From: Bradyrhizobium sp. CB1015
GTDB taxonomy: Bacteria > Pseudomonadota > Alphaproteobacteria > Rhizobiales > Xanthobacteraceae
Length of the DNA stretch: 64,000 nt
NCBI RefSeq assembly: GCF_025200925.1
Contig: NZ_CP104174.1
Span: forward strand, 4,774,001-4,838,000
Direction: 5' to 3'
Below are positions 1 through 64,000 of the stretch, in pieces (position 1 is the stretch's first letter; every line of letters begins with the position of its first letter). The notes beneath the pieces are model-generated. The model saw only the letters and a list, made by a program, of their open reading frames with translations, ran no database searches and was not told the DNA's origin. A program made the translations under genes and the position numbers.

Positions 1-459
1 GCGGCGGCAGTGGGAAAGGTCCGGGTCGCCGAGGACGACACCTGGTCGGACATCTTCAGCAAGGTCCTGGTCGAGCACGTCGAGCCGCAGCTGGGGCAGG
101 GGCGTTTGACCATCCTGTTCGAATACCCATCTCCAGAGGCGGCGCTGGCGCGGGTGAAGACGGACGATCCGAGGATCGCCGAACGTTTCGAGGTCTATGC
201 CTGCGGCGTCGAGCTCGCCAACGGCTTTGGAGAGCTGACCGATGCCGAGGAGCAACGCAAACGCTTCATGGAATCGATGGCGGAGAAGCAGCGCCGCTAC
301 GGCGAGGCCTATCCGCTCGACGAGGATTTTCTGGCGGCGGTTGCCGCAATGCCGGAGGCGAGTGGTGTCGCGCTCGGCTTCGATCGGCTGGTGATGCTGG
401 CGAGCGGCGCGATACGAATTGATCAGGTGGTGTGGACACCGCCTGCGGATGAGAGATGA
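1..459 (+). CDS. epmA: EF-P--(R)-beta-lysine ligase EpmA, C-terminal part (5' truncated)
   Basis: Only the last ~152 codons are in the window; the frame is open to base 1, so the true start lies upstream. The protein is a class II lysyl-tRNA synthetase paralogue (GenX/PoxA) that attaches beta-lysine to elongation factor P. Visible family signatures are RFEVYACGVELANGF followed by ELTDAEEQRKRF, and a class II motif 3 near the end (GVALGFDRLVML) with the closing IDQVVWTP. The stop overlaps the start of epmB by 4 nt (ATGA), so the two are translationally coupled, which supports a shared role in EF-P modification. The full-length family member is about 350 residues. Confidence 0.93.
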   Translation, partial: AAAVGKVRVAEDDTWSDIFSKVLVEHVEPQLGQGRLTILFEYPSPEAALARVKTDDPRIAERFEVYACGVELANGFGELTDAEEQRKRFMESMAEKQRRYGEAYPLDEDFLAAVAAMPEASGVALGFDRLVMLASGAIRIDQVVWTPPADER

Positions 460-1550
460 CAAAGACCAATCTTGCACGCACTCTGCGCGAGCCTGCCGAG
501 CTGGTGGCCGAGGGGCTGGCGCCCGCATCGGCGCTGCCGGCGCTCGAACGCGTTGCCGCGCGCTATGCCGTGGCGATCACGCCTGATCTGGTCGGGTTGA
601 TCGACGCGACGGATCCCGACGATCCCATCGCGCGGCAGTTCGTTCCAACCTCGGCCGAGCTTGAGGCGCAGCCGGGCGAGAATGCCGATCCGATCGGCGA
701 TCACCCGCACTCGCCGGTCGTGGGAATCGTGCACCGCTATCCCGACCGCGTGCTGTTCAAGCTCGTGCACGTCTGCGCGGTCTATTGCCGCTTCTGCTTC
801 CGCCGCGAGATGGTCGGCCCCGGCAAGGACAATGCGTTGTCGGAGAGTGCCTATCGCACCGCGATCGACTACATCCGGTCGCACGGCGAGATCTGGGAAG
901 TGATCCTGACCGGCGGCGACCCGCTGATGCTGTCGCCCCGGCGGATAAGCGAGATCATGGCCGACCTTGCGGCCATCGATCACGTCAAGATCATCCGTCT
1001 TCATACCCGCGTCCCCGTGGCCGAACCCGCGCGCGTCAGCCCGGAGATGGTTGCGGCCCTGAAGGTCGCGGGCGCAGCCACCTGGGTCGCGGTACACGCC
1101 AACCATGCGCGCGAACTGACGGCGTCGGCGCGCGCCGCCTGTGCGCGGCTCGTCGATGCTGGAATACCGCTGGTGAGCCAGTCCGTGCTATTGCGCGGCG
1201 TCAATGACGACATCGCCGCGCTGTCGGATTTGATGCGAGCTTTCGTCGAATGCCGGATCAAGCCCTATTACCTGCATCACGGCGATCTCGCGCCGGGCAC
1301 CGCGCATCTGCGAACGACGCTGGCGCAGGGGCAGGACTTGATGCGGCAGTTGCGCGGACGGGTGTCAGGCCTATGTCAGCCGGACTATGTCATCGACATT
1401 CCCGGCGGCGCCGGCAAGTCGCCGGTTGGGCCGAATTACGTGTTGGCGGTGCAAAATACCGCAGGCGAGGCGAGTGAAGCGGAATCGGAAACGCGCTATC
1501 GTATCGTCGACTATTGCGGCGACGTTCATCTCTATCCGCCCGAGGCATGA
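456..1550 (+). CDS. epmB: EF-P beta-lysylation protein EpmB (lysine 2,3-aminomutase family)
   Basis: A 364-residue radical-SAM enzyme of the KamA/YodO family. The [4Fe-4S]-binding CxxxCxxC motif is at C107, C111 and C114 (VCAVYCRFC), followed by the radical-SAM glycine motif ILTGGDPLM. It isomerises L-lysine to beta-lysine, the donor used by EpmA. The ATG overlaps the epmA stop codon, so the pair is an operon. A catabolic lysine aminomutase is possible in principle, but the short length and epmA coupling argue for the EF-P pathway. Neither efp itself nor epmC is visible in the window. Confidence 0.92.
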   Translation: MTKTNLARTLREPAELVAEGLAPASALPALERVAARYAVAITPDLVGLIDATDPDDPIARQFVPTSAELEAQPGENADPIGDHPHSPVVGIVHRYPDRVLFKLVHVCAVYCRFCFRREMVGPGKDNALSESAYRTAIDYIRSHGEIWEVILTGGDPLMLSPRRISEIMADLAAIDHVKIIRLHTRVPVAEPARVSPEMVAALKVAGAATWVAVHANHARELTASARAACARLVDAGIPLVSQSVLLRGVNDDIAALSDLMRAFVECRIKPYYLHHGDLAPGTAHLRTTLAQGQDLMRQLRGRVSGLCQPDYVIDIPGGAGKSPVGPNYVLAVQNTAGEASEAESETRYRIVDYCGDVHLYPPEA

Positions 1551-1593
1551 GTGGCGATGGCATGGACGCTGATTTGAGAATGGAGAAATGGAC

Positions 1594-1848
1594 ATGAAGA
1601 AGATCATGGTGGCAGCATCGCTCGTGGTCTTGCTTGGCGGCGCGGCTGTTGCACAGACCGGCGGCTCCAAGGGATCGACATCAAGCGGCGCATCCTCCGG
1701 ATCGGTGTTGCCGGCGCCGGTCGGTCATCGCCAGCCGCGTGCCAGCGATGTACCAAGCGAGAAGAATCTGAGCGATGCGAACGATCCGCTCAGCAAGGAA
1801 AACCAGGCGCTCGACAGGAAGATCAAGAGCATCTGCCGCGGCTGCTGA
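1594..1848 (+). CDS. small secreted hypothetical protein
   Basis: An 84-residue protein with a clear Sec signal peptide (MKKIMVAASLVVLLGGAAVAQ) followed by a low-complexity Gly/Ser stretch and a polar C-terminus ending in CRGC. An ATG at 1588 is in frame, but GGAG at 1582-1585 is only 2 nt from it and 8 nt from the ATG at 1594, so 1594 is preferred. The function is unknown. The 3' end is followed by a strong hairpin shared with the convergent aroG gene. Confidence 0.7.
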   Translation: MKKIMVAASLVVLLGGAAVAQTGGSKGSTSSGASSGSVLPAPVGHRQPRASDVPSEKNLSDANDPLSKENQALDRKIKSICRGC

Positions 1849-1853
1849 GGCTT

Positions 1854-1880
1854 TCACCTCTCCCCTTCGGGGAGAGGTGA
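1854..1880. terminator. bidirectional hairpin between convergent genes
   Basis: A perfect 12-bp stem (TCACCTCTCCCC / GGGGAGAGGTGA) with loop TTC lies between the convergent small secreted gene and aroG. There is no U-tract on either strand. It may act as a shared transcript end or be a copy of a dispersed palindrome. Confidence 0.5.
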
Positions 1881-1909
1881 GGAACGAGCCATTCTAACCT
1901 CTTCATCCG

Positions 1910-2995
1910 TCAGGCTGACCGCTCGTGCAGCCCTGCGCGCTGCGTGTTGCGGCGGATCTCGACCGCGTCGGCGAGCTGCTCAAGCGTCTTCGCCGTCGTT
2001 GCCCAGTCAATGCAACCGTCCGTGATGCTCTGCCCATACGTGAGCGGCTTGCCCGGCACGACATCCTGTCGACCGGCGACGAGATTGCTCTCGATCATCA
2101 CGCCCATGATGCGGTTCTCACCGTCCGAGATCTGGCGGGCGATATCGGCCATCACCAGCAGCTGGTTCTCCGGCTTCTTGCTCGAATTGGCATGGCTGGC
2201 ATCGACCATCACCAGCGGGGCAACGCCGGATTTGGTCAATTCATTGCAGGCGGCCGCAACGCTTGCCGCGTCGTAGTTTGGCTTGCTGCCGCCGCGCAGG
2301 ATGATGTGGCAGTCCTCGTTGCCGGCGGTCGAGGCGATCGCCGAGCGGCCGAGCTTTGTGACGGCCATGAAATGATGGGGATGCGAGGCCGATTTCACCG
2401 CGTCGGCCGCGATCCGCACATTGCCGTCGGTGCCATTCTTGAAACCGACCGGGCAGGACAGCCCCGACGCCAGCTCGCGATGGATCTGGCTCTCGGTCGT
2501 GCGCGCGCCGATCGCTGCCCAGGAGACGAGGTCGGCGATGTATTGCGGCGTCGTCATGTCGAGGAACTCGGTGCCGGCGGGCAGGCCGAGATTGTTCACG
2601 GCCGCGAGCACGTTGCGTGCGAGCCGCAAGCCCTTGTTGATGTCGAAGCTGCCGTCGAGGTCGGGGTCGTTGATCAGGCCCTTCCAGCCGACCGTCGTGC
2701 GCGGCTTCTCGAAATAGACCCGCATCACGATCTCGAGTTGATCGGCGAGATCCTCGCGCAGTTTTGCCAGGCGCTCAGCGTAGTCGAGCGCGGCCTTGGG
2801 ATCATGCACCGAGCAGGGACCGACGACGACCAGAAGGCGGTCGTCCTGATTGCTCAGGATGGCGTGGATGGCGTTGCGCGCGGCCATCACCACACGCGTT
2901 GCCGTGAGCGTGCGCGGGACCTCTCGCATCACCTCTTCGGGTGTGCTCAGCTCTTTCAGTTCGCGGATACGAAGATCGTCGGTCGTGCTCAGCAC
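1910..2995 (-). CDS. aroG: 3-deoxy-7-phosphoheptulonate (DAHP) synthase, class I
   Basis: 361 residues, full family length. It condenses phosphoenolpyruvate and erythrose 4-phosphate in the first step of the shikimate pathway. Signatures are VVVGPCSVHDP, RVYFEKPRTTVGWKGLINDP, SQIHRELASGLSCPVGFKNG and HIILRGG, which carry the metal- and PEP-binding residues of AroF/G/H enzymes. The start is a GTG with AGGAG 7-8 nt upstream. The 165-nt leader carries an aromatic-rich leader peptide and an intrinsic terminator, indicating attenuation by Phe/Tyr/Trp supply. Which allosteric feedback type this enzyme has cannot be told by eye. Confidence 0.95.
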   Translation of the reverse strand: MLSTTDDLRIRELKELSTPEEVMREVPRTLTATRVVMAARNAIHAILSNQDDRLLVVVGPCSVHDPKAALDYAERLAKLREDLADQLEIVMRVYFEKPRTTVGWKGLINDPDLDGSFDINKGLRLARNVLAAVNNLGLPAGTEFLDMTTPQYIADLVSWAAIGARTTESQIHRELASGLSCPVGFKNGTDGNVRIAADAVKSASHPHHFMAVTKLGRSAIASTAGNEDCHIILRGGSKPNYDAASVAAACNELTKSGVAPLVMVDASHANSSKKPENQLLVMADIARQISDGENRIMGVMIESNLVAGRQDVVPGKPLTYGQSITDGCIDWATTAKTLEQLADAVEIRRNTQRAGLHERSA

Positions 2996-3032
2996 GGCGG
3001 GCTCCTGTCTGTTTTAGAACCTGCCGGCCAAC

Positions 3033-3056
3033 AAAAAGCCGCCAGGTCTGGCGGCT
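3033..3056 (-). terminator. attenuator terminator in the aroG leader
   Basis: On the minus strand AGCCGCCAG (3056-3048), a 2-nt spacer and CTGGCGGCT (3045-3037) form a GC-rich stem immediately followed by TTTTT (3037-3033). This is a canonical intrinsic terminator 38 nt upstream of the aroG GTG. Its 5' arm is also complementary to CTGGCGGC (3109-3102) inside the leader-peptide gene, which gives a mutually exclusive antiterminator. Confidence 0.85.
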
Positions 3057-3079
3057 GTTCGGACGTTTGCTGCAATGTT

Positions 3080-3160
3080 TTAGATTGAGCGCGATCCTCC
3101 CGCCGCCAGCGAGCTGTCGTAGCTAAAGTACCAAAAATAGCTGGTGGCGACGGTGATCAT
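3080..3160 (-). CDS. aroG leader peptide, aromatic-rich (26 aa)
   Basis: A 26-codon frame, ATG at 3160 to TAA at 3080, encodes MITVAT-SYFWYFSY-DSSLAAGGSRSI. Six of the eight residues in SYFWYFSY are aromatic (3 Tyr, 2 Phe, 1 Trp), the three end-products of the pathway started by aroG. GCCACCAGC (3148-3140), just before the Tyr codon, can pair with GCTGGCGGC (3110-3102) with one mismatch. The latter can instead pair with the terminator's 5' arm. A ribosome stalled on the aromatic codons would therefore free segment 2 and block termination. There is no Shine-Dalgarno sequence and the -10 box ends 8 nt upstream, so the mRNA is probably leaderless or nearly so. Confidence 0.85.
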   Translation of the reverse strand: MITVATSYFWYFSYDSSLAAGGSRSI

Positions 3161-3168
3161 GGGAAGGC

Positions 3169-3197
3169 CATATAGCGTGCCGCTGGCGCCTTGTCAC
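3169..3197 (-). promoter_or_regulatory. candidate sigma70-type promoter of the aroG leader
   Basis: On the minus strand GTGACA (3197-3192, 5 of 6 match to TTGACA) is separated by exactly 17 nt from TATATG (3174-3169, 4 of 6 match to TATAAT). The predicted transcription start falls at about 3160-3163, on or next to the leader-peptide ATG. This is inference from consensus matching only. Confidence 0.55.
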
Positions 3198-3230
3198 CCC
3201 CCCAAGACGGCACAAGACGCAACGCGCGTA

Positions 3231-3809
3231 TCAGGTGTTGTTTTTGCGTGCTGCCAGCGCCATGCCGATCAGGGTGGCACCGCCGAACAGCAGGTTGATA
3301 CCGACGAGGACGCCGATCGCCCATTCCGCCGAACTAGGCAGTCCCGTGATCACCATGAACGAGATCGCGATGTCGACGAGGCCCGAGATCAGGAGCCACG
3401 ACCAGCGGCCGCTGAGCTCGCGGCGGTGCTCCAGCGCGTACATGATGGTGGCGACGCCCTCGGCGAGGAAATAGGCGCCGAGCACGATGGTCAGGGTCAG
3501 CACGGCCTGCATCGGCCGGGCCAGCAGCAGCATGCCGGTGAGCACGGCCAGCGCAGCCGAGATCAGCGACCACCAGAAGCCCGGCGTGCTGCGCGCCCAA
3601 TACGTCGCGATCAGTCCGCCGATGCCGCTGATCAGGAACATCCAGCCGAGGAAGATCGCGGTCGCAAGACTTGCGAGCGGCGGCAGGATGAGTGCGGCAA
3701 TGCCGAGGACGGCAAGCAGGATGCCTTCGAACAGAAAAGCTTTCCAATGCGCCTTGACCGCCTGGTTCATCTCGGATTGAAGGCGAGCGAATTCCTCGGG
3801 CGATGTCAT
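3231..3809 (-). CDS. HdeD-family (DUF308) membrane protein
   Basis: 192 residues with about six transmembrane helices in the repeated-pair arrangement of HdeD/DUF308 proteins (for example LAVLGIAALILPPLASLATA and LTIVLGAYFLAEGVATIMYA). Family members are associated with acid resistance in enterics, but in rhizobia the role is unproven. The ATG at 3809 has GGAG upstream with 9-nt spacing. It lies upstream of the aroG leader on the same strand, but the promoter and terminator in between make co-transcription unlikely. Confidence 0.8.
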   Translation of the reverse strand: MTSPEEFARLQSEMNQAVKAHWKAFLFEGILLAVLGIAALILPPLASLATAIFLGWMFLISGIGGLIATYWARSTPGFWWSLISAALAVLTGMLLLARPMQAVLTLTIVLGAYFLAEGVATIMYALEHRRELSGRWSWLLISGLVDIAISFMVITGLPSSAEWAIGVLVGINLLFGGATLIGMALAARKNNT

Positions 3810-3877
3810 CGTCTGGCTCCGGAACGAGAGGATTATCCCAATCTAGTCGGCCGATGGCGCGTTCGCCATGCGGTGGA

Positions 3878-4918
3878 TCAAGTACCGCCGGGCGCCGAGG
3901 AGAAGCCCTCCGCGCTGGTGCGGATGCGGTTGCGGCCGAGAATGTAGATCGCCGTTGTGACAATCAGAAGCGCGAGGCCGAGCAGGATCGAGACGAAGCC
4001 AATCGGGATCAGCGCCAGCGTCAGATTACGCTCGGGGTTGATCAGCCAGTGATGTATCGAGGTCAGCACGAAGGCGAGCCCGACAAAGCCGATGCCGCCG
4101 CCGGCGAGCAGCAGCGCCCACATCCGGCGCAGCTGGCTGAGCCGCTCGCGCGCGACATCGGTCCGCGGCGCATGGTGGCGCGCGACGCGCCGGACCAGGC
4201 GGATGGCGAAGGCGATCGAGCCGAAGCCGATCAACAGGCTCGTCGCGCCCAGCCACATGCGCAAGCTGGGATCGAGATCGGGCATGCGCTGGAGCGTCAG
4301 CAGCGGGAAGTCGAAGGCCGAATGCAGCGCGAGCGGGCCGGCGAAGATCAACAGCCGGCTGGAGAGACGGGCCCAATCGCGATGGTGGCGGTTCGCGCCC
4401 AGCGCCGTGCCGGCGCGCGCGATGGTCAGGTAGGCGCCTGCGATGATGCCGAGCGCGCCGTGGAAGGGCACGGTCAGGACGCTGCGCAGCGCGGCCAGCG
4501 AGCGCCACATGTCGGCGTGCTGGACCAGGTAGGCAAGGTTCTCGTAGGCGGCGAAGCCGAGGCCGACCGCGGCGCCGTAGACCACCGTGTCCATCGGATT
4601 GGCAAAGGTCCGCCGCTTGGTGGAGGAGACCAGCACGATGGCGATCACCTTGACGGCCTCCTCGGGCAGCGCGACGCCGAAGATCGAATGCATGGCCAGC
4701 GCCGTCCAGGGGTCGTCCGGGGCGGCGACCATCTTGGCGAACGGGGCGCGGGCAAGACCCAGGAGCGAAATGCTGGCCGCCCCCAACAGAAATGCGGTCC
4801 AGACCTGGGCCGGCGGGCCGGGGCGCTCTTCGGCGGCGATGACGAGCCAGAGCATCAGCAGCGCCGGGGCGATGGCGGCAGTTCCAATGACGGTGGGGAG
4901 CGCTTCGATCAGGTACAT
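3878..4918 (-). CDS. PrsW-family intramembrane metalloprotease-like protein
   Basis: 346 residues with about eight membrane spans. It has the PrsW/CAAX-protease-like motifs: EEAVK (E86, E87, K90), then a glycine-rich helix ending YENLAYL, then a conserved His helix (HGALGI) and HSAFDFPLL. These residues form the putative metal site of the PrsW family, whose Bacillus member cleaves an anti-sigma factor. Substrate and partner are unknown here; no sigma/anti-sigma pair is adjacent. It lies 68 nt upstream of hdeD on the same strand. Confidence 0.8.
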   Translation of the reverse strand: MYLIEALPTVIGTAAIAPALLMLWLVIAAEERPGPPAQVWTAFLLGAASISLLGLARAPFAKMVAAPDDPWTALAMHSIFGVALPEEAVKVIAIVLVSSTKRRTFANPMDTVVYGAAVGLGFAAYENLAYLVQHADMWRSLAALRSVLTVPFHGALGIIAGAYLTIARAGTALGANRHHRDWARLSSRLLIFAGPLALHSAFDFPLLTLQRMPDLDPSLRMWLGATSLLIGFGSIAFAIRLVRRVARHHAPRTDVARERLSQLRRMWALLLAGGGIGFVGLAFVLTSIHHWLINPERNLTLALIPIGFVSILLGLALLIVTTAIYILGRNRIRTSAEGFSSAPGGT

Positions 4919-5422
4919 TGGCGCCGAAAATAGGTTCCCTTGATCCGCTTATCTACGTTCACCGATGCGACCATGTGTCATGTGCCTGCTGTCGGGTCGC
5001 TTAACGCACGCGGCAGCTGCCGTTCATCCGCGCCGCCCTGCCGAGAAGGAGAACACCAGCACCATCAATTGCATGACAAGAGATGCTCGTCATCCACGGC
5101 AACAATTGCGCGGCGGGCGCAGGATCGGGATTTGCAAGCCAGATCAAGGAAATGCTCAGGTTTCTTCGATTCCTGGCGCACCTGGGCCGGCGGCGGATCG
5201 GCTGCTGGAGGCCCTAGTCTCGCTTCGCTATGCGCCCGCGGAACGGGCCATCGATCCGGCGTGCGCGCAACCGCTCCAGGTCCCAGAACGCGCGGACGAA
5301 GCACGTGCCGAGGCAGGAGAAGGATGAGCAGCAGCAGAAGGGCCGGGTCGACGGCAGTGCATCCTGGCGATGATGAAGCAACGCCCATGCCAAGCGCTCC
5401 GCAGGGGACCGCGCTTTTCGGC
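4919..5422. other. 504-bp stretch without a convincing gene
   Basis: Open frames exist on both strands, but none combines a plausible start, ribosome-binding site and protein-like composition. One minus-strand stretch (about 5225-5340) reads FVRAFWDLERLRARRIDGPF before a stop and could be the tail of a decayed gene, but it has no start codon in reach. Confidence 0.4.
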
Positions 5423-5695
5423 TCAGTGCGTGGTGACCGGAGACGGCGTATCGGGTGCGACGTCGAAGGCGCCGAGATGGAATTCCTCGCCGGCGGACTC
5501 GTGTGACAGGGAATGCTGCGCCAGCAGGGTGAACGCGGCTTGCGGGTATCGCTTCCAGATCTCGAGATCGCCAGCCGTGATGGTGAGCCAGCCGAACGTG
5601 TACATGTAGCGTCCGGGCTCGGTGACCCGGCCGACCCTGTCCCAGGTGATCTTACCAACCTTGATCTTATCAGCCGTGATCTTGTCGACTGCCAT
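5423..5695 (-). CDS. conserved hypothetical protein (90 aa)
   Basis: A 90-residue soluble protein. The ATG at 5695 is preceded by GGGGGA with 4-nt spacing; a TTG start 18 nt upstream is possible but less likely. It begins with a short repeated DKIT/DKIK segment and continues with an aromatic-rich core (GRYMYTFGWLTI...LEIWKRYPQAAFTL). No catalytic motif is seen and the function is unknown. Confidence 0.65.
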   Translation of the reverse strand: MAVDKITADKIKVGKITWDRVGRVTEPGRYMYTFGWLTITAGDLEIWKRYPQAAFTLLAQHSLSHESAGEEFHLGAFDVAPDTPSPVTTH

Positions 5696-5800
5696 TCGGT
5701 CCCCCGATCGCAAGTCTGCAAAATGACGTCCGGCCCGAGGCGCAGACCCCGCAAAGGCTGATCCGGCATTGGGGCCGCTATAGGGCGGCGAGGCGGAGAG

Positions 5801-6466
5801 TCAGGCCGACTTCAGCAAGGGCGTGCGCGCGATCAGGCGGGCGAGGTCGTCCCGGTCCTGCTTTTCGGCGAATTTGACCGCAAAGCCGTGGTCGAACTTG
5901 CGGATCACCCGCCCGACGCAAGCGCCGACCGCAAGCGGGGTTCCGATCGCCGGATCGTACTCGGAGGACACCCCCACGCCGGCCGTCGAGACGTCGATGA
6001 TGAAGCAGGGATGGCTGCTGCCGTCGGCGAGGGTCAGGACGGTGTGCGAGACCTGCGGAACGAAGCGCGCGTCACGCCGCAGCTCCCGAACGCTCGCATC
6101 CTTCTGCTTCTTCTCGAGCCAGGTCAGCTTTTCCGACATCCAGGCGCGCCGCGCTCGCGTCATCTCGAGCTCCATCAGGAAGCCCGCCTTCAGTGTCGCG
6201 CTGATGGTGCACTGGAATTCGCCGAAATCCTGGAAGTAGGAGGTCACGCGCTCGCCGACCTTGCCGACCACAGGCACGTCCACGATCATCCGGAAGGGCG
6301 AGACACGCTTGGTTCGGCAGGCGAAGCTGCGGAGCTTGCCCTCGCAATCGTACCAGCGGGGCAGCGAGTAGCTGCCGCTGACCGCAACATCCACTGCTCG
6401 CTGCCTCAGGAACTCCGCGACGGACATGAGCGCCAATCTGTTCTTGGGTGATTTCCGTAGTTTCAC
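5801..6466 (-). CDS. PilZ-domain protein (221 aa)
   Basis: The C-terminal half has a PilZ c-di-GMP-binding signature: RRDAR (RxxxR) followed by DVSTAG (DxSxxG). The N-terminal half (about residues 25-105) looks like a degenerate second PilZ-type barrel (GSYSLPRWYDCEGKLR...TKRVSPFRM). The GTG at 6466 has no clear ribosome-binding site; the in-frame ATG at 6427 (MSVAEFLRQ) is an alternative. Two-domain PilZ proteins of this kind are common in Bradyrhizobium; the target of signalling is unknown. Confidence 0.75.
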   Translation of the reverse strand: MKLRKSPKNRLALMSVAEFLRQRAVDVAVSGSYSLPRWYDCEGKLRSFACRTKRVSPFRMIVDVPVVGKVGERVTSYFQDFGEFQCTISATLKAGFLMELEMTRARRAWMSEKLTWLEKKQKDASVRELRRDARFVPQVSHTVLTLADGSSHPCFIIDVSTAGVGVSSEYDPAIGTPLAVGACVGRVIRKFDHGFAVKFAEKQDRDDLARLIARTPLLKSA

Positions 6467-6634
6467 GGTAACTGCGAAACTCTAAGCAAATGATACTGCA
6501 GCCCAAGAGCAGGGGTAAATTTTCGGTAAATGCGCGGCTCGGCGGCGCAGCGGGAAGCGCGGCATAAGGACCCGCTATGCTGCAGGCAACCGCACAACGT
6601 CGTCATTCAGGCCGCAGCGAAGCCGCGGCGACGC

Positions 6635-7297
6635 CTAGCGAGGTCCGAACAGCACCAGAATAGTCAGCGCGGCAATGGCCGCGGCGAACTGGATCGTCGT
6701 CCATGTCGGGCCGTTCGGACGGATCTCCCATCGCAAGCGCGGCAATGCGCGCCGCATCGCGAGCGTCGTCAATGCTTCGACGATGGCGAGCAGAAGGGCA
6801 ATGCCGGCCAGTGAAGACCAGGACTCGGTCGGAGGCATCCATGGCGCGAGCCAGACGGGGACGGAGCCCTTCAAAGCGCCGAGCAACGCGAACCATCCGA
6901 GCCAGAATACAGAGCGCTTGACGATGTCTGGGCCGATCGTCTCGGGCTCGAGGCGGATGCCGATCCTTGCCAGCGCGCCTTCAATGCGCTCGCCGTCGGT
7001 CAGGAAAAGAAACGCGCCGAAATAGAGAGGAACGCGCGACTGGAAGAGCAGCCCGGCGACACCGAACAGGACGACGTAGCCGATGAGATCGCTGACGATG
7101 TCTTTGGCACTGCTGCCGGACGGCACGGGCGCGGCCGGCGCAAAATCTGCCTGGGGCCGCGGCACCGATCGGGCGCGCGCCATGTGCTCGAGCATTTTGG
7201 CGCGTCGGTCCGGCGCATGCTGGTGCGGGTGGCGCAGCCATGTCGGAAGCGCCGGCATCGGCGATGCGTCTGCAATGTCGGCTTTGTGCTGCGGCAT
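6635..7297 (-). CDS. hypothetical membrane protein (220 aa)
   Basis: The first ~75 residues are polar and proline-rich; then about five hydrophobic helices follow (DLIGYVVLFGVAGLLFQ, the LYFGAFLFL helix, VFWLGWFALLGAL, SLAGIALLLAIVEALTTLA, FAAAIAALTILVLFG). The ATG at 7297 has GAGG about 5 nt upstream. The frame is open further upstream but would run antisense across the tRNA-Glu gene. No family was recognised. Confidence 0.65.
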   Translation of the reverse strand: MPQHKADIADASPMPALPTWLRHPHQHAPDRRAKMLEHMARARSVPRPQADFAPAAPVPSGSSAKDIVSDLIGYVVLFGVAGLLFQSRVPLYFGAFLFLTDGERIEGALARIGIRLEPETIGPDIVKRSVFWLGWFALLGALKGSVPVWLAPWMPPTESWSSLAGIALLLAIVEALTTLAMRRALPRLRWEIRPNGPTWTTIQFAAAIAALTILVLFGPR

Positions 7298-7376
7298 GGG
7301 CCTCGACCGGTGCGACCTGACATTGGTCGGAGATGAGGGGCGAGGAGGTTCATGCTGCCACGGCGGCTTGCGCCTT

Positions 7377-7451
7377 TGGCGCTCCCTAGCGGAATCGAAC
7401 CGCTCTCTCCACCGTGAAAGGGTGGCGTCCTGACCGATAGACGAAGGGAGC
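7377..7451 (-). tRNA. tRNA-Glu (anticodon TTC)
   Basis: On the minus strand the 5' end GCTCCCT pairs with AGGGAGC, and the anticodon loop CTTTCAC inside the CACC...GGTG stem gives anticodon TTC. The T arm is GGTTCGATTCC, the discriminator is G, and CCA is genomically encoded (7379-7377). Length is 75 nt. Confidence 0.97.
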
Positions 7452-7675
7452 AAACGCAGGGCCCTGCCGATTTGCCCGGCACGGCCGCTGGCCGGCCGAG
7501 CAGGGCCCGGCGGCTTGCAGCGGGCGAACGTATAGTGGCGTTTGCGCTCCCGGGCAAGCCGTTCGGGAACGGTCTTTTGGCTCCGGTGGATAGTCCCGAG
7601 CCCGGGATCATTCGGAGGCGATTTCAACGGTTTGTTAGGGTTCCCTGCGTAGCGCTGGACGGGGAGATTTTGCCG

Positions 7676-7930
7676 ATGCCACCGCCGAAGAAGCGCGCAG
7701 CCCGCAAGCTGCTGTCGCAGCACGCCTGGATCACGCTCGACGGCGGATTCGCCGCGCGGCACTGCCTGGTCCAGGACATTTCGGATTCGGGCGCCAAGAT
7801 CACCCTCGACGAGGACGCAAGCCAGCTTCCCGGCGTGATCCGGATGGCCTTCGCCCGCGATGCGCGCACCGGGCGGAGCTGCCAGGTGGTCTGGCGCCGC
7901 GGCAAGTCGGCCGGCGTCAGGTTCCTCTAG
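7676..7930 (+). CDS. small PilZ-domain protein (84 aa)
   Basis: A single PilZ domain: QDISDSGAKI matches the DxSxxG motif and the protein closes with the usual GVRF strand. The basic N-terminus (PPPKKRAARK) supplies the arginines/lysines, although a clean RxxxR is not obvious. ATG at 7676 has GGGGAG with 9-nt spacing; the frame is open upstream but lacks a better start. It is a likely c-di-GMP receptor or a degenerate one. Confidence 0.72.
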   Translation: MPPPKKRAARKLLSQHAWITLDGGFAARHCLVQDISDSGAKITLDEDASQLPGVIRMAFARDARTGRSCQVVWRRGKSAGVRFL

Positions 7931-7980
7931 TCGCGGACAGCCCGATGGCGCGCGCGGCCGGTCCGGGCTACAAGGCGCCG

Positions 7981-8229
7981 ATGCGTACGCCGCTCCTCAT
8001 CCTGCTCTCCCTGCTGGCCACGTCCGCGACCGCGGCCGAGACCCTGCGCCTGCCACCCGCCGAGCGGCCGCTGGCGGGCAAGGAGCTGCCGCTGACCGGC
8101 AGCACGGCCGGGAAGACGCGGGCAGGCTCCTGCGCCGCTTACGGGCCCCGCTTCGTGATGGTCGAGGGCACCGGGACTTGCGTCCAGATCGGCGGCTCGA
8201 CCAGCGTCGACACCGGCATCCGGCGCTGA
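7981..8229 (+). CDS. small secreted protein with porin-like N-terminal motif
   Basis: 82 residues: a signal peptide (MRTPLLILLSLLATSATAAE), then a short linker and a segment CAAYGPRFVMVEGTGTCVQIGG that closely resembles the start of mature rhizobial Porin_2 (RopA-type) proteins (C-YG-F-GT-TC-IGG). The protein stops where the porin barrel would begin, so it is either a trimmed porin relic or a dedicated small periplasmic/outer-membrane protein. An upstream in-frame ATG at 7945 would spoil the signal peptide. Confidence 0.65.
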   Translation: MRTPLLILLSLLATSATAAETLRLPPAERPLAGKELPLTGSTAGKTRAGSCAAYGPRFVMVEGTGTCVQIGGSTSVDTGIRR

Positions 8230-8234
8230 AGGCC

Positions 8235-8402
8235 ATGCCGGCGGATCTGGTGCGGCTCGAGATCATCGTCCCCGTGCTGATGTATTGCGCGCTGTTGTGG
8301 TGGGTCGGCCGCGGCGTCAGCTGGACCGCGCGGCTGGCAACGGCCGCGGTGACGCTGCTGCTGATCATCGTCGTGCTGCTGGTCGAGCGCGGTTGGCGCT
8401 AG
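8235..8402 (+). CDS. small two-helix membrane protein (55 aa)
   Basis: Starts 5 nt after the preceding stop, with GAAGG just before the ATG, so it is probably co-transcribed with the porin-like gene. It has two hydrophobic segments (IIVPVLMYCALLWWVG and AAVTLLLIIVVLLV) joined by a short basic loop. Unknown function. Confidence 0.6.
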   Translation: MPADLVRLEIIVPVLMYCALLWWVGRGVSWTARLATAAVTLLLIIVVLLVERGWR

Positions 8403-8529
8403 CGCACATAAAAAAGTGCAAAAACAACCCCATGCACAGTAGCCGTCAAGCGCCGCGGTGACGCCGCGGGAAGTGCGCCGGAACGCGGATTCCCCGCGCG
8501 ATCGCCGCAGCTTAACCCGCGCGAGGTGC

Positions 8530-9168
8530 TCACGACATCGGCGGTGCGACGAATTGCGCAAATCCCGGCCGCTTGCCGAGCTCGGCGAGCCAGCGGGTGA
8601 GGTGCGGCTGTGCCGGCCGGCTGATGCCTTCGACCCCGAGCCAGCGCCGCGCATAGGATCCGACCGCGATATCGGCGAGCGTGAACGCATCGCCCTCGAT
8701 GAAGCGGCGCGTGGCGAGCAGGCGCTCAGCGATGGCCCAGACCTCGGCGGCGGCATCGGCATCGCGCTGCACCTGGATGATGTCGCGTTCGGCGGGCGCC
8801 GTGCGCACGATGCCCCAGAAAACCGGGCGGTCTACCGGCTGCACCGTCGACAGCGTCCAGTCGAGCCAGCGGTCGATCGAGGCGCGCTGCTTCGGCGCCT
8901 CGGGGTAGATCGGCGTGCCCCGGCCATGCGCGAGGCAGAGATAGCGCATGATGGAGTTGGACTCCCACAGCACGAAGTCGCCTTCGACCAGCGTCGGGAT
9001 CCGCGCGTTGGGATTCATCGCCAGATACGCGGCCTCGCCCGTCTTGCCGTATTGCATGCCGGCATCGATGCGCTCGTAGGCGAGGCCGAGCTCGGTGCAG
9101 CACCACAGCACCTTCTGCACGTTGACCGAATTGGCGCGGCCCCAGATCGTCAGCTTGGTGTCAGGCAT
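8530..9168 (-). CDS. glutathione S-transferase family protein
   Basis: 212 residues, normal for soluble GSTs. The N-terminal thioredoxin-like domain has the Ser-type active-site region (WGRANSVNVQKVLW), the cis-Pro region (ARIPTLVEG) and the glutathione-binding ESNSIMRYL motif. The C-terminal helical domain includes the ALADIAVGSY-like N-capping box (TLADIAVGSY). It resembles the GST subgroup of rhizobia with unknown electrophilic substrates. Confidence 0.88.
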   Translation of the reverse strand: MPDTKLTIWGRANSVNVQKVLWCCTELGLAYERIDAGMQYGKTGEAAYLAMNPNARIPTLVEGDFVLWESNSIMRYLCLAHGRGTPIYPEAPKQRASIDRWLDWTLSTVQPVDRPVFWGIVRTAPAERDIIQVQRDADAAAEVWAIAERLLATRRFIEGDAFTLADIAVGSYARRWLGVEGISRPAQPHLTRWLAELGKRPGFAQFVAPPMS

Positions 9169-9196
9169 GAAGCGTCTCCCCGCATTGTTCGGTGTC

Positions 9197-9269
9197 GTAG
9201 CCTGGATGGAGCGAAGCGCAATCCGGGCGCTGGTAGTCCCGGATTACGCTTGCGCTCGATCCGGGCTAC
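9197..9269. repeat. dispersed palindromic element
   Basis: Inverted arms of the form TAGCC(T/C)GGAT...GCGCAATCCGGG and CCCGGATTACGC...ATCCGGGCTA flank a 10-bp centre. It lies just upstream of the GST gene and matches the style of dispersed intergenic palindromes in Bradyrhizobium. Confidence 0.65.
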
Positions 9270-9342
9270 AAATCCACCCTGCGCGGGTGATAGCGGAATT
9301 CGGCGCGCGGATCGATGCGCGATTGCATCGCGCCCGTCATGC

Positions 9343-9368
9343 AAAAAGCCCCGCACGCGGCGGAGCTT
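9343..9368 (-). terminator. intrinsic terminator of the 26-aa membrane gene
   Basis: On the minus strand AGCTCCGC, a short loop and GCGGGGCT (one G-U pair) are followed by TTTTT. It sits 26 nt downstream of the 26-codon gene ending at 9394, supporting that gene as a real transcription unit. Confidence 0.75.
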
Positions 9369-9393
9369 TCATTGCAAAGTTCAAGCCTTTCGC

Positions 9394-9474
9394 TCAGCGG
9401 CCGAAGAACAGCCACAACAGAATGATCACCGGGATCGGCACGCCAAGCATCCACAGCAACAGCCCTCTCGCCAT
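9394..9474 (-). CDS. tiny membrane protein (26 aa)
   Basis: MARG followed by an almost entirely hydrophobic helix containing VPIPVIILLWLF and ending FGR. The ATG at 9474 is preceded by GGAGGAGG with about 5-nt spacing, one of the best ribosome-binding sites in the window, and a terminator follows. It resembles very short single-span proteins widespread in Bradyrhizobium. The function is unknown. Confidence 0.7.
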   Translation of the reverse strand: MARGLLLWMLGVPIPVIILLWLFFGR

Positions 9475-9545
9475 CGCATCCTCCTCCAATTGCATCGCTT
9501 GGAGGGTGAACGCCGGCGGCAAGCGCTTGTTCCTGCGCGAAGGGC

Positions 9546-9998
9546 CTACCAGTGGCCGGTATTGGGCATCGACGCCCACGGCTCCTGCGGCGGCTTCGGA
9601 TCGCCCTTCTGCAACAGCTCGATCGAGTGCAGGTCCGGCGAGCGGACGAAGGCCATGTTGCCGTCGCGCGGCGGACGGTTGATGGTGACGCCCGCCTTCA
9701 TCAGCTTCTCGCAGGTGGCGTAGATGTCGTCGACCTCATAGGCGAGATGACCGAAGAAGCGGTCCTCGCCATACTTCTCCTCGTCCCAATTGTAGGTGAG
9801 CTCGACCAGCGGCGCCCCGCGCGTCGGCGGCTGCTTCTTCAAGGCTTCGAGATCGTCCGCCGAGCACAGGAACACCAGCGTGAACCGCCCCTTGTCGTTC
9901 TCGATCCGCCGCACCTCCTTCAAGCCCAGCGCATCCTGGTAGAATTTCAGCGCGACATCGAGATTGCGCACGCGCAGCATGGTGTGGAGGTATCGCAT
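9546..9998 (-). CDS. gloA: lactoylglutathione lyase (glyoxalase I)
   Basis: 150 residues in the vicinal oxygen chelate fold. The four metal ligands of GloA are visible: His5 (MRYLHTML), Glu in LVELTYNW, His in FGHLAYEVDD and Glu in SIELLQK. It converts the hemithioacetal of methylglyoxal and glutathione to S-lactoylglutathione. The ATG at 9998 has AGGGAG with 7-nt spacing, giving the standard family N-terminus. Confidence 0.93.
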   Translation of the reverse strand: MRYLHTMLRVRNLDVALKFYQDALGLKEVRRIENDKGRFTLVFLCSADDLEALKKQPPTRGAPLVELTYNWDEEKYGEDRFFGHLAYEVDDIYATCEKLMKAGVTINRPPRDGNMAFVRSPDLHSIELLQKGDPKPPQEPWASMPNTGHW

Positions 9999-10136
9999 GG
10001 TTGTTGCTCCCTGGAACGGACGGAGGGTTTTGTCTTGGGCCGGGACGGCGAGGGTAGGAGATAGCAGGAAACGGAGAGGAGGGGCAGGGGGAGGCGGCAA
10101 ATGTGCGTGAAGGGTGCCGGTTCGGCTCGCACTGCA

Positions 10137-10796
10137 TCACGTTCGAAGCAGGGCCGCCATCTCTTTCCAATGATAGATACGCACCTTCTCGGTTTGATGC
10201 CGCGCGGCTTTGGCGATGGCGTGCGCGATGTCGTTGCCGCTGAGGCCGCGATAGCGGTCGGCCGGGCCAATGAGCAGCGGATTGAGCACGCCCCATATCG
10301 CGATGATGAGGCGTTCACGCGGGCGGTCCTCCTCGCGCGCGCCGAGGATCATCGACGGGCGGAAGATATGCGTGTGCTCGAAATCGAGCGCGAGAATGTC
10401 GCGCTCCACCTCACCCTTGGTCCTGAGATAGAACACGCTGGAAGCAGCGTTGGCGCCGACGGCCGTGACCAGAAACACCGACCGCGCGCCGTTCGCCCTC
10501 GCGATCTCGGCCGCGAGCAGCGGATAATCATGATCGATCTTGTAGTACGCGGCCTCGTCAGGCGTGTGCTTGCGCGTCGTCCCGAGCGCGATGAAGATCT
10601 CGTCAGCAACCAATTGCGGCTTGAGTGCGGGCAGGGAAGCGAGATCGCCGATCAGCACCGTGAGCTTCGGATGGCTCACCGCCAGCGGCTTGCGGGCCAC
10701 CGCCACAACCCGCGAATAGTCGGGACTGTCCAACAGGTCGCGCAGCAAATGCGAGCCGATGAAGCCGGTTGCGCCGAAGACAAGTGCGGTTTTCAT
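10137..10796 (-). CDS. NAD(P)-binding atypical SDR family protein
   Basis: 219 residues. The Rossmann motif GATGFIG is at residues 8-14, followed by RVVAVAR and DLASL. It lacks the classical YxxxK dyad in the usual place (a FYLRTKGEVER motif is present instead), as in NmrA-/TIP30-like atypical SDRs. Such proteins often act as redox sensors or isomerases rather than dehydrogenases. Substrate unknown. Confidence 0.8.
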   Translation of the reverse strand: MKTALVFGATGFIGSHLLRDLLDSPDYSRVVAVARKPLAVSHPKLTVLIGDLASLPALKPQLVADEIFIALGTTRKHTPDEAAYYKIDHDYPLLAAEIARANGARSVFLVTAVGANAASSVFYLRTKGEVERDILALDFEHTHIFRPSMILGAREEDRPRERLIIAIWGVLNPLLIGPADRYRGLSGNDIAHAIAKAARHQTEKVRIYHWKEMAALLRT

Positions 10797-10822
10797 TCAA
10801 GCCACCGTTTTGCGTTGATTGC

Positions 10823-11014
10823 CTGATCGCTTGTTGAAAGTCAGGGGGAGTGGCGCCCGAAGGTCGTGCAGCTCGTAGGATGGGTAGAGCACTTGCGAAA
10901 CCCATCATGTTTCGTCATGCAACAAGGCCTCGATGGGTCGCTTCGCTCTACCCATCCTACGAGCTGGTCGCTCGTTGAAAGTCAGGGGGAGTGGCGCGCC
11001 CGAAGGTCGTGCAG
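10823..11014. repeat. palindromic element flanked by imperfect 49-50-bp direct repeats
   Basis: A palindrome with perfect 20-bp ends (GCTCGTAGGATGGGTAGAGC and its reverse complement) occupies 10871-10964. It is bracketed by two nearly identical copies of TTGAAAGTCAGGGGGAGTGG...GAAGGTCGTGCAG, 10823-10871 and 10965-11014, differing at about four positions. The rest of the 10797-11170 gap holds no convincing gene. A related palindrome is at 36892-36979. Confidence 0.8.
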
Positions 11015-11170
11015 GATGCGCAATATCCGGATTGAGCTTTCCATTACGGTATAGGACGCGACATGGCGTGCCGACAATGACGAACTCGCCCATGCCGGCC
11101 ATTTGGCCTTCGAAACCACCGCGATGACCGGCCCAATGAACCCCGCCAGAGGTGGCGCCGACCAAACGCC

Positions 11171-11371
11171 ATGGCCGCATTCCTTGCAGAACTCCTATTC
11201 GATCTCGTCAGAACCCTCGTGGGCAGCTGGCTGAGACAGGCTGCGGTGACCATCTGTGCGTGGCTCGATACGAAGATTCACGGCCGCGCTGCACGCTTCG
11301 TTGTAGGCATGCTTCTCGGAATCGCCGCCTTTTTCCTCATTCCTGTTATCGCCGGCCTGCTGGGTCTTTGA
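11171..11371 (+). CDS. small membrane protein (66 aa)
   Basis: An amphipathic N-terminal half (FLAELLFDLVRTLVGSWLRQ) precedes one strong transmembrane helix (FVVGMLLGIAAFFLIPVIAG). The stop overlaps the ATG of the next gene (TGATG), so the two small membrane proteins are translationally coupled. No family recognised. Confidence 0.65.
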   Translation: MAAFLAELLFDLVRTLVGSWLRQAAVTICAWLDTKIHGRAARFVVGMLLGIAAFFLIPVIAGLLGL

Positions 11372-11634
11372 TGCCCTGGCTGAGGACATACCTCGTCATC
11401 GCATTGGCCATCGGGGCGCTCATCTCGACGGTGCTTCTTGTGCTGGAGCCACTAACCGACTTCGCGTTTCTTTGGCTTGAGTGGCCGGGCATCACCGCAG
11501 CTTATTCTTTCCGGGGAGCGGTCGGAGGATCCACCTTCCTCGGCATCGCCATTTCCTGGGTCGTGAATGCGCTGAGCTATGGTCTCGGTGCTTTCGTCAT
11601 TCTCAGCGCCGTCAAGGTGCTGCGGGAAGCATGA
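11371..11634 (+). CDS. small membrane protein (87 aa)
   Basis: Three hydrophobic segments (YLVIALAIGALISTVLLVL, the FLGIAISWVVNAL helix and LGAFVILSAVKVL). Starts on the last base of the previous stop codon. The function is unknown; the tight coupling suggests that the two proteins form a complex. Confidence 0.65.
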   Translation: MPWLRTYLVIALAIGALISTVLLVLEPLTDFAFLWLEWPGITAAYSFRGAVGGSTFLGIAISWVVNALSYGLGAFVILSAVKVLREA

Positions 11635-11638
11635 TCCC

Positions 11639-11791
11639 TCACGCCGTCTCCTCGTTGCCCTTGGCGACGATCTCGACGTCGAAATAGCCCATGTCGCGGA
11701 GCTCGGCGGCCTTCTTCTCGGCCGCTTCACGGGTCTCTCGTTTCAAGATGATCTGACCCGCTCCGTCGCGGGCACAAACGAAATAAGGCAT
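11639..11791 (-). CDS. conserved small hypothetical protein (50 aa)
   Basis: Encodes a 50-residue soluble protein beginning MPYFVCARD and ending KGNEETA, with an amphipathic helix (REAAEKKAAELRDM) between two strands (IILKRE, YFDVEIVAK). Convergent with the preceding gene, 4 nt between stops. The ribosome-binding site is weak (GGAA). Protein-like composition supports it. Confidence 0.6.
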   Translation of the reverse strand: MPYFVCARDGAGQIILKRETREAAEKKAAELRDMGYFDVEIVAKGNEETA

Positions 11792-11849
11792 TTTGGATTC
11801 CAAATTTCGTTTGCATACGCACGGAGCCGGGTTCCCGCAATCGGACGGC

Positions 11850-12041
11850 TCACTGCTCCAGCCCGGCCTTTTGCCGCATCTTGTCGATCAGCTCCGAGGC
11901 CTCGGCCTTGGTCAGCTCCTCCTCGGGCGGGCTCTCGCGCGCCTGCTCGGCGAGGGTCTTGAGATAGGATTCCTGGGCTCCGGTCATCGGGTCGTCGCCG
12001 GAAACCCAGTCCTTCGGGTCCTTGCGGGTGTTGTCGGCCAT
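11850..12041 (-). CDS. DUF3072 domain protein
   Basis: 63 residues with the DUF3072 signature DPMTGAQESYLKTLAEQA and the closing EASELIDKMRQK helix. The ATG at 12041 has AGGAG with about 7-nt spacing. Small soluble protein of unknown role, common in alphaproteobacteria. Divergent from the operon at 12140 across a candidate LexA box. Confidence 0.8.
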   Translation of the reverse strand: MADNTRKDPKDWVSGDDPMTGAQESYLKTLAEQARESPPEEELTKAEASELIDKMRQKAGLEQ

Positions 12042-12089
12042 TGCACATCTCCTTTTTCCGTTTCCGTAGAACGTCGGACTCGACTCTTC

Positions 12090-12104
12090 GTTCCGTTTTT
12101 GTTC
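12090..12104 (+). promoter_or_regulatory. candidate LexA (SOS) box GTTC-N7-GTTC
   Basis: GTTC CGTTTTT GTTC matches the direct-repeat LexA operator of alphaproteobacteria. It ends 35 nt before the ATG at 12140 and lies in the intergenic region shared with the DUF3072 gene. An 8-base fixed motif is expected about twice by chance in a window this size, so position is the main support. Confidence 0.45.
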
Positions 12105-12139
12105 TCATGGGGCATCTCTAGAATTCGCGAGGCGGAACA

Positions 12140-12373
12140 ATGCCGGACCTGGACTTTCTCAGGCGGGAGATCGAACGGATGCGCATCCAGATGGGCAGGC
12201 AGAGGAAGGAGATCCTCCAGCTGCAGCGGGCGGGTATCGGCACAGCCTCGGCCGAAGCGCTGCTGTCGCGGATGGAGGCGAAGGTCGAGAGCCTGTGCGC
12301 GGAACGCGATGCGCTGAAGGCGGCAGAGCCGCGCCCAACCAAGGGCAGGGTGCTCGGCGGGAGGACATGGTGA
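12140..12373 (+). CDS. coiled-coil hypothetical protein (77 aa)
   Basis: Highly charged, helix-forming sequence (FLRREIERMRIQMGRQRKEI, MEAKVESLCAERDALKA) compatible with a coiled coil. The gene ends overlapping the next start (ATGGTGA). Possible SOS control from the upstream GTTC-N7-GTTC motif. No family recognised. Confidence 0.6.
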   Translation: MPDLDFLRREIERMRIQMGRQRKEILQLQRAGIGTASAEALLSRMEAKVESLCAERDALKAAEPRPTKGRVLGGRTW

Positions 12374-12594
12374 GCAGGCGGTGGTTCGATGACGAGCGAA
12401 ATCTGTCGCCTTTCCTGACCGCGCTCGAGGACGTTCGCCGCAGAGCGACGCGGGAAGGATGGTGCTACGCCCACGTCCAAGCCATCATCGTCGCCATCGA
12501 CCAGTACGCGGAAGCTGCGACAGGCAACCGGGAGTATTTCCTCAACAAGCCGGTTTCGATCGGGGACAACCGGAAGGCGGCGGACATTCCGTGA
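12367..12594 (+). CDS. hypothetical protein (75 aa), coupled to the preceding gene
   Basis: ATG at 12367 has GGGAGG upstream and overlaps the previous gene by 7 nt. Soluble, helical, with WFDDERNLSPFLTALEDV and WCYAHVQAIIVAIDQYAE segments. Function unknown; operon with the coiled-coil protein. Confidence 0.6.
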   Translation: MVSRRWFDDERNLSPFLTALEDVRRRATREGWCYAHVQAIIVAIDQYAEAATGNREYFLNKPVSIGDNRKAADIP

Positions 12595-12791
12595 CTGTCG
12601 ATGCGGCTCTCTGCCGCTGAGGTCCGGCAAAGCCGTCGGATGCAAATTAGCCCGCGCACAAGTCTCGAAGGTGAGAAGGGCCAGGTCCGCGGGTTCGCGA
12701 AAGAAGCGTCGCGCCGTAAGCTTGCGCCGCTTCGGCTATGTGGCGAGCGTGCAAGCAGACCCCAAGCGTGCGCGGCTGATCGTTGCGCCGG

Positions 12792-13022
12792 TCAGCGAGG
12801 TGAGACCGAGGAGGAGGGCGCCGACCTGGTGCGCCCGGGCGAAGCGGTCTTGCTTCGCGGCGGAGCAGTGCTCTTGCCGGACTTCGGACGAGCTTTTGGC
12901 GTGATCCCGTTCTGCTCATCGAACTGCTTCAGCCAGGCCGCGATGTATCGCGGGTCCTCGGGACAAAGCCGCTCGAGCAAACGAAGGTTCTGCGCTCTGA
13001 ATTCAACGAGGGTTTTCGGCAT
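12792..13022 (-). CDS. hypothetical protein (76 aa)
   Basis: Starts MPKTLVEFRAQNLRLLERLCPEDPRYIAAW, then a basic Ser/Pro-rich tail. ATG at 13022 has GAGGAG with 6-nt spacing; the codon before it is a GTG. The interval 12595-12791 upstream of its 3' end holds no gene I can support. Unknown function. Confidence 0.6.
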   Translation of the reverse strand: MPKTLVEFRAQNLRLLERLCPEDPRYIAAWLKQFDEQNGITPKARPKSGKSTAPPRSKTASPGRTRSAPSSSVSPR

Positions 13023-13449
13023 CACGGCTCCTCAAAACCCTGCCCCCCGCAAAAAGTGCGTCTGGAGGGCCGCCGGGTCAACGGCAAAGAGCGCTTGAAA
13101 TCCCGGGCGAGCTGATGCAGCGCCAAAAGCGAAAACCCCGCACTTCACGAGCGGGGTTCTCTGTCGAGGTGAAGCTTAGGGACGCTTCAACTGTAAGACG
13201 CGCAAGGCCGGAAGAAAGTTCGAAAAAGGCCGTGCCGTTTCGCCGGAACGTGGATGCGCTCGCGGCGGGCAATTACAAATCCGTAAGTCGGTTGAAAATC
13301 GACGCCCAAAAACTATCTCTGCGTCAGGCGGCAGCGTAACAAGCCGCCCCTCAACTGACACCCAGCCGCCGCGCTCAGAACAGGCGAAGCTGGGTCCTTT
13401 GACATTCTCGCCCTTGGTCCCGCCTCATTGGCCTCAGAGGCAAACGTCC
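13023..13449. other. 427-bp divergent intergenic region with one terminator-like hairpin
   Basis: No convincing gene. AACCCCGC (13134-13141), loop, GCGGGGTT (13151-13158) forms a hairpin followed on the minus strand by TTTTCGCTTTT. No minus-strand protein gene lies upstream of it, so it may end a small RNA transcribed from about 13350 leftward, or sit in the leader of the gene at 13022. Confidence 0.5.
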
Positions 13450-13656
13450 ATGGCTGCCCGCACCTACAACCACGAACGCTGGTCGGAAGACGACGACCGG
13501 CTGCTTCGATCCATGTGTGAAACCGGAAAGAGCCTGACGCTGATGATCGTGAAGCTCAAGCGGCCCATTGCCTCGATCAGGTCGCGCGCGATCGAGCTTG
13601 GCATCAATCTGCCGGGCACGCGCATCGGTCTGCGACGGAAGCGGCGAACCGCCTAA
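13450..13656 (+). CDS. small Myb/SANT-like or HTH DNA-binding protein (68 aa)
   Basis: ERWSEDDDRLLRSMCETGKS, then IASIRSRAIELGI, reads as a SANT/GcrA-like trihelical domain with conserved W and the recognition helix rich in Arg/Ser, followed by a very basic tail (RIGLRRKRRTA). A likely DNA-binding regulator of unknown targets. Confidence 0.6.
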   Translation: MAARTYNHERWSEDDDRLLRSMCETGKSLTLMIVKLKRPIASIRSRAIELGINLPGTRIGLRRKRRTA

Positions 13657-13756
13657 GCCCGCGCGCCCAGACGAAGCCGCTGAAGCGACCACGACGATTC
13701 CGCCGCGCCGCTCTGCTGCGAGCGGTGCGGCTGAAATGACGCTTGCGGGGCGTCGC

Positions 13757-14029
13757 TTATTTCATGTTGCTTCGGGCCTTGCTGCCACCCTGATCGCTGC
13801 CCGGGCCTGCGCCGCCCTGACCGGATGCGTCCGGCCGCACCATTCCGCCTTTGCTCATGCCGTCATTGCTCATGCCGGTCGTGCCCTGATTCATCGAGCC
13901 CTTGTCCGTGTTTTTGATGCCCGGCTTCTGCATGTTGTTGGACTGCGGGGCCGGGCCGGTCTGGTTCTGCGCAAGGGCGGAGCCGCACATCAGACCGAGG
14001 GCGGCGGCGGCAATCATGATCTTCTTCAT
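13757..14029 (-). CDS. small secreted Gly/Met/Asn-rich protein (90 aa)
   Basis: Signal peptide MKKIMIAAAALGLMCGSALAQ, then a low-complexity mature region with repeated short units (GMSNDGMSKGGM). ATG at 14029 has GGAG with 6-nt spacing. It resembles the MXKDX-repeat protein at 40244 in composition. Role unknown. Confidence 0.7.
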   Translation of the reverse strand: MKKIMIAAAALGLMCGSALAQNQTGPAPQSNNMQKPGIKNTDKGSMNQGTTGMSNDGMSKGGMVRPDASGQGGAGPGSDQGGSKARSNMK

Positions 14030-14218
14030 CGCAAACTCCTGGTTGGTTGCTCGCAGCCAACGGGAGTGCAGAAGCGATGTTCCCCAACCGGACGTTCACA
14101 AGACAAGAAATCCTGCGGCGGCGGCCTGCGTTTCAGGCCGCGAATTCTCGCGTAAGGCAGCCGAGCTTCAGCGCGCCGAGATGAGGACGACGCGTTCTCG
14201 CGCTTTCGGAAGCGTGTC

Positions 14219-14521
14219 TCAGGCCGCAATCCGGTGTTCGACCGGCGTCGTCAGGAACTTGAGCGCTTCGGCATGAGCGAGATCCGGAACCGCGATCGCC
14301 GTGTGGCTGTACATCGCGTGTGTGCGCGACGTCGCGATCTTGTCCAGGATCTCCTTGCCCTTGATGACGTGGAGGCCCATGCCATCGCCCGCCGGGAAGA
14401 TCGCCAGCACCACGTCGTAGGCCGCGATCACGGCTCTGAGCGCCTCGGCCTTGTCTTCGGCGACGTCGACGAAAATACGAACATCCGCCGCAAGTTCACG
14501 CAGCTCGTTAAAATCCAGCAC
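14219..14521 (-). CDS. hypothetical protein (about 100 aa)
   Basis: Compact alpha/beta sequence (DVRIFVDVAEDKAEALRAVI, YDVVLAIFPAGDGMGLHVI). Start uncertain: a GTG at 14521 with GGAG 10 nt upstream is preferred over a TTG at 14542. No signal peptide or membrane segment. Not recognised. Confidence 0.55.
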   Translation of the reverse strand: MLDFNELRELAADVRIFVDVAEDKAEALRAVIAAYDVVLAIFPAGDGMGLHVIKGKEILDKIATSRTHAMYSHTAIAVPDLAHAEALKFLTTPVEHRIAA

Positions 14522-14651
14522 TGTCAGGATACTCCAACGCAACCAACCTGACTGAAGCTTGGTCGCGTTAGGTTACTGAAGCGTCAACAACAAGGCGCCG
14601 AGCCACAAGTTTCACGACGAGGTGACTCCACGCTCCAAAGCGCGATGCGAT

Positions 14652-15143
14652 CTAGCGCTTGGCGTCCTCCTTGCGAAGCCTGGCCTCAGCGGCCTCATCC
14701 ACGAGAGTCAAGGTGGCGCCGTCATAGCTCAGCTTGAACCCGCGGCCGACGATCCATGTCCAGCCTTCGCGGTCCTTGATGGCCGGTGCGTTGAACTGCT
14801 CGGAGATCGATTTGACGGCAGCTTCCTGCGCTCCCGGATTGTTCAGTGTCGCATTAACGCGCCAGATCGGATGCCTGGCGTCGGTCTCGTCGCCGTGAGC
14901 TGTGACCTTGGCGCCGTTGATCTCGCATTCGAGGGTGTACGGACCTCGGCTCTGCCGGCAGAGATAGTGGCGTTGACTGACGAGCTTGCTCGCCTCTTCG
15001 AATGTCATCCCGGGCGAGAAGCCGAAGATGTCCGACTTTTTCACGAGGGCAAGAGACGCAGGCTTCAAGAAGCTTGGCTGGATCGCGACGAGGGCTGCGA
15101 CGGCGACCACGATCAACCCTGCAATGACGATAGCGACCTTCAT
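14652..15143 (-). CDS. hypothetical exported or membrane-anchored protein (163 aa)
   Basis: One N-terminal hydrophobic helix (VAIVIAGLIVVAVAALVAI) followed by a soluble domain containing FGFSPGMTFEEASKLV, a motif seen in small periplasmic proteins of rhizobia, and two Cys (YLCRQSRGPYTLEC). ATG at 15143; an in-frame GTG lies 6 nt upstream. The function is unknown. Confidence 0.65.
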   Translation of the reverse strand: MKVAIVIAGLIVVAVAALVAIQPSFLKPASLALVKKSDIFGFSPGMTFEEASKLVSQRHYLCRQSRGPYTLECEINGAKVTAHGDETDARHPIWRVNATLNNPGAQEAAVKSISEQFNAPAIKDREGWTWIVGRGFKLSYDGATLTLVDEAAEARLRKEDAKR

Positions 15144-15399
15144 CAGCACCCCATCAGAAAACTTGCGACCTTATAGCAGGCGCGGTGCTCCGCGAGGTTC
15201 AAGAAAATTGCAGGTCTTACAACATCTTGCACAGGAAGTCGGGAACCCCGCAGAGCCCATGCTTGCGTTTTCGGCCTCGATAGGGTCTAAGCCCGATCAC
15301 TTCATGACTTCTGGCATGAATCAGCAGCGCGCATTCGCGGGTCCGGCCGCGTCCTCAGCAGCAGATTGCTCCGCGCACCCATTCAAAGGAATTCAGACC

Positions 15400-15696
15400 A
15401 TGGCAAAGATGACGAAGACCCAATTGATCGATGCAATTGCCGAGGGCACGCAGCTTTCGAAGAACGACGTGAAGTCGGTGATCGAGTACATGGCGACCGT
15501 CGGCTACAAGGAGCTCAACGAGTCCGGCGAGTTCGTCATTCCCGGCTTCGTGAAGATGTCGGTCGTGAACAAGCCCGCGACCGAAGCCCGCATGGGCATC
15601 AATCCCTTCACCAAGGAGCCGATGCAGTTCGCGGCGAAGCCCGCCAGCAAATCGGTCAAGGCCTCGCCGCTGAAGGTGGCCAAGGACGCCGTCTGA
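15400..15696 (+). CDS. HU/IHF-family DNA-binding protein (98 aa)
   Basis: Begins MAKMTKTQLIDAIAEGTQLS and contains the DNA-binding arm equivalent (ARMGINPFTKEPM in place of the usual RNPxTGE). The C-terminus is extended by an Ala/Lys-rich tail. ATG at 15400 has AAGGA with 10-nt spacing. The unusual arm (INPFTKEP) places it in the HU-like subgroup of Bradyrhizobiaceae rather than canonical HupB. Confidence 0.88.
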   Translation: MAKMTKTQLIDAIAEGTQLSKNDVKSVIEYMATVGYKELNESGEFVIPGFVKMSVVNKPATEARMGINPFTKEPMQFAAKPASKSVKASPLKVAKDAV

Positions 15697-15890
15697 CGTG
15701 CCGGCGATGTCGTTGCAGTCGGCTCATTGGCGCGGCGGCGCAGCGAGCAACGGCTGAAGACCAGGTGGTGCTCGGCCATGGGATGCCGAACATCACCACG
15801 ACCATCAGAAAACCGTAGCGCGCGGTACTCGCGCTGTCCGGAACGGCGAGCCCCGTTCCGTCACTATCCTCACCCGCTTTCACAAGAAAA

Positions 15891-15914
15891 AGCCCCGCGC
15901 TTTCGCGCGAGGCT
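15891..15914 (-). terminator. terminator-like hairpin downstream of the HU gene
   Basis: AGCCCCGCGC, loop TTTC, GCGCGAGGCT (one mismatch). The minus strand has five T immediately after the stem; the plus strand has only CTTCT. It could end the HU transcript weakly and a minus-strand RNA strongly. Confidence 0.5.
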
Positions 15915-15995
15915 CTTCTGGCTGACGGCGTTGGGATTTCAGCGCCTCGCCGACAGCCATGGCTCATAACCTAAAGTTGAAATTGCAAAAAGCAA

Positions 15996-16035
15996 CAGCG
16001 CCGCCGTGACGGAGTATGTTCGTCAGGCGGCGCTG
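15996..16035 (-). terminator. strong hairpin with minus-strand U-tract
   Basis: CAGCGCCGCC...GGCGGCGCTG (10 bp) continued by TGACG/CGTCA with a single bulged G. On the minus strand it is followed by TTGCTTTTT. No minus-strand gene is directly upstream; the nearest candidate ends at 16371. Confidence 0.5.
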
Positions 16036-16140
16036 CCGTGTAACTGGGCGCTGAAATCCCCAGCTTCCATGAGTGCTTGCCGCGCCGCAAAGGTTCAACG
16101 TCGCCTCCGAGGAAATTTCGCTTGTGGGGCTGGACTTTTT

Positions 16141-16155
16141 GTTCTCATTTTGTTC
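16141..16155 (+). promoter_or_regulatory. candidate LexA (SOS) box GTTC-N7-GTTC
   Basis: GTTC TCATTTT GTTC, preceded by a T-run and followed by TAG, closely resembles alphaproteobacterial SOS operators. It ends 38 nt before the ATG at 16194, the same geometry as the box at 12090. Confidence 0.55.
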
Positions 16156-16193
16156 TAGTGTGAGCCGCCTTGGTGGACCGTTGGAGGTTGCTC

Positions 16194-16328
16194 ATGACCG
16201 TCGAAAAGCAGCGCGAAGTGATCCGGCTCTGGAACGAGCTCAGGAAGGTCGAGGGCCCTGCCGCGGAAGAGCTCCGCATCCAGATCCTCGAATGCTTCTC
16301 GAAGGAGAAGCCGAAGCGGGCGGCCTGA
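16194..16328 (+). CDS. small helical protein (44 aa) behind a LexA-like box
   Basis: Reads MTVEKQREVIRLWNELRKVE and continues as a charged helix to KEKPKRAA. GGAGG lies 7 nt before the ATG. Soluble, no Cys cluster or membrane segment. The upstream operator suggests DNA-damage induction. Family not recognised. Confidence 0.65.
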   Translation: MTVEKQREVIRLWNELRKVEGPAAEELRIQILECFSKEKPKRAA

Positions 16329-16370
16329 CCTGCATCGACGCCACGCAGCGACGCGCGGGCGCGATCCCGC

Positions 16371-16529
16371 TCAGACGGGAGCGCGCTTGACCTGCCGCCG
16401 CGTTGCTTGCCGGCGAAGAGTCTTCTCGAAGTTTTGTCGGAGAAGAGTCTTGTTGCAGAAGAGTCCTGCGGCGTCGAACGTGTGAGCGTGCGCGCTTTTA
16501 TCGATCGTTAGGAGTTGCTCGGCGCTCAT
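16371..16529 (-). CDS. possible small basic protein (52 aa)
   Basis: Starts MSAEQLLTIDKSAHAHTFD and ends in a very basic stretch (TLRRQATRRQVKRAPV). The only ribosome-binding candidate (GGAG) lies inside the 3' arm of the hairpin at 16535-16572. DNA of this stretch contains three GACTCTTC-like repeats and is less GC-rich than its neighbours. It may equally be non-coding. Confidence 0.35.
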   Translation of the reverse strand: MSAEQLLTIDKSAHAHTFDAAGLFCNKTLLRQNFEKTLRRQATRRQVKRAPV

Positions 16530-16534
16530 TCTTG

Positions 16535-16572
16535 CGACTCCGATTCGTTCTTCGGAGAACGAAATGGAGTCG
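16535..16572. other. long stem-loop that could sequester a ribosome-binding site
   Basis: CGACTCC/GGAGTCG (7 bp) and TTCGTTCT/AGAACGAA (8 bp) are separated by a 2x2 internal loop and capped by TCGG. On the minus strand the GGAG preceding the ATG at 16529 is inside the stem. The rest of 16573-16791 shows no gene. Confidence 0.5.
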
Positions 16573-16791
16573 AAGCTGGAACAAAGCAGGTCGTTCTTGT
16601 TGCAGCTCATCACCGCGGAGCTGTCGTCTGCGGTCTGGCTAACGATAGCTTGCGCGGATGCCGATAACCCTATTCGGTTAGGTTAAAAGCCCAATCGCGT
16701 TGCGCTTGCTGCGCCTTGGGGTAGGTGTTCGGCAAAGACAAGCAAGGAACGACGTTGCCAAAGAAACGATTTGGCCAAGAAGCAATTTGCC

Positions 16792-16989
16792 ATGATGCCC
16801 TTTTCAGAGCCGTCCTTTTTTCAAGGCGACCGGCACACCTACCGGCGCGTCGCCGTCGTCGGCGCGCTGTTCTGTCTTGCTTTCGTCGTGATCAGCTTCT
16901 CGTTGCGGCCGCAGGCCGAGGACACGCGCGTTGCGGTGAAGGCCGACCGGCTGGTGCGCACGGCAGGCCAGGCACCGCGCGCCAATTAG
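16792..16989 (+). CDS. single-span membrane protein (65 aa)
   Basis: Starts MMPFSEPSFFQGDRHTYRR, followed by one transmembrane helix (VAVVGALFCLAFVVISFSL) and a short polar C-terminal domain (KADRLVRTAG). The ATG at 16792 or 16795 is likely; a longer TTG-started version exists. Convergent with and overlapping the next gene by 4 nt. Unknown function. Confidence 0.6.
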   Translation: MMPFSEPSFFQGDRHTYRRVAVVGALFCLAFVVISFSLRPQAEDTRVAVKADRLVRTAGQAPRAN

Positions 16990-17111
16990 CGCTCGTCGCC
17001 GCGGCGGCGGTCGTCGGCCCGCGCCTGCGGGCATGCGGCGCCGCGCGAGGCGAGCGCCACGAAGCCGGCATAGCCGGACAGGTTGAGCAAGATTTCGAGC
17101 CAGGCGGGCAT
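16986..17111 (-). CDS. small hydrophobic protein (41 aa)
   Basis: MPAWLEILLNLSGYAGFVALASRG, then a basic hydrophilic tail. ATG at 17111 has AGAGG with 5-nt spacing. Its last bases overlap the stop of the convergent plus-strand gene. Confidence 0.55.
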   Translation of the reverse strand: MPAWLEILLNLSGYAGFVALASRGAACPQARADDRRRGDER

Positions 17112-17193
17112 ATCGGCCTCTTTCCCTCCGCTTTAGCGTGGGAAGGATTCAACGTCCGCGCGCAATCCCGGTTCCATGCTCCCGCACAGAAAC

Positions 17194-17424
17194 TCAGAGC
17201 GGAGAGGAGGGGTCGAGCCTTCGGCCGAGGGTCGCGACGGATTCGCTCGACGGCTGCTCCTTCAGGAACTCGGCGATGGCCTGCGCCAGCTCGCGGTCGC
17301 TCATCGGCGTCGGCGGCGGGCGCAGCGTGCCGACACCGAAGCTGCGGACGATCTCGTCGTAGTGCTCATCGTCGGATCTGGGAACCAATTTGCGGATACG
17401 GGCCAGCAAAGCGGATAACGGCAA
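17194..17424 (-). CDS. hypothetical protein (76 aa), TTG start
   Basis: Soluble helical protein (LSALLARIRKLVPRSDDEHY, SDRELAQAIAEFLKEQPSSE). The only good start is a TTG at 17424 preceded by GAGGAGG with about 5-nt spacing. No family recognised. Confidence 0.6.
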   Translation of the reverse strand: MPLSALLARIRKLVPRSDDEHYDEIVRSFGVGTLRPPPTPMSDRELAQAIAEFLKEQPSSESVATLGRRLDPSSPL

Positions 17425-17494
17425 GCTTTCCTCCTCGATCGTCCCCGCTGGCAACCGTCGTGGTCTGCTGCCATCTGCTCCCGTGAAACTGAAA

Positions 17495-17527
17495 ACCCCG
17501 CCAGCATCGCGGAGATGCTGACGGGGT
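17495..17527 (-). terminator. terminator-like hairpin in a divergent promoter region
   Basis: ACCCCG-C-CAGCAT, loop CGCGGAG, ATGCTG-A-CGGGGT: 12 bp with one mismatch, followed on the minus strand by TTTTC. It lies about 70 nt upstream of the TTG start at 17424, so it is either an attenuator in that leader or the end of an upstream minus-strand small RNA. Confidence 0.5.
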
Positions 17528-17703
17528 CTTCGTGCTGTCGCCTCAACCCGGATGGCGGAGGCTCCCGCACTTGCAACGTCAATCCGCCGCCGGCCATTTT
17601 GTTCCCGCTGCATCGACATTTTTTGACCGCGATCGGTTCCCGCGCGCCCCGCAACCATCGCAGGCGCTCGCTGTTATCCCCGCAAGACGCGAAGGAGGAG
17701 AGC

Positions 17704-17988
17704 ATGAAGAAGACATTGGCAGTTCTGGCCACCGTCGCAGCCGTCGGCGTAACCGCGGTGGCAGCCCCTGCGCCCGCCGAGGCACGTCACCGCGGCATCG
17801 GGCCGGGCCTCGCGTTCGGCCTTGCCGCCGGCGCGATCACCGCGGGCGCGGTCGCAGCCTCTCATCCCTACGGCTATTACGGCCCCGGCTACGCCTATTA
17901 TGACGGCCCGAGCTATTACGGACCGGGTCCGTACGCCTATTACGGCGGGCCGTATTACCGGCACCACCATCACTGGCGGCATTGGTAG
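17704..17988 (+). CDS. secreted Gly/Tyr/His-rich protein (94 aa)
   Basis: Signal peptide (MKKTLAVLATVAAVGVTAVA...AEA), a glycine-zipper-like helix (GPGLAFGLAAGAITAGAVAA), then tyrosine-rich repeats (YGYYGPGYAYYDGPSYYGPG) and a terminal HHHHWRHW cluster that could bind metal. GAAGGAGGAG precedes the ATG and a strong terminator follows. Envelope protein of unknown role, a type common in rhizobia. Confidence 0.75.
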   Translation: MKKTLAVLATVAAVGVTAVAAPAPAEARHRGIGPGLAFGLAAGAITAGAVAASHPYGYYGPGYAYYDGPSYYGPGPYAYYGGPYYRHHHHWRHW

Positions 17989-18016
17989 GCCGGCGATCCA
18001 GTGATCGCCAATAGCG

Positions 18017-18047
18017 AAAAGCCCGGAGCGCTGCTCCGGGCTTTTTT
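18017..18047 (+). terminator. rho-independent terminator
   Basis: AAAAGCCCGGAGC, short loop, GCTCCGGGCTTTTTT: an ideal stem with U-tract on the plus strand and A/T on the other. It ends the Gly/Tyr-rich secreted gene and could also serve the convergent gene at 18084. Confidence 0.9.
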
Positions 18048-18083
18048 CATTCGCATGTCGTCGCGCCTGCCGGCGCGCCGATG

Positions 18084-18248
18084 TTACGGCCAGAGCGAAG
18101 GCCGCTCGACCTTGCGGGCATTCTCCAGCGTCGACACGAAGTATTCCTCGCGCTCGCGCTTGAACTTTTCCTGAGTGGCACGGAAGGCTGCGACACGGGC
18201 GGCGATCTCTTCGCGTTCGCGCTCTTTGCGCTGTTCGTCTTCGGTCAT
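18084..18248 (-). CDS. small charged coiled-coil protein (54 aa)
   Basis: Begins MTEDEQRKERERREEIAARV-like (very rich in Glu/Arg) and ends ENARKVERPSLWP. ATG at 18248 has AGGGG with about 7-nt spacing. Unknown function. Confidence 0.6.
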   Translation of the reverse strand: MTEDEQRKEREREEIAARVAAFRATQEKFKREREEYFVSTLENARKVERPSLWP

Positions 18249-18388
18249 GTCAAATCCCCTCTACACCTTGAGTATGTGCACATCTGAACTCAAGCACTGC
18301 CGCCGCAATCACGTTGAGTCGCGTCAACACATCCATTGGCACTCCCGAATGGGGCGTCAATGGGGAGGAGGCATTGCAGGATTGTGAT

Positions 18389-19264
18389 ATGCGAAGGTCG
18401 GAAGAAATTGCCGAGCGCGTTGCGTTGGCGCTTGATAAGAGCGTCAAACGATCTTGCCGTGTGCGCATGTTGCTGTCAGGCCAAACGAGTCGGGAGGCGC
18501 GATTGATCGCAACGGACCTTCAGAGCGGTATCGAGCGGCTCGGCGACATGATCGCCGAGGCCAGGACCATCGTCCCGTTCACCGGTGCCGGCATCTCGAC
18601 CGAATGCGGCATTCCCGACTTCCGCTCGCCGGGCGGAATTTGGACGCGTAACCGTCCGATCCCGTTCGACGAGTTCGTCGCGAGCCAGTCAGCGCGGGAC
18701 GAATCCTGGCGGCGGCGCTTTGCGATGGAGGAGGTCTTTGCCGCAGCGAAGCCCGGCCGCGGCCACCGGGCGCTGGCATCGCTCTACCGCGCCGGCAAGG
18801 TTCCCGCCGTCATCACCCAGAACATCGACAACCTGCACCAGGCCTCGGGCTTCGCGCCGGAGCACGTGGTTGAACTTCACGGAAATACCACTTATGCGCG
18901 CTGCGTCGGTTGTGGGCAGGCCTATCCGCTCGAGTGGGTGAGGCGCCGTTTCGACGACGCTGGCGCGGCGCCCAACTGCACCGCCTGCGACGAACCGGTG
19001 AAAACCGCCACGATCTCCTTCGGTCAAATGATGCCGGACGACGAGATGCAGCGCGCGACAGCGCTGTCGCGGGCCTGCGATCTCTTCATCGCGATCGGTT
19101 CCTCGCTGGTGGTCTGGCCGGCCGCCGGCTTTCCGATGATGGCCAAGCGCGCCGGTGCACGTCTTGTGATCATCAATCGCGAGCCGACCGAGCAGGACGA
19201 CATCGCCGACCTCGTCATCCACCACGACATCGGCGAGACGCTCGGGCCCTTTGTCGGAAATTGA
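18389..19264 (+). CDS. NAD-dependent protein deacylase, sirtuin family
   Basis: Sir2 signatures in order: GAGISTECGIPDFRSPGG, the TQNIDNLH motif, the catalytic His in VELHGN, four zinc Cys (CVGC...CTAC) and IGSSLVVWPAAGFP. The enzyme removes acyl groups from lysine using NAD+. Start uncertain: ATG at 18389 with AGGA 7 nt upstream is preferred; this gives an N-terminal extension of about 50 residues before the core, while ATG 18467 gives a shorter form. CobB-like. Confidence 0.9.
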   Translation: MRRSEEIAERVALALDKSVKRSCRVRMLLSGQTSREARLIATDLQSGIERLGDMIAEARTIVPFTGAGISTECGIPDFRSPGGIWTRNRPIPFDEFVASQSARDESWRRRFAMEEVFAAAKPGRGHRALASLYRAGKVPAVITQNIDNLHQASGFAPEHVVELHGNTTYARCVGCGQAYPLEWVRRRFDDAGAAPNCTACDEPVKTATISFGQMMPDDEMQRATALSRACDLFIAIGSSLVVWPAAGFPMMAKRAGARLVIINREPTEQDDIADLVIHHDIGETLGPFVGN

Positions 19265-19462
19265 GGCGTCAATTTGATTCGCGGCTGTGCAAGCTGTTCA
19301 TAGGTTCCGGCGAATCTCTTTTTTATCTATGCGTCGCAACCGGGAGTGTTATCTTTTGAGTCGAAAGATTCGCGTCGCGTCGAATTGAGAACATTCTCTT
19401 AAGACGCGTGATTCGAGCGCCGCCAATGTGGCGGGTTGCATGGCAGTGTGGGGTCCGGGGTT

Positions 19463-20125
19463 ATGGGGTCGTCGGACGGATTTGAGTCCAAGAAGCTTGG
19501 AGTTCCCGGACAGGGCACCTCGCCGGGGCGATTGACGCCGGGCGAGCATGGCAGCGCCGGCCGCGACACCGCACTCAGTCCCTTCACCGGATTGGGCGAA
19601 GCCAGCGCCAACCTCGTCGAGGTCACCGGCGTCATCAAATGGTTCGACGCCTCTAAAGGTTACGGCTTCATCGTGCCCGATAATGGCTGGCCCGACGTCC
19701 TCCTGCACGTTACCGTGCTGAGGCGCGACGGCTTCCAGACGGCTTATGAAGGCGCCCGCATCGTCGTCGAGTGCATCCAGCGCGCCAAGGGCTACCAGGC
19801 TTTCCGCGTCGTCTCGATGGACGAGTCGACCGCGATCCATCCGGCGCAGATGCTGCCGCCGCGCACCCATGTCACGGTCACCCCGACCAGTGGGCTGGAA
19901 CGGGCCCAGGTGAAGTGGTTCAACCGGCTGCGCGGCTTCGGCTTCCTGACTTGCGGCGAGGGCACCCCTGATATCTTCGTGCACATGGAGACGCTGCGCC
20001 GCTTCGGCATGACCGAGCTCAGGCCGGGCCAGTATGTGCTGGTCCGCTTCGGGCCCGGCTCCAAGGGCATGATGGCGGCCGAGATCCATCCCGAGACCGG
20101 ATCGCCGGGATTGCAGTCGCACTAA
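19463..20125 (+). CDS. double cold-shock-domain protein (220 aa)
   Basis: Two CspA-type domains: the first around GVIKWFDASKGYGFIVPD and the second around AQVKWFNRLRGFGFL, with the RNP1/RNP2-like KGYGFI and DIFVH in the second. The first ~50 residues are Gly/Ser-rich and probably disordered. Tandem-CSD proteins of this length are typical of Rhizobiales and bind RNA or ssDNA. ATG at 19463 is preferred over a TTG at 19436. A terminator follows. Confidence 0.9.
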   Translation: MGSSDGFESKKLGVPGQGTSPGRLTPGEHGSAGRDTALSPFTGLGEASANLVEVTGVIKWFDASKGYGFIVPDNGWPDVLLHVTVLRRDGFQTAYEGARIVVECIQRAKGYQAFRVVSMDESTAIHPAQMLPPRTHVTVTPTSGLERAQVKWFNRLRGFGFLTCGEGTPDIFVHMETLRRFGMTELRPGQYVLVRFGPGSKGMMAAEIHPETGSPGLQSH

Positions 20126-20151
20126 AGATATCAATTCCCACAATCGTGAGC

Positions 20152-20188
20152 AGAGGCGCGCTGCAAGTCCGGCGCGCCTCTTCCTTTT
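20152..20188 (+). terminator. rho-independent terminator of the cold-shock gene
   Basis: AGAGGCGCGC, 10-nt loop, GCGCGCCTCT, then TCCTTTT on the plus strand. Confidence 0.85.
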
Positions 20189-20240
20189 CCGGCGGTCGCC
20201 GCGTAAGGACTGACTTAAGTCCCACGCCGCGAGAGCCCCC

Positions 20241-20726
20241 ATGAATTCTGATCGAAAGGCCGTCTGGTCCGCTCTGAAGGGCTGGCTGGCCGCCATCCTC
20301 GTCATCGCCGGCTGGGCCGTCGCCGGCACGCCGGTCGGCGCCGCCAGCTTCCAGCCGCTCGAGATCGTCACCAAGAACGGCGTGCAGGTGTTCTCGGTCG
20401 AGATGGCAACAACCGATGAGGAGAAGCAGACCGGCCTGATGTACCGCAAGGAATTGGCCGACGGCAAAGGCATGCTGTTCGACTTCAATCCCGAGCAGGA
20501 AATCTCGATGTGGATGAAGAACACTTATGTTTCGCTCGACATGATCTTCATCCGCGCCGATGGACGCATTTTGCGCATCGCCGAGAATACCGAGCCGTTG
20601 TCGACGAAGATCATCTCCTCCCGGGGGCCCGCCCGGGCCGTGCTGGAGGTGGTGGCGGGAACGGCGCAGAAGTACGGCATCCGCCCCGGTGACCGCGTCG
20701 GCCACCCCCTGTTCGGCGCCAAATAG
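20241..20726 (+). CDS. DUF192 family exported protein (161 aa)
   Basis: N-terminal hydrophobic export segment (GWLAAILVIAGWAVAG), then the DUF192 core with EMATTDEEKQTGLMYRKEL, MLFDF and the SMWMKNTYVSLDMIFI motif. Members are small periplasmic or membrane-anchored beta-barrel proteins of unknown biochemical role. Confidence 0.88.
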   Translation: MNSDRKAVWSALKGWLAAILVIAGWAVAGTPVGAASFQPLEIVTKNGVQVFSVEMATTDEEKQTGLMYRKELADGKGMLFDFNPEQEISMWMKNTYVSLDMIFIRADGRILRIAENTEPLSTKIISSRGPARAVLEVVAGTAQKYGIRPGDRVGHPLFGAK

Positions 20727-20839
20727 GGCGGGCAGGGCCATTGCGGCCCCGGCCGGCGGCTTTGAAGCTTGCTGGCGGCCCTGTTTGGAAGCTTGCTGGC
20801 GCTCTGGGAAGCGTGTATCGACGGGGCTCGCCGGACATT

Positions 20840-20916
20840 CGGGGTATAGCGCAGCCTGGTAGCGCGGCAGTTTTGGGTACTGCAGGTCGTTGGTTCGAAT
20901 CCAGCTGCCCCGACCA
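20840..20916 (+). tRNA. tRNA-Pro (anticodon TGG)
   Basis: The acceptor arms are CGGGGTA and TGCCCCG with encoded ACCA. The anticodon stem GCAGT/ACTGC holds loop TTTGGGT, giving TGG. The T arm is GGTTCGAATCC. Length is 77 nt. Confidence 0.97.
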
Positions 20917-21633
20917 GTCCCGGGCGGCGCTGGCGCTCAAGTCAGCATCCACCCGGCAATGGCCAGGCATCCGCGCGCGCGGGCCGCCCGCTTCGCGCGG
21001 AATCAGCAAAGCCTCGTCGAACCTTCGCCCGTCGCCATAGACAAATCCGTGTTGGGGATTTCAGCGCCCAATGTCTAAACGGACGCCGCCAAGCGATGAA
21101 TATTCCGCTTGCGCGGCGTTGCGCTTTTGCCGGCCGCGCTCGTCAGTTCGACGCGCACCAGCCGGGCGGAAATGGGACGTACGACCAGGCCATGTGGTTG
21201 TCGTTGGCGGCTTGCGGCGGCGCTTGCGAGGCCGTGCTCGCGATTGGCGCTCGCGGCGCCACGCGGAGCGCGAGGCGCAGACATGCACATTGCAGTTTCA
21301 TGATTGTCATTCCCCGCAATCCACTTGCTTCCAAACGTCCGATCGTCTGCAAAATTCAGTGTAGAAATTACCGTGCGCCGAAACGGCGCGCTCGTCCTCA
21401 AATCATGGACATTCTAGAAAAACTGGCGCCGGCTTTCAACCGATCGTGCCGCTCCATCCCAAGAAGTAAGGTTGACCGGCAAGGTTAAAGGCGAGTGGCT
21501 GTTGCGGCCGTTTGGGTGGCTGCTATCAGGTCGGTCCCGGCTCGCGATGGGCTGCTTTCACTCTGTCCAACCACAGATGACGGTTCGTCGCAGCGTGCGC
21601 ATCTTTTGAGTTCTGCGCCAGCGAGTTCTGCCC
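20917..21633. other. 717-bp region after tRNA-Pro without a supported gene
   Basis: Several overlapping frames exist (including a minus-strand frame 21143-21352 ending in the rhizobium-like AANDNHMAWSYVPF), but none has a good start and ribosome-binding site. The motif GGGATTTCAGCGCC occurs at 21055-21068. Nothing recognisable as an integrase or attachment site was seen. Confidence 0.4.
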
Positions 21634-21828
21634 ATGTCTCTTGATCCCAACACCGGGACCGTCGGTCCGCAATCGAACTGGACCGAGATCTGGCACCTCT
21701 GGACGGTGATCGTGCCGCGCCGCTCCATCAACGGGCAGTTCGTGCTCGGCAAGGTCTGGCGTCGCCACGACGGCCGCGACTGGATCTACAGGAAGTTCAC
21801 CGAGTTCGACGGCGAAGAGGCGGCTTGA
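21634..21828 (+). CDS. small conserved hypothetical protein (64 aa)
   Basis: Aromatic-rich small protein (WTEIWHLWTVIVPRRSINGQ, KVWRRHDGRDWIYRKFTEF) with the look of a small beta domain. Convergent with the next gene. No family recognised. Confidence 0.6.
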   Translation: MSLDPNTGTVGPQSNWTEIWHLWTVIVPRRSINGQFVLGKVWRRHDGRDWIYRKFTEFDGEEAA

Positions 21829-21889
21829 AGGGCGACGAGATCGGGATGACCGTCATCGCGCCTCGGTTTGTCGTTGATGCAGTAGGATC

Positions 21890-22315
21890 CTAGCCTGCGT
21901 GCCGCTCGCCGGCTGCCGATCCCGGCGCCTGCACGCGTGGCAGCGGCAGCTTGAAGTGACGCTTGGCATGGGCGACGATCTCGGCGTCGGAGGGATGGTC
22001 GGCCGCTTCCACCGCGGCAATCCGCTTGGCCAGGTCGGGTGCGCTTGCGCGAATATGGCTGGCCAGCTCCGTCTTCGCACTCGCCGGCCCGATGATGAGG
22101 ATCTCACCGGCATCAGCGAGGGCCGTGGTCACCTCAGCGTAGAATGCCTTGTCGGGGGCCGCATGGCCGCTCCCGATGCTATTGGCCTTGTGATGAAGAT
22201 GACGCGTCGCCAGGTGCGGATGCAGCGTGACCTCGTCCGAGCCGCTCAGGCCGAGATGGAAGATGCGGGCCTGCGAATGATCGATCCATACCACGGCGTG
22301 GAAATGAGAGGACAT
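21890..22315 (-). CDS. 'translational machinery protein'-type hypothetical (141 aa)
   Basis: Opens MSSHFHAVVWIDHSQARIFH, contains HLHHKANSIGSGHA, ILIIGPASAKTEL and ends with HAKRHF. This pattern recurs in a family of rhizobial proteins annotated as translational machinery component because of resemblance to the C-terminal domain of class I archaeal/eukaryotic release factors. The biochemical role is unproven. Confidence 0.7.
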   Translation of the reverse strand: MSSHFHAVVWIDHSQARIFHLGLSGSDEVTLHPHLATRHLHHKANSIGSGHAAPDKAFYAEVTTALADAGEILIIGPASAKTELASHIRASAPDLAKRIAAVEAADHPSDAEIVAHAKRHFKLPLPRVQAPGSAAGERHAG

Positions 22316-22518
22316 GTGTTGGGCCTTGTGCGAGAGGAGGCCGCCAGACTCTGTGCGGCGGCTCAGGTCGCGGCGACACTATGCGGGCCGGCACCGCCCC
22401 TGTTGACCCATGTCAATCCGATCCCGGTTCAAAGCAAGACGACGCATATGACTTCTGGCAACAGCCCGAGCGCACGCCTCGAGCGGGCGTTTCGAAGAAT
22501 GTCCGCGGCGAAACGTTC

Positions 22519-23691
22519 TCAGGCCGCCTTCGCCTCCGCAGCCGGCTTGGCCGGCGGCGGCTTCAGCGGCTTGTCCTGCTTCTTCGACCAGGAGATGTAA
22601 TAAGCCACCGTCGTCATGATCGCGATGCCGGCGACACTGACGAAGATCTGCGCGAGCAGCGAGCCCGAGCTCATCGACAGCTCGAAATGACCGACGAAGG
22701 ACAGGAACACGCCGACGCAGAACACGGCGAGCGACTGCTGGCCGCAGACGATCAAGGGGTCGAACACCTTCCACTCCAGCCCCGGCCACTCCTTCGGCAC
22801 GAAGCGGATCACCAGGATCACGATCACCACGAAATGGAGGAAGCGGTACGGCGCGAGGTTGGTCTTGTCATTGGGGTTGAAGGCCGAGAACAGCCATTCC
22901 GGGAACATGCCGCCGAAGGCGGGGAAGCGGCCGGCCATGGTCATGACCAGCGCGAACAGGAGATAACCGAGGCAGACCCACAGCGTAACAGGCGAATTGA
23001 TCAGTGTGATCGAGCGCCGCGCGCCGCCCATGGAGCACCAGGCGCCGAACACGAACAGCACCTGCCAGCAATAGGGGTTGAAGTACCACTGGCCGGCCGG
23101 ATAGGCGGTCAGGTTCCAACCGTAATGGCGCGCGGCGAGCCACAGCACGATCGACAGGATCATCGTCAAATCGGGCTTGCGCAGCATGAACCACAGCACC
23201 GGCGGAAACAGGCCCATCAGCACGATGTAGAGCGGCAGCACGTCGAGGTTGAGCGGCTTGAAGCGCAGGAACAGGCCCTGGCGCAGCGTCTCGGTGGCGT
23301 TGTCGACGAGGCCGGCGACGTTGAACTCGTTGATCATCTCGGAATCGCCGAAGCGCAGGGCGAGATAGCTGATCGAGGCGATGTAGATCACGAACAGGAT
23401 GATGTGGGCGACATAGAGCTGCCAGACCCGCTTGGTGAGCCGGGTGGCACCGACGATGAAGCCGCGGTCCAGCATCATCCGTGCATATACGAAGGAGGCG
23501 GTGTAGCCGGAGATGAAGACGAACAGGTCGGCCGCGTCCGAAAAGCCGTAGTTGCGGGTCGTGATCCAGTTCACGACGTTGTCGGGGATATGGTCGAGAA
23601 AGATCGCCCAGTTCGCGACACCGCGAAACAGGTCGAGCCTGAGGTCGCGACCCTTGTCGGGAAGCGTGGCGCTGACGTTCAGGAAGGCCAT
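22519..23691 (-). CDS. opgC: OpgC family membrane acyltransferase
   Basis: 390 residues with about ten transmembrane helices and the OpgC signature near the start (RDLRLDLFRGVANWAIFLDH, with the His proposed in acyl transfer) and FSDAADLFVFISGY. OpgC adds succinyl groups to osmoregulated periplasmic glucans. The Lys/Pro/Ala-rich cytoplasmic tail is typical. The ATG at 23691 lacks a strong ribosome-binding site; an upstream in-frame extension of about 30 residues is possible. The glucan synthase genes are not in the window. Confidence 0.88.
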   Translation of the reverse strand: MAFLNVSATLPDKGRDLRLDLFRGVANWAIFLDHIPDNVVNWITTRNYGFSDAADLFVFISGYTASFVYARMMLDRGFIVGATRLTKRVWQLYVAHIILFVIYIASISYLALRFGDSEMINEFNVAGLVDNATETLRQGLFLRFKPLNLDVLPLYIVLMGLFPPVLWFMLRKPDLTMILSIVLWLAARHYGWNLTAYPAGQWYFNPYCWQVLFVFGAWCSMGGARRSITLINSPVTLWVCLGYLLFALVMTMAGRFPAFGGMFPEWLFSAFNPNDKTNLAPYRFLHFVVIVILVIRFVPKEWPGLEWKVFDPLIVCGQQSLAVFCVGVFLSFVGHFELSMSSGSLLAQIFVSVAGIAIMTTVAYYISWSKKQDKPLKPPPAKPAAEAKAA

Positions 23692-23944
23692 GCGTCGGGA
23701 GCTTTCAGAGAGGACAGAAGCGCGGAGATCGGTGAAGCCGGGCCGCCAAACGGGGTCCCAGGAGGAAACGCGGGTACGCAATTGTCACGGTGCAGCATAA
23801 TGACTATACCGTTGGCGAGGGTGGCCGGGGCCGGAATCAGGATCAGTTCCCAACCGGCTTCTCTATACCATCCCCGAGATTTCCACCAACTGCCACCGTG
23901 ACGCATCGAAATCGAACGAAAAGACGAAGAGGCCCGGACCAGTC

Positions 23945-24250
23945 ATGACCGCACGCATTTTCAAGCCTGCCAAGAACGCGATGCAATCGGGCCGGTCCAA
24001 GACCAGGGAATGGCAGCTTGACTACGAGCCGGAGCAGCCGCGATCGGTCGAGCCGCTGATGGGCTGGACGTCGTCGGCCGACATGAAGCAGCAGATTACG
24101 CTGCGCTTCCACAGCAAGGAAGAGGCGATCGCCTATTGCGAGCGCAAGGGCATCGCCTATCAGGTGATCGAGCCCAAGGAGTCGATCCGCCGGCCGGTTG
24201 CCTATGCCGATAATTTCTCGTTCCGCCGCGGCGAGCCCTGGACGCATTAA
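23945..24250 (+). CDS. NADH dehydrogenase accessory subunit, NDUFS4-like (101 aa)
   Basis: ETC complex I conserved region: ARIFKPAKNAMQSGRSKTREWQ-type start, PLMGWTSSADMKQQITLRF and ending YADNFSFRRGEPWTH. This matches the 18-kDa (NDUFS4/AQDQ) subunit, which in alphaproteobacteria is encoded apart from the nuo operon. Full length. Confidence 0.92.
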   Translation: MTARIFKPAKNAMQSGRSKTREWQLDYEPEQPRSVEPLMGWTSSADMKQQITLRFHSKEEAIAYCERKGIAYQVIEPKESIRRPVAYADNFSFRRGEPWTH

Positions 24251-24297
24251 AGACCATTCTGATCAGAGATAGGGCCGCGTGAGCTCGGCCTGCATGG

Positions 24298-24400
24298 TTC
24301 GAGACGCCCGCTTTGGGCGGGCTCCTCACCATGAGGGTCTAATATCCTGCCGCGAAACGTGACCTCATCCTGAGGGCCCGTCGGAGGCGGGCGTCTCGAA
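24298..24400. repeat. dispersed palindromic element
   Basis: 14-bp inverted ends TTCGAGACGCCCGC and GCGGGCGTCTCGAA enclose a degenerate inner palindrome (CTCACCATGAGG, CCTCATCCTGAGG). Typical of the large intergenic repeats of Bradyrhizobium. The surrounding 24251-24523 has no gene. Confidence 0.75.
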
Positions 24401-24523
24401 GGATGGGCCGCGGGCAAGCTTCCCGCCACGCTTTTCCAGCCTCGCGGAAGCCTAAGGTGGTTGGCATCAATTCCGCCCCGTGCTTCGCTGGCGGTCATGA
24501 CGGGCTCATGAGCGAGGCGGGGG

Positions 24524-25015
24524 ATGGCGGGGCGTGACCAGCTCGACGGCGTCGATCTGAAGATATTGTCCGAGCTGCAGCAGGACGGGCGGGTTCGCAA
24601 CAACGAGCTGGCGCTGCGGGTCGGTGTGTCCGCGCCGAACTGCTTGCGGCGGCTGAAGTCTCTGTTCAGCCGCGGCGTGATCCGGGCGGTGCGCGCCGTG
24701 ATCGACGAGCGGCTGCTCGGCTATGAGGTGGTGTCGTTCGTCTCGATCCAGCTCGGCAGCCAGGCCCAGCCGGTGCTGGAGGCGTTCGAGAGCTCGATCG
24801 CCGCGATCCCGCGCATCCAGCAGTGCTGGCGGATTTCGGGCGACACCGACTATCTGCTCAAATGCGTGGCGCCGAGTGTCGAGAGCATGCGCCAGCAGCT
24901 CCTGCATTTCGCCGCGATGCCCAACGTGAAGAACGTCCGCAGCTTTCCGGTGCTCGGGGTTGCCAAGGACGTGCCGCTGCCGTTGCAGGAGGTCGCGGTG
25001 GCGGCGCCTGGGTAG
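24524..25015 (+). CDS. Lrp/AsnC family transcriptional regulator (163 aa)
   Basis: N-terminal HTH (LDGVDLKILSELQQDGRVRN, then LRVGVSAPNCLRRLKSL) followed by the RAM/AsnC ligand-binding domain (ISGDTDYLLKC, MPNVKNVRSF). ATG at 24524 has a G-rich ribosome-binding site. Its ligand is unknown; neighbouring leucine-catabolic genes are a possible regulatory link, but this is inference from proximity only. Confidence 0.9.
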   Translation: MAGRDQLDGVDLKILSELQQDGRVRNNELALRVGVSAPNCLRRLKSLFSRGVIRAVRAVIDERLLGYEVVSFVSIQLGSQAQPVLEAFESSIAAIPRIQQCWRISGDTDYLLKCVAPSVESMRQQLLHFAAMPNVKNVRSFPVLGVAKDVPLPLQEVAVAAPG

Positions 25016-25064
25016 GGCGTTCGAATATCTCAGCGGCAACAAATCGGAATTTCAGAGGCGCGCC

Positions 25065-26093
25065 TCAGCGATACCGCCCCCGAAACTCGCGGGGAGACGT
25101 GCCGGTCCAGGTCCGGAAGGCCCGCGAAAAGCTCTTCTCGTTGCGGAAGCCGGCGATCTCGGCGATGCGCTTGATCGGCGTGCGGCCGCGCATCAGCTCC
25201 TGTTTGGCGAGCGCGAATTTCGCCTCCTCCTTGAGATCGCGCAGCGAGGTGGACTCCTCGCGCAGGCGGCGATGCATGGTGCGGGTGGAGAGTGCAAGCT
25301 CGCTCGCGACGTCCTCGGCACCGAGGACACGCCCGCGTGCATTGCGCAGCACGCGGCGGACGCGCTCGACCAGCAGGCGGTCGCGCCGATAGGGCAGCAC
25401 GGTGAGCCGGAGTGCGCCCTTGAGCATGTTGTCGAGATCGGCCGCGCTGCGCGTCAGCGGCAGCGACAGATAGTGCTTGTCGAAGATGATGGCTGCGCGG
25501 TCCGCATTGAAGCGGACGCTCCGGCAAAAGATGGTCGGATAGACCGAGACGTGGCCGGGCTCGGAGAAAGGAAACTCAGCCGCGCGGAGCGCGATCCGGG
25601 AGTCGACGGCCCAGCATGAGAAGCCGAGCACGTAGCGGAACAGGGTGACGAGGCAGAACTCGCGGAAGGGCCCGAGGTCGCGCAGCTGACGGATCGACAC
25701 GACAGCGGTCTCTTCGCCAACCTCGAGATCGAGCAGCACATCCTCGGTGACCAGGCGGTGATGCCGGCACCAGCGCTTGAGCGCGATCTCCAGCGTCGGT
25801 GCGGTGATCGAGGCGCGGCACAGCATGCCATAGGTGCCCCATGGCAGCCGGCGCGAAAACCAGCCGAGCGCCTCGTCATCGAGCTCGCGCATGGCGTGGC
25901 CCGCCAGCGCCTCGAACTGGGCCGCGGTCACCCGCCCATCGGGAGAATTGACAAGCTCCGGCGCGACCTGGCCCCGGCTCAAAGCTTCGGCGGGATCGCG
26001 GCCGTAACGCTCATAAGCGGCCACCACGCCGCGGACGAAGGCGGCGGGCGTGACGGCGCGGCGCGGAATTGCGGTGGCGGCTTGAAAAGGCAT
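25065..26093 (-). CDS. AraC family transcriptional regulator (342 aa)
   Basis: Arabinose_bd (OruR/ArgR-type) sensor domain over about residues 1-230, then a C-terminal AraC HTH pair (ALSTRTMHRRLREESTSLRD and RIAEIAGFRNEKSFSRAF). ATG at 26093 has AAAGGA with 5-nt spacing. Divergent from liuA with 110 nt between starts, so it is the likely regulator of the liu operon. Confidence 0.9.
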   Translation of the reverse strand: MPFQAATAIPRRAVTPAAFVRGVVAAYERYGRDPAEALSRGQVAPELVNSPDGRVTAAQFEALAGHAMRELDDEALGWFSRRLPWGTYGMLCRASITAPTLEIALKRWCRHHRLVTEDVLLDLEVGEETAVVSIRQLRDLGPFREFCLVTLFRYVLGFSCWAVDSRIALRAAEFPFSEPGHVSVYPTIFCRSVRFNADRAAIIFDKHYLSLPLTRSAADLDNMLKGALRLTVLPYRRDRLLVERVRRVLRNARGRVLGAEDVASELALSTRTMHRRLREESTSLRDLKEEAKFALAKQELMRGRTPIKRIAEIAGFRNEKSFSRAFRTWTGTSPREFRGRYR

Positions 26094-26203
26094 CGGATTC
26101 CTTTCGGAAATCCTCGCCAAGTTTGGCGGAAAATGCAACCTTTTCGACTGCAAGAGGGCCGGGACCGGGCTAGGTTCGGAGCCCAAAATAGGGAGGAATC
26201 GCC

Positions 26204-27376
26204 TTGAACATCCCGAGCATCGATTTCGATCTGGGCGAAGACATCAGCCTGCTGCGCGACACCGTTCGATCATTCGTGGAGGCGGAGATCACCCCGCGTG
26301 CCGCCGAGATCGAAAAGGCAAACCTGTTCCCGGCGGATCTCTGGAAGCGGCTTGGCGACCTCGGCCTGCTCGGCATGACCGCGCCGGAGCAATATGGCGG
26401 CTCCAACATGGGCTATCTCGCCCATATCGTCGCGATGGAGGAAATCTCGCGCGGCTCGGCGGCCGTGGGGCTGTCCTACGGCGCTCACTCCAATCTTTGC
26501 GTCAACCAGATCCGTCGCAACGGCAATGACGCGCAGCGGCAGCGCTATCTGCCGAAGCTGATCTCAGGCGAATATGTCGGTGCGCTCGCGATGTCCGAGC
26601 CCGGCGCCGGCTCCGACGTGGTCTCGATGAAGCTGCGCGCCGACAAGCGCGGCGACCGCTACGTGCTCAACGGCTCCAAGATGTGGATCACCAATGGCGG
26701 CGATGCCGACGTGCTGGTGGTCTACGCCAAGACCGATCCGGAGGCCGGTCCGCGCGGCATGACCGCCTTCCTCATCGAGAAGGGCTTCAAGGGCTTCACC
26801 CACGGCCAGCATCTCGACAAGCTCGGCATGCGCGGCTCCAACACCTATCCGCTGTTCTTCGACGATTGCGAGGTGCCGGAGGAGAATGTGATGGGCAAGG
26901 TGGGCGAGGGCGTCAAGGTGCTGATGTCCGGCCTGGACTATGAGCGCGCGGTGCTCTCGGGCGGCCCGCTCGGCATCATGGCGGCCTGCATGGATGCGGT
27001 CGTGCCGTACATGCATGAACGCAAGCAGTTCGGTCAGCCGATCGGCGATTTCCAGCTGATGCAGGGCAAGCTCGCCGACATGTATGCGACCTGGCAGGCC
27101 ACGCGCGCCTATGTCTATGCCGTGGGGCGCGCTTGCGACCGCGCCGACCACGCGCGCAGCTTACGCAAGGACGCTGCTGCTGCAATCCTCTATTCCGCGG
27201 AGAAGGCAACATGGATGGCCGGCGAGGCGATCCAGGCGCTGGGCGGGGTCGGCTACACGTCCGAATTCCCGGTCGGACGCCTGTGGCGTGACGCAAAACT
27301 CTACGAGATCGGTGCCGGCACCTCGGAGGTCCGTCGCATGCTGATCGGCCGCGAGCTGATGGCCGAGACGGCTTAA
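26204..27376 (+). CDS. liuA: isovaleryl-CoA dehydrogenase
   Basis: 390-residue acyl-CoA dehydrogenase. Signatures are [33 protein letters not shown] and [21 protein letters not shown]. The IVD-type catalytic glutamate is in [14 protein letters not shown] (E247), the position used by isovaleryl-CoA rather than short-chain dehydrogenases. The start is a TTG at 26204 with GGGAGGAA 5-6 nt upstream, giving the expected [14 protein letters not shown]-terminus. First gene of the leucine degradation operon. Confidence 0.93.
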
Positions 27377-27400
27377 GTCCTTCACTCCATTGGAATCCCC

Positions 27401-29005
27401 ATGCCGCTTCATTCCAGCATCGATCCGTCTTCATCAGATTTCGCGCGCAATTCCGAGGCGATGCGAGGCCTCGTCGCCGATTTGCGCGAAAAGCTTGCCC
27501 AAGTCGCCGGCGGCGGCGGCGAGGCCTCGCGCAAGCGCCACACCGCGCGGGGCAAGATGCTGGCGCGTGAGCGCGTCGACCTTCTGATCGATCCCGGCAC
27601 CTCGTTCCTGGAGCTTTCGCCGCTTGCCGCCTACGGCCTCTATGGCGGCGACGTGCATTCGGCCAGCGTCGTCACGGGGGTGGGGCGCATCTCGGGCCGC
27701 GAATGCGTTGTTGTCGCCAACGACGCCACCATCAAGGGCGGCACCTACTACCCGATGACGGTAAAGAAGCATCTGCGGGCGCAGGACATTGCGCGGCAGA
27801 ACAATCTGCCCTGCGTCTATATGGTGGATTCCGGCGGCGCCTTCCTGCCGCTGCAGGACGAGATCTTTCCGGACGAGCGGCACTTCGGCCGCATCTTCTA
27901 CAATCAGGCGCAGATGTCGTCGCAGGGGATTCCGCAGATCGCGATCGTGATGGGCTCCTGCACCGCCGGCGGCGCCTATGTGCCGGCGATGTCGGACGAG
28001 AGCATTATCGTGCGCAACCAGGGCACCATCTTCCTCGGCGGCCCGCCGCTGGTGAAGGCCGCGACCGGCGAGGTCGTGAGCGCGGAAGAACTTGGCGGCG
28101 CCGATGTGCATTCGCGGCAATCCGGCGTGACCGATCACTACGCCCAGAACGATGCGCATGCGATCGGCATCGCCCGTCGTATCGTCGGCACGCTCAAGCC
28201 TTCCACGCGGCCAAACCTCAACATGCATCAGCCGCACGATCCGCTGTTCGCGGCGGAGGAAATCTATGGTGTGGTGCCGGTCGACGGCCGCAAGCCGTTC
28301 GACGTGCGCGACATCATCGCGCGCATCGTCGACGGCTCGGAGTTCGACGAGTTCAAGAAGCTCTATGGCACGACGCTGGTGTGCGGCTTCGCCCATATCT
28401 GGGGCTATCCGGTCGGTATCATCGCCAACAACGGCATCCTGTTCAGCGAGAGCTCGCTGAAGGGCGCGCATTTCATCGAGCTGTGCTGCCAGCGCGGCAT
28501 TCCCCTGGTGTTCCTGCAGAACATCACCGGCTTCATGGTCGGCAAGAAGTACGAGGCCGGCGGCATCGCCCGCGACGGCGCCAAGCTGGTGACGGCGGTT
28601 GCGACGGCGTCGGTGCCGAAATTCACCGTCGTGATCGGCGGCTCCTACGGCGCCGGCAATTACGGCATGTGCGGCCGCGCCTACGCGCCGCGCTTCCTGT
28701 GGATGTGGCCGAACGCGCGCATCTCGGTGATGGGCGGCGAGCAGGCCTCGATGGTGCTGAGCCAGGTCCGGCGCGACAATATCGAGGCCAAGGGCGAGAG
28801 CTGGTCCAGGGAAGAGGAAGACAAGTTCCGCGAGCCCATCCGCGCGCAATATGAAAGTCAGGGGCATCCCTATTACGCGACCGCGCGGCTGTGGGACGAC
28901 GGCGTGATCGACCCCGCCGACACGCGCCTTGTGCTCGGCCTCGGTCTTTCGGCGGCGTCGAATGCGCCGATCGAACCGACCAAATTCGGCCTGTTCAGGA
29001 TGTGA
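27401..29005 (+). CDS. liuB: methylcrotonoyl-CoA carboxylase, carboxyltransferase (beta) subunit
   Basis: 534 residues with the acyl-CoA carboxyltransferase signatures: [47 protein letters not shown] and the C-terminal [16 protein letters not shown] oxyanion region. It forms the MCC complex with the biotin subunit encoded next. Starts 24 nt after liuA. Confidence 0.94.
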
Positions 29006-29009
29006 TGCG

Positions 29010-31013
<2,004 letters not shown>

Positions 31014-31014
31014 C

Positions 31015-31926
31015 ATGAGCGACGAGGTCCGCATCGTCGAAATGGGGCCGCGCGACGGCCTGCAGAACGAGAAGACGCCTGTCAGCGTCGAGGCGCGCAT
31101 CGCGTTCGTCGAGGCGCTGGTCGCGGCCGGCCTCGATACGGTCGAGGTTGGCGCCTTCGTCTCGCCCAAGGCCGTCCCGCAGATGGCTAGCTCGGACGCC
31201 GTACTGCGCGGCGTCGCGCATGTGAAGGACGCCGAATTTCACGTGCTGGTGCCGAACGAGAAGGGCTATGACGCCGCGCGTGCCGCGGGCGCCAAAGTGG
31301 TCTCCGTGTTCGCGGCGGCCTCCGAAGGGTTTTCGCGGGCGAACATCAACTGCACGATCGCGGAGTCCATCGCGCGCTTCAAGCCGGTGCTGGCGCGCGC
31401 CAGGGACGATGGCGTCAAGGTGCGCGGCTATATCTCCTGCGTGCTCGGCTGCCCGTTCGACGGCAAGATCAAGCCGAAAGCTGTCGCAGATCTTGCGAGC
31501 ACGCTGTGGGATCTCGGCTGCTATGAGATCTCGCTCGGCGACACCATCGGCGTCGGCACGCCTGTTAAGGCCAAGGAGATGCTGCGCGCGGTTGCGGTCA
31601 ACATCCCGCCGGCCAAGCTCGCGATGCATTTCCACGACACCTACGGCCAGGCGCTCGCCAATCTCTATGCGGGCCTGGAGGAAGGCGTCCGCGTCATCGA
31701 TGCCGCCGCCGGCGGCCTCGGCGGTTGCCCCTATGCGCCGGGCGCGACGGGGAATGTCGCGACCGAAGACGTCGTCTATATGTTCGAAGGCATGGGGATC
31801 AGGACGGGTATCGATATGGAGAAGCTGCTGGCGGCTACGAACGCGATGAGCGGCGTGCTGGGCAAGCCGCCCGTGAGCCGCGTGGCATCGGCGTTGAATG
31901 CGAAGAAGAAGCGGGTGACCTCGTAA
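31015..31926 (+). CDS. liuE: hydroxymethylglutaryl-CoA lyase
   Basis: 303 residues, TIM-barrel DRE-metallolyase with VEMGPRDGLQNE at the start and the HMG-CoA lyase signature GLGGCPYAPGATGNVATED containing the catalytic-loop Cys. Cleaves HMG-CoA to acetyl-CoA and acetoacetate, finishing leucine degradation. Starts 1 nt after liuD. Confidence 0.94.
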   Translation: MSDEVRIVEMGPRDGLQNEKTPVSVEARIAFVEALVAAGLDTVEVGAFVSPKAVPQMASSDAVLRGVAHVKDAEFHVLVPNEKGYDAARAAGAKVVSVFAAASEGFSRANINCTIAESIARFKPVLARARDDGVKVRGYISCVLGCPFDGKIKPKAVADLASTLWDLGCYEISLGDTIGVGTPVKAKEMLRAVAVNIPPAKLAMHFHDTYGQALANLYAGLEEGVRVIDAAAGGLGGCPYAPGATGNVATEDVVYMFEGMGIRTGIDMEKLLAATNAMSGVLGKPPVSRVASALNAKKKRVTS

Positions 31927-31931
31927 AGCTT

Positions 31932-32071
31932 CGTAGGGTGGGTTAGTTCTGTGATTGCGCGAAGCGCAATCACTCGGCGTAACCCACCTCTTTGGTATCC
32001 GCGGAGACGAAAGTGGTGGGTTACGCCCTGCGACTGCGCTTTGCGCAGTCGCAGGTCTAACCCACCCTACG
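31932..32071. repeat. large dispersed palindrome (140 bp)
   Basis: Ends CGTAGGGTGGGTTA and TAACCCACCCTACG are perfect inverted repeats; inner arms GATTGCGCGAAGCGCAATC and GCGACTGCGC...GCGCAGTCGC form further hairpins. It sits between the convergent liuE and DHDPS-family genes and may act as a transcript barrier. Confidence 0.8.
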
Positions 32072-32081
32072 AAATCTGCGG

Positions 32082-33008
32082 TCAGGCCGCCTTCAGCCCG
32101 ACATCCGGCAAACGCGGCCGGTTCTTGAGCGCCTTGGCCATCATGGCCTCGACCTCGGCCTTCTCCTGCGGCAGCAGTGCGAGGCGGGGCGGGCGGGTCA
32201 GGGCGGTGCCGCGGCCCATGATGTGCTCGCACAGCTTGATGCATTGGACGAGGTCCGGGCGGGCATCGAGATGCAGGAGCGGCATGAACCATTCGTAGAG
32301 CGGCATGGCCTCGGCCAAGCGTCCGGCCTTGGCCAGGCGGAACAGCGTCTCGCCTTCGCGCGGGAAGGCGTTGGACATGCCGGAGACCCAGCCGACGGCG
32401 CCCATGGCGACGCTCTCGACGATGACGTCGTCGAGACCTGCGAACAGCACGAAGCGGTCGCCGACCATATTGCGGGTGTCGATGAAGCGCCGCGTATCGC
32501 CGGAGGAATCCTTGAAGCAGACCACGGTCTCGACGTCGGCGAGCGAGGCCAGGATGTCGGGCGTGACGTCGTTCTTGTAGATCGGCGGATTGTTGTAGAG
32601 CATCACCGGCAGGTCGGTCGCAGAGGCGACGGCGCGGAAATGCGCGGCGGTCTCGTGCGGCTTGGCGGAATAGACCAGCGCCGGCATCACCATGACGCCG
32701 TCGATGCCGACGCGTGCGGCTTCCTTCGCGGTCTCGACCGCAAACGCGGTGGTGAATTCGGCGATGCCGCACAGCACGGGCACGCGGCCCTTCGCGACCG
32801 ACTTCGCCGCCTCCATGATCGCGACCTTCTCCTTGCGCTCCAGCGAGGTGTTCTCGCCGACCGAGCCGCAGACGATCAGGCCGGAGACGCCGTCGCGGAT
32901 CAATCCGTCCATCACCTTGGCGGTCGCATCGATGTCGAGCGAGAGATCGTCGTGGAATTGGGTGGTGACGGCCGGGAAGACGCCTTCCCAGGCAACGCGG
33001 CGGCTCAT
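32082..33008 (-). CDS. dihydrodipicolinate synthase/N-acetylneuraminate lyase family protein
   Basis: 308-residue class I aldolase fold. Visible family residues are GSVGENTSL (T-T/S loop variant), the catalytic Tyr in MLYNNPP and the Schiff-base Lys in VVCFKDSSGD. The substrate is not predictable; the paralogue group includes lyases, hydratases and deaminases of sugar acids or hydroxyproline derivatives. It follows the TRAP transporter genes on the same strand and likely metabolises the transported compound. Confidence 0.82.
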   Translation of the reverse strand: MSRRVAWEGVFPAVTTQFHDDLSLDIDATAKVMDGLIRDGVSGLIVCGSVGENTSLERKEKVAIMEAAKSVAKGRVPVLCGIAEFTTAFAVETAKEAARVGIDGVMVMPALVYSAKPHETAAHFRAVASATDLPVMLYNNPPIYKNDVTPDILASLADVETVVCFKDSSGDTRRFIDTRNMVGDRFVLFAGLDDVIVESVAMGAVGWVSGMSNAFPREGETLFRLAKAGRLAEAMPLYEWFMPLLHLDARPDLVQCIKLCEHIMGRGTALTRPPRLALLPQEKAEVEAMMAKALKNRPRLPDVGLKAA

Positions 33009-33080
33009 GGTTTGACTCCAGGTGAATATGCCGGCGGGGGCTGGAGCCGCCGGCTTTTGTGAAAGGGATGGGGAACGGGA

Positions 33081-34064
33081 TCAGAGCGTCGCGCCGACCT
33101 TGCGCAGCTCGGCGAGGACAGGGGCCTTGGGCAGCCAGATCTTGTCGAACTCGGCAATCACGGCCTCGGTGTCCTTGGCGTCGACCTGGCGGATCGGGAT
33201 CGGCGCGTTCTTGAAGTTTTCGATCAGCGCCGGCTCGTTGCCGGCGAGCTCGTCGATCTGCGCGTCCAGCGTCGACTTGATCGTCTTGGTGATCAGCTCG
33301 CGGTCGGCGGCGGGCAGCGATTGCCAGACGCGGCCGGAGACGACCGCGGCCATCGGCATGAAGACGGCATTCATCTGCAGGATCACCTTCGACACCTTGT
33401 CGAAGCGCTGGTTCCAGGAGAATTCGAGATCAGCCTCGAGGCCGTCGACCTGGCCATTGGCCATGGCGTCGAACACCTGCGGCGTCGGGATCGGCGTCGG
33501 CGCTGCGCCGAGGGAGGAATAGAAATCGCGATAGACCGGCGTCGGGTTGATGCGCAGCTTCATGCCCTTGATGTCGGCGAGCGAGTTCAGGTCCTTGGAG
33601 GAGAACACCGCGCGCATGCCGGTGATGCCCCATCCGAGTCCGATGGTGCCGGTCTCCTGCGGCAGCACCTCGAACAGCTTCACCGCCGCCGGATGCCGCA
33701 CGAACTTGGCCACTGCCGGCGTCGAGCGCACGATATAGGGCGCGTTGATAGCGGCGATGTGCGGCACGCGCGAGCCGAGCTCGGCGGCCTGGATGAAGCC
33801 CATGTCGAGCGCGCCGGACTGCAATTGCTGCATCATCGCGGTCTCGTTGCCGAGCTGGCCGGAGTGAAACACGGTCAAGGTCAGGCGGCCGTTGGTGGCG
33901 GCCTTGAGCTCGTCGCCGAATTTGAGCGCGGCCTTGTTCCAGGAATGGCCGTTCGGCGTGATCAGGCCGAGACGGAATTCCTTGGCCTGGGCGAGCGCGA
34001 GCGAGGGGGCGAACACCGAGGCGGCGGCACTGGCGGCGAGAAAGCGGCGGCGTGAAAGCGGCAT
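33081..34064 (-). CDS. TRAP transporter substrate-binding protein, DctP family
   Basis: 327 residues with a twin-arginine-like export signal (LSRRRFLAASAAASVFAPSLALA), then the DctP domain (LGLITPNGHSWNKAALKFGD, the GMKLRINPTPVY region, and PTPQVFDAMANGQVDGLE). ATG at 34064 has AAAGGAG with 7-nt spacing. Binds an organic-acid-type ligand in the periplasm; ligand unknown. Confidence 0.88.
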   Translation of the reverse strand: MPLSRRRFLAASAAASVFAPSLALAQAKEFRLGLITPNGHSWNKAALKFGDELKAATNGRLTLTVFHSGQLGNETAMMQQLQSGALDMGFIQAAELGSRVPHIAAINAPYIVRSTPAVAKFVRHPAAVKLFEVLPQETGTIGLGWGITGMRAVFSSKDLNSLADIKGMKLRINPTPVYRDFYSSLGAAPTPIPTPQVFDAMANGQVDGLEADLEFSWNQRFDKVSKVILQMNAVFMPMAAVVSGRVWQSLPAADRELITKTIKSTLDAQIDELAGNEPALIENFKNAPIPIRQVDAKDTEAVIAEFDKIWLPKAPVLAELRKVGATL

Positions 34065-34087
34065 AATCGGGCTCCTTTCGGATGGGC

Positions 34088-35353
34088 CTATTTGACGAGG
34101 ATCAGCGAGAGCGAGGGATAGAGCGAGAGCAGCACCAGGAGGACGCAGGAGATGACGAAGAAGGGCAGCGTCACCATGAACATCCTGCCGGGCTTGGCGC
34201 CGGTGACGGCGGCCGCGACGAAGAAGCAGAGCCCGACCGGCGGCGACAAGAGCCCGAGCACGAGGTTGATCACCACGACGACGCCGAACTGCCGGGGGTC
34301 GATGTGATAGATCTCGGTTGCGACCGGCAGCAGGATCGGCACCGTCATGATCAGGCCGGGAATGCCGTCGATGACCGTGCCGATCACGAGCAGGATGACG
34401 TTGCAGATCAGCATGAAGCTGACGGGATCCTTGGCGGCGGTCTGGATCCAGGCGGCGGTCTCCTGCGGCACCTTGCCGAAGATCAGCACCCAGGAGAACA
34501 CGGCGGCGGCCGCCACCAGAAACAGCACGATCGCCGAATAGATGGCGCTGCGCAGCATCATCTGCGGCAGCTGCGAGAACTCGAATTCCTTGGTCCAGAA
34601 CTTTCCGACCAGCGCGGCGGCCACCGCGCCGACGGCGGCGGATTCCGTCGCGTTCGCGAGGCCGCCGAGGATGGTGCCGACGATGACGATCGGGATCAGC
34701 AGTGTCGGCGAGGTCCGCAGGATGGTCATAACGCGCTGGCGCGGCGTCTGGTAGTCCGCGCGGGGATAGTTGTAGATGTAGCCCATCAGCGCGATGACGA
34801 GGCAGAACATCACGGTGAGGATGACGCCGGGCACGATGCCGGCGATCAGCATGTCGCTGACCGAGACCTGCGCCAGCACGCTGTAGACCACGAACATCAC
34901 CGAGGGCGGGATGATCGGGCCGAGCATGCCGCCATAGGCGGTGAGGCCCGCGGCGAAGGTCTTGTCGTAGCCCTTCTTCTCCATCTCCGGGACCATGATC
35001 TGGGCCATGATCGCGACCTGCGCGGTCGCAGATCCCAGGATGGAGGAGATGAACATGTTGGCGAGGATGTTGACGTAGGCGAGCCCGCCCTTGAGCGAGC
35101 CGACGAAGGCCATCGCCATGTCGACGATACGCCTTGTGATGCCGCCGCCATTCATGATCTCGCCGATCAGGATGAACAGCGGGATCGCGATCAGGCCGTA
35201 GCTGTCGACGCCGCCGAACAGCTGCAGCGGATAAGACTGGAACAGCACCGGGTTGCCCGAGGCGGCGATATAGACGAGGCCGGCAAGGCACAGGCAGAGC
35301 CCGATCGGCACGCCGACCAGCATGAACGCCATGAAAGCCGCTGACGTGATCAT
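34088..35353 (-). CDS. TRAP transporter large permease, DctM family
   Basis: 421 residues with about 12 hydrophobic helices; signatures include the IPLFILIGEIMNGGGI helix, GMLGPIIPPSVMFVVYS and LGLLSPPVGLCFFV. The ATG at 35353 overlaps the dctQ stop by one base (TGATG). Sodium-coupled uptake permease working with the adjacent DctQ and DctP. Confidence 0.9.
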   Translation of the reverse strand: MITSAAFMAFMLVGVPIGLCLCLAGLVYIAASGNPVLFQSYPLQLFGGVDSYGLIAIPLFILIGEIMNGGGITRRIVDMAMAFVGSLKGGLAYVNILANMFISSILGSATAQVAIMAQIMVPEMEKKGYDKTFAAGLTAYGGMLGPIIPPSVMFVVYSVLAQVSVSDMLIAGIVPGVILTVMFCLVIALMGYIYNYPRADYQTPRQRVMTILRTSPTLLIPIVIVGTILGGLANATESAAVGAVAAALVGKFWTKEFEFSQLPQMMLRSAIYSAIVLFLVAAAAVFSWVLIFGKVPQETAAWIQTAAKDPVSFMLICNVILLVIGTVIDGIPGLIMTVPILLPVATEIYHIDPRQFGVVVVINLVLGLLSPPVGLCFFVAAAVTGAKPGRMFMVTLPFFVISCVLLVLLSLYPSLSLILVK

Positions 35354-35976
35354 CAATTGACCCCGTCGAGCTCGGAGAGCTGAAAGCCCTTCGGCGGCGT
35401 GCGCGGGACCAGCTCGAGATCTTCCAGAAGATTGGCGAGGCCATGGACGGTCATGGACACCGCGAAGATCGGCAGCGTCAGATAGAGCACCCAGGTCGGC
35501 CAGTTCAGCGTCTGGGTGCGCTCGGTGTAGAGGAAGTTGAAGGTCTCGGCGGCGAGCTTGCGCCCGTCGAAGCCGGCGCGGGCGAGGCCGACCGGATCCA
35601 TCCAGAGCACGCAGGTGACAATCAGCGCGACGCCGAACACGACGACGAGGCCGGTCGAGATCACCTTAGCGGTCTTCTGGTGCTGCAGCGACAGCCGCTC
35701 CGTCAGCATGGTCACCGCGAAATCGAGCCGCAGCCGCGTCATCGCGGACGCCCCGATGAAGGTCAGCCAGACCACGCAATAGACGGCGGATTCGTCGATC
35801 CAGTAGATCGGGAAATGCGAGTAGCGGGTGACGACGTTCACCAGGATCAGGCCGGTGAGCAGGTACATCAGGGCCATCAGCGCCAGCCGCTCGCAGGCGA
35901 GCAGGGCACTCGACATCCGGACGATCATGCGTCGGAGGCTGAGTGCGCGCGTGGCCGGCATCGTCTGCTCGATCAT
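35353..35976 (-). CDS. TRAP transporter small permease, DctQ family
   Basis: 207 residues with four transmembrane helices (LALMALMYLLTGLILVNVV, YCVVWLTFIGASAM and others) and the DctQ-type WIDE motif (YWIDESAVY). Start at the ATG 35976 (MIEQT) with weak ribosome-binding site; an ATG at 35961 is an alternative. First gene of the QMP-lyase operon, divergent from gntR. Confidence 0.85.
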   Translation of the reverse strand: MIEQTMPATRALSLRRMIVRMSSALLACERLALMALMYLLTGLILVNVVTRYSHFPIYWIDESAVYCVVWLTFIGASAMTRLRLDFAVTMLTERLSLQHQKTAKVISTGLVVVFGVALIVTCVLWMDPVGLARAGFDGRKLAAETFNFLYTERTQTLNWPTWVLYLTLPIFAVSMTVHGLANLLEDLELVPRTPPKGFQLSELDGVN

Positions 35977-36018
35977 GAAAGAGGCCCCAACCCCCGAAGA
36001 TTTGTCGTGCGATTGCCG

Positions 36019-36037
36019 AATGTATAAATTATACATT
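36019..36037. promoter_or_regulatory. candidate GntR operator palindrome
   Basis: AATGTATA-N3-TATACATT is a perfect 8+3+8 palindrome, A/T-rich in a GC-rich background, located 43 nt upstream of dctQ and 155 nt upstream of the divergent GntR-FCD gene. Such spaced palindromes are typical operators of FadR/VanR-subfamily GntR regulators. Confidence 0.65.
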
Positions 36038-36191
36038 TTGGGTGTCAAACGGAGTTTGCGGTCATTTCGGCGGCAGGGCGCGCTTTTGCTGGGCACTTTG
36101 CTTGTGGCGCGTTGGCTTTTGCCGGGCAGCTCAACATGCAAGACAGGGTCCGCGTCGGTCGCGCGAGTCGGGAAGGACAACAGACGATCAG

Positions 36192-36875
36192 ATGAAACAG
36201 CCTCTGAAGCATCGCACCCTGTCGGCTGCGATCGTCGACCAGCTCCGCCAGGCGATCCTCGATGGCACCTATCCGGCCGGATCGCAGCTGCGCCAGGATG
36301 CGCTCGGCGAGGCCTATGGCGTCAGCCGCATCCCCGTGCGCGAGGCGCTATTCCAGCTCGAAGCGGAAGGCCTGGTGCGGATCGTGCCGCAGAAGGGCGC
36401 CATCGTCTCGGAGCTGTCGCTGGACGAGATCAACGACGTGTTCGACCTGCGCCGCATCCTGGAGCCGCGGCTGCTGGCGCAGTCGGCGCCGCGCTTCACC
36501 TCAGACGATTTCGACGGGCTCGACGACATCCACCGGAGCTTCGAGAAGGCGATCAAGGCGCGCAATGTCAGCGACTGGGGTCAGCTCAACGCCGATTTCC
36601 ACATGGCGCTCTACGTCCATGCCCCGCAGCCGCGCACCCGCGCGATCGTGCTCTCGCTGCTGCAGACCAGCGACCGCTACACGCGGCTGCAGCTCTCGAA
36701 CACGAAGGCGATGGGCATTGCCGAGAAGGAGCACGCCCAGCTGATCGCGCTCTGCCGCGCGCAGAAGGTCGAGGAGGCCTGCCGGTTCCTGGAGCGGCAC
36801 ATCGAGGCCGTGCGCAAGGATTTATTGCAGGTCGTGGCGAACGCGCCGAAGTCGCGGCGGACGAGCGAGCCATAA
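36192..36875 (+). CDS. GntR family transcriptional regulator, FCD (FadR-C) subfamily
   Basis: 227 residues: N-terminal winged helix (LRQAILDGTYPAGSQLRQDA, then YGVSRIPVREALFQLEAEGL) and a C-terminal FCD all-helical effector domain with metal-type residues (D in NADFHMALY, H in KEHAQLI and RHIEAV). ATG at 36192. Divergent from the TRAP/lyase operon; likely its repressor. Confidence 0.92.
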   Translation: MKQPLKHRTLSAAIVDQLRQAILDGTYPAGSQLRQDALGEAYGVSRIPVREALFQLEAEGLVRIVPQKGAIVSELSLDEINDVFDLRRILEPRLLAQSAPRFTSDDFDGLDDIHRSFEKAIKARNVSDWGQLNADFHMALYVHAPQPRTRAIVLSLLQTSDRYTRLQLSNTKAMGIAEKEHAQLIALCRAQKVEEACRFLERHIEAVRKDLLQVVANAPKSRRTSEP

Positions 36876-36891
36876 TCGATGTGCCCGTAGC

Positions 36892-36979
36892 CCGTAGGAT
36901 GGGTAGAGCGCAGCGAAACCCATCAATTCCGTCCGCGCGGGGAGACGATGGGTTTCGCTGCGCTCTACCCACCCTACGG
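36892..36979. repeat. dispersed palindromic element, same family as 10871-10964
   Basis: 33-bp arms beginning CCGTAGGATGGGTAGAGCGC and ending in the complementary sequence with one mismatch. The core GTAGGATGGGTAGAGC is shared with 10871-10964. Located between the convergent gntR and the second TRAP operon. Confidence 0.8.
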
Positions 36980-36994
36980 CAGTTGCGATCGTCG

Positions 36995-38353
36995 TCACCT
37001 GCTCCCGTCCGGCCCCATCACGAGGTCCGGCAGCCAGGTCGAGATCCCCGGCACGACACACAGCAGCAGCACCGCGAGCATCATCAAGAGCACGAAGGGC
37101 AGCGTGCCCCAGATCACCTCGCGCAGAGGAATATCCGGCGCGACGTTACGGATGACGAAGATGTTGAGGCCGACGGGCGGATGGATCAGCCCCATCTCCA
37201 TCACGATGGTCATGACCACGCCGAACCAGATGATGTCGAAATTGGCGGCGCGGAGCGGCGGCAGGATGATCGGTGCCGTCATCAGGATGATCGAGACCGG
37301 CGGCAGGAAGAAGCCGAGCACGACGACCATGACGAGGATCGCGAACAGCAGCTCCCAGCGCGGCAGGTGCATCGCGACGATGGATTCGGCGACCGATTGC
37401 GAGATGTGCAGGTAGCTCATCACGTAGGAATAGAGCAGCGACATGCCGATGATCATCATCAGCATGGTCGATTCCCGGATCGTCGACTTCATGATCGGGG
37501 CGAGGTCGCTCGGGCGCCACACGCTGTAGATCGCCGCGATCAGCGCCAGCGCCAGGAGGCCGCCAAGGCCGGCAGTCTCCGACGGCGTGGCATAGCCGCC
37601 ATAGAGCGCGATCATGACGCCGGTGAGCAACAGCACGAAGGGGATCACGCGCGGCAGCACGCTGAAGCGCTCGGCGAGCGTATACTCGTCGCGGGTGAGG
37701 ATCGCAGCCTCCGGCCCGCCATTCTTGTAGACCGCTTCGGCCGCCTTGTATTCCTGGCGGAAACGGATCACGGCATAGGCGCCGAACAGCGTGACCAGCA
37801 GTAGGCCCGGCCCGATGCCGGCGAGGAACAGCCGTCCCAGCGACTTTTCGGCAGCGACCGCGAACAGGATCATGGTGATGGAGGGCGGAAGCAGGATGCC
37901 GAGCGTGCCGCCGGCAGCGATGATCCCAGCGGCGAAGCCGCCGGAATAGCCGCGCTTGCGCATCTCGGGGATACCGGCCGAGCCGATCGCCGAGCAGGTC
38001 GCGGGCGAGGAGCCCGCCATCGCCGCGAACAAGGCGCAGGCGAACACGTTGGCGACGCCGAGTCCGCCGGGGACGCGATGCAGCCAGGCATGCAGAGCCG
38101 AATAGAGATCCTGGCCCGCGCGCGACTTGCCGATCGCCGCGCCCTTCAGGATGAAGAGCGGGATCGACAGAAGCGTGATCGAGGCCATCTCCTCGTAGAC
38201 GTTCTGCGTCACCGTATCGAGCGAGGCCGAGGGCATGTAGATGCCCATGAACACGACCGCGACCGCGCCGAGCGCGAACGCAATCGGCATGCCCGAGAAC
38301 ATCACCAGCAGCGTCGCAATGCCGTAGGCAAGGCCAATGCCGAAAACGCTCAT
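36995..38353 (-). CDS. TRAP transporter large permease, DctM family (second system)
   Basis: 452 residues, about 12-13 helices, with SIPLFILKGAAIGKS, GGTLGILLPPSITMILF and MGLIHPPVGLNIFVI. Overlaps the dctQ stop by 4 nt (ATGA). Third gene of a dctP-dctQ-dctM operon. Confidence 0.9.
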   Translation of the reverse strand: MSVFGIGLAYGIATLLVMFSGMPIAFALGAVAVVFMGIYMPSASLDTVTQNVYEEMASITLLSIPLFILKGAAIGKSRAGQDLYSALHAWLHRVPGGLGVANVFACALFAAMAGSSPATCSAIGSAGIPEMRKRGYSGGFAAGIIAAGGTLGILLPPSITMILFAVAAEKSLGRLFLAGIGPGLLLVTLFGAYAVIRFRQEYKAAEAVYKNGGPEAAILTRDEYTLAERFSVLPRVIPFVLLLTGVMIALYGGYATPSETAGLGGLLALALIAAIYSVWRPSDLAPIMKSTIRESTMLMMIIGMSLLYSYVMSYLHISQSVAESIVAMHLPRWELLFAILVMVVVLGFFLPPVSIILMTAPIILPPLRAANFDIIWFGVVMTIVMEMGLIHPPVGLNIFVIRNVAPDIPLREVIWGTLPFVLLMMLAVLLLCVVPGISTWLPDLVMGPDGSR

Positions 38354-38904
38354 GGCCGCTTGGCTCCGGTGAAGGGCAGCGCAAGCTGCACGAGAATCTG
38401 GAGGCAGAGCAGGCTCATCCCGAGTGCCATCAGCGAATAGGGGATCGCGAGCGGCGGCGACCACATCGAGTTGGAGACTTGGCCGTCGACATAGGCCTCA
38501 TGGGCCAGGGTCCAGGACTTCCAGGTGAAGAAGGCGCAGAACAGGAATGTGGCGGCATCGACCAGCCAGAGGCGAACCCTGTTCGCGAGTGGCGACAGCA
38601 GGCCGACGAAGGCCTCGATGCCGATGTGACCGCGGCTCTGCTGCACATAGGCCGCCGTCATGAAAGTAGCGCCGACCAGGAGGAACACGGCGGCCTCGTC
38701 CTGCCAGTAATTGGCGGCCTTGAACAGCGCGCGGCTGAGCACGCTGTAGCTCAGGATGGTGCAGGCCGCGACCAGCGCAATCGCGGCGAACACGACGATG
38801 ATGCTGTTGAGGACGGCGAGACCGCGATCGATCGCCGCCGCAGGGCCGGTCCCTGCGGCAACGCTCGCCCGGTCGTCACGATCCGGAAGCGGACCGTGGC
38901 TCAT
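38350..38904 (-). CDS. TRAP transporter small permease, DctQ family (second system)
   Basis: 184 residues with four hydrophobic helices and the DctQ-like YWQDEAAVFLLVGATFM segment. ATG at 38904 overlaps the dctP stop by 4 nt. The first ~25 residues are hydrophilic. Confidence 0.85.
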   Translation of the reverse strand: MSHGPLPDRDDRASVAAGTGPAAAIDRGLAVLNSIIVVFAAIALVAACTILSYSVLSRALFKAANYWQDEAAVFLLVGATFMTAAYVQQSRGHIGIEAFVGLLSPLANRVRLWLVDAATFLFCAFFTWKSWTLAHEAYVDGQVSNSMWSPPLAIPYSLMALGMSLLCLQILVQLALPFTGAKRP

Positions 38905-39923
38905 GCCGCGACGTCGATGGCGAGCTTGAGCAGGTTTGCGGCGGTCGCGGTCTTGGCGCTGTAGTCCTTCCAGGCGGTGTCGCGGGCGATGTCGCGCCAC
39001 TTGCCGACGGTCGCGGCGTCGAGCACCGAGACCTTGGCGCCGGCCTTCTCATAGACCTTGGCGACCTCGACGTCGTCGTCCTGCGCGCCCTTGCGGCCGA
39101 AGGCTTCGAGCTCGGTGCCGACCGCGAGCAGGATGTCCTGATGGTTCTTCGGCAGCTTGTCGAAGATCGCCTTCGACATCATCAGCGGCTCAAGCATGAA
39201 CCAGTAGGAGGCGCCTGCGCCTGATGTCAGCGACTTCGCGACCTCTTCGAGGCGGAACGAGATCAGGCTGGTCGAGGAGGTGATGCCGGCATCGCAGGCG
39301 CCGGTCTGCATCGCCGCGTAGATTTCGTTGGAAGGCACCGACAGCACCGAGGCGCCGGCGGTCTGCAGCACCATGTCCATCTCGCGCGAGCCGCCGCGCA
39401 CCTTGAGACCCTTGGCGTCTTCCGGCGCGACGATCGGCCTAGAGCGGCTGGCGACGCCGCCGGCCTGCCAGACCCAGGTGAGCAGGATGATGCCCTTGTC
39501 GGCGAGGAAGTCGGTCAGCGCCTTGCCGACGGGCTCCTTCTTCCAGCGCAGGCCCTGATCGTACGTGGTCACCAGGCCCGGCATCAGGCCGATATTGGTC
39601 TCCGGCACCTCGCCGCCGGCATAGGGCATCGGATAGAGGCTGATATCGAGCGCGCCTTTGCGCATGGCGGAGAACTGCGCGTTGGTCTTGATCAGCGAGG
39701 AGTTCGGATAAATCTCGGCGGCAATGTCGCCATTGCTGCGCTTACTCACTTCGGCGGCGAACATGCGGCAGAGCCGGTCGCGGAAGTCGCCCTTGTCGAT
39801 GGTGCCGCCCGGAAATTGATGTGAGATCTTCAGCGCGGTCGCGGCCTGCGCGGTGCCAGTGCCGAAGCGCAGAATGGCGGGTGCCGCGACGGCGGTCGCG
39901 ATCAGATGTCGGCGCGTAATCAT
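38901..39923 (-). CDS. TRAP transporter substrate-binding protein, DctP family (second system)
   Basis: 340 residues with a Tat-like signal (TRRHLIATAVAAPAILRFG), then DctP core (LKISHQFPGGTIDKGDFRDR, LKVRGGSREMDMVLQTAG, PSNEIYAAMQTGACDA). ATG at 39923 has AAGGA with 8-nt spacing. Ligand unknown; no regulator or enzyme gene is adjacent. Confidence 0.88.
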   Translation of the reverse strand: MITRRHLIATAVAAPAILRFGTGTAQAATALKISHQFPGGTIDKGDFRDRLCRMFAAEVSKRSNGDIAAEIYPNSSLIKTNAQFSAMRKGALDISLYPMPYAGGEVPETNIGLMPGLVTTYDQGLRWKKEPVGKALTDFLADKGIILLTWVWQAGGVASRSRPIVAPEDAKGLKVRGGSREMDMVLQTAGASVLSVPSNEIYAAMQTGACDAGITSSTSLISFRLEEVAKSLTSGAGASYWFMLEPLMMSKAIFDKLPKNHQDILLAVGTELEAFGRKGAQDDDVEVAKVYEKAGAKVSVLDAATVGKWRDIARDTAWKDYSAKTATAANLLKLAIDVAA

Positions 39924-40243
39924 GGTGTGATTCCTTGGACTGTTCTTGTTGGTGTGATTTGGGTCGGGTCTCGTCAGACCGGCGTTCGGGCCCATCCTAG
40001 CCGGTCTTCCACCCGATATTCTCTCATCTGATAGTTCGAGACCGAATGCCCCGGCAAGTGCCGGCCGTGCTGCGCTGCACACTTGCGATCCCGGTTGTGA
40101 GCGCGAAGCACGCCGTACAACGGATGGCGGATAGCTCGCCAAAATTTATCGACAGCGGCGTAACAACGCCGGCTGGCGATCCGTCGATATTGAATAGCGG
40201 CGTCCGTCGCTGACAAACACGCATCTCGAAGGAAAGATGAACC
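39924..40243. other. 320-bp intergenic region, nothing recognised
   Basis: Divergent region between the second TRAP operon and the MXKDX-repeat gene. No gene, hairpin terminator or clear operator could be supported; it must contain both promoters. Confidence 0.5.
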
Positions 40244-40489
40244 ATGACCATTCGCACCCGCATCGTGCTCGGCGTCTCGGCTGCCGCTCTCTCGCTAGGC
40301 CTCGCATTTGCGCCGGCCGCCTTTGCTCAGGACAAGATGGGCAAGGACGACGGCATGATGAAAAAGGACACGATGTCCAAGGACGGCATGATGAAGAAGG
40401 ACCACATGTCCAAGGACGACGGCATGAAGAAGGACCACATGTCGAAGGACGGCATGAAGAAAGACGACGGGATGATGAAGAAGAACTGA
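40244..40489 (+). CDS. pentapeptide MXKDX repeat protein (81 aa)
   Basis: Signal peptide (IVLGVSAAALSLGLAFAPAAFA) followed by repeats of the form M(S/K)KD(G/H/D)M, e.g. KDTMSKDGMMKKDHMSKD. This matches the secreted MXKDX repeat family. Methionine- and aspartate-rich repeats could bind metals, but the function is unknown. AAGGA lies 10 nt before the ATG. Confidence 0.85.
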   Translation: MTIRTRIVLGVSAAALSLGLAFAPAAFAQDKMGKDDGMMKKDTMSKDGMMKKDHMSKDDGMKKDHMSKDGMKKDDGMMKKN

Positions 40490-40615
40490 TCCCTGCTCGT
40501 CGTCGCGCGACGACCCTTTGGCGGACCGCGCCCTCTCGAAATCCGGCGGCGGCCCTTGAGGCCGCCTCCGGAATGATAGTTTAGTTCAAGTTCAACTGAA
40601 CGTGACCAGCGAGTC

Positions 40616-40963
40616 TTACTTGCGCTTTGCCTTGCGGGCGGCGTAGCGCGCATCGCGCTTGGCCTTCTGCTCGGCCTCGAGCGCAGCCTGCCTCTCGGCG
40701 GCTTCCTCAGCTTCCCGCGCGATCCGCGCAGCTTCGGCGGCCTTGGCCTCTTCCTCGAGGCGCTTCTGCTCGGCCTTTTCGGCCTCGCGCGCGGCCTTTG
40801 CCTCGGCACGCTTGGCCGCGAGTGCCTCGCGTTCAGCACGGCGCGCGATCACCGCCGGATCATCGGGGCCCGGCTGCGATTTGAACTTGTTCAAAAGATT
40901 CTTGCGGGCATCCTGTGCCGCCTTTTGCCGGTCTGCGAAGCCGGGTTCCCTGAATCCACTCAT
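40616..40963 (-). CDS. DUF6481 family protein (115 aa)
   Basis: Begins MSGFREPGFADRQKAAQDAR, the conserved DUF6481 start, with FKSQPGPDDPAV following, then a long Ala/Glu/Arg-rich helix and a Lys-rich end (YAARKAKRK). Probable extended coiled coil; nucleic-acid binding is possible from the charge. No gene is seen between 40964 and 41227. Confidence 0.8.
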   Translation of the reverse strand: MSGFREPGFADRQKAAQDARKNLLNKFKSQPGPDDPAVIARRAEREALAAKRAEAKAAREAEKAEQKRLEEEAKAAEAARIAREAEEAAERQAALEAEQKAKRDARYAARKAKRK

Positions 40964-41227
40964 CGACGAGCCTTGTCTTCCTCGCTTTCGATCCTACATC
41001 GGTGCCTGTTGGTACGTCGGCTGGGCATAGCAGGCGCCACGCGACGCAGAAGCGTGTACATCGGCGCGCGTCGCGAAGCCACCCATAATCGCAGCCGATC
41101 AGGTCAACGAAAAATCGCCCCCCGACGATCTCTCGTAGCCCGGAAAAACTGCTGAATTGTGATCTCCCTCATAAGGGAGCACACGGGCGACGCCTAGCGT
41201 CCGCCCGCTACGAGACGGAGCACGGGC

Positions 41228-41464
41228 ATGACAATCTCAAGACCAAGCCTGAAGGCGCTCGCGGTTGCCTTTGCCCTGGCAAGCGTGGCCGGCGCCGCGC
41301 TGCTGCTTGCTCGTCCGCAGCCCATCGAAAGTGCCGTGCTGGGAGCGGATTGGGAATGCACCCGGACCGCATTCGTGCTCACGAGCTGCGCACCGCGCGT
41401 CCAGGAGGCCATTCCGGCGGTCGAAACCTCGCGCAGGGATCCGGTCCCGCCGACCCGGGGCTGA
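41228..41464 (+). CDS. small exported or anchored hypothetical protein (78 aa)
   Basis: N-terminal hydrophobic helix (LAVAFALASVAGAALLLA) followed by a short domain with two cysteines (WECTRTAFVLTSC) that may form a disulfide in the periplasm. Function unknown; followed closely by another small membrane protein. Confidence 0.6.
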   Translation: MTISRPSLKALAVAFALASVAGAALLLARPQPIESAVLGADWECTRTAFVLTSCAPRVQEAIPAVETSRRDPVPPTRG

Positions 41465-41526
41465 TCGGGCTGTGACGCGACGCCGCAGAGGTGGTAAAGC
41501 CAGCGCGCCAGCGTGCCCAGGCGGCC

Positions 41527-41763
41527 ATGTCGAAGCCAGAGCCCAGATCCAAACCGGGCGAGGAGCGCCATCCTCGACCGAACCGTCAGCCCAAGCGTCC
41601 GTCAGGCGGCGACCGCCGCGGCGCGCTCGCGGGATTGATCATCGCGGTCGTGATCCTCGGCGTCGGCTGGTGGCTTGCCCGAGATCTGACGGCAGCCAGC
41701 AAGATGCAGGATTGCCTGATGTCCGGGCGAAGCAATTGCAACGTGATCGAGCCGGCTCGCTAG
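41527..41763 (+). CDS. small membrane-anchored hypothetical protein (78 aa)
   Basis: A ~35-residue Pro/Arg-rich cytoplasmic segment, one transmembrane helix (ALAGLIIAVVILGVGWWLA) and a short tail with two Cys (MQDCLMSGRSNCNVIEPAR). ATG at 41527 chosen; a GTG at 41491 is in frame. Tail pattern CLxxGRxNC recurs in small rhizobial proteins. Confidence 0.65.
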   Translation: MSKPEPRSKPGEERHPRPNRQPKRPSGGDRRGALAGLIIAVVILGVGWWLARDLTAASKMQDCLMSGRSNCNVIEPAR

Positions 41764-41937
41764 CCGCGCTCCAGCACGGCCCGTAGGGCTGAAAAAAGGT
41801 CCCGCTCTTAATCATTTGTAACGGGACTTAGCCGATCAAGCAGGGCAGTGATTTCGGCCGGCATCAGCCCGACGCGCGGCGATTCGTCGATCGCGCCCGG
41901 GAAGCACGGCCGTGGAAAGAGCAGGGGGCTAGCGCGC

Positions 41938-42696
41938 ATGAGTGCGTCCAAACGCATCAAGATCATCATTCCCGTGGTCTCCGCCATCTCGTTGGTCGCG
42001 CTGTCGGCGCAAGCCCAGGAGGCCAGGCCGCCGAAAGACGCCGGCCCACCGCCGGCCGGGCCGGCTGCAGGCGCGCCGCCACAGGCCAATCCGGCCATGC
42101 GCAAGGGCCCTCCGCCCCAGCAGGCGGCCCGGCCTGCGCAGCCCGGCGGTCAACCCAATGCAGGTCACAACGCCGGCGGCCCGCCGCCCGGACGTCACGT
42201 TGCGCGCGGTCCTGCTCCGGCACGGGACTGGGGCGGACACACCTATCGCGGCAATCTCGCCTGGGAGGGCGGACGCTGGCGCCACGAAGTCCGCCATGGC
42301 CGCTCCGGCTGGTGGTGGGACGTTGGCGGCGTCTGGTATTATTATCCGCAGCGCATGGCTGGCCCGCCGGCCTACATCTCAGAGGACTATATCGACGACG
42401 TGCCGGTGGCCTATGCCCCGCCTCCGGTGGCCTATGCGCCGCCACCTCCGCCGCCGCCACCGGCTGATCCCGGCGCAAGCGCGCTTGGCGGCGCGATCGT
42501 CGGCGGCCTGCTGGGCGGCCTGATCTCGGGCAATGCAACAGGGGCTGCCGCTGGCGCGGTCTTCGGCGGTGCGACGGGCGCCATCGCCGGCGCGACCGCG
42601 GCATCCCAGCCCGGCTATTACTGGGCGCAGGGCACCTGCTACTACCGCTATCCGAACGGCCAATATGTGCAGGTCGATCCCCGCGCCTGCTATTGA
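41938..42696 (+). CDS. exported Pro/Gly-rich protein with glycine-zipper domain (252 aa)
   Basis: Export signal (IIIPVVSAISLVALSAQAQ), long Pro/Gly/Ala-rich low-complexity region, a W/H-rich motif (WEGGRWRHEVRHGRSGWWWD) seen in small YXWV-type envelope proteins, a poly-Pro hinge, then a glycine zipper (GGAIVGGLLGGLISGNATGA) and a C-terminal Tyr/Cys domain (GTCYYRYPNGQYV). Probably outer-membrane or cell-wall associated. ATG at 41938 preferred over a frame open 30 codons upstream. Confidence 0.7.
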   Translation: MSASKRIKIIIPVVSAISLVALSAQAQEARPPKDAGPPPAGPAAGAPPQANPAMRKGPPPQQAARPAQPGGQPNAGHNAGGPPPGRHVARGPAPARDWGGHTYRGNLAWEGGRWRHEVRHGRSGWWWDVGGVWYYYPQRMAGPPAYISEDYIDDVPVAYAPPPVAYAPPPPPPPPADPGASALGGAIVGGLLGGLISGNATGAAAGAVFGGATGAIAGATAASQPGYYWAQGTCYYRYPNGQYVQVDPRACY

Positions 42697-42732
42697 GCTT
42701 TCTGTTGAGTTTTCGTGGCCGGATTGAACCAT

Positions 42733-42762
42733 TGAGGCGGGCTTGGCCCGCCTCATCTTTTT
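42733..42762 (+). terminator. rho-independent terminator
   Basis: GAGGCGGGC, loop TTG, GCCCGCCTC, then ATCTTTTT on the plus strand, 37 nt after the glycine-zipper gene. Confidence 0.9.
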
Positions 42763-42859
42763 GCACGCCGGCGGCCGCTTTGAATTAGCTCTGGCGCTCG
42801 CCGCCGCCTCACGCAAATCTCAAAGAAAAATGACGGGATGATTCGCGGGGATATGGGAC

Positions 42860-42952
42860 ATGCTGGATGCCATCCAGATCAGCCTGGCGCTTTGGGCCAT
42901 GATCGTTTGCGGCGGAATTAAACTCTCGCAGGTGCTGCCCAGCCTGATCTAA
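42860..42952 (+). CDS. possible tiny membrane protein (30 aa)
   Basis: MLDAIQISLALWAMIVCGGI followed by KLSQVLPSLI: one hydrophobic helix. A GGGGATATGGGAC sequence precedes the ATG. Short length makes the call tentative. Confidence 0.45.
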   Translation: MLDAIQISLALWAMIVCGGIKLSQVLPSLI

Positions 42953-42987
42953 GGCGCGCTCAGCGGGCAGACCAATCGCTTCGTCTG

Positions 42988-43149
42988 TCAGGACACGAGC
43001 CAGCTGAAGAACGCGATCGAGGCCCAGACCAGGCCGGCGATCCAGGCCACCATGACGGCGCCGATGGTGCCGAGATAGGCGATGCCGAGCAGGTCCGCGC
43101 GATGTCGCTGCGTCGGGACGATGACTTCGGTTGCTGCTTTGCGTGTCAT
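42988..43149 (-). CDS. small membrane protein (53 aa)
   Basis: Polar N-terminus (MTRKAATEVIVPTQRHRADL) followed by a long hydrophobic hairpin (LGTIGAVMVAWIAGLVWASI AFF). ATG at 43149 has AGGTGA about 10 nt upstream. Unknown function. Confidence 0.6.
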   Translation of the reverse strand: MTRKAATEVIVPTQRHRADLLGIAYLGTIGAVMVAWIAGLVWASIAFFSWLVS

Positions 43150-43327
43150 GACCGGACATCACCTATGAAGCCTTACCCATGAAGTCTTGGCAGCTGTTTA
43201 GCGGAGATGTCGCGGACAGGCTGTGACGTGGTTCACAGATCGGTCCACGAAGACTGGCGGGGGACCCCGCAATCATACGGACGAAATTGCCACGCGCTCG
43301 TCCAGATGGCCGGCTAGAGTCTGCCTC

Positions 43328-43513
43328 ATGTACACCGAGTACGATCCGCAGCATGAGGCCGAGGCCGCAATGAAGCGCGCCGCGGAGGCCGAGGGTGCCG
43401 ACAGGCAACGGCTGATCCAGCTTGCCCTGGCATGGCACGAACTCGCCCGCGATCTGCGCGATGAGCAAGCCGGCGCCTCGCATCCAGCCGGCCACAGGCC
43501 TCCGGTCCGATAG
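43328..43513 (+). CDS. small hypothetical protein (61 aa)
   Basis: MYTEYDPQHEAEAAMKRAAE, then RQRLIQLALAWHELARDL: helical, similar in feel to short rhizobial proteins with a LAxxWxxLA motif. A hairpin terminator follows 17 nt downstream. Unknown function. Confidence 0.6.
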   Translation: MYTEYDPQHEAEAAMKRAAEAEGADRQRLIQLALAWHELARDLRDEQAGASHPAGHRPPVR

Positions 43514-43529
43514 CACTGACATGAGAAAA

Positions 43530-43559
43530 ACCCCGTGCTCGGGGGGACAAGCACGGGGT
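43530..43559 (+). terminator. terminator hairpin
   Basis: ACCCCGTGCT, 10-nt loop, AGCACGGGGT with TCCTTC after it on the plus strand and TTTTT after it on the minus strand. It follows the 61-residue gene. Confidence 0.65.
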
Positions 43560-43774
43560 CCTTCAAAGCCGACCGGGGCTGGCGGGTCGGCACCACTCTA
43601 TTCCGTTACCAACGCGCTGATTGCGCATTCGTTCCCAATCGATCCGGCACTGAAATCCCGTCAAATTGCAGAGACCTCTACCGCAGGAAGCCATCGTTAA
43701 CGAATGCTCCGCGCGATCGCATTGCGGTCGCGATTCGTGCTTGCGAACGAAGCGGAGTCGGACCGTGAACAAAC

Positions 43775-43794
43775 AAAAAGCCCGCGCAGGGGCT
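43775..43794 (-). terminator. intrinsic terminator of the DUF2171 gene
   Basis: On the minus strand AGCCC, loop, GGGCT followed by TTTTTG, 8 nt past the DUF2171 stop codon. The stem is short (5 bp). Confidence 0.6.
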
Positions 43795-43801
43795 CAGTGT
43801 T

Positions 43802-44029
43802 TTACGCCGCTTCCGTCTTCGGAACGGCGTCGGCATTCACCGACAGCTTGACGACGTCGCCTTCGACGGCACCGACATATTTCGTGTCGATATAGTGATG
43901 ATGGTCCTTGTGACCTTCCGGGCTGTCCTTGCGCGTCAGCTTTATGCGGTTGCCCTCGAGGCGATCGACGGTGCCGACATGTGCGCCGTCCTTGCCGATG
44001 ATTTTCATGTGCTCTCTGATGTCAGCCAT
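43802..44029 (-). CDS. DUF2171 domain protein (75 aa)
   Basis: MADIREHMKIIGKDGAHVGT with VDRLEGNRIKLTRKDSPEG and HHHYIDTKYV: the PRC-barrel-like DUF2171 fold. AGGAGG precedes the ATG at 44029. Often stress-associated in rhizobia, function unproven. Confidence 0.88.
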   Translation of the reverse strand: MADIREHMKIIGKDGAHVGTVDRLEGNRIKLTRKDSPEGHKDHHHYIDTKYVGAVEGDVVKLSVNADAVPKTEAA

Positions 44030-44143
44030 GCTGTCCTCCTTGCATGGACTCAACTGCGAAGGCGCCTGTTCGTTGCAGCAGGCGCGTTGGACCCGCTTGG
44101 TTCTCCAAACGTTGACGCCTGATTGGATCTGTCAAGAAGCGCA

Positions 44144-45427
44144 ATGGAGACCATTCGAGCCTATCTGCAGCGCAAGCACGAGGAACTCAGGCTGTTGAAC
44201 GGCGGCCTGAGAAGCCCGCTCGATTTGGCGCCTCCCTGTTCCGTCGACGATGTCGTTCGTTCCAAATTCCAGATCACTGCCGCGCTCAGGGCGGAGCACG
44301 AATTGCACGAGTGGAAGGCGACGGAGACAGCCTGGTCGCATACGGCCGATCCCGCCAGCGGGCCGTTCGAGTTCAGTTACGACTACCAGCGGGCCGATCT
44401 CACGGTACGCGGCCCGTCATTCTACGAGCTCGACGGCGGCTGCACGAGCACGGCGATCTACACCGCTTCGGGGATGGCGGCGATCTCCGCGGTACTGCTT
44501 GCCTCCGCGCGGATCGTCGCGAAGGCCGATATCCTGTTGCTGCCAGGCTCCTACGGCGAGACGCTGGAGCTGATCCGAAGCTTCATCCCGCATTTGCGGA
44601 TCGAGGCCTTGAAGCTGCCGCTCGGCGAGGCGTTTACACGGGGGAGTGCGCGGCGGATCCTGCTGCTGGATTCCTGCTCGGTCGCCGGCGCCATCGAGGC
44701 GGTGCTGCGCCGTGACGGCTCGGGCCTCGATCTCCTAATTTTCGACACGACGTGCTTCGCCGGCAGGTCGGGGCGCATCAGGCGGGTTTTGAGGTGGGCC
44801 GGGCGACACGGAATTCCGCTGGTGCTGGTGCGAAGCCACAACAAGCTCGATTCGCTCGGAGCGGAATATGGCCGGCTCGGCTCGGCCGTTTTCGTGCACG
44901 GGCATGAGCGTCGACCGAGGGCAGGGGGAGTTGAATGGACACGTCTCGCGTCCGAAACCCGCAACGCGGTGCGGCTGCTCGGCGGCGCGGCATTGCCGGC
45001 CCACTTCCCGCCCTTCGCCGGCAGCGCGGCGTATTGGGCGCTGATGAAACGGCGCGTGGCGGCGATCCTGCGCAACGGCCGAAGCTCGGCACGATATTTT
45101 GCCGCCGAGATCCCGGCACTCTCGGCTCAGCTTCGCTTCACCCACGGTCTCTACGTGACCCTTCGCGGAAGGCGCGCGCTCGACGAGGCGGCAGCGCGGC
45201 AGGCTGCCGAGGACATGAGCTGCGAATTGCGCCGCGAGGGCTTTCCCCTTCGCCACGCCGGCAGCTTCGGCTTCGACTTCGCCGCGACCGAATGGTTTCA
45301 CGACGCCACGACCGATCAGTACAGCGTCCGGGTGGCGGTCCCGGACCTGCCGACGGAGGTGTGGGGCGATCTCACCGCTTCCATTGCGCGGTGGTGGCGC
45401 GGTCATCAGCCGGCAGGTGGTGGATAG
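44144..45427 (+). CDS. orphan PLP-dependent-transferase-fold-like protein (427 aa)
   Basis: The order of motifs matches a fold-type I PLP enzyme of the Cys/Met-metabolism group: IYTASGMAAISAVLL (phosphate cradle), a strand ending LLIFDTTCF (Asp for the pyridine N), and LVLVRSHNKLDSLGAEYGRL, where the Lys would be the PLP lysine. Overall similarity to known enzymes is low, and the N-terminal ~60 residues are unfamiliar. The start at ATG 44144 has only a weak AAGAAG. No pathway genes are adjacent. It may be an active enzyme with unknown substrate or a repurposed fold. Confidence 0.6.
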   Translation: METIRAYLQRKHEELRLLNGGLRSPLDLAPPCSVDDVVRSKFQITAALRAEHELHEWKATETAWSHTADPASGPFEFSYDYQRADLTVRGPSFYELDGGCTSTAIYTASGMAAISAVLLASARIVAKADILLLPGSYGETLELIRSFIPHLRIEALKLPLGEAFTRGSARRILLLDSCSVAGAIEAVLRRDGSGLDLLIFDTTCFAGRSGRIRRVLRWAGRHGIPLVLVRSHNKLDSLGAEYGRLGSAVFVHGHERRPRAGGVEWTRLASETRNAVRLLGGAALPAHFPPFAGSAAYWALMKRRVAAILRNGRSSARYFAAEIPALSAQLRFTHGLYVTLRGRRALDEAAARQAAEDMSCELRREGFPLRHAGSFGFDFAATEWFHDATTDQYSVRVAVPDLPTEVWGDLTASIARWWRGHQPAGGG

Positions 45428-45448
45428 CCCGGCAGGAGGGCGCGCCGA

Positions 45449-45691
45449 TCAGTCGACCGCCAGGCAATATTCCAGTTGCGGCTTCTCGCGGTCGCGGCGC
45501 GTCCACCCCTGAAGGGTAAATGCAGGCTGACCTTGTCCCGTTGCGGCGCCAAGGATTGAGGCTTGGGCCAACTTGATGGGCTTTGTGATCGCATTGGTGT
45601 TCACGACGCCTGCGTCGACTGCCAAATACGATATCGCAACGACCGCGACCGCAGATGCGATCGCCATTCTCGTCAGCTCGGATTGCTGCAT
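45449..45691 (-). CDS. small exported hypothetical protein (80 aa)
   Basis: N-terminal hydrophobic segment (MAIASAVAVVAISYLAVDAG) followed by a short basic C-terminal domain ending LEYCLAVD. ATG at 45691. Convergent with the PLP-like gene. Unknown function. Confidence 0.6.
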   Translation of the reverse strand: MQQSELTRMAIASAVAVVAISYLAVDAGVVNTNAITKPIKLAQASILGAATGQGQPAFTLQGWTRRDREKPQLEYCLAVD

Positions 45692-45802
45692 TCAAAACCT
45701 ATCGGACGCATCTCGCCCGGCGCTTACATAGGGCTGATCGGCGCCGGTCAAAGGCCGGCATATGGTTACCCACGCGTTCGTGAAGAACGGCGGACAACGA
45801 GC

Positions 45803-45879
45803 TGGCGATCCCGGCAGGACTCGAACCTGCAACCCGCGGAGTAGAAATCCGCTACTCTATCCAGTTGAGCTACGGGACC
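45803..45879 (-). tRNA. tRNA-Arg (anticodon TCT)
   Basis: On the minus strand GGTCCCG pairs with CGGGATC; anticodon stem GCGGA/TCCGC holds loop TTTCTAC, giving TCT. The T arm is GGTTCGAGTCC. G73 and an encoded CCA (45805-45803) complete 77 nt. Confidence 0.97.
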
Positions 45880-46298
45880 GTCTTGAGCCGGCCGGTATGG
45901 GCCGGCCGGATTGGCCAGCTGGCCGTTCATGTAGCATGCCAATATGAAAAATTGGGTGTTTCGCCAAGCCTGAACCGAACCGTTTTCCTCAGTGCGGCGA
46001 CAAAGCGGAACGGTGGGGTGTCAGGGTGCCGGGTTGAGCGGCAGCGGACTGGACGATGGATCACATCGCCGGGAACGCTGAACAGCTTCCGGGACACGGC
46101 CGCCGGTCGACTGGTCAGGTAGTGCTGCGCCATCAGGACGGCGTGCGCAGCGGTATCTCGGCCGGTCTCCTCTGGGCTTGCCTTGTCATGGCGAAAGCGA
46201 CGCTTTGCACCTTCTGGTTCCATCGCCTTGAGTCCGTCACCTTTCCGCGCATTTCATTTGCCGCCGCGGCGTTCGTCCGCGCTTTCCGGGAGTCCTCC
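45880..46298. other. 419-bp region between tRNA-Arg and the macroglobulin gene
   Basis: The macroglobulin reading frame is open for 81 codons upstream of 46299 but this part lacks protein-like sequence and a signal peptide. No other gene or terminator recognised; it presumably holds the promoter of the a2m-pbpC operon. Confidence 0.5.
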
Positions 46299-49200
46299 AT
46301 GATCGGTCTTGTTCGCGCCGTCACAATCTGCGCCGCGCTGGCGCTCGGCCTCGTCGCTGCGCAGGCCGCCGACAAGGCGTTCAAACGCGACGACCTCGCC
46401 GATTCCGCGATCAAGCTGGAGGCCCAGATCAAGAGCGAGGCGGGGCCGGTCGCCAAGTCCAACGCGACGCTGAAGACGGACGCCGACGCCGCCTTCCGGC
46501 GCAATGATTATCGCACCGGCCTTTCGGTGCTCGGCCAGATCGCCGCGACAACGCCCGAGGATGCCGGCAACTGGCTGCGGCTCGCCAAGGTCATCTTCCA
46601 GATCTCGCCGAAGAGCTCGAGCGAGCAGACCTTCCTGCTGGAGCGCGCCTCGACCGCGGCCTACATCGCCTACCAGCGTGCCGGCAATGCGGGCGAGGAG
46701 GCCGACGCGCTCGCCGTGCTCGGCAAGGCGCTGGCCGAACGCAAGCTGTGGCGGCCGGCACTGGATGCGCTGCGGCTGTCGCTCGACATGCGCGAGGTCG
46801 CCGACGTCCGCGGCCAATATGAGAAGATGCGCGACGAGCACGGTTTCCGGCTGCTCGACTATACTGTGGACTCGGACTCGGCGAGCCCGCGTGCCTGCTT
46901 CCAGTTCTCCGAGGAACTCGCCAAGCGCACCGATTTCGCGCCGTTCCTGGCTCTCGCCGGGCAGGACAAGCCGGCGCTGTCGGCCGAAGGCAAGCAGCTC
47001 TGCGTCGACGGGTTGAAGCACGGCGAGCGCTACAACATCAATTTGCGCGCCGGTTTGCCGTCGACCGTGAAGGAGGGGCTGCCGAAATCGGCCGAGTTCA
47101 ACATCTATGTCCGCGACCGCAAGCCGTTCGTGCGCTTCACCAGCCGCGCCTATGTGCTGCCGCGGACCGGCCAACGCGGCATTCCCGTCGTCAGCGTCAA
47201 CACGCCCGCGGTCAACATCAACGTCTTCCGGATCGGCGACCGCAACCTGATCAACACGGTGGTCGACAGCGATTTCCAGAAGACGCTGTCGAAGTACCAG
47301 CTCAGCGAGCTCGGCGACGAGCGGGGCGTCAAGGTCTGGACCGGCGAGCTTGCGACCGCGACGACGCTGAACCAGGACGTCATCACGGCATTCCCGGTCG
47401 ACCAGGCGCTCGGCGAGCTCCAGCCCGGTGTCTACGTCATGACGGCCGCGGCCAGGAGCTCGGACGAAGTCTACCAGCTCGCCACGCAATGGTTCATCGT
47501 CTCCGACCTCGGCATCTCCGCTTACTCCGGCAATGACGGCATCCATGTCTTCGTCAACTCGCTGGCGTCGACCGATCCGGTCAGCAAGGCCGAGGTGCGC
47601 CTCGTCGCCCGCAACAACGAGATCCTGGCGACGCGCAAGACCGACGAGACCGGTCACGTGCTGTTCGAGGCCGGCCTTGCGCGCGGCGAGGGCGGATTGT
47701 CGCCGGCGATGTTCACGGTCACCGGCGAGAAAGCCGACTATGCCTTCCTGAGCCTGAAGACGTCGGCCTTCGATCTGTCCGACCGCGGCGTTTCGGGGCG
47801 CGCCGTGCCGGCAGGCGCCGATGCCTTCGTCTATGCCGAGCGTGGCGTCTACCGCTCCAGCGAGACCGTCTTCCTCACCGTGCTGCTCCGCGACGGGCAG
47901 GGCAATGCCGTCACCGGCGGGCCGATGACGCTGGTGGTCGAGCGCCCCGACGGCGTCGAATATCGCCGCGCCGTGCTGGCGGATCAGGGTGCCGGCGGCC
48001 GCACGCTGTCCGTGCCGCTCAATTCGGCCGTCCCGACAGGAACGTGGCGGGTGCGCGCCTTCACCGATCCGAAGGGGGCTTCGGTCGGCGAGACCACCTT
48101 CATGGTCGAGGATTACGTGCCCGATCGGATCGAATTCGACTTGTCCGCCAAGGACAAGCTGATCAAAGCTAACGCTCCAGTGGAGCTTAAGGCCGACGGT
48201 CATTTCCTCTACGGCGCCCCAGCCTCGGGCCTTCAGCTCGAAGGCGACATGCTGATCGCGCCCGCGGCCGAGCGGCCCGGCTTTGCCGGCTACAAGTTCG
48301 GCGTCGACGACGAGGAAACCACCTCGAACGAGCGCACTCCGCTGGAGAACCTGCCTGAGGCCGATGCCAACGGCGTTGCGACCTTCCCGGTGACATTGGA
48401 CAAGCAGCCGGCCTCGACGCGTCCGCAGGAGGCCCAGATCTTCGTCCGCATGGTCGAGACCGGCGGCCGCGCCGTCGAGCGCAAGATCGTGCTGCCGGTC
48501 GCGCCCGCGACGGCGCAGATCGGCATCAAGGCGCTGTTCGGCGACAAGAACGTCGCCGAGGGCGACAAGGCCGAGTTCGACGTCGTGTTCGTCTCGCCGG
48601 AGGGCGAGAAGCTGCGCCGCGACGGTCTGCGCTACGAGCTCCTGAAGATGGAGTCGCGTTACCAGTGGTACCGCCAGAACAATTACTGGGAGTATGAACC
48701 GGTCAAGTCGACCTCGCGCGTCGCGGACGGTGACGTCACGATCGCCGCCGACAAGCCGACGCGGATCTCGCTCGCGTCGCAGCCCGGCCGCTACCGGCTC
48801 GACGTCAAGTCGAACGACGCCGACGGCCCGGTGACCTCGGTGCAGTTCGACGTCGGCTGGTATTCCGACGGCAGCGCCGACACGCCGGACCTGCTGGAGA
48901 CCTCGATCGACAAGCCGCAATACGCCTCCGGCGACACCATGACGGTCTCGGTCAACGTCCGCAGCGCCGGCAAGCTGACCGTCAACGTGCTCGGCGATCG
49001 CCTGCTGACGACGCAGACCATCGACGTCAAGGAAGGCACCGCGCAGGTGAAGCTTCCGATCGGCACGGATTGGGGCACCGGTGCCTATGTGGTGGCGACG
49101 CTGCGCCGTCCGCTCGACGCCGCGGCCCAGCGCATGCCAGGCCGAGCGATCGGGCTGAAATGGTTCGGCATCGACAAGCAGACCCGCACCTTGCAGGTGA

Positions 49201-51497
49201 AGCTGACGCCGCCTTCGCTGATCCGGCCGAACTCGACGCTGAAGGTCCCGGTCAAGCTCGACGGGCTCAATCCGGGCGAGGACGCCAAGATCGTCATCGC
49301 CGCCGTCGATGTCGGCATCCTCAATCTCACCAATTACAAGCCGCCGGCGCCGGACGATTATTATCTCGGCCAGCGCCGCCTCAGCGCCGAGATCCGCGAT
49401 CTCTACGGCCAGCTGATCGACGGCATGTCCGGCACGCGCGGCCAGATCAAGTCCGGCGGTGATGCCGGTGCAGGTGAGCTCCAGGGCTCGCCACCCACGC
49501 AGAAGCCGCTCGCGCTCTATTCCGGCATCGTCACCGTCGCTGCCGACGGCACCGCGGACGTGAGCTTCGACATTCCGGAGTTCGCCGGTACCGCGCGTGT
49601 GATGGCGGTGGCGTGGACCGCGACCAAGCTCGGTCGCGCCAACACCGACGTCGTGATCCGCGATCCCGTCGTGCTGACGACGACGCTGCCGCGCTTCCTG
49701 CTCAATGGCGACCACGGCACCGTCAATCTCGAGATCGACAATGTCGAGGGCCATGCCGGCGACTACGTCATCAATGTGAAGGCGGGCGGCCCGGTGAAGA
49801 TGACCGGCAATCCCGCAACCACGGTGAAGCTCGCCGCCAAGCAGCGCAATTCGTTCTCGCTCGCGCTCGATGCGACCGCGGCGGGGCAGGCGACGCTCGA
49901 CGTCGACATCAGGGGACCGAACGGCCTGGCGCTGGCGCGTCACTATGCGTTCGACGTCAAGGCGGCGACGCAGGTGCTGGCGCGGCGCTCGATCCGGACG
50001 CTGGCGAAGGGCGAGAGCCTGACGCTGACTTCGGACATGTTCTCCGACCTCGTGCCGGGCACCGGCAGCGTCTCGGTCTCGGCCAGCCTGTCGACCGCGC
50101 TCGATGCGGCGACGATCCTGAAAGCGCTCGACCGCTATCCCCATGGCTGCTCGGAGCAGATCACTAGCCGGGCCATGCCGCTGCTCTATGTCAACGAGCT
50201 CGCGGCTGGCGCGCATCTCGCCATGGACACCGAGGTCGACCAGCGCATCCGCGATGCGATCGAGCGGCTGCTGGCCCGCCAAGGCTCGAACGGCTCGTTC
50301 GGCCTGTGGTTGGCCGGCGGCGACGACGCCTGGCTGGATGCCTATGTGACGGACTTCCTGACCCGCGCCCGCGAAAAAGGCTTCGCGGTGCCGGACGTGC
50401 TGTTCAAGAACGCGCTCGACCGTATCAGAAACTCCGTCGTCAATGCCAATGAGCCGGAGAAGGACGGCGGGCGCGATCTCGCCTACGGCCTCTACGTGCT
50501 CGCCCGCAATGGCGCAGCTCCGATCGGCGATCTCCGCTATCTCGCGGACACCAAGCTTGCCAACCTCGCAACCCCAATCGCGAAATCGCAGCTTGCGGCG
50601 GCGCTGGCCCTGGTCGGCGACCGCAACCGCGCCGAGCGGGTCTATGGCGCGGCGCTCGACAGTCTTGCGCCCAAGCCTACGCTGGAATTCGGCCGCACCG
50701 ACTACGGCTCGCAGCTGCGCGATGCCGCAGCATTGGTGTCGCTCGCCAGTGAAGGCAACGCGCCGAGGGCGACGCTGACGCAGGCGGTGTCGCGGGTCGA
50801 GACCGCCCGCGGGCTGACGCCCTACACCTCGACGCAGGAGAATGCGTGGCTGGTGCTGGCGGCGCGGGCGCTCGCCAAGGAGAACCTCTCGATCGAGGTC
50901 GATGGCCAGCCGGTCAAGACCGCTTTGTACCGCAGCTACAAGGCAGACACGCTGAGCGGCAAGCCGCTGAAGATCACCAACACGGGCGATGCGCCGGTGC
51001 AGGCGGTCGTCTCGGTATCGGGCTCGCCGGTGACGCCGGAGCCGGCGGCGTCCAACGGCTTCAAGATCGAGCGCAGCTACCACACGCTCGACGGCAAGCC
51101 CGCCGACATCAGCAAGGTCAAGCAGAACCAGCGCTTCGCGGTGGTGCTGAAGATCACCGAGGCCAAGCCCGAGTACGGTCACATCATGGTGTCCGACTAT
51201 CTGCCGGCCGGTCTTGAGATCGACAATCCGAAACTGGTGTCGTCGGGCGACAGCGGCACGCTGGACTGGATCGAGGACGGCGAGGAGCCTGAAGACACCG
51301 AGTTCCGCGACGACCGCTTCACCGCGGCCGTCGACCGGGCCTCGGATTCCAAGTCGGTCTTCACCGTCGCCTATGTCGTGCGCGCGGTCTCGCCCGGCAA
51401 ATACGTGCTGCCGCAGGCCTATGTCGAGGACATGTACAATCCCTCGCGCTATGGGCGGACTGGCACGGGCAGCGTCGAGGTGCGGGCGGCGAAGTGA
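46299..51497 (+). CDS. bacterial alpha-2-macroglobulin family protein (1732 aa)
   Basis: Signal peptide MIGLVRAVTICAALALGLVA, multiple MG domains, and the thioester motif C1284-S-E-Q in YPHGCSEQITSR, followed by the alpha/alpha-toroid TED domain. A bait region with GTRGQIKSGGDAGAGELQGS precedes the NTD of the second half. The protein traps attacking proteases in the periplasm. There is no lipobox Cys, so unlike E. coli ECAM it appears to be a non-lipidated or differently anchored form. pbpC follows, as in other bacteria. Confidence 0.92.
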   Translation: MIGLVRAVTICAALALGLVAAQAADKAFKRDDLADSAIKLEAQIKSEAGPVAKSNATLKTDADAAFRRNDYRTGLSVLGQIAATTPEDAGNWLRLAKVIFQISPKSSSEQTFLLERASTAAYIAYQRAGNAGEEADALAVLGKALAERKLWRPALDALRLSLDMREVADVRGQYEKMRDEHGFRLLDYTVDSDSASPRACFQFSEELAKRTDFAPFLALAGQDKPALSAEGKQLCVDGLKHGERYNINLRAGLPSTVKEGLPKSAEFNIYVRDRKPFVRFTSRAYVLPRTGQRGIPVVSVNTPAVNINVFRIGDRNLINTVVDSDFQKTLSKYQLSELGDERGVKVWTGELATATTLNQDVITAFPVDQALGELQPGVYVMTAAARSSDEVYQLATQWFIVSDLGISAYSGNDGIHVFVNSLASTDPVSKAEVRLVARNNEILATRKTDETGHVLFEAGLARGEGGLSPAMFTVTGEKADYAFLSLKTSAFDLSDRGVSGRAVPAGADAFVYAERGVYRSSETVFLTVLLRDGQGNAVTGGPMTLVVERPDGVEYRRAVLADQGAGGRTLSVPLNSAVPTGTWRVRAFTDPKGASVGETTFMVEDYVPDRIEFDLSAKDKLIKANAPVELKADGHFLYGAPASGLQLEGDMLIAPAAERPGFAGYKFGVDDEETTSNERTPLENLPEADANGVATFPVTLDKQPASTRPQEAQIFVRMVETGGRAVERKIVLPVAPATAQIGIKALFGDKNVAEGDKAEFDVVFVSPEGEKLRRDGLRYELLKMESRYQWYRQNNYWEYEPVKSTSRVADGDVTIAADKPTRISLASQPGRYRLDVKSNDADGPVTSVQFDVGWYSDGSADTPDLLETSIDKPQYASGDTMTVSVNVRSAGKLTVNVLGDRLLTTQTIDVKEGTAQVKLPIGTDWGTGAYVVATLRRPLDAAAQRMPGRAIGLKWFGIDKQTRTLQVKLTPPSLIRPNSTLKVPVKLDGLNPGEDAKIVIAAVDVGILNLTNYKPPAPDDYYLGQRRLSAEIRDLYGQLIDGMSGTRGQIKSGGDAGAGELQGSPPTQKPLALYSGIVTVAADGTADVSFDIPEFAGTARVMAVAWTATKLGRANTDVVIRDPVVLTTTLPRFLLNGDHGTVNLEIDNVEGHAGDYVINVKAGGPVKMTGNPATTVKLAAKQRNSFSLALDATAAGQATLDVDIRGPNGLALARHYAFDVKAATQVLARRSIRTLAKGESLTLTSDMFSDLVPGTGSVSVSASLSTALDAATILKALDRYPHGCSEQITSRAMPLLYVNELAAGAHLAMDTEVDQRIRDAIERLLARQGSNGSFGLWLAGGDDAWLDAYVTDFLTRAREKGFAVPDVLFKNALDRIRNSVVNANEPEKDGGRDLAYGLYVLARNGAAPIGDLRYLADTKLANLATPIAKSQLAAALALVGDRNRAERVYGAALDSLAPKPTLEFGRTDYGSQLRDAAALVSLASEGNAPRATLTQAVSRVETARGLTPYTSTQENAWLVLAARALAKENLSIEVDGQPVKTALYRSYKADTLSGKPLKITNTGDAPVQAVVSVSGSPVTPEPAASNGFKIERSYHTLDGKPADISKVKQNQRFAVVLKITEAKPEYGHIMVSDYLPAGLEIDNPKLVSSGDSGTLDWIEDGEEPEDTEFRDDRFTAAVDRASDSKSVFTVAYVVRAVSPGKYVLPQAYVEDMYNPSRYGRTGTGSVEVRAAK

Positions 51498-51532
51498 GTG
51501 ATGGGGCAATGAGCGAAGGCAACCAAGCATCT

Positions 51533-51635
51533 CGTCATTCCGGGGCGGCTCGAAGAGCCGAACTACGGCGCGCAATTGCGCGCCTGAGAATCCCGAGGTT
51601 CCGGGTCTGGTCCTTCGGACCATCCCGGAACGACG
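51533..51635. repeat. dispersed palindromic element inside the a2m-pbpC operon
   Basis: Ends CGTCATTCCGGGG and TCCCGGAACGACG are inverted repeats with one G-U type change; an inner GCGCGCAATTGCGCGC palindrome and GGTCC...GGACC arms are visible. It occupies most of the 161 bp between the two genes. Confidence 0.75.
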
Positions 51636-51658
51636 ACAGGAGAGGAGGGCGCACCACC

Positions 51659-53719
51659 ATGCGCATCCTCTCCGCAGCCGCGCTCACCTTTATCCTCGCC
51701 ATCATCGCCTTCGTCACCTGGGTCTACTCCCTCGGCCCGCTGCCGCTCGACGAAGCCCGCCAGGTCTCCACCACCATCATCGATCGCAACGGCAAGCTGC
51801 TGCGTGCCTATGCCATGGCCGACGGCCGCTGGCGGTTGCCGGTCGATGCCAAGACCAACGTCGATCCGACCTACCTGAAACTGCTGTTCGCCTATGAGGA
51901 CCAGCGCTTCTACGCCCATGACGGCATCGATCCACTGGCGCTGGGGCGCGCCGCGATGCAGCTGGGAACGCGCGGTCACATCGTCTCGGGCGGCTCGACC
52001 ATCACGATGCAGCTCGCCCGCCTGATGGAGCCGCGGCGGCAGCGCTCGCTCTACGCAAAGCTGCGGCAGATCGTGCGTGCGATCGAGATCGAGCGCAGCA
52101 TGAGCAAGGAGCAGATCCTCGATCTTTATCTGGCGCTCGCGCCCTATGGCGGCAATCTCGAAGGCATCCGCGCGGCGTCGATCGCCTATCTCGGCAAGGA
52201 GCCGAAGCGGCTGTCGCTGGCGGAGGCGGCGCTGCTGGTCGCGCTGCCGCAATCGCCGGAGACGCGCCGGCTGGATCGCTTTCCCGATGCTGCGCGCAAG
52301 GCGCGCGACCGCGTGCTCGACCGCATGGTCGAGGAGCATGTGGTCAGCGCTGACGACGCCAGGCAGGCCAAGGCGGTGCCGGTGCCGAAACTGCGCAAGC
52401 CGATGCCGATCCTGGCGCCGCATGCCTCCGACACCGCGCTGTCGACAATCAAGGACACGCCGATCATCGAGCTGACACTCGATGCGAACCTGCAGAAGGT
52501 GCTGGAGCCGCTGGCGCGCGACCGCGCCATTGCGCTGGGTCCGAACATCTCGGTCGGCATCATCGTGGTCGAAAATGAGAGCGGCGACGTGCTCGCGCGG
52601 GTCGGCTCGGCCGATTATTTCGACGAGAGCCGGGCAGGGCAGGTCGACATGACCCGCGCCGTCCGCTCGCCCGGCTCGACACTGAAGCCCTTCATCTACG
52701 GGCTCGCCTTCGAGGACGGCTTCGTCCATCCCGACAGTCTGATCGACGACCGGCCGGTCCGCTTCGGCTCCTATGCGCCGGAAAATTTCGACATGACCTT
52801 CCAGGGGACGGTGCCGGTAAGGAAAGCGCTGCAATTGTCGCTGAACGTGCCGGCCATCGTGCTGCTTGACCGCGTCGGCTCGAGCCGGCTGGCCTCGCGG
52901 CTGCGGCAGGCCGGCGGCAGCCTCATCCTGCCCAAGGACGAAGCGCCCGGCCTTGCCATGGGCCTCGGCGGCGTCGGCGTGACGCTCCAGGACCTCGCCC
53001 AGCTCTATGCCGGCTTCGCCCGGCTTGGGACCACCAAGCCGCTGCGCGAGATCGTCACCGCCAAGGACGATCGCGAGCCGCTCCGGCTGCTGGATCAGGT
53101 CGCAGCCTGGCAGGTCGGCAACGTCCTGCTCGGCACGCCGCCGCCGGAAAACGCCGCCCACAACCGCATCGCCTTCAAGACCGGCACCTCCTACGGCTAT
53201 CGCGACGCCTGGTCGGTCGGCTTCGACGGCCGCATGACCATCGGCGTCTGGGTTGGCCGCCCGGACGGAGCGCCGGTTCCCGGCCTGATCGGACGCGTCG
53301 CCGCCGCGCCCATCCTGTTCGACGCCTTCGCCCGCAGCGGCAAGACGCTGGCCCCCTTGCCGAAGCCGCCCAAGGGAACCCTGGTCGCAAGCAACGCGAA
53401 GCTGCCGCTGCCCTTGAAGCGGTTCCGTCCGGTTGGCGAACTTTTGCGAAGCGGGGGCGAGCAGGCGCTGCACATCCAGTTTCCCCTGAACGGCTCGCGG
53501 ATCGACGTCGATCGATCAGGTGGCCGGGAGAGCGCAGCCATGCCAGTCAAGGTCGCCGGCGGCGTGCTGCCCATGACGGTCATGGTTAACGGCACCGCGC
53601 TCGGCGAGATCGACGGCCGCCGGCAACGGCTGATCGATCCGCCCGGCCCAGGCTTTGCACGGCTCACCGTGATCGACGCCACTGGCGCCGCGGACACAGT
53701 CGTCATTCGAATTCAATGA
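51659..53719 (+). CDS. pbpC: penicillin-binding protein 1C
   Basis: 686 residues: short N-terminal membrane anchor, GT51 transglycosylase with EDQRFYAHDGIDP and GGSTITMQLARL, transpeptidase with SPGSTLKPF (SxxK), and KTGTSYGYRD, then a C-terminal BiPBP_C domain. ATG at 51659 has AGGAGAGGAGGG upstream; the frame is open 55 codons further but that part is the palindromic repeat. Pairs functionally with alpha-2-macroglobulin: wall repair together with protease trapping. Confidence 0.95.
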   Translation: MRILSAAALTFILAIIAFVTWVYSLGPLPLDEARQVSTTIIDRNGKLLRAYAMADGRWRLPVDAKTNVDPTYLKLLFAYEDQRFYAHDGIDPLALGRAAMQLGTRGHIVSGGSTITMQLARLMEPRRQRSLYAKLRQIVRAIEIERSMSKEQILDLYLALAPYGGNLEGIRAASIAYLGKEPKRLSLAEAALLVALPQSPETRRLDRFPDAARKARDRVLDRMVEEHVVSADDARQAKAVPVPKLRKPMPILAPHASDTALSTIKDTPIIELTLDANLQKVLEPLARDRAIALGPNISVGIIVVENESGDVLARVGSADYFDESRAGQVDMTRAVRSPGSTLKPFIYGLAFEDGFVHPDSLIDDRPVRFGSYAPENFDMTFQGTVPVRKALQLSLNVPAIVLLDRVGSSRLASRLRQAGGSLILPKDEAPGLAMGLGGVGVTLQDLAQLYAGFARLGTTKPLREIVTAKDDREPLRLLDQVAAWQVGNVLLGTPPPENAAHNRIAFKTGTSYGYRDAWSVGFDGRMTIGVWVGRPDGAPVPGLIGRVAAAPILFDAFARSGKTLAPLPKPPKGTLVASNAKLPLPLKRFRPVGELLRSGGEQALHIQFPLNGSRIDVDRSGGRESAAMPVKVAGGVLPMTVMVNGTALGEIDGRRQRLIDPPGPGFARLTVIDATGAADTVVIRIQ

Positions 53720-53769
53720 CCCTGCCTTAAGCGGTTGTGGCCATGGCGGTTTCAGCGTAAGCGGAACCA

Positions 53770-55512
53770 ATGGCCGAGACCTACCCACGCCCCCGTTTTG
53801 GAGCCCCCCGCGAGTCGAAATCGCCCGCAAATCCGGGCAGCGGGCTCGTGCGCATGCTCGACATCGTCACCGCCAGCCACGCGCGCGCGGTCGGCTTCCT
53901 GGTGCTGTGCGCGCTGCTGCTGTTCCTGCCGGGCTTCTTCACCATTCCGCCGATCGATCGCGATGAGGCACGATTTGCCCAGGCGACCAAGCAGATGGTC
54001 GAGAGCGGCGACTACGTCGACATCCGCTTTCAGGAGGACGTCCGCTACAAGAAGCCGGTCGGCATCTACTGGTTGCAATCGGCGACCGTCGAAGCCGCTT
54101 CGATGCTCAAGCTGCCGAAGGCCGAATTGCGCATCTGGGTCTACCGGCTGCCGTCGCTGATGGGCGCGATCGGCGCCGTGCTCATGACCTATTGGGCCGC
54201 GCTCGGCTTCGTCACGCGGCGCGCCGCGGTGCTGGCGGCGCTGATGATGTGCGCGTCCGTGCTGCTCGGCGTCGAAGCGCGGCTGGCGAAGACCGATGCG
54301 ATGCTGCTGCTCTGCGTCGTCGCCGCAATGGGCGCGATGGCGCGGGCCTATTTGTCCTGGCAGCGCGCCGAGGAGGAGACGCATCCGCCCTGGAGCTGGC
54401 CCGCGATCTTCTGGACCGCGCTTGCGGTGGGCATCCTGATCAAGGGCCCGCTGATCCTGATGTTCGCAGGCCTGACCATCGTCGCGCTCGCGATCCAGGA
54501 CCGCGACGCCTCCTGGCTGTGGAAGCTGCGGCCGGTCTGGGGCCTGATGTGGATGCTGGTGCTGGTGCTGCCCTGGTTCGTCGCAATCTTCTGGCGCGCG
54601 GGCGAGACCTTCTTCGCCGATTCCGTCGGCGGCGACATGCTGAGCAAGATCGGGGCCCAGGAATCCCACGGCGCACCTCCCGGACTGTACCTCGCGCTGT
54701 TCTGGATCACGTTCTGGCCGGGCGCGCCGCTGGCGGCGATGGCGGCACCCGCGGTGTGGCGGGCCCGGCGCGAGCCCGGCGCGCAGTTCCTGCTGGCGTG
54801 GCTGATCCCGTCCTGGATCGTGTTCGAGGCCGTGCTGACCAAGCTGCCGCATTACGTGCTGCCGCTCTATCCGGCGATCGCGATCCTCACCGCCGGCGCG
54901 GTGGAGCGGCGCGTGCTGTCGCGCTCCTGGCTGATGCGCGGCTCGGCCTGGTGGTTTGCGATACCCGCAGCCGCCTCGATCATTGCGGTGGTCGGCGCGG
55001 TGATGCTGACGCGGCAGCCCGCCTTCGTGGCCTGGCCGTTCATCGCGGCCGCGCTGATCTTCGGCCTGTTCGCCTGGTGGCTGTTCGATACCAACCGCGC
55101 CGAGCGTTCATTGCTCAACGCCCTGGTCGCAGCCCTGATGCTGGCCGTGACGATTTACGGCATCGTGCTGCCGTCGCTGACGCCGCTCTTTCCCAGCATC
55201 GAGATCGCGCGCGCGCTTCGCAACGTCACCTGCGTCGGACCGAAGGCGGCTGCGGCCGGCTATCACGAGCCGAGCCTCGTCTTCCTGGCGGGCACCCGGA
55301 CCTTGCTCACCGACGGTTCCGGTGCGGCGGACTTCCTGCGGCAGGGTAGCTGCCGCTTCGCGCTGATCGAGCAGCGCTCGGAGCGCAGCTTCGTGCAGCG
55401 CGCCGAGGCGATCGGGCTGCGCTACAAGGTCGGTGCGCGCATCGACGGCTATAATTTCTCGCAAGGGCGCGCGATCTCGATCTCGATCTTCCGCTCGGAA
55501 GGTGCCGAATAG
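53770..55512 (+). CDS. ArnT-like membrane glycosyltransferase, GT39/GT83 family
   Basis: 580 residues, about 12 membrane helices. The catalytic-type motif PPIDRDEARFAQA after the first helix carries the acidic residues used by PMT/ArnT enzymes, and KKPVGIYWLQSATV follows. Transfers a sugar from a polyprenyl-phosphate donor to an acceptor in the periplasm, commonly lipid A or LPS core. First gene of a four-gene operon. Confidence 0.9.
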   Translation: MAETYPRPRFGAPRESKSPANPGSGLVRMLDIVTASHARAVGFLVLCALLLFLPGFFTIPPIDRDEARFAQATKQMVESGDYVDIRFQEDVRYKKPVGIYWLQSATVEAASMLKLPKAELRIWVYRLPSLMGAIGAVLMTYWAALGFVTRRAAVLAALMMCASVLLGVEARLAKTDAMLLLCVVAAMGAMARAYLSWQRAEEETHPPWSWPAIFWTALAVGILIKGPLILMFAGLTIVALAIQDRDASWLWKLRPVWGLMWMLVLVLPWFVAIFWRAGETFFADSVGGDMLSKIGAQESHGAPPGLYLALFWITFWPGAPLAAMAAPAVWRARREPGAQFLLAWLIPSWIVFEAVLTKLPHYVLPLYPAIAILTAGAVERRVLSRSWLMRGSAWWFAIPAAASIIAVVGAVMLTRQPAFVAWPFIAAALIFGLFAWWLFDTNRAERSLLNALVAALMLAVTIYGIVLPSLTPLFPSIEIARALRNVTCVGPKAAAAGYHEPSLVFLAGTRTLLTDGSGAADFLRQGSCRFALIEQRSERSFVQRAEAIGLRYKVGARIDGYNFSQGRAISISIFRSEGAE

Positions 55513-55513
55513 G

Positions 55514-56359
55514 ATGCGGGCCCCGACCGACATTGCGCCGCATGCCGGCTATCCCACGCAATTGCTCGCCGTGTCCTGGGGCGCGCTCGCGCAGCTCGTG
55601 CGGTCGCCCTCGCATTCGCGCCGCGCCGAGGCCGCCCGGAGGCTGGCGCGGCATTCGCTGTGGCTTGCCATGGCGGGTGCAGCGCTGGTGATCGTGCTGA
55701 TGGTCGCGTTCGATCAGACCGAGATCCAGCTGATGCCGCCGCGCGGCACGCCGAGCCTTTGGCCGATCCGGATCCTGACCGATTTCGGCAAGGACGAGTA
55801 TATCCTCTCGGTGCTGGGGGCTGCGCTGGTGGTGCTGGCGCTCGTAGCGGCCGGGCTGCGTGGGAGCCGTCGCGCGCTGCTGCTCGGCTTCGGCACGAGG
55901 CTGCAATTCATGTTCCTGTCGGTTGCCGTGTCGGCGTTCGTCGCCGAAATCTTGAAATATCTCATCGGCCGCGGACGTCCGTTCGTCGGCGGCAAGGCCA
56001 ACCCGTTCAACTTCGTCCCGTTCGACGGGACGGGGGCTTATGCCAGCCTGCCGTCAGGCCACGCCGTGGCAGCGTTCGCGCTTGCGTTTGCCGTGTCGGC
56101 ATTGTGGCCGCGTCTGCGCGTCTTCATGTTCACTTACGCAATCGTGATCCTGCTGACGCGCCTGGTGCTGCTGGCGCATCACCCGAGCGACGTCGTGGCC
56201 GGCGCGCTCGTCGGAACTGTCGGCGCCCTAGCCGTCCGTTACTGGTTTGCAGCCCGAAGGCTCGGCTTTGCCATCCGCGCCGACGGGACCATCGTGCCGC
56301 TTTCGGGGACGGTTTCGGACCGCCTCAAAAGGGTTGCCCGCGGGGCATCTGCCCCATAA
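55514..56359 (+). CDS. PAP2 family phosphatase (281 aa)
   Basis: Membrane phosphatase with the three PAP2 motifs: KYLIGRGRPF (KxxxxxxRP), LPSGHA (PSGH) and RLVLLAHHPSD (Rx5HxxxD). ATG at 55514 is 2 nt after the previous stop. Candidate roles: lipid A or undecaprenyl-pyrophosphate dephosphorylation. Within this operon a lipid-linked-sugar context is likely. Confidence 0.88.
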   Translation: MRAPTDIAPHAGYPTQLLAVSWGALAQLVRSPSHSRRAEAARRLARHSLWLAMAGAALVIVLMVAFDQTEIQLMPPRGTPSLWPIRILTDFGKDEYILSVLGAALVVLALVAAGLRGSRRALLLGFGTRLQFMFLSVAVSAFVAEILKYLIGRGRPFVGGKANPFNFVPFDGTGAYASLPSGHAVAAFALAFAVSALWPRLRVFMFTYAIVILLTRLVLLAHHPSDVVAGALVGTVGALAVRYWFAARRLGFAIRADGTIVPLSGTVSDRLKRVARGASAP

Positions 56360-56422
56360 AAGCGGCTGCCTGCCGGGACGCCGGTTCCCTGGGGCAGGTC
56401 AATTCCAACCACGAGCCTCGAT

Positions 56423-57160
56423 TTGTCGACGTTCCAGCCTTCGGTTTCCATCGTCGTTCCCGTGCGCAACGAAGCCGACAACATCGCGCCCTTGATCGCG
56501 GAGATCACGGCGGCGCTCGATGGCCGCTGGGCCTATGAGATCATCTACGTCAACGACGGCTCGACCGATGCGACCGGCGAGCGGCTCGGCGCCATCATGA
56601 AACAGCGGAGCAATCTGCGTCAGCTTCGCCATGCAAGATCGGGCGGCCAGTCGGCGGCCGTGCGCAGCGGCGTGCGCGCGGCGCGCGGGGAGATCGTGGC
56701 GACGCTCGATGGCGACGGCCAGAACAATCCGGCGTTCCTGCCCGACCTGATCGCGGCGGTCGAGAAGGGGGCAGGGCGCGTCGGGCTCGCTGCCGGCCAG
56801 CGCGTCGGGCGCAAGGACACCGGCTTCAAGAAATTCCAGTCGCGCGTGGCCAATGGCGTTCGCAATGCCATCCTGAAGGACGGCACGCGCGACACCGGCT
56901 GCGGGCTGAAGGCGTTCCGCCGCGACGTCTTCTTGATGCTGCCTTATTTCGACGGGCTGCATCGGTTCCTCCCTGCGCTGGTCCGCCGCGAAGGCTACGA
57001 CATCGCCTATGTCGACGTGATCGACCGGCCGCGCCATTCCGGCGTGTCGAACTATGGCTTCTTCGACCGGCTGTGGATCGGCATCATGGATCTCGCCGGC
57101 GTCTGGTGGCTGATCCGCCGCAAGAAGCCGACGCCAGAAGTGACCGAGGTGAACGCATGA
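56423..57160 (+). CDS. glycosyltransferase family 2, polyprenyl-phosphate sugar synthase-like
   Basis: 245 residues with the GT2 start SVSIVVPVRNEADNI and YVNDGSTDAT, then ATLDGDGQNNPAF (DxD metal site) and TGCGLKAFRRDVFL, the pattern of DPM1/ArnC-like enzymes. Makes the lipid-phosphate sugar donor used by the ArnT-like gene. TTG start at 56423; no ATG fits better, and the 63-nt gap to the PAP2 gene is the longest in the operon. Lacks the C-terminal membrane helices of ArnC. Confidence 0.88.
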   Translation: MSTFQPSVSIVVPVRNEADNIAPLIAEITAALDGRWAYEIIYVNDGSTDATGERLGAIMKQRSNLRQLRHARSGGQSAAVRSGVRAARGEIVATLDGDGQNNPAFLPDLIAAVEKGAGRVGLAAGQRVGRKDTGFKKFQSRVANGVRNAILKDGTRDTGCGLKAFRRDVFLMLPYFDGLHRFLPALVRREGYDIAYVDVIDRPRHSGVSNYGFFDRLWIGIMDLAGVWWLIRRKKPTPEVTEVNA

Positions 57161-57495
57161 TCATTCAATACGGTCAGGCGCTGAGCAATTATTTCTACGA
57201 CGTCTTCGTCGCCAAGTTCGACTTCTGGCTGGCATTCGGCCTCGTCGCGCAGCTGTTCTTCACCGCGCGGTTCCTGGTGCAATGGATCGCGAGCGAGCGC
57301 GCCGGCAACAGCGTGGTGCCGATGGCGTTCTGGTTCTGCTCGATGGGCGGCGGGCTAATGACGCTGATCTACGGCATCGTGAAGCGCGAGCCGGTCATCA
57401 TCCTCGGACAAGCGATGGCGACGGTCATCTATCTTCGCAACATCATGCTGATCTGGAAGAACCGCGGGACCGCCTCGAAGACGCTGGACCGCTGA
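57157..57495 (+). CDS. lipid-A-disaccharide synthase N-terminal domain (LAB_N) protein (112 aa)
   Basis: Three-helix membrane protein with the LAB_N motif (FTARFLVQWIASERAGNSVV, PMAFWFCSMGGGLMTLIYGI). Overlaps the GT2 stop (ATGA). Stand-alone LAB_N proteins accompany polyprenyl-phosphate sugar systems and may act as flippase or lipid-handling partners. This is inference; the biochemistry is unknown. Confidence 0.87.
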   Translation: MIIQYGQALSNYFYDVFVAKFDFWLAFGLVAQLFFTARFLVQWIASERAGNSVVPMAFWFCSMGGGLMTLIYGIVKREPVIILGQAMATVIYLRNIMLIWKNRGTASKTLDR

Positions 57496-57504
57496 TCCAA
57501 GGTG

Positions 57505-59196
57505 TTAGCGCGGCAGCGCCGACGCCGCGCCTGAGGCGGGGAGGGCGGCCGCCTCCGTCTCGGTTTTGCGGTAGGGCTCGCCGGCCGCATCCAGCACAGG
57601 ATAGGCGACCGAGCAGATGTGCGAATGGATGCGCCTGAGGTCGCGCAGCACGTCGAGATGCAGCGAGGTCGTTTCGATGGTCTCGGAGCGGCCCTCGCGC
57701 AGGCGGTCGAGATGACGCTCGACGGCGGCAAGCTCGGTGTTCTTCAGCATGGTCTTTTCCACCAGCAGCTTGCGCGCCTCGTTGGCGTCGCCCGACATGA
57801 AGACGCCGAAGGCGATGCGCAGCGAGTCCATCGTGCGTTTGTGGAAGGCGGCGAGCTCCTCGGCCCCCTCGGCCGAGAACTGGAAACGGCGCTTGATCTT
57901 CTTGGTGGCGAGCTCGCTCAGGCTCTTGTCGATGATGTCGCCGATATGCTCGAGGTTGATGGCGAAGGAGATGATCTCCATCGCGCGCCGCCCTTCGCTC
58001 TCGTCGAGGCTGCCGCGCATCAATTTCGTCACGTAGAGCTTGATGGCCTCGTCCAGACCGTCGACGAGATTATCCATCTTGGAGACCTGGTCGACCAGCG
58101 CACGGTCGCCGGTCATCATCGCGGCCATCACCTTGCGCAGCATCACCTCGACGAAGTCGCCCATGCGCAAGGTCTCGCGAGCGGCATCGGCGAGCGCCAG
58201 TGAGGGCGTCTCCAGCGCGGTCTCGTCGAGATAGCGCGGCCGGGCCGGGTCGGCCTCCTGCACGCGATCCGGCAGTAGCCGCGTGAGCAGTCGCGACAAG
58301 GTATCGAGCAGGCCGATGAAGAGGACGGCCGTGCCGACGTTGAAGGCGATGTGGAAGGCCGCCGTCATCTTCGCGAGATCCGGCTGCCAGGCATGCATGT
58401 GCCCGGCGATGACGCTCAGGAACGGCAGCACGAGCCCAATCCCGATCATGCGGTTGACGAGATTGCCGACCGGCAGCCGATAGCTCGCGGGATCGTCGCG
58501 CCTCGCGCCTTCGAACACCGGATTGATGGCGCTGCCGAGATTGGCGCCGAGCACCAGCGCCAGCGCCGCCTCCGGCGTGATGAACTGGGAATAGGCCAGC
58601 GACATGATCAGAAGCACGCTGGCGACGCTCGAATGCACCGCCCAGGTCACGAGCGCGGCAATGACGATGCAGAGCACGGGATCGCCCGTGACGGCCGACA
58701 TCACGAGGCGCATGCCGGGTGCGTTCTCCGCCGGCGCCATCGTGTCGAGCAGGATATGCAGCGACAGCAGCATCAGGCCCAGGCCAATGCAGACGCGGCC
58801 GATGTCCTTGATCCGGGAGCGCGGTCCCGAGCGGAAGGCGACGAGGCCGAGCACGAACAGCACCGGCGCGACGGCTGCGATGTTGAACGACAGCACCTGC
58901 ACGATCAGCGTGGTGCCGACATTGGCTCCCAGCATGATGGCGAGGGCCGCGGCGAGACTGACGAGGCCCTCGGCCGTGAACGAAGAGGTGATCAGCGCCG
59001 TCGCCGTGCTGCTCTGGAGCAGCGCCGTGAGCGAGAGCCCGGCCGCGAAGGCGCTGGCGCGGTTGCTCAGTGCCTTGCCGAGAAGGCGCCTGAGGTCGGG
59101 GCCGAAGGCGCGCAAGATCCCGCTGTGGACCATGTGCAGGCCCCACAGCAACAGCGCAACGCCGCCCATGAGATCGAGCAGAACCAACGTTCCCAT
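57505..59196 (-). CDS. Na/Pi cotransporter family protein (NptA/YjbB type, with PhoU-like domain)
   Basis: 563 residues. Two inverted Na/Pi repeats with QSSTATALITSSF and the second QSS-type hairpin (VHSSVASVLLIMS), then a cytoplasmic PhoU-like helical domain (residues ~350-530). Probably exports or co-transports inorganic phosphate. Convergent with the glycosylation operon with 9 nt between stops. Confidence 0.9.
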   Translation of the reverse strand: MGTLVLLDLMGGVALLLWGLHMVHSGILRAFGPDLRRLLGKALSNRASAFAAGLSLTALLQSSTATALITSSFTAEGLVSLAAALAIMLGANVGTTLIVQVLSFNIAAVAPVLFVLGLVAFRSGPRSRIKDIGRVCIGLGLMLLSLHILLDTMAPAENAPGMRLVMSAVTGDPVLCIVIAALVTWAVHSSVASVLLIMSLAYSQFITPEAALALVLGANLGSAINPVFEGARRDDPASYRLPVGNLVNRMIGIGLVLPFLSVIAGHMHAWQPDLAKMTAAFHIAFNVGTAVLFIGLLDTLSRLLTRLLPDRVQEADPARPRYLDETALETPSLALADAARETLRMGDFVEVMLRKVMAAMMTGDRALVDQVSKMDNLVDGLDEAIKLYVTKLMRGSLDESEGRRAMEIISFAINLEHIGDIIDKSLSELATKKIKRRFQFSAEGAEELAAFHKRTMDSLRIAFGVFMSGDANEARKLLVEKTMLKNTELAAVERHLDRLREGRSETIETTSLHLDVLRDLRRIHSHICSVAYPVLDAAGEPYRKTETEAAALPASGAASALPR

Positions 59197-59351
59197 GCTC
59201 CGTGTCCGGATTGGAGTCGATTGGTGAGGCTAGCGCCAAATGCTTGAGGATCAAACCATTTGTTGGCGCGCGCGCGTCAACGTTTGCCGTGGCTGCACGT
59301 TCCCGCGGCGCGCATTGGCGCGTCCGCAGGCGCGATGCCTTGCGAGCAGGC

Positions 59352-60536
59352 TCACATTGCCGCTTTGAGGGCAGCGAAGCCGCGATCGAGATCGGACTTG
59401 AGGTCGTCGGTGCTCTCGAGCCCGATGTGGAGACGCAGCGTCGGGCCGCCAGGCGCCCATTTGGTCGCGGTGCGATAGGCATCGCAATCGAAGGGAATCG
59501 CAAGGCTCTCGAACCCGCCCCAGGAAAAGCCCATGCCGAACAGCTTGAGCGTGTTGAGCATGGTGTCGACGGCCTTCTGCGGCGCCGGCTTCAGCACGAT
59601 GCTGAACAGGCCCGAGGCGCCGGTGAAGTCGCGCTTCCAGATCGCATGACCAGGATCCGTTTCGAGCCCGGGATGCAGCACGCGCGCGACCTCAGGCCTC
59701 GCCGCCAGCCAGCGCGCCATCTCGAGCCCGGAGCGATGATGTTGCGCCAGCCGCACCGACAGGGTGCGGAGGCCACGCAGCGCCAGGAAGACGTCGTCGG
59801 GGCCGGCGCAGACGCCGAGCAGGCGGATGCCTTCGGCGATCATCGGCCAGGCCTTGGCGCTAGCCGAGATGGTGCCGAACATGATGTCGGAATGGCCGCC
59901 GATATATTTGGTGGCGGCCTGCATGCTGATGTCGACGCCCTGTTCGAGCGAGCGGTGATAGAGCGGCGTCGCCCAGGTGTTGTCGTCGATGACGAGCGCG
60001 CCGCGCCCATGTGCAACTTCGGCGATGGCGCGGATGTCGGGCATCTCGAACGACTGCGAGCCCGGCGCCTCCACCAGAACGGCCCGGGTGTTGGGCTTGA
60101 ACAGCTTGTCGATGCCGGCGCCGATCAGCGGATCGAAATAGGTGGTCTCGACGCCGTAGCGCGTGAGCATGCCGTTGCAGAAATTGCGCGTGGGCCGATA
60201 GACGTTGTCGACCACCAGGATGTGGTCGCCGGCCTTCAGCACCGAGAGCAGGGTGGTGGAGATCGCCGACAGCCCCGACGGCACGATGCCGACGCCGGCG
60301 CATTGCGGACCCTCCAGCGCCATCAGCGTCTCCTGAAACGCCTTGGTGGTCGGGGAACCGTGGCGGCCATAGGTGAACTCGCCGCGATGGGCGTGCAGGT
60401 CCTCGGCGGTCGGATAGAGCACGGTCGAGCCGTGGAAGACCGGCGGATTGACGAACCCCTTCTGCGCCTTGGTGTCGCGGCCGGAGGTGACCAGCCGGGT
60501 CTCGGCGTGCTGCTCTTGGGGGTGCGAAGAATCCAT
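59352..60536 (-). CDS. metC: cystathionine beta-lyase
   Basis: 394-residue PLP enzyme of the trans-sulfuration family: YGRHGSPTTKAFQETL, PSGLSAISTTLLS, VDNVYRPTRNFC, DDNTWATPLYHRSLE and the PLP lysine in SMQAATKYIGGHSDIM. Cleaves cystathionine to homocysteine, pyruvate and ammonia. ATG at 60536; a longer frame upstream lacks a better start. No SAM riboswitch recognised upstream. Confidence 0.92.
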   Translation of the reverse strand: MDSSHPQEQHAETRLVTSGRDTKAQKGFVNPPVFHGSTVLYPTAEDLHAHRGEFTYGRHGSPTTKAFQETLMALEGPQCAGVGIVPSGLSAISTTLLSVLKAGDHILVVDNVYRPTRNFCNGMLTRYGVETTYFDPLIGAGIDKLFKPNTRAVLVEAPGSQSFEMPDIRAIAEVAHGRGALVIDDNTWATPLYHRSLEQGVDISMQAATKYIGGHSDIMFGTISASAKAWPMIAEGIRLLGVCAGPDDVFLALRGLRTLSVRLAQHHRSGLEMARWLAARPEVARVLHPGLETDPGHAIWKRDFTGASGLFSIVLKPAPQKAVDTMLNTLKLFGMGFSWGGFESLAIPFDCDAYRTATKWAPGGPTLRLHIGLESTDDLKSDLDRGFAALKAAM

Positions 60537-60940
60537 GCGTCTGCTTTCAAAAACCGCGTTTCCACCGGACGCGTCGCGCCCCTGGGCCGGCCGAAAGGCC
60601 GCGATCGTTAATAACAGAACACAGAAGAGTCCCGTCAACCCCTTGACCCGGCTCGCCAGTCGTTCTGTGATGCGCAGGTGCTATTCAGTCGCCGCATGTT
60701 GAGGGGCCTGCTGCGACCTTCGATCCATTGCCTGACCGGACTTTGCGTCACAGCCAAGAAGAGATGGCGGGCGCCAGCGGTGGGGATGAAGGTATATGGC
60801 CTCCCGAGATCGGCGAGTGTTCGGCAAGGTTTTCCAGCATGACTCTTGCAAGGTCAGACTCCTAGAAGACCTGGCCTGGCAGCGACGAACCTAACGACAA
60901 CATTCCTGACCTTGAGACGACCTTGAAAGGCCCAAAGCCC
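60537..60940. other. 404-bp divergent region between metC and aapJ
   Basis: No gene. A weak sigma70-like pair TTGACC (60643-60648), 17 nt, TGTGAT (60666-60671) points toward aapJ but is far upstream. No SAM-II riboswitch or sigma54 site was recognised. Confidence 0.4.
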
Positions 60941-61957
60941 ATGAAACGCGTAACCCTGGCACTCTCCCTTGCTCTCGCCGCCGGCCTCACCGCCCAAGCC
61001 GCCGATGCGCAAACGCTCAAGACCGTCAAGGACCGGGGCATGCTGTCCTGCGGCGTCAGCCAGGGCCTGCCAGGCTTCTCCTCGCCCGACGACAAGGGCA
61101 ACTGGACCGGCATCGACGTCGACGTCTGCCGCGCCATTGCCGGCGCGATCTTCAACGATCCGACCAAGGTGAAGTTCGTGCCGCTGTCCGCCAAGGACCG
61201 CTTCACGGCGCTGCAATCCGGCGAGATCGACGTGCTCTCGCGCAACACCACCTGGACCATCTCGCGCGACACCTCGCTCGGCGCCAATTTCACCGGCGTG
61301 ACCTATTATGACGGGCAGGGCTTCATGGTGAAGAAGTCGCTCAAGGTGAATTCGGCGCTCGAGCTCAACAGCGCATCGGTCTGCGTGCAGACCGGCACCA
61401 CCACCGAGCAGAATCTGGCCGACTACTTCAAGGCCAACAACATGAAGTACGAGGTGATCGCGTTCGCCACCAATGACGAAACCGTCAAGGCCTATGAAGC
61501 CGGCCGCTGCGACGTCTTCACCACCGACCAGTCGGGCCTGTACGCCAATCGCCTCAAGCTCGCCAGCCCCAACGACCATATGGTGCTGCCCGAGATCATC
61601 TCGAAGGAGCCGCTCGGCCCGATGGTGCGCCACGGCGACGACCAGTGGTTCGACATCGTGAAATGGACGCTGTATGCGATGCTCACCGCCGAAGAGCTCG
61701 GCGTGACCTCGAAGAACGTCGACGAGAAGGCGAAGCTGGAAAATCCGGAGCTGAAGCGCGTGCTCGGCAGCGACGGCAATTTCGGCGAACAGCTCGGCCT
61801 GACCAAGGATTGGGTGGTGCGGATCGTGAAGACCGTCGGCAATTACGGCGAGGTGTTCGATCGCAACGTCGGCGCCGGCTCGCCGCTCGGCATCAATCGC
61901 GGTGTCAACAATCTCTGGAACAAGGGCGGTCTTCAGTACGCGCCGCCGATCCGCTGA
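60941..61957 (+). CDS. aapJ: general L-amino acid ABC transporter, periplasmic binding protein
   Basis: 338 residues with signal peptide (RVTLALSLALAAGLTAQAADA), then SBP_bac_3 features: LSCGVSQGLPGFSSPDDKGN, GIDVDVCRAIAGAIF, GEIDVLSRNTTWTISRDTSLG. This matches AapJ/BztA closely. Binds many L-amino acids. ATG at 60941 with AAAGG about 10 nt upstream. Confidence 0.95.
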   Translation: MKRVTLALSLALAAGLTAQAADAQTLKTVKDRGMLSCGVSQGLPGFSSPDDKGNWTGIDVDVCRAIAGAIFNDPTKVKFVPLSAKDRFTALQSGEIDVLSRNTTWTISRDTSLGANFTGVTYYDGQGFMVKKSLKVNSALELNSASVCVQTGTTTEQNLADYFKANNMKYEVIAFATNDETVKAYEAGRCDVFTTDQSGLYANRLKLASPNDHMVLPEIISKEPLGPMVRHGDDQWFDIVKWTLYAMLTAEELGVTSKNVDEKAKLENPELKRVLGSDGNFGEQLGLTKDWVVRIVKTVGNYGEVFDRNVGAGSPLGINRGVNNLWNKGGLQYAPPIR

Positions 61958-61982
61958 TCACCCCTGATCGGCCCGCAGCGGC

Positions 61983-63188
61983 ATGAGCACCGAGGCTCGA
62001 AAACCGCCGCCCCAGATCGCGCTGAAGATCCGGCGCATTCTGGGCGGCAAGGCAGGCTGGAACGGCGTTGCCGTCCAGTTTGCCTTCGCGGCGATCCTGG
62101 GCTGGATCGGCTACGAGATCGTCTCCAATGCGCGGGCCAATCTCGAGAACCAGCACATCGCCGCCGGCTTCGGTTTCCTCAGGAACAATGCCGGCTTCGA
62201 CGTCAACCAGACCCTGATCTCCTATACCGGCTCGGACACGTTCCTGCGCGTGTTCGTGGTCGGGCTGTTGAATACGCTTGTGGTCTCCGTGGTGGGCATC
62301 TTCTTCGCCACGGTGATCGGCTTCATCGTCGCGCTGTGCCGGCTGTCGCCCAATTGGCTGCTGTCGCGGGTCGGCGAGATCTATGTCGAGGTCATCCGCA
62401 ACCTGCCGCTGCTGTTCCAGATCCTGTTCTGGTATCTGGCGGTGCTCGCGGCCTTGCCCAATCCGCGGCAGAGCATTTCCCTGCTCGGCATCGCCTTCAT
62501 CAGCAATCGCGGTCTCGTCGTTCCGAGCCCGATCGGCCAGAGCGGTCTCGAGCCATTCCTGGCGGTGCTCGCGCTCGGCATCATCGCCTCGCTGGGGCTA
62601 CGCTTCTACGCCAGGCGCGCGCTGTTTCAGCGCGGGCAGGTGATCCACATCTGGCCTTACGTGCTGGCCCTGCTGTTCGGGCTTCCGCTGGCCACGATGC
62701 TGGTATTCGGTCTGCCCTTCACCTTCGAGCTGCCGCAGCTGAGGGGGTTCAACTTCGCCGGCGGCTCACGCATCATCCCGGAATTCGTGGCGCTGACGGT
62801 GGCGCTGTCGACCTATACCGCCGCCTTCATTGCCGAGATCGTGCGCGCCGGCATCCTGTCCGTTCACAAGGGGCAGATGGAGGCGGGATCCTCGCTCGGC
62901 CTCAGCCGCGGCGCCACGCTCCGTCTCATCGTCGTGCCGCAGGCCATGCGCGTCATCGTGCCGCCGCTGACCAACCAGTACCTCAATCTCACCAAGAACT
63001 CGTCGCTGGCGGTCGCGATCGGCTATCCTGACCTGGTGTCGGTGTTTGCCGGCACATCGCTGAGCCAGACCGGCCAGGCGATCGAGATCATCGCCATGAC
63101 GATGGGTGTTTATCTCCTTATCTCGCTCCTCACCAGCGCGATCATGAGCGTCTACGGTTGGCGCGTCAGCCGGAGTCTCGGCGCATGA
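61983..63188 (+). CDS. aapQ: general L-amino acid ABC transporter permease AapQ
   Basis: 401 residues, eight or so helices, with a large extracytoplasmic insert typical of AapQ/BztB and the EAA-loop motif SSLGLSRGATLRLIVVPQAM. 25 nt after aapJ. Forms the membrane part with AapM. Confidence 0.95.
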   Translation: MSTEARKPPPQIALKIRRILGGKAGWNGVAVQFAFAAILGWIGYEIVSNARANLENQHIAAGFGFLRNNAGFDVNQTLISYTGSDTFLRVFVVGLLNTLVVSVVGIFFATVIGFIVALCRLSPNWLLSRVGEIYVEVIRNLPLLFQILFWYLAVLAALPNPRQSISLLGIAFISNRGLVVPSPIGQSGLEPFLAVLALGIIASLGLRFYARRALFQRGQVIHIWPYVLALLFGLPLATMLVFGLPFTFELPQLRGFNFAGGSRIIPEFVALTVALSTYTAAFIAEIVRAGILSVHKGQMEAGSSLGLSRGATLRLIVVPQAMRVIVPPLTNQYLNLTKNSSLAVAIGYPDLVSVFAGTSLSQTGQAIEIIAMTMGVYLLISLLTSAIMSVYGWRVSRSLGA

Positions 63189-64000
63189 GCGATGTCATCT
63201 CATCCAGCTTCGTCCGCCAGGACCTGCTCGCCGAGCGTTCGGCGCCGGTGAAGACGACCGGATTCATCGGCCTGATGCGCACGCGTCTGTTCAACTCGCC
63301 GACCAACATCCTGCTGACGATCCTGGGCGCCTTGCTGCTCTGGTTCACCATCGTTCCCTCCGTCAAGTTCCTGATGGTCGACGCGGTCTGGAGCGGTAAG
63401 GACCGCGCCGCGTGCCTCGCCGAGAACGCCGGTTTTGCGGTCGGCGCCTGCTGGCCCTACATCCAGGCGAAGCTCCCGCAACTGATTTACGGCTTCTATC
63501 CGGAGGCCGAGCGCTGGCGGGTGAACCTGACGCTGTTGCTCGCAGCCGTCCTGCTGTTGCCGTTGCTCATTCCGCGGCTGCCGGCGAAGAGCCTGAATGC
63601 CGGCCTGTTCTTCGTCGCCTTTCCGGTGGTGGCCTTCTTCCTGCTGCACGGCGGCGGCATCAACGGCTTCGGGCTCAGCTGGACTGCCGGCCTGCTGCAA
63701 TTGTTCGATGAGAGCATTGTCGGTGCCGGACAGGCGCTGCTCACCTCGAGCAAGACCTCCGCGATCGCCCCGCTGCTCTGGGCGGTCGGGAGCCTCATCG
63801 TCCTGGTCGGCACGGTGATCCATTGGCTGATCTTTCCGCTCACCTGGCTGCGCGATTATATCCAGGGGGCAGGCCAGCCGGTCTGGGCGGATTTCGCCGT
63901 CACGGCCGCGATCGTCTGCCTGATCGCCTTCGTTCTCGGCGGCGGTGTTCGCACCGGCGGGCGGGCTCTGGCGTCGAGCATCGTCACCTTCGTTGCCATC
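63185..64000 (+). CDS. aapM: general L-amino acid ABC transporter permease AapM (3' truncated by window end)
   Basis: Starts MSDVISSSFVRQD; ATG overlaps the aapQ stop (ATGA). 272 codons to the window edge, open throughout. Helices and the soluble loop (CLAENAGFAVGACWPYIQAK, YGFYPEAERWRVNLTLLLA) match the AapM/BztC start. After VAFFLLHGGG the visible sequence continues with four extra hydrophobic helices instead of going directly into the permease core, as in longer Bradyrhizobium AapM proteins. aapP is expected next. Confidence 0.93.
   Translation, partial: MSDVISSSFVRQDLLAERSAPVKTTGFIGLMRTRLFNSPTNILLTILGALLLWFTIVPSVKFLMVDAVWSGKDRAACLAENAGFAVGACWPYIQAKLPQLIYGFYPEAERWRVNLTLLLAAVLLLPLLIPRLPAKSLNAGLFFVAFPVVAFFLLHGGGINGFGLSWTAGLLQLFDESIVGAGQALLTSSKTSAIAPLLWAVGSLIVLVGTVIHWLIFPLTWLRDYIQGAGQPVWADFAVTAAIVCLIAFVLGGGVRTGGRALASSIVTFVAI

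Follow-up and report, generated by a model that had tools for sequence, protein, structure and literature searches.

How entry into the shikimate pathway is controlled in alpha- and betaproteobacteria is an open point, because TrpR and TyrR were reported to be absent outside the gammaproteobacteria in the accessible part of a survey of 196 proteobacterial genomes (PMC5343134). The stretch of 64,000 nt from Bradyrhizobium sp. CB1015 analyzed here (the window) carries aroG, encoding a type I DAHP synthase, and raises the question how the expression of this gene is adjusted. A preliminary description of the window had proposed an attenuator with an aromatic leader peptide in front of the DAHP synthase gene, and this proposal is supported by the conserved ORF, terminator and competing antiterminator described below.

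The features of the locus are compiled in Table 1. An aromatic-rich frame of 26 codons was indeed found on the minus strand before aroG, as was the terminator with its T run, which a terminator scan located as the same element; the coordinates given previously for ORF, segments and terminator proved correct to the base. The terminated leader RNA is predicted to comprise about 128 nt. In the 1:2 register proposed previously, GCCACCAGC at 3148-3140 faces GCTGGCGGC at 3110-3102 with one A-C mismatch. Directly after segment 2, still within the leader ORF, the Shine-Dalgarno-like sequence GGGAGGA is located at 3101-3095; its GGA is predicted to pair beyond the 2:3 core in the antiterminator fold.

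Table 1. Features of the aroG leader region in window coordinates.
Feature	Position	Strand	Remarks
aroG, type I DAHP synthase	1910..2995	-	361 aa, GTG start; PF00793, E 5.4e-93
Shine-Dalgarno AGGAG of aroG	3002..3006	-	read from sequence
Predicted intrinsic terminator (segments 3:4 + T run)	3033..3056	-	stem -14.7 kcal/mol; terminator scan agrees
Segment 3, GCCGCCAG, common to antiterminator and terminator	3048..3055	-	complementarity, covariation
Leader peptide ORF, 26 codons, MITVATSYFWYFSYDSSLAAGGSRSI	3080..3160	-	kept across the aroG-leader family
Segment 2 (antiterminator 5' arm), CTGGCGGC, within leader ORF	3102..3109	-	complementary to segment 3; covariation; RNA kept in other frames
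Control run TAT TTT TGG TAC TTT AGC TAC (Tyr Phe Trp Tyr Phe Ser Tyr)	3119..3139	-	
Segment 1, pairs upstream of control run	3140..3153	-	register of the preliminary description 3148-3140; minimum-energy register 3153-3145
Predicted -10 element TATATG, 8 nt before leader ATG	3169..3174	-	conserved pattern
Predicted -35 element GTGACA	3192..3197	-	conserved pattern
DUF308 gene, upstream of leader, same strand as aroG	3231..3809	-	

The small ORF preceding aroG is thus rich in codons for products of the pathway. The 400-nt regions upstream of aroG from 45 Bradyrhizobium loci were resampled 200 times each with a first-order Markov model. A short ORF with six aromatic residues within 10 codons appeared in 1 of 9000 resamples and one with at least five in 56 of 9000; the real regions contained six in 40 of the 45 loci and five in the other five. 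On these counts, a chance ORF was rejected. The 45 loci are closely related, some perhaps representing one genome from two collections, and are not independent; therefore, the weight of the chance argument lies on the distant relatives. Of all ORFs of 8-60 codons in the window, two reached at least five aromatic residues in 8 codons, the aroG leader scoring the higher of the two.

We compared 131 loci around aroG relatives of 61-100% identity, scoring as aromatic any short ORF with at least four aromatic residues in 10 codons. Such an ORF together with a terminator was found before 113 of the 131 genes, in alpha-, beta- and gammaproteobacteria; the genera include, among others, Bradyrhizobium, Mesorhizobium, Devosia, Methylosinus, Phenylobacterium, Massilia, Janthinobacterium, Paraburkholderia, Cupriavidus, Xanthomonas and Dyella. 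The remaining 18 loci comprise 13 without the ORF, one of which (L067) offers merely 49 nt of upstream DNA, and five with the ORF but without a terminator by the rule of our script. Loci in which ORF and terminator were not found together include Pantoea, Erwinia, Photobacterium, Enterovibrio, Thauera and Azoarcus. Counted from the leader ATG through the first five T of the T run, the leader measures 116-149 nt in 70 nonredundant loci. At the Leisingera locus (L096), a hairpin with a T run is present which the terminator rule missed.

A covariance model of the leader was built from alignment A1 and matched 241 of 257 genomes of the genus; the 16 genomes without a match coincide with the 16 in which aroG is missing, four of them being 67-75% complete. 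Matches within the genus were to be expected of a model built from relatives; hence, the informative results are the matching absence and the adjacency to aroG. Genomes lacking both aroG and leader include G215, G236 and G262. Of 398 genomes sampled from the phylum, aroG relatives were present in 225 and leader matches at E ≤ 0.001 in 62. At E ≤ 1e-5, 50 matches were obtained: 44 precede aroG on its own strand at a distance of 41-146 nt, one (G560) does not lie beside the listed aroG, and for five no position relative to aroG was found among the matches listed. Sixteen matches weaker than E 1e-5, some of them in genomes without an aroG match, were not used. Within the window's own class, the leader was present in all 23 aroG-bearing genomes (six genera); for most aroG-bearing genomes of the phylum sample, the strict search filters returned no leader match.

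Fifteen distinct cores of the control run were found in 88 of 88 Bradyrhizobium loci (some being the same genome twice). Trp and the second Phe are invariant across the 15 cores, and changes at the other aromatic positions are mostly Tyr to Phe, the reverse, or synonymous; the first Tyr is replaced by Asn or Ser in five cores and the second Tyr by Asn in one. Tyr, Phe and Trp all occur within the ten-codon core in 45/45 Bradyrhizobium loci and in 24/25 loci of other alphaproteobacteria as grouped by us. Outside this alpha group, 25 of the remaining 46 loci contain all three, Trp being optional there. We infer from these codons that one leader peptide may sense Tyr, Phe and Trp together.

Codon choice within the leader is unusual for Phe. 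All 89 Phe codons of the Bradyrhizobium leaders are TTT, whereas in five genes of the window TTT accounts for 5 of 46; in nonredundant leaders the TTT:TTC ratio is 176:44 versus 56:354 in the aroG genes that they precede. The corresponding shift of Tyr codons is slight (81:92 versus 150:250). With a single tRNA-Phe, selective charging of isoacceptors would not account for the bias toward TTT. Such charging was advanced by Elf and Ehrenberg as an explanation of codon bias of this kind (PMC1183508, accessible text).

Pairing of the RNA segments was examined with 66 of the 70 nonredundant sequences (alignment A1) and 500 shuffles. For the terminator 3:4, 96.3% of the cells were paired and four pairs had changed on both sides, a value reached by 1 of 500 shuffles; for the antiterminator 2:3, the respective values were 87.2% and five pairs (0 of 500 shuffles), with the caveat that kin sequences may beat shuffles without any structure. 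Sliding the partners by 1-3 columns reduced pairing to 18-57% for 3:4 and to 16-53% for 2:3. As many pair types as in 2:3 were obtained in 84 of 500 shuffles, and the outermost pair of 2:3 is open in 34 of 65 sequences; therefore, the conserved core consists of the inner pairs. When single loci were compared with 100 shuffles each, no more than 5 shuffles matched the 2:3 complementarity in 93 of 113 cases; it was weak in the other 20. The alignment is conserved at the control codons, at segment 2 and at the terminator. Hence, the aromatic codons and the competing stems, on whose presence in close relatives the preliminary proposal had been made to depend, are both conserved in Bradyrhizobium and beyond.

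The segment 2 motif was found in the same frame of the ORF at 101 of 116 loci; the other 15 include some poor motif calls. At six loci (L023, L033, L034, L036, L042 and L054), the RNA of segment 2 (e.g. CTGGCAGCCGAAGG) is plainly kept with the ORF in another frame, L033, L034 and L036 possibly going back to one event and L054 possibly reflecting decay. Retention of this RNA across frames fits an antiterminator acting at the RNA level and not a functional peptide tail. Taken from the sequences, a putative intrinsic terminator is located between the leader ORF and aroG, and complementarity, covariation and the RNA kept across frames point to a mutually exclusive antiterminator.

The classic layout of 1:2, 2:3 and 3:4 pairings proposed for this leader was borne out by covariation for its latter two elements; the 1:2 pairing did not hold in the register given, which at the homologous columns of the family was paired to 51.5% as compared to a shuffled mean of 54.3%. 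In the window, another register folds better, the predicted minimum-energy structure joining 3153-3145 with 3108-3100. When any 1:2 pairing was allowed in a search of each locus, 25 of 68 loci were significant (p < 0.05), namely 9/9 from Bradyrhizobium and 16/59 others, many of the latter being Burkholderia relatives. Minimum-energy folding without a ribosome predicted segment 2 to be paired upstream in 45/45 Bradyrhizobium and 42/59 other loci, and 3:4 to form in 45/45 and in 56/59 other nonredundant loci, respectively, both being counts without a shuffled control. A 1:2 partner seems to be common, its position and letters being clade-specific.

Transcription and translation of the leader probably start at or next to the same place. 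By pattern, TGACA and TATA[T/G] were detected in 45/45 Bradyrhizobium loci separated by 17 nt in 44 loci and by 18 nt in one, and in all 45 the -10-like hexamer lies 6-8 nt before the first ATG. A generic promoter scan reported no promoter at this site. Hexamers resembling a -10 element peak 4-8 nt before the ATG in the 59 non-Bradyrhizobium loci, with at most 8 of 59 at any one distance. No Shine-Dalgarno 4-mer was present before the leader ATG in any of nine nonredundant Bradyrhizobium leaders; among 68 nonredundant loci, it preceded the leader in four as compared to aroG in 61. From the short gap between -10 element and ATG and the scarcity of Shine-Dalgarno sequences, it is likely that the leader is translated leaderless from a transcript starting at or next to the ATG.

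The effect of a stalled ribosome was modeled with the ribosome footprint set to A site +12. With the A site on codons 7-12, the predicted probability of 2:3 was 0.99 before segment 4 exists and 0.65-0.97 thereafter. On the last Tyr codon (codon 13), 3:4 was favored (0.63 versus 0.21), and from codon 14 on 3:4 was predicted to form. In the model, the first five control codons thus lead to antitermination and positions past the run to termination. Stalls at codons 1-6 likewise gave 2:3 (0.54-0.96 in the model); therefore, specificity would come from the clustered pathway codons lying in the run alone. Across 68 loci, 404 of 413 control codons were predicted to hold the ribosome front off segment 2. 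The control codons are accordingly placed such that, by the model, a ribosome stalled on them would free segment 2, the last Tyr of the window being an exception.

From these data the following mechanism can be proposed. The transcript would begin with the leader ATG or right beside it, and ribosome loading would not require a Shine-Dalgarno sequence. With Tyr-, Phe- and Trp-tRNA charged, it would pass the aromatic codons and cover segment 2; as this segment lies within the ORF upstream of the stop codon and is covered by the ribosome, 3:4 would form and transcription would end near 3033. If one of the three tRNAs is uncharged, the ribosome would stall on the aromatic run and leave segment 2 free, 2:3 would form first, and RNA polymerase would read on into aroG. 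Without a ribosome, segment 2 would fold onto upstream RNA and the terminator would form, so that termination would be the default.

Other explanations of the conserved elements were considered. The hairpin might be just the terminator of the DUF308 gene and the aromatic ORF a chance frame; this gene lies upstream on the same strand and is present in 44 of 45 Bradyrhizobium loci. However, it was found in none of 86 non-Bradyrhizobium loci, of which up to 1.5 kb upstream was examined, and 68 of these keep ORF and terminator. A conserved promoter-like pair furthermore separates the gene from the leader, and the aromatic run and the covariation of 2:3 contradict such an origin, to which we attach hardly any probability; as a full account it is refuted by the conservation. 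The terminator/antiterminator logic by itself would also fit a ligand-binding riboswitch or a T-box-like element controlling aroG, with the ORF being incidental. However, neither the window leader nor 20 diverse loci gave an Rfam match at the gathering threshold, and it is the codon run that the alignment conserves along with segment 2 and the terminator; such an element is extremely improbable. A known Rfam element is ruled out, no match exceeding the gathering score; at E ≤ 1, the window leader matched RNAI alone, at 19 bits where 47 are required.

The leader RNA or its peptide might also act mainly in trans, attenuation being a by-product. Sinorhizobium rnTrpL/peTrpL provides a model for this: according to the accessible text of two papers (PMC7298713, PMC10117765), the attenuator sRNA rnTrpL is leaderless and also functions in trans, and the aroG leader looks leaderless, too. 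However, the loci with a differing frame lose the C-terminal part of the peptide and keep the RNA, and leader and aroG are missing together, as a switch in cis predicts. A predominant action in trans is therefore judged very unlikely; a role in trans in addition to the cis switch may exist. Taken together, we regard the element as a ribosome-mediated transcription attenuator of aroG with a probability of about 90%, as judged from comparative sequence evidence.

Ribosome-mediated attenuation is a known kind of control, the E. coli attenuators pheL-pheA and trpL-trp operating with competing hairpins; the breadth of the aroG leader is unusual. The layout differs from that of E. coli in that segment 2 lies within the ORF, 19 nt before the stop codon, and in that the exact 1:2 pairing depends on the clade. 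The closest precedent is aroR-aroF of Corynebacterium glutamicum, for which Neshat 2014 is the original paper. Several of the following comparisons draw on the accessible text of the papers cited. As with the aroG leader, a peptide (Phe-Tyr-Phe) precedes a DAHP synthase gene in C. glutamicum, the leader of aroF having been predicted in PMC4046766 (PMC11802643, PMC4046766); limitation of Phe was described to raise read-through, Tyr availability having no effect (PMC11802643). In contrast to the aroG leader, aroR belongs to another phylum, precedes aroF and has no Trp codon named, the two being compared by description alone. In E. coli pheL-pheA and trpL-trp, control codons for pathway products likewise precede the genes (PMC11802643).

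The rhizobial trpL/rnTrpL/peTrpL leaders resemble the aroG leader in their aromatic codons, terminator and leaderless ORF, whose start codon forms the 5' end of the RNA in S. meliloti (PMC7298713, PMC10117765). They differ in having Trp control codons and controlling trpE(G) (PMC7298713), whereas the aroG leader combines codons for Tyr, Phe and Trp and acts on the common pathway. The trpL peptide of B. japonicum is given as MSTAVAPARLWWRTS (PMC7298713), and leaderless attenuator leaders were also reported in Streptomyces lividans (PMC8079986). No proteobacterial aroG leader peptide was found among the matches listed from the PMC literature, as far as their text was accessible. The main text of Naville and Gautheret 2010, as accessible, names neither aroG nor DAHP, a listing in its supplementary tables being possible; the accessible main text of the B. 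japonicum start-site paper (PMC4842269) likewise does not name aroG.

In ten Bradyrhizobium genomes (L178-L187), a second, recoded copy of the aroG leader was found before a DUF1127 gene; these are the real leader copies among 13 genomes of the genus with a second model match, and the genome of the window has a single match. The extra matches in G424, G357 and G356 (L188-L191) were rejected as leaders, being hairpins beside other sequences; L188-L190 are weak matches on a hairpin after the end of a short ORF unrelated to aroG, an ending which we take to be PEP-CTERM-like. The ten copies keep the promoter-like pair, the ATG, the region of segment 2 and the terminator. Their run SYFWYFSYD is changed to HRFGRWTHR (six loci), HRFGRITHR (two), HRFGRFTHR (one) or RRFWHFTHR (one), and in several copies one Leu codon of segment 2 now encodes Arg (CTG to CGG), with the loss of one antiterminator pair. 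The duplicated part includes about the first dozen codons of aroG: the copies are followed by an ORF of 113-118 aa that in most cases starts like aroG (MPSTTDDPS...) and ends like DUF1127. A DUF1127 scan of two of the ten proteins gave E values of 2e-9 and 6e-10. When 23 chosen genomes were searched with the protein, strong matches were restricted to the four known carriers of a second leader, and five other genomes matched weakly within the DUF1127 part alone.

Synonymous changes at the Arg and Phe codons together with a nearly constant His/Arg pattern in the alignment of the copies hint at selection on the codons of the recoded run. The aroG leader could be a copyable module with rewritable specificity, the duplicate being a working attenuator that senses Arg/His supply and controls the arginine-rich DUF1127 protein. 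We put this forward tentatively and think it rather unlikely; the plain alternative is a decaying duplicate. If the duplicate works, it would be an attenuator changed in both signal and target.

A class II DAHP synthase (PF01474) is encoded elsewhere in the same genome (G000:C1:4172617-4173930, L132). Within the 400 nt upstream of its gene, no short ORF exceeds two aromatic residues in 10 codons. Given this second enzyme, aroG is not the sole gate to the pathway.

For many genera, rhizobia included, the aroG leader offers a directly testable answer to the question how entry into the shikimate pathway is controlled. With codons for Tyr, Phe and Trp side by side, a single switch could follow the scarcest of the three products, and the optional Trp codon outside the alpha group provides a natural series on what is sensed.
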